Source: Megasphaera sp.
GTDB lineage: Bacteria > Bacillota > Negativicutes > Veillonellales > Megasphaeraceae
Length of the DNA: 38,903 bases
Assembly: GCA_022649055.1 (NCBI GenBank)
Contig: JALCNL010000011.1
Span: forward strand, 1 to 38,903
Direction of reading: 5' to 3'
Positions 1 to 38,903 of this stretch are shown piece by piece. The position numbers and the translations under genes are program-made. Position 1 is the stretch's first letter. Every line of letters begins with the position of its first letter. The notes beneath the pieces were generated by a model. The model did not search any database, had not been told where the DNA came from, and saw only the letters and a list, made by a program, of their open reading frames with translations.

Positions 1-308
<308 letters not shown>

Positions 309-374
309 TTAACAATAATAGGTTTAATACCTAACTTGTTGTTAGACAAAGTTAAAAAGTTAACGAATACCGAC

Positions 375-402
375 AATATACAATATATTCATACATTCAC
401 AA
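375..402 (-). promoter_or_regulatory. Possible nifJ promoter
   Basis: On the minus strand TTGTGA (402-397) and TATATT (380-375) are separated by 16 nt, about 100 nt upstream of the nifJ ATG. Other AT-rich combinations exist in this region, so this is only the best-looking candidate. The hairpin at 429-453 would lie upstream of this promoter, or inside the leader if a more distal promoter is used. Confidence 0.3.
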
Positions 403-569
403 AAAAGCCGCACAAAACCGCACGCTATCCGCTTCCACCCTGATTGGAAGCGGTACATAATGAGTTATATGCATATTGTATACGTTCCAAAATCTGCAAT
501 TATCTAGCTAGAAAGCCGTGAAACATATAAAAAAGTATTGCCATTATTCCAAATCTGTAATAATATAAT

Positions 570-581
570 AGTAATATTACT
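570..581. promoter_or_regulatory. Palindrome AGTAATATTACT, candidate LysR operator
   Basis: A perfect 12-bp palindrome in the middle of the divergent intergenic region. A half copy GTAATATT recurs at 593-600 and a variant GTAATAAT at 557-564. LysR-type regulators usually bind AT-rich interrupted dyads between themselves and a divergent target. Assignment to the neighbouring LysR protein is inference. Confidence 0.35.
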
Positions 582-712
582 GATTTGCACAAGTAATATT
601 TATACGTCCTTCCGACCACGGCAACCGAATGACTTTGTAACTTTTTTCTACAATTAAATTATATTCCTTCGGCATTTTAAATTCAATAGCACTTTTATGC
701 TAGTTTTAACAT

Positions 713-741
713 TTGTATGTGAATATTTGTAAACATATACT
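713..741 (+). promoter_or_regulatory. Promoter of the LysR gene
   Basis: TTGTAT (713-718), a 17-nt spacer and TATACT (736-741) form a good sigma-70-type promoter, with the LysR start codon about 35 nt downstream of the -10 box and a strong ribosome binding site between them. Confidence 0.6.
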
Positions 742-776
742 TTTTGAGTGTCGTTTTACCCTAGGGAGGTGGCCAT

Positions 777-1688
777 ATGGATTTTCATCATCTTAAGTAT
801 TTTGTAGAAGTTGCCGATAAAAAGTCATTCAGTAAAGCCGCAAGGACACTGCACATTTCGCAGTCTGCCATCAGTCGGACCATTAAGGCCCTGGAAGAAG
901 AATTAAGTGTCGTACTCTTCATGCGAAACGCCAAAGCGGTCGAGTTAACAGACGCGGGAACTATTTTCCTTACCCACGCCAAGCGTGTGGTATTTATGTT
1001 CGAGCACTTGAAAACTGACTTTGAAAATGAGTTCAAATTGGAACAAGGTACAGTTCTCATTGGCTTGCCGCCGATTACAGATGCTCCTATTTTCGCAAAT
1101 CTTCTCGGGGCTTTCAAGCAAGAATATCCTCAAATCGAGCTTGACCTCTATGAACACGGTTCAAAAAAAGTTGAAATCAGTGTTCAGGAAGGTTTGATTG
1201 ACTTGGGAATTATCTGCACACAACCTAAGGAAAAAGATTTTGAATCATTTTTCCTGACACAAGATCCAATGAATGTTATTATTCATCGTGACAATCTATT
1301 GAGCAAAGAAAAAACTATATCCCTCAAAAAATTGGCTAATGAATCCCTTGTTTTATATCGTGATGATTTTAATTTACATGATGAAATTATTCAAGATTGT
1401 AAAAAAATCGGATTCCAGCCCAAGATTGTTTTTGAAACAAGCCAGCGGGATCTCATGATCCAGACAGTAGTTGCTAATCTGGGTGTTGCACTTCTTCCCA
1501 GTCGTTTATGCCCAACAAAAGATGCAAACCCCCGCACAGCAGAATCCGTCGTTGTCCGTCCGCTCGTAGAACCGGAAATTATGCATACCCTTTACGTTAT
1601 CTGGAAGCGCGGTCACTATTTATCACACGCGGCGCAGCTGTGGCTGGATTTTGTACGCAATCGAATTCGAATCATCAATAATCTATAA
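777..1688 (+). CDS. LysR-family transcriptional regulator
   Basis: A 303-aa protein of normal LysR length. The N-terminus (MDFHHLKYFVEVAD, then SFSKAARTLHISQSAISRTI at about 17-36) is the winged helix-turn-helix with the typical SQSAIS recognition helix, followed by the linker helix. The remainder is the periplasmic-binding-protein-like effector domain (LSVVLFMRN, then IGLPPITDAPIFA from about 88). Such proteins bind DNA as tetramers and usually activate a divergent gene when a small-molecule effector binds. The ATG at 777 is preceded by GGGAGGT at ideal distance. The divergent neighbour is nifJ, so pyruvate oxidation is a plausible target. The effector cannot be told from sequence. Confidence 0.93.
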   Translation: MDFHHLKYFVEVADKKSFSKAARTLHISQSAISRTIKALEEELSVVLFMRNAKAVELTDAGTIFLTHAKRVVFMFEHLKTDFENEFKLEQGTVLIGLPPITDAPIFANLLGAFKQEYPQIELDLYEHGSKKVEISVQEGLIDLGIICTQPKEKDFESFFLTQDPMNVIIHRDNLLSKEKTISLKKLANESLVLYRDDFNLHDEIIQDCKKIGFQPKIVFETSQRDLMIQTVVANLGVALLPSRLCPTKDANPRTAESVVVRPLVEPEIMHTLYVIWKRGHYLSHAAQLWLDFVRNRIRIINNL

Positions 1689-1705
1689 TATGTCAGGGAA
1701 AGGTA

Positions 1706-2125
1706 GTGCCAACTTTGCAATTCGGGGATAACGCAAAAAGAATCATGCAATGTGCAGCAGACAAAACACAATATGTTCATAAAACTTGGTTTGTATGGAC
1801 AAAAAAATGGTCCTACCGCTTAAAGAGTATGAAACAATATTGGCACTCCTTACAGGGAACAGAAAAAATATTGGCACATATTCTACTTTCCATGACAGTT
1901 CTTATTGTAGTGCAGTTTGTTTGGATTTTGTCCTTGCAATATCAAATGAATCAACTGACAGCGGCTGCAGAAATCAGAGAAATCCGCATTACTAATTTAG
2001 AACAGTCAGAAAAAAAACAAAACAGTATACTATACTCTACCTACTCTACTATTTGGGATTTGCAAAAACAATGGAATGATTTAAATTTCCGTGTATTAGA
2101 AAATTCTTGGAAACTAGGAAATTAA
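1706..2125 (+). CDS. Small single-pass membrane protein with coiled coil, unknown function
   Basis: A 139-aa protein beginning with GTG at 1706, with AGGGA 6 nt upstream, 17 nt after the LysR stop, so probably co-transcribed. I do not recognise it. The first 54 residues are basic and aromatic-rich and should be cytoplasmic. One strong membrane span follows (about 55-78, ILAHILLSMTVLIVVQF). The remaining 60 residues (ITNLEQSEKKQ, WDLQKQWNDLN) look like a coiled coil outside the membrane. This topology resembles FtsL/DivIC-like division proteins, but there is no sequence motif to support that. An internal ATG at codon 14 could be an alternative start. Confidence 0.65.
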   Translation: MPTLQFGDNAKRIMQCAADKTQYVHKTWFVWTKKWSYRLKSMKQYWHSLQGTEKILAHILLSMTVLIVVQFVWILSLQYQMNQLTAAAEIREIRITNLEQSEKKQNSILYSTYSTIWDLQKQWNDLNFRVLENSWKLGN

Positions 2126-2146
2126 CAAGTATATGTTGCAACCAGT

Positions 2147-2205
2147 AAACAGAGGCTGCAGTAAAATGAAGAATCTTTTCATTTCACTGCAGCCTCTGTT
2201 TTTCC
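2147..2205 (+). terminator. Strong terminator between convergent genes
   Basis: A 16-bp perfect stem (AAACAGAGGCTGCAGT at 2147-2162 with its complement at 2186-2201), extended by AAATGAA/TTCATTT with one bulge, and ending in TTTTT on the plus strand. It lies between the convergent membrane-protein gene and the HAD phosphatase, so it probably works in both directions. Confidence 0.85.
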
Positions 2206-2224
2206 CGTATCTAAAATACGAACG

Positions 2225-2905
2225 TCAACTGTTGAATTTTTTCAGCATTTCTTCCGGCCGCGGTAAATGTTCTACCAACCACCAAGGAGCATGCTGTTTT
2301 AATTGCGCTGATGTATAATGGCCGGTACTTACCGCCACTGTTTTAGCATAAATGGCTTTGCCACATTGAATATCATAAGGGGTATCACCAATGACAAATA
2401 TGTTTTCGATAGCATCACCCCAAGCTTGCTGCACCAGTTTATATGCATAGCGTGCCATGTCATCACGATAATAAAAATCACAAGCAAAACCAGAGTGCGC
2501 AAAATCAAAATACGAGGATAATTCGTAGGCATCAAGCTTCAGCCGAGCACCATACTCACTGTTTCCGGTTAATAATACTTGTTTAAAATCCGAACGTTCT
2601 GCAAAAAAAGGCAGTATTTCACGAACTAAGGGAAATACCTGTCCATCTGTTTTAGAAATCCATTTTAAAAGCAGTTTTTCATACCGACGGCAAAAAACAG
2701 ATACTTCTGTATGAGCAGGCATTTTTCCCGTCGCCTTAAACAAAAGCTGCTGACAAATATAATTATCCGTTCGTCCTCCCGCGGCAATCGGCGGTACTAT
2801 AACTTTTTTCCCCTGCAGTTCGGAAAAGGCTTCTTCTATAGCATATAATCCTGCTTTTCCCGTGTTAAGTAATGTTCCATCTATATCCCAGAATAAAATA
2901 TTCAA
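2225..2905 (-). CDS. HAD-superfamily hydrolase (phosphoglycolate phosphatase-like)
   Basis: A 226-aa HAD phosphatase. Motif I is at the very N-terminus (FWDIDGTLLNTG; nucleophile Asp7, acid/base Asp9), motif II is LLTGN, and motif IV is IGDTPYD. The helical cap between motifs I and II fits the Gph/PGMB-like C1-cap group, which removes phosphate from small sugar phosphates or phosphoglycolate in the cytosol. The substrate is not determined. I place the start at the TTG at 2905, which has GGAGG 7 nt upstream. A longer reading frame to 3001 would run through the ackA terminator hairpin and put 32 unrelated residues before the DxD motif. It is downstream of ackA on the same strand and may be reached by readthrough. 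Confidence 0.85.
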   Translation of the reverse strand: MNILFWDIDGTLLNTGKAGLYAIEEAFSELQGKKVIVPPIAAGGRTDNYICQQLLFKATGKMPAHTEVSVFCRRYEKLLLKWISKTDGQVFPLVREILPFFAERSDFKQVLLTGNSEYGARLKLDAYELSSYFDFAHSGFACDFYYRDDMARYAYKLVQQAWGDAIENIFVIGDTPYDIQCGKAIYAKTVAVSTGHYTSAQLKQHAPWWLVEHLPRPEEMLKKFNS

Positions 2906-2954
2906 TGTGGTTCCTCCAAAACTAAGCGGCCAAAACAATAGTTTATCCGCAGCC

Positions 2955-2997
2955 TTAATATAGGACACCCGCTGAATAAGCAGGTGTCCTATATTAA
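2955..2997 (-). terminator. Hairpin after ackA, probable terminator
   Basis: A perfect 15-bp stem (TTAATATAGGACACC at 2955-2969 and complement at 2983-2997) with a 13-nt loop, starting 9 nt after the ackA stop. It lacks a good U-tract on the minus strand, so termination may be partial, allowing readthrough into the HAD gene. Confidence 0.55.
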
Positions 2998-3006
2998 ACA
3001 AATAAA

Positions 3007-4200
3007 TTATTCAGCTACAATTTCTTTTGTATCGCGGGCAATCATAATTTCTTCATTGGTCGGAATAACATACATCTTAACGGTAGAATCGTCCGTACTG
3101 ATAAGAGCATCCTTACCGCGGACATTATTACGTTCCGGACAAAGTTTTGCTCCTAAATATTCAAGTCCGTCACAAATGGCTGCACGGTTTTCAATACCAT
3201 TTTCACCAACACCAGCAGTAAAAGTAATGACATCTACCCCGCCCATGGCAGCCGCAAAGGCTCCAATGAATTTACGTACTTGATAATGGAACATATCAAG
3301 TGCAAGCTGCGCACGTTCATTACCTTTGGCCGCAGCAGCACCCAGATCACGAAAATCACTGGATACTCCAGAAATACCAAGTACGCCGGACTTCTTATTC
3401 ATAAGTGTATCCATTTCCGATGTGCTTAATCCTTTTTTGTCCATAACATTCAATACAATGGCCGGATCCAGGTCACCGCAGCGAGTACCCATCAGCACAC
3501 CCGCAAGAGGGGTAAAACCCATCGTCGTATCAACACATTTGCCATTCTTAATGGCTGCCAGAGAAGATCCATTTCCTAAATGGCAATTAATGATGCGCAG
3601 TTCTTCCACCGGTTTTCCCATAACTTTTGCCACTTGTCCAGCTACATAACGATGGCTGGTTCCATGGAAGCCATATCGACGAATACCATTTTCTTTATAT
3701 AATTCATAAGGAAGGCCATACATATAAGCCTTAGCCGGCATGGTCTGATGAAAGGCCGTATCAAATACGGCTACCTGAGGAACATCTGGCATAATAGCTT
3801 TGCAGGCATTGATACCGATAATATTCGGCGGATTATGAAGCGGAGCCATATCAGAGCATCTTTCCAACGCTTTCATCACTTCCTCTGTGATCAAGGTGGA
3901 AGCTGCAAATTCTTCACCACCGTGTACAACACGATGTCCAATGGCATCAATCGCATCCATGGAAGCTATAACACCGCATTCTTTATCAGTCAGTGCATTC
4001 AAAAGCAATCGTACAGCTACTTTATGGTCAGGAATAGATTGTGTAACTTCTCTCTTCTGTCCATTCCATTTATGCGTAAATACAGCATCTTCCATTCCTA
4101 TACGTTCCACCAAACCCTTTGCCATTACTTCTTCCTTGTCCATGTTTACCAATTGGTATTTCAAGGACGAACTGCCGCAATTTAAAACCAATATGATCAT
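3007..4200 (-). CDS. ackA: Acetate kinase
   Basis: A full-length 397-aa acetate kinase. It makes ATP and acetate from acetyl-phosphate and ADP in the cytosol, the last step of the acetate fermentation branch. The first signature is at the N-terminus ([13 protein letters not shown], residues 5-17), the arginine/histidine substrate region is GHRVVHGGE (about 88-96), VFDTAFH holds catalytic Asp147, the second signature is [13 protein letters not shown] (His179), and [12 protein letters not shown] lies near the C-terminus. ATG at 4200 has AGAAGG 8 nt upstream. The lipoprotein gene ends 22 nt upstream on the same strand, suggesting one operon. No phosphotransacetylase gene is in the window. Confidence 0.98.
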
Positions 4201-4222
4201 GCAATTTACCTTCTTTCATCGT

Positions 4223-4765
4223 CTAGTAAGATTTGATTTTGCCAAAAATGTAATCCGTCACTTCTTTACCCATGGCGTCACCGTCACGGTACATATACAT
4301 GACATGCCAAATTTGGCCGTTATCTTCAAAGAAGAGACTCCGTACGTCCAGTTTGGTATTCTTGCCATGCAGCGGTTCTTCATAGGTATACTCCGTTTCC
4401 ACAGCAGGCTTACCATTGACAGTCGTTTCGTTGACCTTCGTTTGCAGATTCGATATATCCGGTGTTTGTTCCAACATAGTACGTGAAGTTTCAGCCAGTT
4501 TTTGTACTGTAAATTCTTTTGCTGATTCGGAAATCGCCATCAAATTAATATGGGTATCATTTCCTACATACATTACACCATCACCATTTTGCCTGTTAGC
4601 TTTACCAAGCTGGAACGGGGTCATAAGAAACACTTCAGAATGTTCCGACTTCAATTGCGTATAGCCGAAACTGTATTCTTCAAGCATAGTTGTATTGCCG
4701 CAGCCGGACAGCAAACACCCCATCACAATTATAAGGCACATAGCCCACATTCTAAAAAATTTCAT
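4223..4765 (-). CDS. Putative lipoprotein
   Basis: A 180-aa secreted lipoprotein. The N-terminus MKFFRMWAMCLIIVMG is a type II signal peptide and LLSGC (18-22) is a lipobox with lipidated Cys22. The mature part has the wording of a surface-anchored domain that senses or binds something: FLMTPFQLGK, NLMAISESAKEFTVQ, GKPAVETEYTYEEP, QIWHVMYMYRDGDA. This pattern resembles lipoproteins of the PsbP/DUF1795-like fold, but I cannot assign a family with certainty. Start chosen at 4765, since AGGTG lies 5 nt upstream; the ATG five codons earlier has no ribosome binding site. It precedes ackA by 22 nt. Confidence 0.8.
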   Translation of the reverse strand: MKFFRMWAMCLIIVMGCLLSGCGNTTMLEEYSFGYTQLKSEHSEVFLMTPFQLGKANRQNGDGVMYVGNDTHINLMAISESAKEFTVQKLAETSRTMLEQTPDISNLQTKVNETTVNGKPAVETEYTYEEPLHGKNTKLDVRSLFFEDNGQIWHVMYMYRDGDAMGKEVTDYIFGKIKSY

Positions 4766-4801
4766 ACTATCACCTATCATACTTTCTAACAGATATTATC
4801 T

Positions 4802-4807
4802 ATTATA
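4802..4807 (-). promoter_or_regulatory. -10 box for the lipoprotein-ackA unit
   Basis: TATAAT on the minus strand, 37 nt upstream of the lipoprotein start. No convincing -35 box lies 16-18 nt upstream (best TTTTCT), so this is a weak call. Confidence 0.35.
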
Positions 4808-4969
4808 TCATGTTTTTTCTTATAGAAAAGCAAATAAACTAACTTTTTATAAATTTACCTGCAAAAATTATAAAAACGTATTAATAATTTATGCTGCAGT
4901 CTGTTTCAGAGCTTAAAAGCTTAATCTCTTTATAGAAAGATACATCATTATATTCCCGCAATTTACTTG

Positions 4970-4998
4970 TTTACGCAGATGCTGTAATATAGTATATA
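4970..4998 (+). promoter_or_regulatory. Candidate promoter of tmcAL
   Basis: TTTACG (4970-4975), a 17-nt spacer and TATATA (4993-4998), about 40 nt before the tmcAL start. An overlapping alternative is TTGTTT with TAGTAT, also at 17 nt. Confidence 0.45.
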
Positions 4999-5036
4999 TA
5001 AAGAATAATATATTATAGGAATAGGAGGTCTTACAT

Positions 5037-6257
5037 TTGGATAGCATCGCCATCATCGCCGAATACAATCCATTTCATAGCGGCCACAAAAAAATGATCG
5101 ATACACTGCGAAAAACATATGGCATCAACACAATTATTATCGTACTGATGAGTGGTTCCTTCGTTCAGCGGGGAGAACCGGCTTTGTTTAGTAAATGGAA
5201 GCGTGCCGCTTGGGCCGTATCCTGCGGTGCTGATTGTGTATTCGAACTCCCCTGTTCTTTTGTTCTTAATGGCGCAGAAGAATTTGCTGCCGGCGGCGTC
5301 CGCCTTGCTTCCCAATTAGGCTGTACTGCTATATCTTGCGGCATAGAACATGGTTCCGCTTCAGATATAACAGCGCTGGCAGAAACAGCTTTATCAATTG
5401 ATATAAAACCGTACTTAGCCGCAAGCCGACTGCAAGGTACCAGTTATGGCACGGCTTTAACACAAGCATTAGCCGATGCCCTCCCGCAAAAATCAAGTCT
5501 GCTGCAATATCCCAATACATTACTTGCTTTGGAATATGTTAAAGCCCTGAAACGTTATGCAAAAAAACTTCAGTTTCTTCCTGTAAAAAGAACAGGGTCA
5601 CACAACGCACAAGATCTGACAGCCTACGCAAGTGCATCCCTATTACGGCAAGCGGTCATCACAACACGCCCTAAAACCGACTATATACAGTATATCCCCC
5701 AAAAAAATCGTAAGAGCTTTCAAAAAATTTTGGCTGACCAAGCCTATTGTGATTACTCCCGCTATCAAGATCTGATTTTATATGAAAGCCGCCGCCGCTC
5801 TCCTGAAGAATTAGGCTTGCTGCCAGCTTTTCGCGACGGTATTGAAAACCGGTGGAAAAATATAATGGGACAAGCGGTCCTATGGAAATCAGGAATAGAG
5901 GAGCTAAAAACACGCCGCTATCCTTTTACTCGACTTTGTCGCATGGGAGCCTATACAGTATTAGGCATAACCAAAAATTCTATGCTGCAATGGCAGGAAC
6001 AAGGTCCTCAATACGCCCGTCTTTTGGCTTTAAATTCTCGCGGCCGGGGATTTATTCATGAAATAAAAAAAAATACTACGTTCCCTATTATCAATAAAAT
6101 AACGCAATCCGTCGGCACGTTAACATCATGCGGCTTTACTATGCTTGCCTTAGATATATTGGCAACAGACATACAGCAGTATTGTTTCACTAATCCGGCT
6201 TTACGTTTTTCTCATGCAGACTACCATTATTCTCCTATTGTACTGCCTGTTTCATAA
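5037..6257 (+). CDS. tmcAL: tRNA(Met) cytidine acetate ligase
   Basis: A 406-aa TmcAL (YlbM) protein, near the family length of about 400. The family activates acetate with ATP to acetyl-AMP and acetylates the wobble cytidine C34 of elongator tRNA-Met, making ac4C. The N-terminal nucleotidyltransferase fold shows IIAEYNPFHSGH (about 6-17) with the HxGH nucleotide-binding motif, then VLMSGSFVQRGEPALFSKWKR and GADCVFELP, which are hallmarks of the family. The start is TTG at 5037 with GGAGGT 7 nt upstream. It is divergent from the lipoprotein-ackA unit, so the acetate-producing enzyme and an acetate-using RNA modifier are neighbours. No terminator is seen before clpB, 110 nt on. Confidence 0.93.
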   Translation: MDSIAIIAEYNPFHSGHKKMIDTLRKTYGINTIIIVLMSGSFVQRGEPALFSKWKRAAWAVSCGADCVFELPCSFVLNGAEEFAAGGVRLASQLGCTAISCGIEHGSASDITALAETALSIDIKPYLAASRLQGTSYGTALTQALADALPQKSSLLQYPNTLLALEYVKALKRYAKKLQFLPVKRTGSHNAQDLTAYASASLLRQAVITTRPKTDYIQYIPQKNRKSFQKILADQAYCDYSRYQDLILYESRRRSPEELGLLPAFRDGIENRWKNIMGQAVLWKSGIEELKTRRYPFTRLCRMGAYTVLGITKNSMLQWQEQGPQYARLLALNSRGRGFIHEIKKNTTFPIINKITQSVGTLTSCGFTMLALDILATDIQQYCFTNPALRFSHADYHYSPIVLPVS

Positions 6258-6276
6258 TATATTAAAAATCAACCTT

Positions 6277-6312
6277 TTGACTTATTGACTTTTTGACCTT
6301 TACGTGTATAAT
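6277..6312 (+). promoter_or_regulatory. clpB promoter overlapped by three TTGAC octamer repeats
   Basis: TTGACT (6285-6290), a 16-nt spacer and TATAAT (6307-6312) form a strong promoter. TTGAC occurs three times at exactly 8-bp spacing (6277, 6285, 6293). On the minus strand these read GGTCAAA, AGTCAAT and AGTCAAA, very close to the half-sites of CtsR, the class III heat-shock repressor, although CtsR boxes normally repeat every 10 bp. No CIRCE element is seen. Likely a stress-repressor operator. Confidence 0.65.
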
Positions 6313-6367
6313 GATACTTGAAATCACAGTAGACAATTATATTGCCTATAATGAAGGAGGTTTTATT

Positions 6368-8965
<2,598 letters not shown>

Positions 8966-9015
8966 ACAATATCGTAGTCCCCCAGCATGAACAAACTATA
9001 TATATGTTATAAATC

Positions 9016-9049
9016 AAGAGTTCCAGAAAAATTTTCTGGAACTCTTTTG
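9016..9049 (+). terminator. clpB terminator
   Basis: AAGAGTTCCAGA pairs with TCTGGAACTCTT across a short A/T loop, followed by TTTT. It lies 50 nt after the clpB stop. Confidence 0.85.
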
Positions 9050-9079
9050 GCAAATAATGAATATACATATTATTTTCTC

Positions 9080-9126
9080 TTGACTTATAGTACACTTTAA
9101 ATGATACACTATAAAAGTATCATTTA
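9080..9126 (+). promoter_or_regulatory. Promoter with 10-bp inverted-repeat operator before the DUF362 gene
   Basis: TTGACT at 9080-9085 is a likely -35 box with a weak -10 (GATACA, 9103-9108) 17 nt on. A perfect 10-bp inverted repeat, TAAATGATAC (9098-9107) and GTATCATTTA (9117-9126), 9-nt spacer, covers the -10 and the start of transcription. The position is that of a repressor operator. Confidence 0.55.
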
Positions 9127-9146
9127 GTTACAAGGAGGGAAAAAAA

Positions 9147-10271
9147 ATGGAAAAATCCAAAGTATATTTCACAGATTTCCGTGTCGGCTTAGGTACCAAT
9201 CTTTTAAAAAAATTACAAAATATCTGTATCAAAGCTGATTTCAAAACAATGGACATGGATGGAAAATTCGTTGCTATTAAAATGCATTTCGGTGAATTAG
9301 GAAATTTATCTTATCTTCGTCCTAATTATGCAAGGGCTGTCGCTGATTTAGTAAAAGAACAAGGCGGTATCCCTTTCCTTACAGATTGCAATACTCTTTA
9401 TCCAGGCAGTCGCAAACATGCGTTGGAACATATGGATTGTGCCAATTTAAATGGTTTCAACCCGATAACAACAGGCTGTCAGATCATCATTGGCGATGGA
9501 TTGCGCGGTACCGATGATGTTGATGTGCCGGTTAAAAACGGGGAGTACATAAAAGAAGCACATATCGGCCGCGCTATTATGGATGCCGATATATTTATCA
9601 GTCTGACCCACTTCAAAGGTCACGAAATGACCGGCTTTGGCGGTGCTATAAAAAACATCGGCATGGGATGCGGCAGCCGGGCAGGTAAAATGGATCAGCA
9701 TTCATCGGGAAAACCCACGGTAAAAGAAAAACGGTGCCGCGGATGTAGGCGCTGCGCTAAAGAATGTGGTTCTAACGCTATCACATATGAAAACAATAAA
9801 GCCTATATTCATGAAGATTTGTGCAAAGGCTGCGGACGCTGCATCGGTGCCTGCTCTTTTGATGCTATCACCGTGATTCAGCGAGATGCTTCCGATCAAT
9901 TGGATCGTAAAATGGCTGAATATGCTATGGCTGTTTGTCAAGATCGTCCCACATTTCATATCAGTCTGGCCATGGATATTTCGCCAAATTGTGACTGTCA
10001 TGCCGAAAATGATGCCCCTATCCTGCCGAATATCGGAATGTTTGCCTCTTTTGATCCTGTCGCTATTGATCAAGCTTGCGTAGATGCCTGTCAAAAACAA
10101 ATTCCTTTATCCAACAGCCAACTCGGAGACAATCTTGCTGATCCTAACTGGCATCATCATCACGACCATTTTCTCGACAGCAACCCCAACGTGCATTGGA
10201 AAGAAACATTGGAACATGCTGAAAAAATTGGATTAGGCACGCGTGATTATGAATTAATTACTATAAAATAA
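9147..10271 (+). CDS. DUF362-domain protein with two 4Fe-4S clusters
   Basis: A 374-aa cytoplasmic protein (no signal peptide). The DUF362 region shows KMHFGELGNLSYLRP (about 45-59), the conserved LTDCNTLYPGSR (78-89) and SLTHFKGHEMTGFGGAIKN (152-170). A bacterial ferredoxin insert follows with two CxxCxxCxxxC motifs: Cys197/200/203/207 and Cys226/229/232/236. After it come CDC (282-284) and FDPVAIDQAC, and the C-terminus has a histidine-rich stretch (336-341). The family occurs widely in anaerobes as a presumed electron-transfer or ferredoxin-like protein, and its reaction is unknown. ATG at 9147 has AAGGAGGG. It is a single gene between terminators, with a possible repressor site on its promoter. 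Confidence 0.9.
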   Translation: MEKSKVYFTDFRVGLGTNLLKKLQNICIKADFKTMDMDGKFVAIKMHFGELGNLSYLRPNYARAVADLVKEQGGIPFLTDCNTLYPGSRKHALEHMDCANLNGFNPITTGCQIIIGDGLRGTDDVDVPVKNGEYIKEAHIGRAIMDADIFISLTHFKGHEMTGFGGAIKNIGMGCGSRAGKMDQHSSGKPTVKEKRCRGCRRCAKECGSNAITYENNKAYIHEDLCKGCGRCIGACSFDAITVIQRDASDQLDRKMAEYAMAVCQDRPTFHISLAMDISPNCDCHAENDAPILPNIGMFASFDPVAIDQACVDACQKQIPLSNSQLGDNLADPNWHHHHDHFLDSNPNVHWKETLEHAEKIGLGTRDYELITIK

Positions 10272-10309
10272 TTCTTTCATTCTCTTATTTAAGTTTTTAT
10301 TTTTTTCAA

Positions 10310-10352
10310 ACCGGTGGAGCTGCAAAAAAGCTCGCCGGTATTTTATTTTTTA
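10310..10352 (+). terminator. Terminator after the DUF362 gene
   Basis: ACCGGTGGAGCT (10310-10321) pairs with AGCTCGCCGGT (10329-10339) with one bulge across an A-rich loop, followed by ATTTTATTTTTT. Confidence 0.85.
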
Positions 10353-10452
10353 ACATAAATATCTTAAAGTTATGAATTTTTTACATACAAAATATTTACT
10401 TTTATTCTCAAAAACATCATTTTTCCACATTCCTTCTATATTTCTAAATAAC

Positions 10453-10466
10453 AGCAAAATTTTGCT
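10453..10466. promoter_or_regulatory. 14-bp palindrome AGCAAAATTTTGCT upstream of the speD-like gene
   Basis: A perfect 14-bp palindrome, 22 bp upstream of the -35 box of the next gene. It could be a binding site for a dimeric regulator. No regulator is identified. Confidence 0.35.
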
Positions 10467-10488
10467 TATTTACATTTGTCAATTTACG

Positions 10489-10517
10489 TTTACAAGGCGC
10501 AGAAAAAATTATATAAT
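10489..10517 (+). promoter_or_regulatory. Promoter of the speD-like/HD-GYP unit
   Basis: TTTACA (10489-10494), a 17-nt spacer and TATAAT (10512-10517), about 30 nt before the start codon. Confidence 0.7.
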
Positions 10518-10547
10518 AAGTCGTAACTAAACGTTAGGTGGGTAATC

Positions 10548-11069
10548 ATGAAAAATACATTAGGAACACATTTAATAATTGATTTTTACAATTGCAAGAC
10601 AACATTTCAAGAACCTGAAGAGCTCGAACCTTTAGTAGAACGGGCTTTTGAGTTAGCAGAGGCGCCGCTGGATGGTATTAATTTTTATCATGTTGATGAT
10701 GAACTCACCTGTATAGCCGTATCAGAAAATTCACATATCTGCATCCATTTTTATCCACAGCTTTTATACGCTGCCGTGGATATATACAGTTTTAACATTA
10801 ATCTCAAGGCCAGTTCTATTATGAGTGCCTTAAAAGTCAATCTCCATTCGGACCGTATCAAAGCTACCAGTGTACGCCGCGGTGATTTTGGCTCTATCCG
10901 CGACATGCGGCCAAAACATAAGTCGAAAATTACAACTATTCGCCGGGTAAAAAACACAGGTGCAAAAATAAAGCGAACAAGCAGTAAAATGTTTACCATT
11001 ATTCGTCATCCTAAACGGTCTACACGGGCACGCCGTATGAAAAGTTCCCAGAAGGACACTATCCAATAA
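10548..11069 (+). CDS. S-adenosylmethionine decarboxylase-like protein with basic C-terminal tail
   Basis: A 173-aa protein. Residues 1-118 align by eye to bacterial SpeH/SpeD: LGTHLIIDFYNC (5-16) matches the N-terminal strand, NSHICIHFYPQLLYAAVDIY (61-80) matches the self-cleavage segment, and SDRIKATSVRRGDFGSI matches the family C-terminus. Ser62, which would form the pyruvoyl group, and His67 are present. Two changes stand out: the residue before the serine is Asn61 instead of Glu, and the catalytic cysteine (TCG in the family) is Phe82 in YSFN. A 55-residue Lys/Arg-rich extension (119-173) is not part of the family. It may decarboxylate another substrate or be non-enzymatic. ATG at 10548 is preceded by AGGTGGG. 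No speE follows. Confidence 0.75.
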   Translation: MKNTLGTHLIIDFYNCKTTFQEPEELEPLVERAFELAEAPLDGINFYHVDDELTCIAVSENSHICIHFYPQLLYAAVDIYSFNINLKASSIMSALKVNLHSDRIKATSVRRGDFGSIRDMRPKHKSKITTIRRVKNTGAKIKRTSSKMFTIIRHPKRSTRARRMKSSQKDTIQ

Positions 11070-11098
11070 GCTATTATAATATTGAAAGGTTTGTTTCT

Positions 11099-11701
11099 AT
11101 GTTTATGTTATCATTAATGCAGTCTGCCGAAGTCGGATCTAAAGAACGGGAATCTCTTGATACTGTTACCGCACAATTTCTTCGCTTGCTGCAATACAAA
11201 AATCAACGCCTTTATCTCCATTCGCTGCAAGTTGCTAACTATAGCGTCAGTATTGCCGCTAAACTGGGACTGCCCAACAATGAAATAGAAACAATTCAGC
11301 ACGCCGCGCTGCTTCATGATATTGGTTTGTTATCTATATCCAATACCTTACTGGCCAAGCTTCCCTATTTAAATACCAGGGAAAGAGCACAATACAAGCG
11401 TCATTCCGCAGCCGGCAGCAATATGTTAGAAAACATCCCTTTCTGCCAAGATATCATTCCTTACATTCATTATCATCATGAACGCTGGGATGGTTCAGGA
11501 TATCCAAAACATCTGCGGGCATCAAATATTCCTTTTGGAGCACGTATTATTGCCGTTGCCGATTATTATGACATTATCATAAATCCTTCTACCGAATTCT
11601 GGGCCAAGACAAAACAGCAGGCCGTTCGAGAATTATTCAGCGCATCGGGCATCCTTTTCGATCCTGAAATCGTAAAAGCATTTATTGAAACGCTGGGCTG
11701 A
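11099..11701 (+). CDS. HD-GYP domain protein, possible cyclic-di-GMP phosphodiesterase
   Basis: A 200-aa protein that is almost only an HD-GYP domain. Visible motifs are HSLQVANYSVSIA (about 41-53), the metal-binding HDIGL (about 73-77), KRHSAAGSNML, YHHERWDGSGYPKHL (about 123-137), which contains the GYP signature, and ARIIAVADYYD (about 147-157). The family hydrolyses cyclic-di-GMP or related signalling nucleotides using two or three metals. Here HDIG is followed by Leu rather than the usual Lys, and no receiver or sensor domain is attached, so activity is unproven. It starts 29 nt after the speD-like gene, with GAAAGG upstream, and is probably co-transcribed with it. Confidence 0.88.
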   Translation: MFMLSLMQSAEVGSKERESLDTVTAQFLRLLQYKNQRLYLHSLQVANYSVSIAAKLGLPNNEIETIQHAALLHDIGLLSISNTLLAKLPYLNTRERAQYKRHSAAGSNMLENIPFCQDIIPYIHYHHERWDGSGYPKHLRASNIPFGARIIAVADYYDIIINPSTEFWAKTKQQAVRELFSASGILFDPEIVKAFIETLG

Positions 11702-12358
11702 CTACAAAGCGCCGCTGGAAATGACCAAACCGGTCACCGATGCGGCGCCTTTTTGTTTTAATATATATGCACATTCTTGAAGAGTGGCTCCCGTTGTATA
11801 AATATCATCAACTAACAGTAAGTGTGTCCCCGTAATACAAAAAGAGTCTTTGTTTATTTCAAAGGCTCTTTTTAAATTCTTTTCTCGCTGCTGCTTAGTA
11901 AGATGCCATTGCGCCTCTGTAGAACGAACCCGTTCAAGCAAGTCTTTCCAACATCCATACCGTTCCACCCAGGGACGAAAAATAACTTCAGTCTGATTAT
12001 ACCCTCTTTTATACATACGCCGTGTCGATAAAGGCACCGGAACGACAGCATCTATTCTAGCAAACCTATCCTGCCAGGGAAATGCATCCAATATATACTG
12101 ACAACCTTTTTCATATTTTAAAGCGCGACTGTATTTCAAGGCACGCAATATTTTTTTCATATCCCCACTGTAAGAGGTTAACGCATAGCATCCATCCAAT
12201 TTTCCCGCTTTATGACTGCCGCTGATCATGCGCGGCTGCCAGATTTTGGCGAAACAAGGGGGACACCAGTTTCCATGCACCTCCACAGAACAGCCACATC
12301 CAGGACATCGAGGCGGATATACTAAATCAAGGAGAACACAGCCCATACGTTTTAACAT
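11702..12358 (-). CDS. comFC: ComFC-type phosphoribosyltransferase-family protein
   Basis: A 218-aa ComF protein. The N-terminus has a four-cysteine zinc site (CPGC at 18-21 and CPPC at 32-35). The C-terminal half is a phosphoribosyltransferase fold with VVPVPLSTRRMYKRGYNQ and the PRPP-binding loop LLLVDDIYTTGATLQE (about 182-197). The family is needed for DNA uptake during natural transformation in Bacillus and Haemophilus, in the cytosol, with ComFA. No comFA is present next door. The ATG at 12358 overlaps the recD2 stop by 7 nt, so the two are translationally coupled. The last 16 codons double as a terminator for the opposite gene. Confidence 0.92.
   Translation of the reverse strand: MLKRMGCVLLDLVYPPRCPGCGCSVEVHGNWCPPCFAKIWQPRMISGSHKAGKLDGCYALTSYSGDMKKILRALKYSRALKYEKGCQYILDAFPWQDRFARIDAVVPVPLSTRRMYKRGYNQTEVIFRPWVERYGCWKDLLERVRSTEAQWHLTKQQREKNLKRAFEINKDSFCITGTHLLLVDDIYTTGATLQECAYILKQKGAASVTGLVISSGAL
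11708..11760 (+). terminator. Terminator of the HD-GYP gene, inside the comFC coding end
   Basis: GCGCCGC (11709-11715) pairs with GCGGCGC (11742-11748), with an inner GACC/GGTC stem, followed by CTTTTTGTTTTA on the plus strand. The hairpin lies in the last codons of the convergent comFC gene. Confidence 0.85.
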
Positions 12359-14517
12359 AACTCTTCCTCTCGCAAACGCTGTGCCAGCAAAGTGAACCTA
12401 CGACTTGTGCGCACATTTTCCACAGCCAGCCGCAAGGCCTTTTTAGTACCGACTAGAATAACTTTTCGTTTGGCCCGCGTTACGGCCGTATAGAACAAAT
12501 TACGCTGCAGCATAATAGCATGACTATTTACCAGTGCCATTATAACGGTATGATATTCGCTGCCTTGACTTTTATGGACCGTCACCGCATAGGCCAATGT
12601 AATTTCCTCTACTTCCCGTCCTTCGTATTTTACATCCTGTTCGGGATAACGCACGTGGATCATATCTTGCTGAATAGCATATATTTCCCCTATGTCACCA
12701 TTAAAGACACCTTTATCATAATCATTTTTTTTCTGCATCACTTTATCTCCTACACGAAAAAAAATGCTTCCGTTTTTATATTCTTGCTTTTCCGGAGCTG
12801 CCCCGTTCGTTTGTTCTTGGATCAATTGGTTTAAATGATCCACTCCGCACTCCTGCCGATACATGGGAGATAAAACTTGCACGGAAAACTTATCCCCCGT
12901 TTGCTTGATTTCTTGTGCATAAAGCTTACTAATCAAAACAGCACCCGATTTTTCATCAGCAATTTCCAAAAACTGAAATTCTCCGCCTATATCTACTACA
13001 GGCAGCCGTCCACGATTAATTAAATGAGCGTTCGTCACAATACGACCGCCATCTTTTTGACGAAAAACCGTCTGTAATCGCACAACAGGAACCACTTCAG
13101 ACCGTATAATGTCATGCAATATCGCTCCCGCTCCAACGGAAGGCAGCTGATCTGCATCCCCAACAAGTATACAGCGGCATTCAGGACGCAAGGCATTCAT
13201 CAAGTGATACATCAGTTCCAAATCAAGCATAGATACCTCATCAACAATAACTAAATCTGCCGGGAGTGGATTGGCTTCATTATGATCAAATATCTGCTTC
13301 GTTCCAACATATCCGCCAGGCCCGAGCAAACGATGAATTGTCAAGGCCTCCCGATTCGTCGTCTCCGTAAGCCGCTTAGCCGCTCTTCCCGTGGGTGCAC
13401 ATAACATAATCCGCAATCCTTCCTGTTCAGCTAATCGAATGATAGTCTGTATGATAGTTGTTTTTCCAGTTCCCGGACCGCCTGTAATAACCATAATTCC
13501 TGTTTCTAAAGATTGCTCGACTGCCTGTATTTGCTCATCTGCCAGCTTAAATTTACAATCCTGCTGCCAACGCTCTAAAAATAATGCCACATGGGATGTT
13601 GTCTGTAAGGGTGCCATTTCCGTCATCTCTATAATATGACGGGCTGCTTCTACTTCTTCTGTATACGCTTCCTCTGTATAGACATACGTAACGCCGCCAT
13701 AATAGGACGTAATGAGTTGTCCCATTTGAATTGAATTATTAAGTATTTCCCGCAGCACTACTTCCTCAGCCCTCAAAATTGCAGCGGCTCGATGGACCAG
13801 TTCATTATCCGGCACGCATACATGTCCACTTTGGGTCATATCGTATAAAACATAAATAAGGCCTGCTGCCAGCCGCTCCTCTGACAATGGATTCATTCCG
13901 AAAGCCAAGGCAATCTGATCTGCCGTTTTAAATCCAATGCCATCCACTTCACGAACCATGCGATATGGTTCATGAATCAGAACATAGTTCGCTTCTTCAC
14001 CATATACTTGCAATAACCGCCCGGCAAAACGCCCGGATATACCATGTGTTTCCAATGCAAGAGCCAATTCATTTACTTTCTTCTCCTCATAAAAAGAGTC
14101 TGTAAGCATCGCTAATTTTTTATTGCCGATTCCTTCTATTTGAAGTAATTTCTGCGGTTCTTGTTCAATGATGCGAATCGTCTCTTTTCCAAAGACGTCA
14201 ACAATGCGCTGTGCCAATGCCGGACCTATTCCATTTACGGTGCGGGAAGACAAAAAACGTATAATGCCTTCTTCCGTATCAGGTACCATGCGTTGCCAAA
14301 AAGATGCAGAAAATTGACGGCCGTATCTTTTATGCACCACATAGTGTCCTTTGATTTCCAACCGCTCTCCAACCAGCGGTTTAAGTCCTTTTCCCATAAT
14401 AGTGAGATTGGAATCATTTTCATCTATGCGTATCCGAAAAATAAGAAAATCGGAATCCGGTGCCTGAAATATAATGGATTCCACACTTCCTCTTATTATT
14501 TCCTCATTCTCCATCAT
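12352..14517 (-). CDS. recD2: ATP-dependent RecD2 (RecD-like) DNA helicase
   Basis: A 721-aa SF1B helicase of the RecD2 class found in bacteria without RecBC. The N-terminus is an OB-like domain (IIRGSVESIIFQAPDSDF), followed by helix-hairpin-helix repeats (VNGIGPALAQRIV, IEGIGNKKL, VDGIGFKTADQIA). The motor has Walker A GGPGTGKTT (about 343-351), LVIVDEVSMLD (motif II), VGDADQLPSVGAG (motif III), AVTVHKSQGSEY (motif V) and YTAVTRAK (motif VI). It unwinds DNA 5' to 3' in repair and mismatch processing. The ATGATG at 14517/14514 directly follows the chorismate-mutase stop (TGATATGATG), with GGTG as ribosome site. A longer frame to 14559 would overlap that gene. Exact start is uncertain by a few codons. 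Confidence 0.95.
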   Translation of the reverse strand: MMENEEIIRGSVESIIFQAPDSDFLIFRIRIDENDSNLTIMGKGLKPLVGERLEIKGHYVVHKRYGRQFSASFWQRMVPDTEEGIIRFLSSRTVNGIGPALAQRIVDVFGKETIRIIEQEPQKLLQIEGIGNKKLAMLTDSFYEEKKVNELALALETHGISGRFAGRLLQVYGEEANYVLIHEPYRMVREVDGIGFKTADQIALAFGMNPLSEERLAAGLIYVLYDMTQSGHVCVPDNELVHRAAAILRAEEVVLREILNNSIQMGQLITSYYGGVTYVYTEEAYTEEVEAARHIIEMTEMAPLQTTSHVALFLERWQQDCKFKLADEQIQAVEQSLETGIMVITGGPGTGKTTIIQTIIRLAEQEGLRIMLCAPTGRAAKRLTETTNREALTIHRLLGPGGYVGTKQIFDHNEANPLPADLVIVDEVSMLDLELMYHLMNALRPECRCILVGDADQLPSVGAGAILHDIIRSEVVPVVRLQTVFRQKDGGRIVTNAHLINRGRLPVVDIGGEFQFLEIADEKSGAVLISKLYAQEIKQTGDKFSVQVLSPMYRQECGVDHLNQLIQEQTNGAAPEKQEYKNGSIFFRVGDKVMQKKNDYDKGVFNGDIGEIYAIQQDMIHVRYPEQDVKYEGREVEEITLAYAVTVHKSQGSEYHTVIMALVNSHAIMLQRNLFYTAVTRAKRKVILVGTKKALRLAVENVRTSRRFTLLAQRLREEELC

Positions 14518-14518
14518 A

Positions 14519-14788
14519 TCACCGTTCCATTCGCTTCCGTTCATACTTTTTGCTCTCATTCATAATACAAGTATATATCTGCTTAATATGGGGTATCAAC
14601 TTTTCATTTTTTATACGTATTGCAATTTTATCCAGCACGGCAATTTCCCGCTTAGGATCATATACATCCATATGATGTAGTTCTTTATATTCCGCCACAC
14701 GTGCTACGATAGCCATACGCTGCTCCAATAACTGCGTCAATTTTTTATCAATGACGTCGATTTGTTCGCGACACTCCTCCAATTCCAT
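14519..14788 (-). CDS. Chorismate mutase (AroQ-type domain)
   Basis: An 89-aa all-helical protein, the size of a single AroQ domain. It shows the family pattern REQIDVIDKKLTQLLEQR (about 7-24), then VAEYKELHH and DPKREIAVLDKI (about 44-55). These place the expected Arg, Lys and Glu active-site residues. The family converts chorismate to prephenate in phenylalanine/tyrosine synthesis. Some single-domain relatives have other roles. AGGAGG lies 6 nt before the ATG. It sits in an operon with recD2 and comFC and not with aromatic genes, so its metabolic role here is inferred. Confidence 0.88.
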   Translation of the reverse strand: MELEECREQIDVIDKKLTQLLEQRMAIVARVAEYKELHHMDVYDPKREIAVLDKIAIRIKNEKLIPHIKQIYTCIMNESKKYERKRMER

Positions 14789-14803
14789 AGCAATCCTCCT
14801 GCA

Positions 14804-15364
14804 TCACACTAATTTACCCGCCTGAGGCGGCTGCACAGCAACATTATTGTATATAAACCAAACTAATGCGGCAATAAGCACCACCGTTCCTAATATACGA
14901 GTATATGAAGAACGAGAGACATAATCATACCTCGTTCTATTCTTTTTTTCAGTTATTCGATATTGAATTTCCATTCCTTTATTAAGAAAGCGGAAATGCT
15001 CTTCTACTCTATTCCTGAAAAAAATACCATTAAAATTAATTGTCACAACAGTTTTGATATCAGAGGTCAATATTCTGGCAGTTTGGATCAGCCATTCTTG
15101 CAGATGATCTAAAAAAGCTTTGTCTGACAATGCACTGCCAAATGCAAAGAAATTAATTTCTGCTTCATTGATTCCATTTTTAATTTCCACTTTTAAAAAT
15201 GGATATTGTTCCTGCAGTGTATCTATCATTTTCTCCACATCCCGGCGTTGTTCACCAACAAGTTCATATAAAACCGTCGGATTTACCGATGCAATCGATA
15301 TATCTCCGGATACAGTCACTCGATATTTACCGTAATATTCACATATTCTTCTTCTTATATTCAA
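14804..15364 (-). CDS. Tail-anchored membrane protein, unknown function
   Basis: A 186-aa protein that I do not recognise. Residues 1-150 are predicted soluble, with a mixed alpha/beta look (YGKYRVTVSGDIS, KVEIKNGINEAEINFF, TSDIKTVVTINFNGIFF). A single hydrophobic segment near the C-terminus (about 157-173, ILGTVVLIAALVWFIY) followed by a short tail would anchor it with the bulk in the cytoplasm. The start is TTG at 15364 with GGAGG 9 nt upstream. It is the third of six genes in the zinc-ribbon to comFC unit. The chorismate mutase starts 15 nt after its stop. Confidence 0.72.
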   Translation of the reverse strand: MNIRRRICEYYGKYRVTVSGDISIASVNPTVLYELVGEQRRDVEKMIDTLQEQYPFLKVEIKNGINEAEINFFAFGSALSDKAFLDHLQEWLIQTARILTSDIKTVVTINFNGIFFRNRVEEHFRFLNKGMEIQYRITEKKNRTRYDYVSRSSYTRILGTVVLIAALVWFIYNNVAVQPPQAGKLV

Positions 15365-15380
15365 TACAGGATTCCTCCTC

Positions 15381-15461
15381 TTAACTTAACCCCCGATAGT
15401 AATACGGACAATTTCCCGCATCAAAATAAACATCATTATAGCAATACGGACATTCAGCCAT
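15381..15461 (-). CDS. Small 26-aa zinc-knuckle-like ORF
   Basis: An ATG one base after the zinc-ribbon gene stop (TGATATGG) opens a 26-codon frame ending at TAA. The product begins MAECPYCYNDVYFDAG and continues with NCPYYYRGLS. It keeps CPYC and a second CPYY, in which the last cysteine is a tyrosine. This resembles half of the zinc ribbon in the protein encoded just upstream. There is no clear Shine-Dalgarno, so translation would depend on coupling. It may be a real micro-protein or a decayed zinc-ribbon copy. Confidence 0.4.
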   Translation of the reverse strand: MAECPYCYNDVYFDAGNCPYYYRGLS

Positions 15462-15462
15462 A

Positions 15463-15885
15463 TCAATTTTTTGGCAGTTTTGTCCCACAATTAGGGCAAT
15501 ATGATGCAGAAACATCTATTTTAGCCCCACATTGCCGACAATATTTCCAATCATTCGAACTGTTGAGCAATGTTTTTTCTTCCCCAGGATTCATGACCGC
15601 AGTTCCGCCGTCCAATCGGTCCATACGCTGTTCCATGTGATTCATACGGGCATTCATCGCCGTCTCAGATACAGTAATACGTTCTTTCATGCGATCCTTT
15701 TCCATACTGGTGCGTCGTATTGCCTGATCTACCGTCAAATCACGCATAATTGCTAAAATAATAGCAGAAATAATAGGACTGATAAGCAACGCAATAATAA
15801 ACCAAGCAACAGCGCTGCGTCCACGGTGGCTGGCATAGTATCCTACTAATATACAAAGTCCCAAATATAACAATGCAGACATCAT
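15463..15885 (-). CDS. Membrane protein with C-terminal zinc ribbon
   Basis: A 140-aa protein with two membrane spans near the N-terminus (about 3-19, ALLYLGLCILVGYY, and 26-48, AVAWFIIALLISPIISAIILAIM), a polar, methionine- and arginine-rich helix (50-92), and a zinc-ribbon domain with Cys116, Cys119, Cys130 and Cys133 (CRQCGAKIDVSASYCPNCG). Such proteins occur widely in Firmicutes with unknown function. The ATG at 15885 has AGGTG 4 nt upstream; the next ATG at 15882 or the GTG at 15891 are alternatives. It is the first gene of the unit ending in comFC and has its own promoter. Confidence 0.8.
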   Translation of the reverse strand: MMSALLYLGLCILVGYYASHRGRSAVAWFIIALLISPIISAIILAIMRDLTVDQAIRRTSMEKDRMKERITVSETAMNARMNHMEQRMDRLDGGTAVMNPGEEKTLLNSSNDWKYCRQCGAKIDVSASYCPNCGTKLPKN

Positions 15886-15914
15886 TTTCACCTCATTACT
15901 ATAAACATAATCTC

Positions 15915-15943
15915 ATTATACGGCACTTCCATGCATTTTTCAA
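15915..15943 (-). promoter_or_regulatory. Promoter of the zinc-ribbon/recD2/comFC operon
   Basis: On the minus strand TTGAAA (15943-15938), a 17-nt spacer and TATAAT (15920-15915), 30 nt before the first gene. Confidence 0.75.
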
Positions 15944-15993
15944 TTTAAGAGACTCGTATTTAATATGGTACAAGATAAATACATTATTGTTCA

Positions 15994-16022
15994 TTGTAAT
16001 CATTTCATAATTTCGTTATAAT
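15994..16022 (+). promoter_or_regulatory. Promoter of the amino-acid permease gene
   Basis: TTGTAA (15994-15999), a 17-nt spacer and TATAAT (16017-16022). Confidence 0.7.
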
Positions 16023-16074
16023 ATACGAGTAAGACTATCGTGTTCTTAACATTAACAAAAGGTTGTGGTTTGAT

Positions 16075-17523
16075 ATGAACGAAGAAAAGCAAGGCTTACG
16101 TCGGAGTCTCAAAGCGCGGCACATGAATATGATTGCTATCGGCGGCGCTATTGGGACCGGACTTTTTGTTGCCGGCGGGGAAACAGTCAGTAAAGCCGGC
16201 CCTGGTGGTGCGTTAGTAGCCTATATTTTTATCGGCGTTATGGTGTACTTCCTTATGACCAGCTTAGGCGAAATGGCTTCCTATTTACCAGTCAGCGGGT
16301 CTTTTGAAACCTATGCGAATCGTTATGTAGATAGGTCTCTGGGATTTGCTTTAGGCTGGAATTATTGGTTTAACTGGGCTATTACGGTTGCCGCCGAATT
16401 GGTAGCCGGTGCACTTATCATGAAATATTGGTTTCCTGATGTACCGGCCGCCGTTTGGAGTGGAATGTTTTTGGCGATCTTATTTATTCTGAATTATTTA
16501 TCTACCCGCTCATATGGTGAAAGTGAATTTATTTTCGCTGGTATAAAGGTACTTACGGTTCTTGTCTTTCTTGTTGTAGGAACATTGCTTATCTTAGGAT
16601 TCGGGCCTACCCCATCACCGGGTTTTATGAATTGGACTATCGGCGATGCCCCATTTGTCGGTGGTGTCACTTCCATGTTGGGAATTTTTATGGTTGCCGG
16701 TTTTTCCTTTCAGGGAACAGAAATGATTGGTATTGCCGCAGGAGAAAGCGAAGATCCCGAAAAAAACGTTCCTCGTGCCGTTCATTCTATATTTTGGCGT
16801 ATTCTTATTTTCTATTTAGGAGCTTTTACCGTTATAGGTTTCCTTATTCCTTATACAGATCCCAATCTGCTAAACACAGAAATAGAAAATATATCCATCA
16901 GTCCTTTCACCCTTGTTTTCCAACGATTTGGATTTGCTGCCGCAGCTTCTATCATGAATGCAGTTATATTAACCGCAGTCCTTTCTGCCGGCAATTCCGG
17001 CCTATATGTATCTACACGTATGTTATATGCTATGGCCGAAACAGGACAAGCTCCCAAATGTTTTCTTACGCTGAATAAACGAGGTGTCCCGACAAATGCA
17101 CTTTTTGCTACCGTCATCTTTGGATTTGCTGCATTTCTCACCTCTCTGATCGGCGAAGGCACTGCCTACAACTGGCTGGTCAATATCAGCGGCATGGCCG
17201 GTTTCATTACTTGGATCGGTATCGCTATTTGCCATTATCGCTTCCGCCGAGCATTTAAAGCACAAGGAAAGGATTTAAGCGTATTACCTTATAAAGCTTC
17301 TCTTTTCCCCTTTGGACCTATTCTGGCTCTTATCTTGTGCATTATTGTCACTGCCGGCCAAAATTATTCAGCTTTCATAGGTCCTTCTATCGACTGGTAT
17401 GGTGCCAGCGTAGCTTACATCGGAATTCCTGTATTTCTAGCTGTTTTCATTTGGCATAAATTAAAACATCACACCCAATTAATTCCTTTAAAAGAAGTTG
17501 ATTTATCAAAACATACCGACTAA
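16075..17523 (+). CDS. Amino acid permease (APC family, lysine-permease-like)
   Basis: A 482-aa integral membrane protein with about 12 spans. The APC signature IGGAIGTGLFVAGGETVSKA is in the first span, followed by MTSLGEMASYLPVSGSFETYA, LGWNYWFNWAITVAAEL, and FSFQGTEMIGIAAGESEDPEKNVPRA. These match the proton-coupled amino-acid transporters of the LysP/AroP/GabP group. The wording is closest to LysP, but substrate cannot be fixed from motifs. I start at ATG 16075, since TTG at 16063 would sit directly on the AAAAGG. It is divergent from the zinc-ribbon operon, flanked by its own promoter and terminator. Confidence 0.92.
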   Translation: MNEEKQGLRRSLKARHMNMIAIGGAIGTGLFVAGGETVSKAGPGGALVAYIFIGVMVYFLMTSLGEMASYLPVSGSFETYANRYVDRSLGFALGWNYWFNWAITVAAELVAGALIMKYWFPDVPAAVWSGMFLAILFILNYLSTRSYGESEFIFAGIKVLTVLVFLVVGTLLILGFGPTPSPGFMNWTIGDAPFVGGVTSMLGIFMVAGFSFQGTEMIGIAAGESEDPEKNVPRAVHSIFWRILIFYLGAFTVIGFLIPYTDPNLLNTEIENISISPFTLVFQRFGFAAAASIMNAVILTAVLSAGNSGLYVSTRMLYAMAETGQAPKCFLTLNKRGVPTNALFATVIFGFAAFLTSLIGEGTAYNWLVNISGMAGFITWIGIAICHYRFRRAFKAQGKDLSVLPYKASLFPFGPILALILCIIVTAGQNYSAFIGPSIDWYGASVAYIGIPVFLAVFIWHKLKHHTQLIPLKEVDLSKHTD

Positions 17524-17570
17524 ACTAAGAAGAACAGTAAAAACATTGACTTGTTGAATATAAAAAATAC

Positions 17571-17620
17571 AAAACCAGTACTAAAAATGATTTTATTTCA
17601 TTCTTGGTACTGGTTTTCTC
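17571..17620 (+). terminator. Bidirectional terminator between permease and ohrR
   Basis: AAAACCAGTAC (17571-17581) pairs with GTACTGGTTTT (17607-17617), with additional pairing in the loop (AATGA/TCATT). T-rich runs follow on both strands (TTTTCTC on plus, TTTTGTATTTTTT on minus), so it serves both convergent genes. Confidence 0.8.
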
Positions 17621-17651
17621 TTACACATTTTTCTTACTATGCTGTTATAAA

Positions 17652-18107
17652 CTACAATGTTTCCAAAAGTTTATGCAAGAGGTTGCGAAGCTCTTGTATT
17701 TCATCCTGCGAAAGTTTGACACAAGTACCCATTTTTCCTGGAATATCTCTCGCCTCCTGGCGCAAATCGCTTCCAGTTTGTGTCAAGGTTACCATAACAT
17801 TTCGCTCATCCGCAGGGAGACGAGATCGCTTTAAATATCCTTTTGATTCTAACTTTTTAAGCAACGGCGTCAAGGTTCCCGAATCCAAATACAAGCAATC
17901 TCCCAATTCTTTAATATTGATTTCTCGTTTTTCCCATAAAACCATCATGGTAATATATTGTGTATATGTCAAGTCTAATTTTTTCAGATAGGGCCTATAG
18001 TGTTTAACAACTTCCTTAGATGCTGCATATAAAGGAAAACAAAGTTGATTGCAAAGTTTCAATTGCTCATATGTTTGTAAAGTTTGTTGTTCTTCATGCT
18101 GTGTCAC
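17652..18107 (-). CDS. ohrR: OhrR-like MarR-family peroxide-sensing repressor
   Basis: A 151-aa MarR regulator with the OhrR pattern: the N-terminal sensing cysteine in LCNQLCFPLYAASKE, YTQYITMMVLWE, and the wing region LYLDSGTLTPLLKKLESKG with DERNV. In the family the cysteine is oxidised by organic hydroperoxides and the dimer leaves DNA. Here there are two nearby cysteines, the second being in the OhrR position. The GTG at 18107 has GAAGG 8 nt upstream, lying across the thioredoxin stop. A TTG at 18122 overlapping that stop is an alternative that adds five residues. It is the last gene of the reductase-thioredoxin-ohrR operon. The usual target ohr is not in the window. Confidence 0.85.
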   Translation of the reverse strand: MTQHEEQQTLQTYEQLKLCNQLCFPLYAASKEVVKHYRPYLKKLDLTYTQYITMMVLWEKREINIKELGDCLYLDSGTLTPLLKKLESKGYLKRSRLPADERNVMVTLTQTGSDLRQEARDIPGKMGTCVKLSQDEIQELRNLLHKLLETL

Positions 18108-18118
18108 ATGCGTTGCCT

Positions 18119-18436
18119 TCAATCCAATTTTTCTTTGATAAATTGTAGAAGTTGTTCTTTAGGAGCAAATCCAACTTGCTTTCCAACGGATTTCCCTTCT
18201 TTAAAAACAAACAACGCTGGTACACTTTGAATTTCTAATTGTGCTGCTAAGGCAGGTGCTTCATCTACATCCACATTGAAAAAGCTTACGTTTCCTTTCA
18301 TATCTTCGGCAACTTCTTCTAACACAGGAGCCAGCCTTTTACAATGTCCACACCAAGTCGCTGAAAAATCAACTACCGCCGCTTTGCTATTAAGTACTTC
18401 ATTAAATTCATTTTGAGAAATTTTTTTAATCATCAT
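18119..18436 (-). CDS. trxA: Thioredoxin
   Basis: A 105-aa thioredoxin. The active site is VDFSATWCGHCKRLAP, with Cys29 and Cys32. The residue between is His31 (CGHC) instead of the common proline (CGPC), which is expected to raise the redox potential, as in PDI-type sites. Conserved cis-proline is in QSVPALFVF. It is a cytosolic disulfide reductase. ATGATG at 18436 with AGGAGGT. The reductase gene is immediately upstream and very likely its partner. Confidence 0.95.
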   Translation of the reverse strand: MMIKKISQNEFNEVLNSKAAVVDFSATWCGHCKRLAPVLEEVAEDMKGNVSFFNVDVDEAPALAAQLEIQSVPALFVFKEGKSVGKQVGFAPKEQLLQFIKEKLD

Positions 18437-18458
18437 AATTACCTCCTAAAATAATTAT

Positions 18459-19325
18459 CTACTTGTGCCGATTTCGATCTACATAAGATACAGCCGAAAG
18501 AGCAGCCACATTCCCCTCACCAGCTGCTTTACTATATTGATAAGGGCGTCCCGTAATATCGCCGCATGCAAAACAGCCTTTCATAACTGTCTCCATTTGA
18601 CGATTTACAGCAACATAACCGCTCTCCGTTGTTAATCCTGGAACCAATTGATCAGGTGCGACACTTTCACGTAAAATAAATACTCCATCGACCTCATACA
18701 CAGCATCCTCAGTTTGAAGCTGAGAAACTTTAGATGTACCAGCAATACTCACAGGTATTTCATGAACAACTGTAACGGAAGAGGATACATGGATATCCCC
18801 CTGATACAAGGGGATATAATATACTTTAGCCGCTATTTCAGCCATAAAATCTACTTCACTTTCTTCAGCCGCACTGTCTGCAATAATTGCAACAACCTTA
18901 CCTTTGTATAATGGAGCATCACACGTAGCACAATAACTTACTCCCCGCCCCAAAAACAATTTTTCTCCTGCAAAAAAGTGCGTTACTGTCGTACCGGCAG
19001 CCAATATAATGCTCGTCGTTTCATACATAGCACCCGCTGCTGTTTGTATTTCAAAATATTCTCCCATATTGTATATGACTGTCGCCTTATCTTCTGTAAC
19101 AGCAATATTCATTATGCTCAGCTGCTGTTGAAAAACCTTCACCATATCAACACCGCTGTAATTAGGAAGGCCTAAGTAATTTTGAACAATATGTGCTTTT
19201 TCCACCTTTTCACTTAAATTTTTTCTTCCTAAAAGCAGTATTTTTTTATTGCGTATCTTAGCAGTAAGTGCCGCCGAAAGTCCGGCAGGACCGGTTCCAA
19301 TAATACCTATATCATAACGTCCCAT
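18459..19325 (-). CDS. Thioredoxin reductase-like flavoprotein, probably ferredoxin-dependent
   Basis: A 288-aa flavoprotein of low-molecular-weight thioredoxin-reductase fold. The FAD motif GTGPAG is at 10-15, the redox pair CATC at 132-135, and the second FAD motif CGDITGRPYQYSKAAGEG at 254-271. The central domain, which normally binds NADPH with GGGxSA and HRRxxxRA, instead reads VAIIADSAAEES (145-156) and YYIPLYQGD. Both NADPH motifs are missing, and the protein is about 20 residues shorter than usual. This is the known pattern of clostridial ferredoxin-dependent flavin thioredoxin reductases (FFTR). ATG at 19325, ribosome site AAGGAGG. First gene of the operon. Confidence 0.85.
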   Translation of the reverse strand: MGRYDIGIIGTGPAGLSAALTAKIRNKKILLLGRKNLSEKVEKAHIVQNYLGLPNYSGVDMVKVFQQQLSIMNIAVTEDKATVIYNMGEYFEIQTAAGAMYETTSIILAAGTTVTHFFAGEKLFLGRGVSYCATCDAPLYKGKVVAIIADSAAEESEVDFMAEIAAKVYYIPLYQGDIHVSSSVTVVHEIPVSIAGTSKVSQLQTEDAVYEVDGVFILRESVAPDQLVPGLTTESGYVAVNRQMETVMKGCFACGDITGRPYQYSKAAGEGNVAALSAVSYVDRNRHK

Positions 19326-19377
19326 ATATCATCCTCCTTTTCTTAAGAATGACATCATTAAAAACTAATGTAAAATT

Positions 19378-19434
19378 AAATTGTGTGCAACTTAATTTCA
19401 TAATCATTGTACACAATTTATCTTCTTTTGTCAA
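19378..19434 (-). promoter_or_regulatory. Promoter and dyad operator of the reductase-trxA-ohrR operon
   Basis: On the minus strand TTGACA (19434-19429), a 17-nt spacer and TACAAT (19411-19406) form a near-consensus promoter. A 13-bp inverted repeat with one mismatch, AAATTGTGTGCAA (19378-19390) and TTGTACACAATTT (19407-19419), overlaps the -10 box and the start of transcription. The inner palindrome ATTGT-GT-ACAAT resembles OhrR boxes (TACAATT-AAATTGTA type). Autoregulation by OhrR is inferred. Confidence 0.7.
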
Positions 19435-19440
19435 CAGGAT

Positions 19441-19487
19441 ACACCTCCCAATGTCACAAAAATATATAGCATTAGGAGGTGTAATTA
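19441..19487. repeat. Inverted repeat with ribosome-site-like arm
   Basis: ACACCTCCCAATG (19441-19453) and CATTAGGAGGTGT (19470-19482) form a stem with one mismatch and a 16-nt AT-rich loop. It lies between the end of the carbamoyltransferase gene and the -35 box of the reductase promoter. It has no U-tract. It could be a weak terminator or an upstream regulatory element. Confidence 0.4.
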
Positions 19488-19516
19488 TGTAATATGAAAT
19501 AAAGTTTTCCTATTCT

Positions 19517-20458
19517 TTACCAATCAAGTCTTCCCGTAATTAAATATACAAGAAGTCCTTTTTCCGCATGTCTGCGGTTTTCTGCTTCATCAAGAATGGT
19601 GTCCAAATGCATATCTATAATTTCCTGAGAAATTTCATATCCCGGATGCATCGGCATATCGTGCATGACCATGGCAGAACTACCTTCCATTAATTCTTTA
19701 TTAATTTGATAAGGTTCCATCAAATGGACAATCATATTTTTCTTTTCCGTATAGGCAGGATTTGTAAAAAATTCCATATCCACCCATGTATCTGTATATA
19801 CCGCATCCATATCTACCATAACCTGTTTTAATTTACTTTTATTGATATCAACCGGAAGTTCATGATAATGACCCGTCCTTTTTAAAGCTGCATAAAAATC
19901 ATCGTCTACATCCATAGCTTGGCTAAATGGGGTTAATCCATACATATCTCCTCCCATTTTCACAACAATTTCGCAAAGAGAATTATAGCTATTATTTTTA
20001 GCCCCGATGTAGAGAACTTTCACATCAAAATGACCTGTTTTTTCATAAAGAGTCAGCATATCCGCCAATGCCTGCGTCGGATGAAAAGTATTATCGCAGC
20101 CATTAATAACAGGTACTGTAGAATAGCGCATAAAACAACGTGTCATTGCCGCCTTTTTAAAACGACCCATAATGCAGTCTACATTGCGGCCTACATATTT
20201 AATTTCACTCATAAGATCTCCAATTGTAAAATTGCTGTCTTTCCACAATTGATTATACGCTTTGCCACCCAATTCCTCCATACCGATTACAAAAGATAGA
20301 TATGTACGATTTGATGTCTTTTCAAATAATGTATATAATTTTTTTCCATCAAGTATATGTGCATAAGCATCCTGATTTTTCTTGATTTTCTCAGCTAGCA
20401 ATAAAATTCCCTTAATTTCATCTACCGTGTAATCTGCAAAGCTATTCAAGTGTTTCAT
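19517..20458 (-). CDS. Ornithine/aspartate carbamoyltransferase-family protein, unknown substrate
   Basis: A 313-aa protein of transcarbamylase length. The carbamoyl-phosphate loop FEKTSNRTYLSF (45-56) matches the family STRT type with Asn50. NGCDNTFHPTQALADML (120-134) and IGAKNNSYNSL (151-161) are also conserved. Substrate motifs differ from ornithine carbamoyltransferase: the SMG loop is DTWVDMEF (223-230), and HCLP is HDMP (266-269), so the ornithine-binding serine and the catalytic cysteine are lost. It likely carbamoylates a different amine or amino acid, or is a transferase of unknown role. ATG at 20458 has GGAGGG 4 nt upstream. A start four codons earlier is less likely. No arginine genes are adjacent. 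Confidence 0.85.
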   Translation of the reverse strand: MKHLNSFADYTVDEIKGILLLAEKIKKNQDAYAHILDGKKLYTLFEKTSNRTYLSFVIGMEELGGKAYNQLWKDSNFTIGDLMSEIKYVGRNVDCIMGRFKKAAMTRCFMRYSTVPVINGCDNTFHPTQALADMLTLYEKTGHFDVKVLYIGAKNNSYNSLCEIVVKMGGDMYGLTPFSQAMDVDDDFYAALKRTGHYHELPVDINKSKLKQVMVDMDAVYTDTWVDMEFFTNPAYTEKKNMIVHLMEPYQINKELMEGSSAMVMHDMPMHPGYEISQEIIDMHLDTILDEAENRRHAEKGLLVYLITGRLDW

Positions 20459-20507
20459 AGTTCCCTCCATATATTAAATACATACATCAAATGAAAATCA
20501 CTCTTGT

Positions 20508-20536
20508 ATCATATCATATATCTGCATTATTTTCAA
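20508..20536 (-). promoter_or_regulatory. Promoter of the carbamoyltransferase gene
   Basis: On the minus strand TTGAAA (20536-20531), a 17-nt spacer and TATGAT (20513-20508), about 50 nt before the start codon. Confidence 0.65.
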
Positions 20537-20619
20537 GTTTTTATGCATATTTTTTTGTAAAAATTTACATATATATTGAATATTTATCACAAATTATACT
20601 TTTGAAGTAGACAATGCAA

Positions 20620-20656
20620 TTAAAAGAAAAACCGGCAATCTACGATTGCCGGTTAA
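20620..20656 (-). terminator. Cold-shock gene terminator
   Basis: AACCGGCAATC and GATTGCCGGTT form an 11-bp stem with a 3-nt loop (20630-20654). On the minus strand it ends in TTTTCTTTTAAT. It lies 30 nt after the csp stop. Confidence 0.9.
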
Positions 20657-20684
20657 AAGGTCAATATTGATCAACCCAAACAGC

Positions 20685-20882
20685 TTATGCCTTTGTTACG
20701 TTAGCTGCCTGCGGTCCACGAGCGCCATCAACGATGTCAAAGTCAACTTCCTGACCTTCTGCCAAGGATTTGAAGCCATCTTCCTGTATAGCGGAAAAAT
20801 GTACAAATACGTCGCCGCCGTCTTCTCTTTCAATGAAACCATAACCTTTTTCTGCGCTAAACCATTTTACTTTACCGTGCAT
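20685..20882 (-). CDS. Cold-shock protein (CspA family)
   Basis: A 65-aa cold-shock domain of normal length. RNP1 is KGYGFIERE and RNP2 is DVFVHFSAI. The protein starts [15 protein letters not shown], as in Bacillus CspB/CspD, and has the C-terminal QAANVTK motif. It is a single-stranded nucleic-acid chaperone that helps translation or transcription antitermination. AGGAGG is 7 nt before the ATG. It has its own promoter and terminator and a 50-nt leader with a small hairpin (20913-20927). Confidence 0.96.
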
Positions 20883-20912
20883 TACAAATTCCTCCTAAAA
20901 AAAAACAAATCC

Positions 20913-20927
20913 AGCTATCGAGTAGCT
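20913..20927 (-). promoter_or_regulatory. Small hairpin in the csp leader
   Basis: AGCTA-TCGAG-TAGCT inverted repeat in the 5' leader, about 10 nt after the likely start of transcription. Cold-shock leaders of other bacteria are structured, but the stem here is short. Confidence 0.3.
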
Positions 20928-20935
20928 ATAGGCTT

Positions 20936-20964
20936 ATATTATCATATTAACTAACTAATGTCAA
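20936..20964 (-). promoter_or_regulatory. csp promoter
   Basis: TTGACA (20964-20959), a 17-nt spacer and TAATAT (20941-20936) on the minus strand. A near-consensus -35 box fits strong expression. Confidence 0.8.
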
Positions 20965-20977
20965 CCAAATTCAATAT

Positions 20978-21502
20978 TTATAAATTACTTGTCATTTCAT
21001 TTAAATGGTACATTCCTCTTCTCACATAACGTGCAAAACGATATGCATATTTATTATGTTCATCTGCCGCAAACTCTTGTAATTCTGCAATATACCAATC
21101 TTTTCTTACAAATTTCGGGAAAAAAGTATCTGCCGTAAATACCGCATTTATCTCTGTAATATACTGGCTATATGCAAACGGCATAAAAGACTCATACATA
21201 GATGCTCCGCCAATAACGAAATAGTCCTTATCCGGCAGCAATGCCGCCACTACATCTTCTATTGAATGATACACGGTAATACGAGAATTATTCTTTTCAT
21301 ACTGATTCTGTCTTGTCACGATAATATGATGGCGCTGAGGCAAAATACCAGGTAAACTCTCAAAGGTTTTACGTCCCATAATAATGGTATGCCCACTGGT
21401 AAGTGCTTTAAATCGTTTTAAATCCTCCGAAATATGACAAAGGAGATGCCCATTGATTCCAATCCCCTGATTCTTATCTACCGCGGCAATAAGATGAATC
21501 AT
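20978..21502 (-). CDS. folA: Dihydrofolate reductase
   Basis: A 174-aa DHFR. It reduces dihydrofolate with NADPH, regenerating what thymidylate synthase uses. Motifs are LIAAVDKNQGIG (4-15), SEDLKRFKALTSGHTIIMGRKTFESLPG (the acidic residue, DL motif and NADPH loop), and FVIGGASMYESFMP (about 96-109). Instead of the usual LPW there is LLCHI, a mild deviation. Its ATG overlaps the thyA stop (TAATG). The C-terminus is slightly longer than in short DHFRs. Confidence 0.93.
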   Translation of the reverse strand: MIHLIAAVDKNQGIGINGHLLCHISEDLKRFKALTSGHTIIMGRKTFESLPGILPQRHHIIVTRQNQYEKNNSRITVYHSIEDVVAALLPDKDYFVIGGASMYESFMPFAYSQYITEINAVFTADTFFPKFVRKDWYIAELQEFAADEHNKYAYRFARYVRRGMYHLNEMTSNL

Positions 21503-22293
21503 TATACAGCTACCTCCATGGATAATTTTCCTAAGTGCTGATAATTATCCAGCGCAATATCATCTATTGTAAACTTGTAAAAATCGTGAATGTTAGAATT
21601 AATAAGAAGTTTCGGTGCCGGCAACGCTTTATCACGACGATTTAGCTGCTGTTTGAGTACGTCTATGTGATTTTCATACACATGTGCATTATTGATAACA
21701 TGGGTAAACAATCCTGGCTTCAATCCCACCGATTGGGCAATTAAATGGACAAGCACCGCATATTGCGCCATATTAAACGGAACACCTAATCCCATGTCAC
21801 CGCTGCGTTGGATAAGCATACAATTTAATCGATCACCGGTAACATCCCATAATGTCTGAAAAGCGCACGGCTGCAGACTCATATCAGGAAGATCTTCGAT
21901 ATTCCATAAAGAAACAATCATACGTCGATTCTGACTATCAGATTTCAACATATCTAATAATTTGTCTACTTGCTTAAATTTACGAATTTGATACCCGTAC
22001 GCTTTGCCAATCGTACCATCAGGACGCATCCACTCGTCCCAAACGTGACATCCCATTTTTTGTAACTCTCTGACATCATTGCTTTGAAGCTGCCATATCC
22101 AAAGAAGCTCTTTAACGGCAGTTTTAAAAGCAACAAATTTGGTTGTCAAAATAGGGAATTCTTCGTTTAGATCAAACTGCATGATTTGATGAGGCAGTTT
22201 ATAGGTAGGAATACCCGTTCGGTTATTAGAATAATACCCTTCTTTAATTATTTTTTCAACAACGTTCAAATACTTCACATCTGCTTTACTCAC
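21502..22293 (-). CDS. thyA: Thymidylate synthase
   Basis: A 263-aa ThyA that methylates dUMP with methylene-tetrahydrofolate. The catalytic cysteine is in [12 protein letters not shown], and [30 protein letters not shown] and the C-terminal MEVAV are present. The residue after the catalytic cysteine is Ala, where Bacillus ThyB-type enzymes have His. This is the pattern of the phage phi3T/Bacillus ThyA branch. I choose the GTG at 22293 because AGAGG is 8 nt upstream. A GTG at 22302 lies inside that ribosome site and overlaps the recQ stop. Downstream folA overlaps by one base. Confidence 0.94.
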
Positions 22294-22298
22294 AAGAA

Positions 22299-24128
22299 TC
22301 ACCTCTGTATATTTTTAAGCTTTTCTATCGTCATTAAAAACTGTTTGCCATATTTATGCAATTTAAAAGTTCCCACTCCTTTTATGCGTTCCATTTCTTG
22401 CAGCGTAGCGGGCAAGGTGCGCGCCATTTCCCATAACGTAGCATCTGTAAAAATAACAAAAGGTGGAATATGTTCCTCTTTTGCAAGATTATATCGCAAA
22501 TTGCGAAGTTGTTCAAATACAGGCCGCAATTTTTTTTCATCTATCAGTATGCTTTCTTCGCCATGTTCATCCTTCTTTTTAGTTTCTAATGTCTCCGCTG
22601 AAGAAGGAACCGCGACTTTCTGCAGTACTTTAGCTGTACCAGCCAACACATTTTGTCCGGCAGCAGTAAGAGAAATAATAGGATATTGTCCTTCAGTCTG
22701 TTCTAAATACCGATCTTCAATACATTGTCGCACAAAATCACGTATTTCATTAAGAGAAAATCGGCTTAACATCCCATATGATACGGTATGATCAAATCCA
22801 TACCGTTTGACTTTTGCATTGGCACTCCCTTTCAAAATATCGCATATCATGGTCATTCCAAATCGTCCTTTAAGTTCATCCACACATATGAATACACTTT
22901 TCGCCGGGAGTGTCCTATCTTCCTCTACTACTTTTCTATCGCAATTTCCGCAATGACCACATTTCTCCCATTGAGAATGTTCACCAAAATATTCCAAAAT
23001 ATATCGACGCAGACAAGTATGACATTCGCAGTAATCAATCATGCACCGCAACATATGTTCTTCCTTCAGTTTTTGCTGCATATCATGACAGGACATTTTT
23101 ATCAAATACCGTTGTACCATAATATCCTGCCGGCTAAACAATAAAATACATTCTCCGGGAGCACCGTCCCGACCGGCTCTTCCAGCTTCTTGATAATAAC
23201 TTTCTAAATTTTTAGGCATCTGATAGTGAATGACAAAGCGGACGTTGCTCTTATCAATTCCCATTCCAAATGCATTCGTTGCTACCATCACTCGTATTTC
23301 ATCATAAGTAAATCTTTCCTGCATAGTACGCCGTGTTTCATCGCTCATTCCGGCATGATAACGGCCTACCTTGATGTGATGCTTATGAAGATCTGTATAT
23401 AAACGATCCACTTCTTTACGTGTTGCCGCATAAATAATGCCGCTATCGCTTTCATGCTTAGTCAAATAGTCTAAAACAAAAAATGTTTTATCAACATCTT
23501 TCACAACATTGAAATATAAATTGGGCCGATCAAAGCCACCAATAAATATTTTTTCTTCCTGCAGCCCCAGCAAACTCATCATATCTGTTTTTACTTTCTC
23601 CGTCGCCGTTGCCGTGAAAGCTCCGACAACCGGTCGAGGCTGCAATGATTCCAGCCAATCTTTAATATGGCAATAACTCGTACGAAAATCATGTCCCCAT
23701 TGGGAAACACAGTGAGCCTCATCAATAACAACCAATGATATGTTCATAGCTCTCATAAACGACATAAAAAATTCATTTTCCAATCGTTCTGGAGACACAT
23801 ATACCAATTTTATTTTACCACTGCGAATCAATGAAAATTTTTCTTTCATTTCCGGAAAAGTACATTGGCTGTTAATATAGGCCGCCGGTATTTGTTGATT
23901 AACTAAAGAATCTACCTGGTCCTTCATAAGTGAAATAAGCGGAGAAATAACTATCGTTATTCCGTCTAATAGGAGTCCCGGTATTTGAAAACAAATTGAT
24001 TTTCCTGCTCCTGTCGGCATAATCGCCAAACAATCACGGCCAGAAAGCAGTGCATTGATAATCTCTTCTTGCCCCGGTCGAAAGGTTGTGTAACCAAAAT
24101 ATTTTTTTAATATATTAATAGGCTGCAA
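22299..24128 (-). CDS. recQ: ATP-dependent DNA helicase RecQ
   Basis: A 609-aa RecQ with all domains: motif 0 [14 protein letters not shown], Walker [19 protein letters not shown] box [56 protein letters not shown] and [12 protein letters not shown]. The RecQ-C-terminal zinc site follows ([15 protein letters not shown] with CGHCGNCD), then a winged helix, and an HRDC domain at the end ([16 protein letters not shown]). It unwinds DNA 3' to 5' in recombination. The start is TTG at 24128 with GGAGG 7 nt upstream. recQ, thyA and folA form a tight overlapping unit. Confidence 0.97.
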
Positions 24129-24149
24129 GAATGTTCCTCCCTTTCACAA

Positions 24150-24182
24150 AGAAAGGACATGCCTATAAGCATGTCCTTTTTC
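24150..24182 (-). terminator. Terminator between aminotransferase and recQ
   Basis: AAAGGACATGC and GCATGTCCTTT form an 11-bp stem with a 6-nt loop (24152-24179), 17 nt after the aminotransferase stop. On the minus strand it is followed by TTCTTTGTG, so efficiency may be moderate. Confidence 0.7.
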
Positions 24183-24196
24183 CACCATCAACGTAA

Positions 24197-25381
24197 TTAT
24201 TTCAATTCTGCCTTTAACACTTCTCCTAACCGTCGGATACCTTCGACAATACGATCTTCCGGCATATTGGAATAGTTCAAACGGAAATGGTTCGCATTGC
24301 CGCCGTTAGGATAAAAAATACCGCCAGGTACATACGCAACTTGCTTTGCAATTACCTTAGGCATCATTTCTTTAGCATCCATATATGCTGGCAAAGTTAC
24401 CCACGTGAATAAACCACCTTCAGGATAGGTAAAAGTGATTCCTTTGGGGAAGTATTTTTGCATGGATTCATACATCAAAGTACGGCGTTTTGCATAAAGG
24501 GCCTTAATTTCCGTCACATGTGCATCTAAATCAAACATTTTAATAAAATAGGCAGCCTGACGCTGACCAAACGTGGAAGTTCCTAGATCAACAGCTTGCT
24601 TAAACTTAACAAATTTATCAATGATTTCCGGGTTTGCAACAGTCCAGCCTAATCGCAGACCTGGCATAAAAATTTTGGAGAATGAACCGAGAAATACAAC
24701 TTTTCCTTGTGTATCCATTGATTTCAGCGACGGTAATTTTTCTCCGTCATACCGCAGTTCACCATAAGGATCATCTTCTACAACAACTACATCATATTTA
24801 TTGATGATGTCCATAAAAGCCTTTCTGCGTTCCATCGGCCAAGTAATACCCGTTGGATTTTGAAAATCAGGAATAACATAAATCATTTTTACCTTGGCGT
24901 CAGATGCAAGAATTTTTTCCAATTCTTCTGGAATTATCCCTTTGTCATCAGTAGGTACTTCTGTGTATTTCGGACAAACCGGATCAAATGCCATGATAGC
25001 CCCCATATAAGAGGGACTTTCCATTAGAACAGTATCATCCTTATTGACCAAAATCTGAGATAAGATAAACAATCCCTGCTGAGAACCTGTCGTTACAACA
25101 ATATCTTCAGCTTTGCAGTCTACGAAAAAGGCTTGTTTCATTCTTTTAGCGATTTCTTCGCGTAAGGGAACATAACCTTCGGTAGTGCCGTACTGTACGG
25201 CCTGACGGCCCTCTTTTTCCAGTATTGCTACATCGACCTTTTTCATTTCTTCAATAGGAAACAATTCCGGGGCAGGAAGCCCGCCAGCAAAAGAAATTAC
25301 TTCCGGCTGTTCCGTTAATTTTAATAAGGCTGCGATGTCTGACGACTGTAGCGTCTGCGCAAAATCTGAAAATTTTACCAT
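24197..25381 (-). CDS. PLP-dependent aminotransferase (class I/II)
   Basis: A 394-aa fold-type I aminotransferase. The cofactor lysine is in LGSFSKIFMPGLRLGW. Other conserved points are VISFAGGLPAPELFP (about 28-42), TTGSQQGLFIL, FQNPTGITWP and VEDDPYGELRYDG. The closest wording is to the aminoadipate/aromatic/leucine aminotransferase group (LysN/AraT type). It transfers amino groups between an amino acid and 2-oxoglutarate; exact substrate is unknown. Start at ATG 25381, 8 nt after AAGGAG. It has its own promoter, partly inside ribF. Confidence 0.9.
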   Translation of the reverse strand: MVKFSDFAQTLQSSDIAALLKLTEQPEVISFAGGLPAPELFPIEEMKKVDVAILEKEGRQAVQYGTTEGYVPLREEIAKRMKQAFFVDCKAEDIVVTTGSQQGLFILSQILVNKDDTVLMESPSYMGAIMAFDPVCPKYTEVPTDDKGIIPEELEKILASDAKVKMIYVIPDFQNPTGITWPMERRKAFMDIINKYDVVVVEDDPYGELRYDGEKLPSLKSMDTQGKVVFLGSFSKIFMPGLRLGWTVANPEIIDKFVKFKQAVDLGTSTFGQRQAAYFIKMFDLDAHVTEIKALYAKRRTLMYESMQKYFPKGITFTYPEGGLFTWVTLPAYMDAKEMMPKVIAKQVAYVPGGIFYPNGGNANHFRLNYSNMPEDRIVEGIRRLGEVLKAELK

Positions 25382-25438
25382 TCTTACCACTCCTTCTAAG
25401 CACTACGTGCAGATAAGTAAATCCTTCCCAGTGGAACA

Positions 25439-25467
25439 ATTATAACACACATAATCAGGCTTTGCAA
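25439..25467 (-). promoter_or_regulatory. Aminotransferase promoter
   Basis: TTGCAA (25467-25462), a 17-nt spacer and TATAAT (25444-25439) on the minus strand. The -35 box is within the last codons of ribF. Confidence 0.65.
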
Positions 25468-26399
25468 TTTCCCATTCTTGAAAAGTAAGATAGCGTCTGT
25501 CTTCTATCTGATTCCATTTGATGAATCAAATCTTCTGCATTGATAAATTTTACTTCTTTTCGAAGCCGCTTATAAAAACGAACACGTACTTTCTCTCCAT
25601 ATAATTGCCCCTGCCAATCCAAAATATGCGTTTCGATCCGTCTATATTGATTAGTAAAAGTCGGATTAGCTCCAATATTCGTCATAGCTGGCAGCCAACA
25701 CTCCCCAGCCTTCATCTCTGTGACATATACTCCATCCGGTGGTATAGCCATTTGTAAAGGGATTAACATATTAGCCGTAGGAAATCCAATAGTAGTTCCT
25801 CTCTTATCGCCTTCCACAACCATACCTTCTAATTCATATGCTCTTCCCAGCAGTGCCGCCGCCATTTCCATATGGCCCAGCTGAACAGCTTTCCGTATAA
25901 CGGTACTGCTGACGGGAGCTGTCCGCCCGGGTGTTTCCAACAGAGGAAGTACGTAAACGGGTATATTCTGCTGCATTAAAGCCGCCTTAAGAGTTGCCGT
26001 ATTTCCAGCAGCTTTCGCACCATATGTAAAGTTATCTCCTACTACAACGCCACGTGGCTTTAAGTATTTTAACAATCGGTTAGTAAAATCAATATGTGTT
26101 TCACTAATCAATGCACGATTCATTGGCAATAGTATCAACGCATCTATACCTAAATCTGAAATATAGCGGATTTTTTGGTCTACCGTCGCCAGGCGTACAG
26201 GTTCTCGCTGCGGACAAAGCACAGAAAACGGGTGGGCTGAAAAAGTAACAACAACAGCCGTTCCCCCTATACTCTTCGCCTTCTTTATGGCTTCCTGCAT
26301 AACTTTTTGATGTCCCAAATGTATCCCGTCAAACGTACCTAACGCAATAACAGCATTGGGACAACCTGCGACTTCTTCAAATGAATGAAACACTTGCAT
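25455..26399 (-). CDS. ribF: Bifunctional riboflavin kinase/FAD synthetase
   Basis: A 314-aa RibF. The N-terminal adenylyltransferase has GTFDGIHLGHQKVM (about 21-34) and the SSTVIRKAV motif (about 164-172). The C-terminal kinase has GFPTANM, the glycine-rich signature, and PPDGVYVTEM, MTNIGANPTF, RIETHILD. It makes FMN and FAD from riboflavin. It begins 11 nt after truB in the last position of the nusA operon. Confidence 0.96.
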   Translation of the reverse strand: MQVFHSFEEVAGCPNAVIALGTFDGIHLGHQKVMQEAIKKAKSIGGTAVVVTFSAHPFSVLCPQREPVRLATVDQKIRYISDLGIDALILLPMNRALISETHIDFTNRLLKYLKPRGVVVGDNFTYGAKAAGNTATLKAALMQQNIPVYVLPLLETPGRTAPVSSTVIRKAVQLGHMEMAAALLGRAYELEGMVVEGDKRGTTIGFPTANMLIPLQMAIPPDGVYVTEMKAGECWLPAMTNIGANPTFTNQYRRIETHILDWQGQLYGEKVRVRFYKRLRKEVKFINAEDLIHQMESDRRQTLSYFSRMGNCKA

Positions 26400-26410
26400 G
26401 TACAGTTACC

Positions 26411-27295
26411 TCACAATACTCCCGTAAACATTTTATGGGGTCGTATAATATGATGCTCTTTATTAAAACAGCCAATGCCCACTAATATCTCCCCAGGACC
26501 ATATATGCGCAAAGGCACACCCTCTTCAAAATTTCGTCCGGCAAAAGACACTGCCCGCCCTTGCAGAAGAAATTGACATTCTTCCAATGGTAAATTAATC
26601 CGTGTCATCTGTTGTATTCCCATATCACTAGGTAATATATACCGTACAGGATCCTTTTCCAAAGTTTCCAATGTTACCGCATCATCAATATCAAACAGTC
26701 CCGCTTTAATCCTGACTAAATAGGACATGACGGCACACGTTCCCAGCGATTCACCTATATCACGAACCAAGGAACGCATGTATGTACCTTTAGAACAAGT
26801 AACAGATATAAGTCCCCGGCCACGATGATATTGCAACAGACGAATCTCAAAAATAGTGACCCGTCTGTTTGGCAATGTAAACTGCTGATGCTGCCGGGCC
26901 AGTTTATACGCTTTAACACCATTAATATTGACCGCAGAATACTGCGACGGCCTTTGTTCCATATCCCCGACAAACCGTTCCTGCAACCAGGTATTTAACA
27001 TAGCCGCATCCATATCTGGAATTATCCCTTGGGCAACAACAGTTCCTGTAATATCTTCCGTATCTGTTGCTAAGCCAAATAGAAACTCCGCATGATATGT
27101 TTTGATCTCGTTGCCACCATATTCGATAAGCCGCGTCGCCTGTCCTAAATACACAGGCAAAACGCCTGCTGCCAACGGATCGAGAGTCCCCGCATGTCCA
27201 ACTTTTTTCATAGAATAGATACGGCGGATTTGGCCAATAATATCATGGCTGGACATTCCTGTAGGTTTTAATACATTTAAAATTCCATTTTTCAT
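26411..27295 (-). CDS. truB: tRNA pseudouridine(55) synthase
   Basis: A 294-aa TruB, which isomerises U55 in the T-loop of tRNAs. The catalytic aspartate is in VGHAGTLDPLAAGVLPV. ILNVLKPTGMSSHDII (about 5-20) and RPSQYSAVNINGVKAYKLARQ (binding loop) are also typical. The C-terminal PUA domain starts around residue 230. The ATG overlaps the nrnA stop by 4 nt. Confidence 0.97.
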   Translation of the reverse strand: MKNGILNVLKPTGMSSHDIIGQIRRIYSMKKVGHAGTLDPLAAGVLPVYLGQATRLIEYGGNEIKTYHAEFLFGLATDTEDITGTVVAQGIIPDMDAAMLNTWLQERFVGDMEQRPSQYSAVNINGVKAYKLARQHQQFTLPNRRVTIFEIRLLQYHRGRGLISVTCSKGTYMRSLVRDIGESLGTCAVMSYLVRIKAGLFDIDDAVTLETLEKDPVRYILPSDMGIQQMTRINLPLEECQFLLQGRAVSFAGRNFEEGVPLRIYGPGEILVGIGCFNKEHHIIRPHKMFTGVL

Positions 27296-28248
27296 AGAGC
27301 CTTCAAGAGTTCCTTCACAAGATGCTTTTTCGCATCCAATAAATTCATATTAATCGTGCAGCCGGCAGCCCGTATATGCCCACCACCGCCAAATACCGCT
27401 GCAATGGAATTTACATCCACACTTTTCGAACGTAAACTGACCCGAGACTCTTTATCTTTGATATATTTAATCGTAAAGGCTACTTCTGTTCCCTTAACTG
27501 AGCGGGCATAATCAATATATCCGCCCGTATGTTCACCTGTAAACTTTAACAATTCTGTATCGAAAGTAATCCCGGAAATACGATTATTCGCAAATAATTC
27601 AATATGTTTCAATACTTCAGAAATAGCACGCAATTTAACCAATGAGCGTTCTTCTAAATGTTCTGAAATATGATTAGGCTTTGCCCCGGCATCCAAAAGA
27701 TCCGCTGCCATCCGGAGTGTATGTCCTGTTGTATTGCTGAATTTAAAGAAACCACAATCTGTAGCAATCGCTAAATATAAAGCATTTGCCATAGAATCCG
27801 TAATCAAAACATCCCAGCGCTGAAATAAATCTGTTAATATTTCTCCTGTTGCAGCAAAATCAGCCCGAATATATTCATAATCAGCAAAATGCTCATTGGA
27901 AATATGATGATCGATATTCAATACATTTCCCTTGATACATTGCGCAGCAGAACCAATCCTTTCCACTGCGGTAGCATCAAGAATAACGGTCAACCATGAA
28001 TCATCGGTTACAACAGTTTCCGGTTTAACGATTTGATCCACACCTTGCAAAAAGAGAAACTTATCTTCTATAGTATCATCAATAGCAATAATGACTTTTT
28101 TCCCCAAAAGTGCCAGCCATTCACGCAAAGCAACTAATGATCCAATCGCATCTCCATCTGGATTGACATGTGCCGTTAGCATAACATTATCATAGTGCTC
28201 CAGAAGAGATTTAATTCCTTCAGATGAGATTTCCATATAGTCCGTCAA
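27292..28248 (-). CDS. nrnA: Bifunctional oligoribonuclease/pAp phosphatase
   Basis: A 318-aa DHH phosphoesterase. Metal motifs are AHVNPDGDAIGS, ILDATAVERIG and NIDHHISN (DHH), with the DHHA1 domain GGGGHIRAAG near the end. NrnA removes short RNA oligonucleotides and 3'-phosphoadenosine 5'-phosphate. The start is the TTG at 28248, overlapping the rbfA stop (TTGA). An ATG at 28236 is a possible alternative. It is coupled to truB downstream. Confidence 0.94.
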   Translation of the reverse strand: MTDYMEISSEGIKSLLEHYDNVMLTAHVNPDGDAIGSLVALREWLALLGKKVIIAIDDTIEDKFLFLQGVDQIVKPETVVTDDSWLTVILDATAVERIGSAAQCIKGNVLNIDHHISNEHFADYEYIRADFAATGEILTDLFQRWDVLITDSMANALYLAIATDCGFFKFSNTTGHTLRMAADLLDAGAKPNHISEHLEERSLVKLRAISEVLKHIELFANNRISGITFDTELLKFTGEHTGGYIDYARSVKGTEVAFTIKYIKDKESRVSLRSKSVDVNSIAAVFGGGGHIRAAGCTINMNLLDAKKHLVKELLKAL

Positions 28249-28592
28249 TCCTTCTTTTCTATATCTTTCAAAATTTTATCGATTTTTATGCCATAATCCA
28301 AAGATTGATCTTCTTTAAATTGAATTTCTGGCGAATAACGGATTTTTAACCGCTTTCCTACTTCGGAACGAATATATCCATTCGCACTTTTTAAAGCCGT
28401 TAACGTATCTTTTTTCTGCTTTTCATCACCAAACAAACTTACATAAACCGTAGCTTCCCGTAAATCCCCCGTAATTTTGGCATCTGTAACAGTAACGAAC
28501 CCTATCCGCGGATCCTTTAATTCCTTAAGGAGTATATTAGAGACTTCTTGCTTGATAAACTCTTGGATTTTTCGTACTCGCATTTCTCCCAT
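28245..28592 (-). CDS. rbfA: Ribosome-binding factor A
   Basis: A 115-aa RbfA, a KH-like 30S maturation factor. Visible features are the N-terminal helix (VRKIQEFIKQEVSNILLKELKDPRIGFVTVT) and ATVYVSLFG, RSEVGKRLKIRYSPEIQF and the C-terminal DYGIKIDKIL. It helps process 16S rRNA 5' ends and is important in the cold. It starts 17 nt after infB. Confidence 0.97.
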   Translation of the reverse strand: MGEMRVRKIQEFIKQEVSNILLKELKDPRIGFVTVTDAKITGDLREATVYVSLFGDEKQKKDTLTALKSANGYIRSEVGKRLKIRYSPEIQFKEDQSLDYGIKIDKILKDIEKKD

Positions 28593-28609
28593 AATTGCTT
28601 TTCCTCACT

Positions 28610-31246
28610 TTATTCCGTCTCAACTTCAACCATAATATACGCTTCCATTTCATCGCCTTCTTTAACATCGCGATACCCTTCGAGCGTTATACCACATTCA
28701 TAGCCTTCCTGAACTTCTTTAACATCGTCCTTGAAACGGCGAAGAGAATCTACCTCCCCTTCATGAACCACGATTCCATTGCGAATCAAACGTATTTTTG
28801 CACTGCTGGACATTTTACCTTCCGTTACGTAAGAACCAGCAACAATGACCTTCGGTGTGGTAATAACTTTTCTTACTTGAGCACGTCCCAGCACCTTTTC
28901 TTCCATTTTCTTTTCGAGCATCCCTTTCATAGCCGCTTCTACATCATTAATGGCATCATAAATAACCCGATAGGTACGCAAATCTACATGCTCATGTTCA
29001 GCCATCTTACGCGCCGCCGCATCCGGTCGAACATTAAACCCTATAATGAGAGCATTGGAAGCCGAAGCCAGCATAACATCCGATTCAGTAATAGCTCCTA
29101 CACCGGCATGGACAATCGTAATCCGTACTTCTTCACTCTTAATGCCTTCTAATGATTGGCTTAGAGCTTCCACCGATCCTTGCACGTCCCCTTTAACAAT
29201 AAGGGAAAGTTCTTTTAATTCTCCCTGCTGTATCTGATTAAATAAATCATCCAGCGTAACCTTCTGATGCTGATGCAGTTCAGATGTACGTTTCTTTTCC
29301 ATACGTTTTTCCGCTACAGAGCGTGCCGTTTTTTCATCGACTACGTTTAAGATATCCCCTGCTTCAGGAACATCATTGAGGCCGAGAATCTCAACAGGTA
29401 TAGATGGTTCCGCCTTCTTCATGCGTTCTCCCCGTTCATTGGTCATGGCGCGGACATTCCCGTAACACGTACCAACGATAACCGTATCCCCCACATGAAG
29501 TGTTCCCTTTTGAATGAGGACTGACGCCATAGAACCGCGGCCTTTATCAAGTTTAGCTTCAATAACAACACCTTGTGCTGGTCGATTGGGATTTGCTTTT
29601 AAATCCAATACTTCAGCAAGAACAAGAATATTTTCCAGCAGTTCATCCAAACCTATTTTTTTATGTGCAGAAACGGGTACCATGATAGTATCCCCGCCCC
29701 ACTCTTCTCCAACTAGACCATATTCCGTTAATTGCTGCATAACCTGCGAAGGATTGGCCCCTTCCTTATCAATTTTATTGATAGCTACAATAACAGGGAC
29801 ACCCGCCGACTTAGCATGATTAATAGATTCAATCGTCTGCGGCATAACGCCATCATCCGCTGCAACAACAAGAACAGCAATGTCTGTAACCTGCGCCCCA
29901 CGAGCACGCATAGCGGTAAACGCTTCATGCCCCGGCGTATCCATAAATACAATTTTTTTGCCATTATAACGAACCTGATATGCGCCGATATGCTGTGTAA
30001 TGCCCCCGGCTTCATGGCTGGTTACATTGGTTTGGCGGATGGCATCGAGAAGACTGGTCTTACCATGATCGACATGCCCCATAATAGTAACAACAGGAGG
30101 ACGAAGCTTCAATGACTCGGGCGGATCAATAATTTCCTCGATTTCCGTAGGATCTTCAGGCGGTGCCGCTTTCGTTACGGAAACATTAAATTCATCAGCA
30201 ATAAGGCTTGCCGTGTCATAATCAATTTCTTGATTGATTGTTGCCATAATGCCGCCTAACAAAAGTTTTTTAATAACCTCACCGACTTCACGATCCAGCT
30301 TTTCCGCAAAATCTTTAACAGTAATGCTGTCACCTATTTCAAGAGTGGTGGGATATTTCTTTTTTTTCATTGTTTCTGCGTTCATAGTAAACCCTTCGCG
30401 CTGGCCATGCTGTATGCTTCTATGGCCTTTATTCTTATTTTTGTTTTTATTTAAAACGTTGGATAACAATGTATGGGGTCTATTGATGTTTTTGGAGTTT
30501 GATGTATTTTTTTTATTGTCATGGCCTGTTGCCTGGGTATGTTTATTGTTTTTATCGTGGTGATTATTGTGTGCATCGTTATTTTGCTGAGGGCGGGCAA
30601 AATATTTTGTGCGTTTATTACTTCCCTGCTTAGCGGCCTGACCATTGCCTTGTTGTCTGGAAGGTTGGCTGTTGCCTTCCCGGTGCTGACTGTTTTGACT
30701 GTTCGTAGTCTGCCCGTTACGAGTATCGGGGTGCTGCTTTCCTCTATTGTCATTTTTTTGAGTACCCTGACTGTTCTGACGCTGACCACCTGAATTGGTA
30801 AATTTTCCATCGCGGTGCTGTTGATTTTGCGAATTAGAGAATTTCTTTTTATTATCCCGGTTGTCATGATCCCGTGTCGATCCGGTAGATATTCTGGACT
30901 TTTTCTGTTGTATACCGCTTTTAACGGTTGTTTCTAAATGCGAAGAATGGCTGGAATGCTGCCGTTCGCCTTGATCGTTTCCTTCCCGCCGCGGTACGTT
31001 TCCTTTATTAGTAGTCTGTTGAGCCGCATTATTATATGTGTTTTTAGTATGTTTTGGAACTGCCGCCCGTACCGTTTCCCTTTGTTCCTGCTTTTTAGGT
31101 GCAAAAGTCCTCTTCAATATGGCTTTTGCATGATCATCAACACCGCTGAAGTTACCAACCTTAATATTATTATCCTGCAGTGTTTTGATGACGGTTTTGG
31201 TTTCTACACCTAATTCCCGTGCTACTTCAAATACTCGTTTCGTCAT
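28610..31246 (-). CDS. infB: Translation initiation factor IF-2
   Basis: An 878-aa IF-2. It is a GTPase that positions initiator tRNA on the ribosome. The N-domain (1-50) starts [20 protein letters not shown] long low-complexity linker follows (about 50-290), unusually rich in Asn, Gln, His, Lys and Ser. The second N-domain is about 297-355, and the GTPase domain has G1 GHVDHGKT (390-397), DTPGHEAF and NKID. The remaining three domains end with [25 protein letters not shown] methionine at about 288 (MNAETMKK) could serve as a shorter-form start. GGGGG precedes the ATG. Confidence 0.97.
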
Positions 31247-31263
31247 CTAGTTACCCCCTTATG

Positions 31264-31578
31264 TTACTCCATCGTTTTTAACACTTTATCTATGGCCTCG
31301 GCAAATCCCGCATCAGTTAAAAGGACAACTACATGCCTTTCCTTTCCTATTGATCTGCCCAATTGTTCTTTCGTAAATATATCAACAACAGTTATTTTCT
31401 TTTGTTCCGACAAATACCGATATTTTTTAACATTATCTGAACCACCGTCCGATGCCAAAAACAAAAGAGGAACTGTATGATGTTTTAAATACTTTTGTGC
31501 AGCAAAATCTCCACAAACTAATCTGCGAGATCGATATGCTAACCCTAAAAAACTTAAAATCTGTTCTTTTTGTGTCAT
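31264..31578 (-). CDS. L7Ae-family RNA-binding protein YlxQ
   Basis: A 104-aa protein of the L7Ae/L30e fold (FLGLAYRSRRLVCGDFAAQKYLK; VPLLFLASDGGSDNVKKY). Members bind kink-turn RNAs, and this position, between rnpM and infB, is conserved in Firmicutes. It overlaps the rnpM stop by 4 nt. Confidence 0.9.
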   Translation of the reverse strand: MTQKEQILSFLGLAYRSRRLVCGDFAAQKYLKHHTVPLLFLASDGGSDNVKKYRYLSEQKKITVVDIFTKEQLGRSIGKERHVVVLLTDAGFAEAIDKVLKTME

Positions 31579-31835
31579 AATAATTCCTGTTTCAACGTTT
31601 CATAAATTTCATCAGAGACCTTTGTCTTAAGAGAACGTTCCAAGCGATGTTCCTTATACGCTTTTTCCAAACATTCACTTGCTGCGCAGATATATGCACC
31701 ACGACCAGATTTTTTCCCTGTCTTGTCAATTTCCACATTGCCTTCCGGTGTAAGAACAATACGAATCATTTCTTTTTTATTTTTCGGTTCCTGACAGCCT
31801 ACACAAATGCGCAAAGGTACCTTTTTTTTCTTCAT
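31575..31835 (-). CDS. rnpM: YlxR/RnpM RNA-binding protein
   Basis: An 86-aa DUF448 protein. RICVGCQEPKNKKEMIRIV (8-26) is the conserved part, followed by GRGAYIC and the tail. RnpM has been described as an RNase P-interacting modulator in B. subtilis. It begins 10 nt after nusA. Confidence 0.92.
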   Translation of the reverse strand: MKKKKVPLRICVGCQEPKNKKEMIRIVLTPEGNVEIDKTGKKSGRGAYICAASECLEKAYKEHRLERSLKTKVSDEIYETLKQELL

Positions 31836-31845
31836 GGCTCTTCTC

Positions 31846-32991
31846 CTATGATTTCATATTTTCTTCAGCCAATTCTGCTGGAACCACAGCTTCTCCCATT
31901 ATATCCAAATCATCAATTACATCTTTAGTTCCTGTTTCATTATTTGCAGATGCTAACTGCCCTGCCTGCGTCTCACTTTTGATATCTATTTTCCAATTAG
32001 TCAGTTTTGCTGCCAACCGGGCATTCTGCCCGGCCTTTCCGATAGCCAGGGATAGCTGATAGTCGGGAACAACAACACTGGAAGATTTATCATTTTCATC
32101 TACTGTCACAGAAATAACTTGTGCCGGACTCAGTGCATTCGCAATATAAACCGCGGGGTCTTCGTCCCATTTTACAATATCTATTTTTTCATTTTGCAAT
32201 TCCGTTACAATATTCTGCACGCGCATCCCTTTTTGGCCTACACAAGCACCTACAGAATCAACGTTCTCATCACGGGAATAAACAGCAATTTTCGACCGGC
32301 GCCCCGGTTCACGGGCAACCGATTTCAATTCTACGACACCATCATATATTTCAGGTACTTCTAATTCAAACAATCGTTTTAAAAGTCCAGGATGGGTGCG
32401 GGATAAAAGAATCTGTGCTCCCTTAGTGGTTTTACGAACTTCTACAACATAGCATTTGATTCGTTGTCCTACCGTATACGTCTCTGTCGGAATTTGTTCA
32501 GAAACAGGAAGCACGGCTTCCGCCTTCCCCAAATCAATATAAATGTTTTTCTGTTCGATGCGTTGAATAATACCGGTTATGATATCATCCGTACGATTGG
32601 AAAATTCATCATAAACAATACTGCGTTCTGCTTCGCGCAAGCGCTGGATCATGACCTGTTTAGCTGCTTGAGCAGCAATCCGGCCAAAATTTTTCGGTGT
32701 TACATCCACATTGACAACATCATCTATATCATATCCATTATCAATATTACGGGCCAATTGCAATGAAATCTGGTTTTCCTTATCTTCCACAGTTTCCACG
32801 ACCGTCTTAGGTGCCATGATACGATAATCACCGGTATTGCGATTTAATGTAACAACAGCATTGCCGTTAGCTCCGGGTTCCTTTTTATACGCCGTAATTA
32901 AGACAGCTTCCAGCGAATCATAAATAACATCCGGAGATACATTTTTTTCTTTAGACAAATATTCAATGGCACTTAGTAACTCTTTATTCAC
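31846..32991 (-). CDS. nusA: Transcription termination/antitermination protein NusA
   Basis: A 381-aa NusA without the C-terminal acidic repeats of E. coli, as usual in Firmicutes. Domains: N-terminal RNA-polymerase-binding domain (MNKELLSAIEYLSKEKNV), S1 domain (ITGIIQRIEQKNIYIDLGKAEAVLP), KH1 (GRRSKIAVYSRDENVDSVGACVG) and KH2 (LSLAIGKAGQNARLAAKL). It pauses and terminates or antiterminates transcription. The GTG at 32991 is 7 nt after GGAGGT. A TTG 15 nt upstream is inside that ribosome site and therefore unlikely. Second gene of the operon. Confidence 0.97.
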   Translation of the reverse strand: MNKELLSAIEYLSKEKNVSPDVIYDSLEAVLITAYKKEPGANGNAVVTLNRNTGDYRIMAPKTVVETVEDKENQISLQLARNIDNGYDIDDVVNVDVTPKNFGRIAAQAAKQVMIQRLREAERSIVYDEFSNRTDDIITGIIQRIEQKNIYIDLGKAEAVLPVSEQIPTETYTVGQRIKCYVVEVRKTTKGAQILLSRTHPGLLKRLFELEVPEIYDGVVELKSVAREPGRRSKIAVYSRDENVDSVGACVGQKGMRVQNIVTELQNEKIDIVKWDEDPAVYIANALSPAQVISVTVDENDKSSSVVVPDYQLSLAIGKAGQNARLAAKLTNWKIDIKSETQAGQLASANNETGTKDVIDDLDIMGEAVVPAELAEENMKS

Positions 32992-33006
32992 GTTAATAAC
33001 CTCCAA

Positions 33007-33468
33007 CTAAAAATCAATATGCAGCCGTATTTGAGAAATCTCTTCAGTATTCAATATTTCTTCTATTCCGTCCACACGTACTATAAGTGTTCCATTATCC
33101 TGCTTTTTACCAAGTTCCGCAACAAGAAGCTTAGTATTTTTATGCGCCTTAAAAAAATGAATGTCTACCATGCACCCTTCATAACGAATAAAATCCGAAT
33201 CTTTTTTAAGGATGCGATCCAATCCAGGAGAAGAGACCTCTAACAGATAATTATCAATGATAGGATCTTTTATATCAAGTATTTTGCTGAGTTTTTCACT
33301 AACAAACTGGCAGTCTTCCAAATCAATTCCGCCTTCTTTATCTAAAAACACTCGCAGATACCAGTTCTTTTCGCGCACATACTCCACATCAACCAACTCT
33401 AATGGTGTGCCTGCAATAATCCGTTCTACTTCTTCCGTTACAATTTTTTCGATTTCTTCCCGCTTCAT
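33007..33468 (-). CDS. rimP: Ribosome maturation factor RimP
   Basis: A 153-aa RimP, needed for 30S assembly. Typical parts: LELVDVEYVREKNWYLRVFLDKEGGIDLEDC, YLLEVSSPGLDRIL and the C-terminal SH3-like domain. It is the first gene of the operon, with AGGGTG before the ATG. Confidence 0.96.
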   Translation of the reverse strand: MKREEIEKIVTEEVERIIAGTPLELVDVEYVREKNWYLRVFLDKEGGIDLEDCQFVSEKLSKILDIKDPIIDNYLLEVSSPGLDRILKKDSDFIRYEGCMVDIHFFKAHKNTKLLVAELGKKQDNGTLIVRVDGIEEILNTEEISQIRLHIDF

Positions 33469-33506
33469 TTTGTCACCCTGTACTTTCTAAATAGTGTGGG
33501 TAAAAG

Positions 33507-33534
33507 TTGAGAGTGGGTTTACACCCACTCTCAA
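33507..33534 (-). terminator. Leader hairpin of the rimP-nusA operon (possible attenuator)
   Basis: A 12-bp perfect stem TTGAGAGTGGGT/ACCCACTCTCAA with a 4-nt loop. On the minus strand it is followed by CTTTTACCC. It is downstream of the operon promoter, about 15 nt after the predicted start of transcription, and 39 nt upstream of rimP. It can act as terminator for upstream readthrough and as a leader attenuator. Confidence 0.6.
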
Positions 33535-33555
33535 AAAAATAACTTAATTACTTTT

Positions 33556-33584
33556 AGTATATCACTATCATACCCATCTGACAA
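33556..33584 (-). promoter_or_regulatory. Promoter of the rimP-nusA-infB operon
   Basis: TTGTCA (33584-33579), a 17-nt spacer and TATACT (33561-33556) on the minus strand, about 88 nt upstream of rimP. It lies just after the stop codon of the preceding unknown gene. Confidence 0.75.
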
Positions 33585-33607
33585 CAGTGAAAAGCCTTTA
33601 AATCAGC

Positions 33608-34285
33608 TCAGCTCTCTGCTAGTATACCATCTAAAACAGACGTAAGATGTTGACCAAGAGAAACTTCCAATTTTTTTAAATCATGTCCATCAAAATCATG
33701 AACTAGATTAGGAAAATTATGAACTCGCTGTTCCGCAAAAAAATCATCTCGCAGAATATTATACATAACAGATAAACCACTTCGTGTTTCTTTTTGATAA
33801 TAAGAAACAATCATGTACGAACCATTAATAATCCGTACTGCCTGAGAAGGCTCTATTAACCGCTTAAAGCCTTTATATTCTTTTGGAAGGAGTTCCTCCC
33901 AATTAACGGCAGCTATTCCCTTATTTTTAAAAATAACGGTAAAATTAGCCGATCGGTTCACATAATAGCATTGAATCAACTGAGGAAGACGTTTTTCTAC
34001 CATATGTGTAAATACATCAAAATCTCCCGTAATAAATTCAATAAGAGCAAATTCCAGCATGCAAATATCAGTACGTACCGCATATTCTTCCGAAACCGGA
34101 TTGAAAGTTGCACGTACGGACCACCCATTGCGGGAATCTTGATAAGAAAAAATAATAAATTCCTTATCGTGTCCATCTTCCGTTATCATTCTAAATTCTT
34201 CTGTCAATTTAAAATCTCCCACACGGAGTGGGAGAACGGAAGTTATATTCCATTGTCGTATACGTTCAGTCAATACATTATCCAT
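33608..34285 (-). CDS. Conserved-looking protein of unknown function
   Basis: A 225-aa soluble protein, no signal peptide or membrane span, rich in aromatic and charged residues. I do not recognise the family. Repeated beta-like segments (FKLTEEFRMITEDGHDKEFIIFSYQD; GWSVRATFNPVSEEYAVRTD; ANFTVIFKNKGIAAVNW; MIVSYYQKETRSGLSVMYNILRDDFF) suggest an alpha/beta or double-barrel fold. The ATG at 34285 starts 10 nt after the tRNA-Leu 3' end. A longer frame upstream translates the tRNA itself and is not credible. No clear ribosome site. Confidence 0.65.
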   Translation of the reverse strand: MDNVLTERIRQWNITSVLPLRVGDFKLTEEFRMITEDGHDKEFIIFSYQDSRNGWSVRATFNPVSEEYAVRTDICMLEFALIEFITGDFDVFTHMVEKRLPQLIQCYYVNRSANFTVIFKNKGIAAVNWEELLPKEYKGFKRLIEPSQAVRIINGSYMIVSYYQKETRSGLSVMYNILRDDFFAEQRVHNFPNLVHDFDGHDLKKLEVSLGQHLTSVLDGILAES

Positions 34286-34295
34286 AGTAAAATAG

Positions 34296-34381
34296 TGGTG
34301 CGGTTGGTGGGACTTGAACCCACACGATCGAAAGATCACTGCCACCTGAAGACAGCGCGTCTGCCATTCCGCCACAACCGC
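34296..34381 (-). tRNA. tRNA-Leu (anticodon CAG)
   Basis: An 86-nt class II tRNA reading on the minus strand. The acceptor arm GCGGTTG pairs with CAACCGC, discriminator A, CCA encoded. The anticodon stem is CTGTC/GGCAG with loop TTCAGGT, giving CAG, decoding CUG. The long variable arm (GATC/GATC) and T-arm GTGGG-TTCAAGT-CCCAC are clear. It lies 8 nt after the lytic transglycosylase stop. Likely cut out of a longer operon transcript. Confidence 0.97.
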
Positions 34382-34389
34382 ATAATGAA

Positions 34390-34968
34390 CTAAAAATCAT
34401 ATAATTTCTTGTACTGCTCTTCATTTTGCAATACCACTTTAACATATTCTCTAGTTTCTGAAAAGGGTATTTTTTCAATTTCCGAAAAATCTTTTTTCCA
34501 TCCATACTTGCTTATCCAACTGTCGACATGGCCTCGCCCAGCATTATACGCTGCCAATGCTAATACTTGATTGCCGTCAAATTCCCTCAGCAAATATGCC
34601 AAATACCATGTACCCATTTTAACATTAGTCCGTACATCTCTGAGTTTATCGGGGGTAAAATTCTTCATTCCCATCTGTTCTGCAATCCATATGCCGGTTT
34701 CTGGCATAATCTGCATCAAACCGTTAGCTCCCCGCTTAGAAGAGGCATCTTCCTTGAACTTGCTTTCTGCCAGAATAACCGCCGCCACTAAAGCAGGTTG
34801 TACATGATTTTCATAGGAATAATACCGAACCATATAATCATATTGCAAAGGATATGCTATTTCTCTCATCAACGCATCTTTCCATGTGTAAAAATACCCG
34901 CAGGAGAAACAAACTAGCAGTATCGCTACGACAATTGTTCGTTTATTATTCCGTTTCTGCCTCAACAT
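34390..34968 (-). CDS. Lytic transglycosylase (Slt-type, GH23)
   Basis: A 192-aa protein with an N-terminal membrane anchor (about 11-27, TIVVAILLVCFSCGYFY) and an Slt-type catalytic domain outside. The catalytic glutamate is Glu68 in AVILAESKF, followed by KRGANGLMQIMPET and LALAAYNAGRGHVDSW. It cleaves peptidoglycan glycan strands to 1,6-anhydro products. The chosen ATG at 34968 is preceded by GGGAGGG and overlaps coaE by 23 nt. A longer upstream frame is out-of-frame coaE sequence. Confidence 0.92.
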   Translation of the reverse strand: MLRQKRNNKRTIVVAILLVCFSCGYFYTWKDALMREIAYPLQYDYMVRYYSYENHVQPALVAAVILAESKFKEDASSKRGANGLMQIMPETGIWIAEQMGMKNFTPDKLRDVRTNVKMGTWYLAYLLREFDGNQVLALAAYNAGRGHVDSWISKYGWKKDFSEIEKIPFSETREYVKVVLQNEEQYKKLYDF

Positions 34969-35584
34969 TCCCTCCCCCAAGGTTACCCCTGGATAACAGT
35001 AAATTCCATTGTATCCGCACTTGTTCCTCTGTATATTCCAGTGAACCCGTGTTGTCGATGATAACTTGAGCCAATGACTTTTTTTCATCTATAGGAAGTT
35101 GAGCATGGATGCGCGCCGATGCTTCATCTGCAGTATAATTATTCCGGTCCATCAAGCGTTGTAACTGTGTTACCGGATCTACATATACCAACCATACCTC
35201 ATCAACGTACAGATAGTATTTTAACTCAAAAAGAAGCGGCATGTCAAGGAAAACTATCTTTGCTTTTTTATTTTTTTGCAATCTTTTTATTTCTATATCG
35301 ATTTTTTCATGAATTAACGGATGTAAAATAGACTCCAACCTTTTTTTTTGTTCTACATCATTAAAAACTATACTCCCTATATATGCCCGATTCATCGTAC
35401 CATCAGACAAAACAGCCTGCGGACCAAAAATCGATGCCACCGCTTGTAATCCGAAAGAATTTGGGGTTACGACAGCTTTAGCCAATTCATCACAATCAAT
35501 AATATATGCACCATAATTTCTCAATATATTGATAACTGTACTTTTTCCTGAAGCAATACCACCAGATACGCCTATAATATACAT
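34946..35584 (-). CDS. coaE: Dephospho-CoA kinase
   Basis: A 212-aa CoaE, which phosphorylates dephospho-CoA as the last step of CoA synthesis. The P-loop GVSGGIASGKSTV is at about 5-17, followed by IIDCDELAKAVV and LDMPLLFE. The chosen start, ATG at 35584, has GGAGG 4 nt upstream. A longer frame to 35701 is out-of-frame mutM sequence. It starts 8 nt after the mutM stop. Confidence 0.96.
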   Translation of the reverse strand: MYIIGVSGGIASGKSTVINILRNYGAYIIDCDELAKAVVTPNSFGLQAVASIFGPQAVLSDGTMNRAYIGSIVFNDVEQKKRLESILHPLIHEKIDIEIKRLQKNKKAKIVFLDMPLLFELKYYLYVDEVWLVYVDPVTQLQRLMDRNNYTADEASARIHAQLPIDEKKSLAQVIIDNTGSLEYTEEQVRIQWNLLLSRGNLGGGNVEAETE

Positions 35585-35592
35585 TATTCCTC

Positions 35593-36417
35593 CTACTTCT
35601 GGCACTGCGGGCAATAATGGGTTCCCCTTCCGGCTACTTTTATATATACAATTTCCGTTCCACAAACAGGGCACGGACGTCCCTCTCTGCCATAAACACA
35701 AAGATTATGCTGATTTTTCCCTTCTTTTCCACTTCCGTTGATAAAGTCGCGAATTGTCGTTCCACCGTACATGATTCCTTCTTCTAAAACACGGACGATA
35801 GCATCATGTAATCGTACAGTCGTTTTGTTACCAATACGATTACAACGGCGCAGGGGGATTATCTGAGCTGCAAATAAGGCTTCATCAACATAAATATTGC
35901 CCAATCCGGCGACGTTTGTTTGATCTAGTAAAAAACTTTTAATCGTCCGCGTATTATTTTTCAGCTTTTGCCTTAAATACGCCGCAGTAAAATTGGGGCT
36001 TGTTCCGTCCGGTCCCAATGTGTCACAGCCTTTGACACCCGTCAAACCAACAGAAGGAATCAACCACAAACAGCCCAATGTCCGTACATCACCATATAGC
36101 ATCCGTCCTTGTGTCAATTGAAAAATAATGCGGCTGAAACGCGGCAGTACAGAAGAATTTTCCTCTTCATATGTAAGACGCCCAGTCATGCGAAGATGAA
36201 TCAGCAGAGATTGTGGTCCATCCATATGCAGAAATAGATATTTTCCCCGCCGTTCCACACTTTTTATTTTTTTGTTTTCAAGTGCTGCAGCAAATTGCTG
36301 CGGCGTTGCATTTTTAATAAGTCTCGGTAAAAAAATCTCTATTTTCTGTATTGATTTTCCGGGCAGATGATTTTGCAAATATCGTCGCACCGTTTCTACT
36401 TCCGGCAGTTCCGGCAT
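35593..36417 (-). CDS. mutM: Formamidopyrimidine-DNA glycosylase
   Basis: A 274-aa Fpg/MutM, a base-excision glycosylase/AP lyase for oxidised purines such as 8-oxoguanine. It has the catalytic N-terminus MPELPEVET (Pro2, Glu3), ERRGKYLF with the conserved Lys, DQTNVAGLGNIYVDEALF, and a C-terminal zinc finger CPVC...CPQC. It starts 9 nt after polA stop. Confidence 0.97.
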   Translation of the reverse strand: MPELPEVETVRRYLQNHLPGKSIQKIEIFLPRLIKNATPQQFAAALENKKIKSVERRGKYLFLHMDGPQSLLIHLRMTGRLTYEEENSSVLPRFSRIIFQLTQGRMLYGDVRTLGCLWLIPSVGLTGVKGCDTLGPDGTSPNFTAAYLRQKLKNNTRTIKSFLLDQTNVAGLGNIYVDEALFAAQIIPLRRCNRIGNKTTVRLHDAIVRVLEEGIMYGGTTIRDFINGSGKEGKNQHNLCVYGREGRPCPVCGTEIVYIKVAGRGTHYCPQCQK

Positions 36418-36426
36418 TTCATCCTC

Positions 36427-38903
36427 CTACTTTGCTTCTTCCCAATTTATTCCATAATTGATGTCTACTGTCAATGGTACAGAAAGAACCACGACATGTT
36501 CCATTTTATCTTTTAATATTTTCGCTACTTCTTCCCGTTCTTCTTCAGGTACTTCCAACACTAATTCATCATGAACTTGTACTAAAAGACAAGATTTCAA
36601 TCTACGCTGTTCCAGCTCTTTCTGAACCGAATTCATGGCCATTTTTATAATATCGGCAGCACTTCCCTGAATCGGTGTGTTCATGGCAGTCCGCTCAGCA
36701 AAAGACCTCCGGTTAAAATTTTTGCTGTTGATTTCCGGAAGCATGCGTATGCGTCCAAACATGGTCTTAGCCATACCTGTCTTGCGAGCAGTTTCAATCA
36801 GACTATCCATATATCCGCGCACGTGATCATACCGATTAAAATATGCTTGTATATACTCTCTAGCCTGACTACGTAAAACATTGATATTACGGGCCAATCC
36901 AAAATCACTGATCCCATAAATAATACCAAAATTAACGGCTTTGGCATGAGATCTCTGTTCCGCTGTAACTTGTTCAAGAGGTATACCAAATACCTCTGAA
37001 GCTGTGCGTTGATGAATATCTTGTTTTTTAAGAAAACCGTCTATCATTGTAGGATCTTGAGAAAGATGGGCTAACAGCCGCAGTTCTATTTGCGAATAAT
37101 CAGCCGACATAATATATGTATACCCTTTTCCTGGTATAAAAAGTGAACGGATACGACGTCCCTGTTCTGTACGGATAGGGATATTCTGCAAGTTAGGATC
37201 CGAGCTGCTAAGACGTCCCGTTGCCGTTACCATTTGATTGAAAGAAGTATAAATTCGTCCTGTAGCTGGTAAAATAAGTGGTTCCAACCCTTCCAGATAT
37301 GTAGAAATCAGCTTTTTCAAAGCCCGAAATTGTAAGATTTTAGGAATAACAACATGTTTGTCCTTTAATTCTTCTAACACTTCAGAATCGGTAGAATACC
37401 CTGTTTTGGTTTTCTTAACTACAGGCAGACCCATCCTTTCAAATAAAACAACACCAAGTTGTTTTGTGGAATTGATATTAAACACTTCACCTACATCATC
37501 ATAAATGGCTTCTTCCAAGCGATCCGCAGCCAATGATAATTCCTGTTCCATAGCACCCAGTTTTTGTACATCCACAGTAAACCCATTCATTTCCATGATT
37601 GCCAGCGTATGAATCAACGGAATTTCTATTGTATCATACAAGGGAAGAAGGCCAGTATTTTTCAAAGATTCCTGTACCTGCGACCAGACTTGCAGTGCAA
37701 ATTGTGCAGCACTGGCAGCTTTATGCGCATCATCCGTCATATCTTCATCAAACGACACGCCAAATCGTTCCGACAAATACGATAATCCATAAGTCGTGCG
37801 TGTCGGATCAAGCAAATACGCGGCCAGTGTTAAATCTGCCAGAGGGAATTGTTCTACTTTTACATTGGTACTGCTGTAATCAAACAAAGCTCCTTCCTCG
37901 GTCATTACATAAGCAGACGTAGCTTTAGTCAGCCTTTTCCCATCAGAAGTGACCACCAGCAAAGCGTTTGGAAGTACCTTCAAATACGCTTCTTCCTTAT
38001 CGTGGGGAACCATAAGCACCCCTTCCGGCACAGCCACAGCCAAAGCCGTCATGTGTGGTACAGGAAGATCATTTGTATACAAGGCTTCCACGGCAATGAT
38101 CTGATTTTTAATTTTTTCGGGCGGTAATTCCTGTACCGTCAATAGTTGCAATTTTGGTTTATCCAACGATGTATTTGTATTTACTGCGGCAAACCGGTCA
38201 AATGCAGAAAAACGGTTCAGCAAATTTTTAAATCCCAAGCTGCGAAATAAAGCAGCCACTTCCTCCATCCGCGGCTGCGGTGAAAACATATCAATGGTAT
38301 ATTCAATAGGCACATTGCACTGTATTGTTGCAAGTTCCTTAGACAAAAAAGCTTTATCTCTGCCGTCAAGAAGTTTTTCTTTTAATTTTTTCCCGGATAT
38401 TTCTTCTAAATGGGCATACACACCTTCTAATGTTCCATATGCCGTAATAAGTTTCAATGCAGTCTTTTCGCCAACTCCTGGAACTCCCGGTATATTATCG
38501 GCCGAATCGCCCATAAGTGCTTTCATATCAATAACCTGCAGTGCCGTAAAGCCATATTCAGTTTTCATTACTTCCGGCGTCACGGCCAGCATAGTCGTAA
38601 TTCCTTTTTTTGTCAAATGAACAGTAATATCCTGATCAACTAATTGCAGCGCATCACGGTCTCCTGTGACAACAGCCACTTCTACATTTTTCTTTTCCAT
38701 ATTCTTGGCTATTGTACCGATGATATCATCACCTTCATATCCCTGCAATTCCAGTACGGAGATTCCCAAACAGGACAATACTTCCCTAATAAGGGAAAAT
38801 TGTGGGCTTAATTCATCGGGCGCCGGTTTGCGCGTAGCTTTATAGCCATCATAGATATCATTTCGAAACGTATGCTTATCTTTGTCAAATGCAACGGCTA
38901 CAT
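36427..38903 (-). CDS. polA: DNA polymerase I, 5' end outside the window
   Basis: About 824 residues of PolA, running to the right edge without its start. The open frame continues past 38778 to 38903, where it reads FDKDKHTFRNDIYDGYKATR, part of the 5'-nuclease domain. Then come GVPGVGEKTALKLI (helix-hairpin-helix), a middle exonuclease-like domain, and the polymerase domain with motif A SADYSQIELRLLAHLS, motif B RSHAKAVNFGIIYG and motif C VQVHDELVLEVP. The middle domain reads AVEALYTND where proofreading enzymes have DTE, so 3'-5' exonuclease is probably inactive, as in other Firmicutes. About 50 residues are missing. Confidence 0.97.
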   Translation of the reverse strand, partial: VAVAFDKDKHTFRNDIYDGYKATRKPAPDELSPQFSLIREVLSCLGISVLELQGYEGDDIIGTIAKNMEKKNVEVAVVTGDRDALQLVDQDITVHLTKKGITTMLAVTPEVMKTEYGFTALQVIDMKALMGDSADNIPGVPGVGEKTALKLITAYGTLEGVYAHLEEISGKKLKEKLLDGRDKAFLSKELATIQCNVPIEYTIDMFSPQPRMEEVAALFRSLGFKNLLNRFSAFDRFAAVNTNTSLDKPKLQLLTVQELPPEKIKNQIIAVEALYTNDLPVPHMTALAVAVPEGVLMVPHDKEEAYLKVLPNALLVVTSDGKRLTKATSAYVMTEEGALFDYSSTNVKVEQFPLADLTLAAYLLDPTRTTYGLSYLSERFGVSFDEDMTDDAHKAASAAQFALQVWSQVQESLKNTGLLPLYDTIEIPLIHTLAIMEMNGFTVDVQKLGAMEQELSLAADRLEEAIYDDVGEVFNINSTKQLGVVLFERMGLPVVKKTKTGYSTDSEVLEELKDKHVVIPKILQFRALKKLISTYLEGLEPLILPATGRIYTSFNQMVTATGRLSSSDPNLQNIPIRTEQGRRIRSLFIPGKGYTYIMSADYSQIELRLLAHLSQDPTMIDGFLKKQDIHQRTASEVFGIPLEQVTAEQRSHAKAVNFGIIYGISDFGLARNINVLRSQAREYIQAYFNRYDHVRGYMDSLIETARKTGMAKTMFGRIRMLPEINSKNFNRRSFAERTAMNTPIQGSAADIIKMAMNSVQKELEQRRLKSCLLVQVHDELVLEVPEEEREEVAKILKDKMEHVVVLSVPLTVDINYGINWEEAK

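Follow-up and report, generated by a model that had tools for sequence, protein, structure and literature searches.

The thioredoxin reductase-type gene at 18459-19325 of the window, i.e., the whole 38,903-nucleotide stretch of Megasphaera DNA that was analyzed, raises the question of where an enzyme with FAD and disulfide motifs, and with the NADPH motifs replaced, obtains its electrons. Judged from its sequence, the product is, with a probability of about 0.85, a clostridial-type ferredoxin-dependent flavin thioredoxin reductase (FFTR) that would receive electrons from ferredoxin, the donor being assigned by family membership; the ferredoxin dependence of the family has been described (PMC12796991, PMC10880999). 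The host, with a genome of 2.1 Mb that is 87% complete, is a relative of Megasphaera paucivorans, a strictly anaerobic beer spoiler and the only named relative found. M. paucivorans (L017) keeps the three-gene block of FFTR, thioredoxin and OhrR-type sensor with 90, 98 and 93% identity, respectively, and this conservation, together with a 299-bit match to a crystallized FFTR, argues that the observation is not due to chance.

Table 1 Features of the FFTR operon in the window
Feature	Position	Strand	Description
FFTR-type thioredoxin reductase	18459..19325	-	288 aa, ATG start; assigned by sequence match, aligned motifs, tree position and modeled fold
Thioredoxin	18119..18436	-	105 aa, active site WCGHC; begins 22 nt after FFTR
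OhrR-type MarR-family peroxide sensor	17652..18122	-	156 aa, TTG start; overlaps trx by 4 nt
Sigma-70-type promoter TTGACA-17-TACAAT	19406..19434	-	11/12; kept in M. paucivorans
ATTGTGTACAAT, putative OhrR operator; overlaps the -10 box	19406..19417	-	sole occurrence in the window
Imperfect palindrome AATTAAGTTGCACACAATTTAATT, possible second operator	19374..19397	-	kept in M. paucivorans

The FFTR reading frame is complete, and AGGAGG precedes its ATG. The FAD motifs and the CATC redox pair, described as intact in the preliminary description, are borne out: GTGPAG starts at residue 10, CFACGD stands directly ahead of ITGRPYQ (GD at 255-256), and CATC occupies residues 132-135. Ahead of CATC, GRG at residue 126 represents the thioredoxin-binding GR/KG motif; where the cyanobacterial motif has FF, the window enzyme has LY, as in Clostridium acetobutylicum. 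An alignment of 82 thioredoxin reductase-type proteins likewise upholds the claim that the NADPH motifs GGGxSA and HRRxxxRA are replaced, with IIADSAAE at position 147 where NADPH enzymes have GxGxxA, and YIPLYQGD at position 170, accompanied by a deletion of about nine residues, in place of the HRRxxxRA of E. coli TrxB. Loss of both motifs is common to every FFTR row of the alignment, while both are kept in NADPH rows such as those of E. coli TrxB and of L102-L108, the canonical enzymes of the Megasphaera family.

Sequence, tree and predicted fold agree with the proposed FFTR pattern, and the window enzyme is a further member of this known family. The top three PDB matches are C. acetobutylicum FFTR entries with 299, 298 and 295 bits, and the best match outside these is 4zn0, a Methanosarcina enzyme, with 118 bits. 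The C. acetobutylicum FFTR (6gna, 6gnb, 6gnc, 6gnd) aligns end to end and with few gaps at 47-49% identity, and shares with the window enzyme the loss of the NADPH motifs, the CATC pair, and the fold and domain arrangement of the window model. In the ML tree, the window FFTR belongs to a nine-row subclade that includes both structural references, with a support of 100/99. The AlphaFold2 model (pLDDT 89) superimposes with TM values of 0.88 on 6gnc and 0.85 on 6gna, and C. acetobutylicum FFTRs hold ranks 1-6 in the fold comparison. TM values to most NADPH enzymes are about 0.5-0.6, although part of this gap reflects domain orientation, and the input alignment for the model contained FFTRs only. 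The FFTR of Gloeobacter violaceus (5j60, 6xtf), for which the ferredoxin partner is known, has also lost the NADPH site and gives a TM of 0.76; however, identity is only about 25%, and the sequence match is weaker than that of some NADPH enzymes. The window FFTR ends in VSYVDRNRHK and contains no tryptophan, and the cyanobacterial-type C-terminal tryptophan tail that stacks on FAD is thus absent.

A thioredoxin reductase that uses NADPH or NADH through a diverged nucleotide site would have the same overall fold and FAD motifs, and the NADPH-TrxR model TIGR01292 does match the window FFTR from end to end, with 156 bits; this score is, however, below half of the 343-bit cut-off, both nucleotide motifs are lost, and a deletion has shortened the binding loop by about nine residues. 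Grouping with NADPH-TrxR, an outcome that the preliminary description had named as fatal to its claim, was examined: the tree unites all 59 FFTR rows in a single clade (100/99) and separates them from all 22 rows of NADPH/AhpF type, and the AU test rejects a topology in which the Megasphaera pair is constrained to group with NADPH enzymes (p-AU 0.016). An NADPH-TrxR assignment is rejected on these grounds, and a cryptic NAD(P)H site is highly improbable. A related possibility is a flavoenzyme of the same fold that passes its electrons elsewhere, or that draws them from flavodoxin or a thiol instead of ferredoxin, in the manner of DDOR, which is devoid of an NADPH site and of the GR/KG thioredoxin-binding motif and binds two flavins (PMC9025218). 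The common absence of the NADPH site and the assignment of the donor by family are compatible with such a reading, but the window enzyme carries GRG ahead of CATC, clusters with FFTRs, one of which has been crystallized with thioredoxin, and is encoded next to a thioredoxin gene. The DDOR assignment is rejected since GRG is present and the enzyme clusters with FFTRs, and a different donor or acceptor is improbable, if somewhat less so than a cryptic nucleotide site. Motif alignment and tree also led us to reject an AhpF-domain assignment. A 296-aa protein in another genome (L034 in G005) was rejected as an additional FFTR because it keeps GGGEYA and falls outside the FFTR clade; this TrxR-like protein has no HRRxxxR, and forms a long branch outside both the FFTR and the NADPH clades.

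Returning to the FFTR and its supply of electrons, pyruvate:ferredoxin oxidoreductase (PFOR), the source suggested in the preliminary description, is plausible given that the window genome encodes a 56-aa ferredoxin of clostridial type (G000:C1:50016) as well as two full PFOR genes. At the left end of the window (1-278, minus strand), the contig end truncates a PFOR-like gene after its first 89 residues; the fragment may belong to a third PFOR or supply the start that is missing from the PFOR on contig 32. The accompanying claim that the thiol redox state depends on ferredoxin and not on NADPH goes too far for the cell as a whole, because a 543-aa AhpF homolog with GGGFAAVEE and VRK adjoins AhpC in the window genome (L003:1483-3114). 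This homolog is the one additional thioredoxin reductase-type protein of note in that genome. In G001, the other member of the genus, the AhpF homolog (L135:4779-6409) is split into frames of 346 and 205 aa, by a frameshift or a sequencing error. A stand-alone NADPH TrxR was not found in either Megasphaera genome searched, the window genome being 87% complete, and is present in several members of a neighboring genus of the same family. Six further genomes of the family (G004, G009, G010, G011, G014 and G015) have no protein that scores above about 80 bits against TIGR01292.

The reported operon with a CGHC thioredoxin and an OhrR-like sensor holds up: the three genes share a strand and a single TTGACA-17-TACAAT promoter, FFTR and trx being 22 nt apart and trx and ohrR overlapping by 4 nt. 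The sensor is rightly labeled OhrR, since its best structures are the OhrR proteins of Bacillus subtilis and Xanthomonas campestris (1z91/2pfb) and the sensor cysteine, Cys28, is conserved in NQLCF. Additional cysteines are found at 24, 76 and 134, and the score of 176.5 bits against the family model NF052638 falls short of the 200-bit cut-off. In contrast to known OhrR/OspR sensors, the gene is linked to FFTR and thioredoxin, and no Ohr/OsmC gene as its target was found in its own genome or in G001. The window promoter is overlapped by a AATTGTGTACAAT site, a putative operator similar to the OhrR box TACAATTNAATTGTA (PMC6034001). The motif AATTGTGTACAATT, close to the same box, occurs upstream with 0-1 mismatch only in Megasphaera and L161 and is weak in L066; it was matched in 0/300 mononucleotide shuffles for each of the Megasphaera and L161 promoters, a figure that is descriptive and no independent test because these sites themselves served to define the motif. 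Most other OhrR-linked promoters carry no significant operator site, and the motif is clear in two lineages only. The palindrome AATTAAGTTGCACACAATTTAATT was rejected as operator evidence on its own, as it is not significant by shuffling.

Based on this arrangement, reduced 2[4Fe-4S] ferredoxin, with PFOR as its main source of electrons, would deliver electrons one at a time to the FAD of the FFTR, the disulfide domain would swing so that CATC is reduced, and the electron pair would pass to the thioredoxin encoded by the adjacent gene. The OhrR-type sensor at the end of the operon probably represses it, and organic peroxide would oxidize the sensor cysteine and release the DNA, so that peroxide stress would raise ferredoxin-driven thiol-reducing power. 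The resulting peroxide-inducible chain would run from pyruvate through PFOR and ferredoxin to FFTR, thioredoxin and thiol peroxidases. The operon of clostridial relatives adds a GPx-type thiol peroxidase; there is none in the Megasphaera operon, and electrons would probably flow to other thiol peroxidases. Control of the operon by OhrR, with peroxide as the signal, is what we consider rather probable, and a role for peroxide is supported by the presence of GPx in most clostridial versions and by the precedent of OspR, an OhrR homolog that controls gpx in Pseudomonas aeruginosa (PMC4999210). The CGHC site of the thioredoxin, where relatives have CGPC, the failure to find Ohr or an operon GPx, and the restriction of a clear operator motif to two lineages weigh against this reading.

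The association with OhrR extends beyond Megasphaera. In a 50-row tree, the OhrR-linked FFTRs fall into a single 15-row branch (94/98), 13 members of which are located beside an OhrR-type sensor, the only members with none nearby being L067 and L068; the OhrR label requires 2 changes on this tree vs 11.5 in shuffles. The OhrR-linked sample was picked by similarity to a single locus, L066, which biases the linkage frequency upward, and the frequencies are therefore no population estimates. Gene order varies within the branch: L066 has FFTR-Trx-OhrR, as in Megasphaera, and L161 has OhrR-FFTR-Trx, while GPx lies within the operon in most OhrR-linked members, as FFTR-Trx-GPx-OhrR (L069), GPx-FFTR-Trx-OhrR (L138, L139), OhrR-GPx-FFTR-Trx (L145, L146, L149, L154, L160) or OhrR-GPx-FFTR (L156). 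The upstream sequence was readable for 11 OhrR-linked operons, each of which has a TTGACA-type promoter. In the sister branch, most FFTR genes are preceded by trx and have no OhrR neighbor, and different regulators may act on the two branches. Several Trx-FFTR operons without OhrR (L147, L148, L151, L153, L158, L159 and L162) have GGGTAT or GGGTAA elements upstream, accompanied in L148, L151 and L158 by a properly spaced GTTT box; these elements resemble sigma-B promoters as reported for trxA1B1 of Clostridioides difficile.

FFTRs are frequent in the class Negativicutes (100 of 250 genomes), where probable FFTRs, as non-NTR enzymes, had already been noted (PMC10880999), and rare in the Megasphaera family, with 2 of 17 genomes searched. 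The sequences closest to the Megasphaera FFTR come from outside the class, namely L066 (54%), L067 and L068 (51%), and L069 and L070 (48%). The tree places the Megasphaera FFTR with these, inside a clostridial clade (100/99) and away from the clade of its own class (100/99), which suggests that it was gained horizontally from a clostridial lineage; when it is joined to the class clade, the AU test is borderline (p 0.0503), and such a gain is likely but unproved. Plasmid carriage was rejected, as there were three distant matches only.

These data bear on two further alternatives. The ohrR gene could be a mere neighbor with another target, and FFTR-Trx a constitutive housekeeping pair that provides the only stand-alone thioredoxin reductase of the genus, as would suit the strong sigma-70 promoter and the failure to find a stand-alone NADPH TrxR in the genus. 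The overlap of ohrR with trx, the linkage that tracks one FFTR subclade with its neighbors kept while their order varies, and the OhrR-box-like site on the promoter argue in the opposite direction, and we regard mere proximity as the less probable state, though one of some weight. Vertical inheritance of the FFTR within Negativicutes, with no clostridial gain, is formally compatible with the AU value and consistent with the frequency of FFTRs in the class and with the ordinary base composition and GC of the FFTR block; however, it sits poorly with the tree position, the restricted occurrence in the family and the presence of the same gene block in a distant family (L066). Simple inheritance within the class is thus disfavored by AU test and tree, and is an unlikely history. 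With OhrR control and horizontal gain as the preferred readings, we give even odds to a broader proposal, namely that anaerobic Bacillota possess a distinct OhrR-controlled FFTR branch, in which OhrR/GPx/FFTR/Trx operons would support ferredoxin-powered reduction of organic peroxides without NAD(P)H or glutathione, and that some Megasphaera would have acquired this system horizontally and kept only reductase, thioredoxin and sensor. No account of the OhrR-linked branch came up in a literature search that covered few subscription journals.

Compared with the C. acetobutylicum FFTR, the window gene differs in its OhrR-linked operon, subclade, Negativicute host and WCGHC thioredoxin. A Trx-TrxR-GPx cluster is presumably present in C. 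acetobutylicum. TrxB1/TrxA1 and TrxB4 of C. difficile resemble the Megasphaera system as proposed FFTRs in an operon with thioredoxin and with a tie to oxidative stress, but trxA1B1 is driven by sigma B (PMC10880999), whereas the window operon includes an OhrR gene and lies behind a promoter of the sigma-70 type. The role of FFTRs in vivo was called unexplored before that work (PMC10880999), and OhrR with a single promoter offers a simple genetic handle on it. FFTRs couple the thiol redox state to ferredoxin, i.e., to a readout of pyruvate oxidation in fermenters, and the position of an FFTR sub-branch beside a peroxide-sensing repressor suggests that a strict anaerobe may meet peroxide stress through a pathway powered by ferredoxin. 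If such a branch, switched on by an organic-peroxide sensor, does feed a thiol peroxidase, strict anaerobes would have a peroxide defense for which low-potential electrons from fermentation pay directly.

The other plain thioredoxin of the window genome (L099) has WCEPC, and the FFTR-linked thioredoxin is thus the sole CGxC type seen in the genome. Its WCGHC site is that of protein disulfide isomerases, nearly all FFTR-linked thioredoxins of relatives having WCGPC, and the protein may have a less negative redox potential. Between the FFTR block and the upstream carbamoyltransferase-like gene, a hairpin was read by eye at 19440-19483. The carbamoyltransferase-like gene (19517-20470) is one 317-aa frame in the window and is split into 190 and 142 aa in M. 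paucivorans (L017:2858-3812), by a frameshift or a sequencing error.
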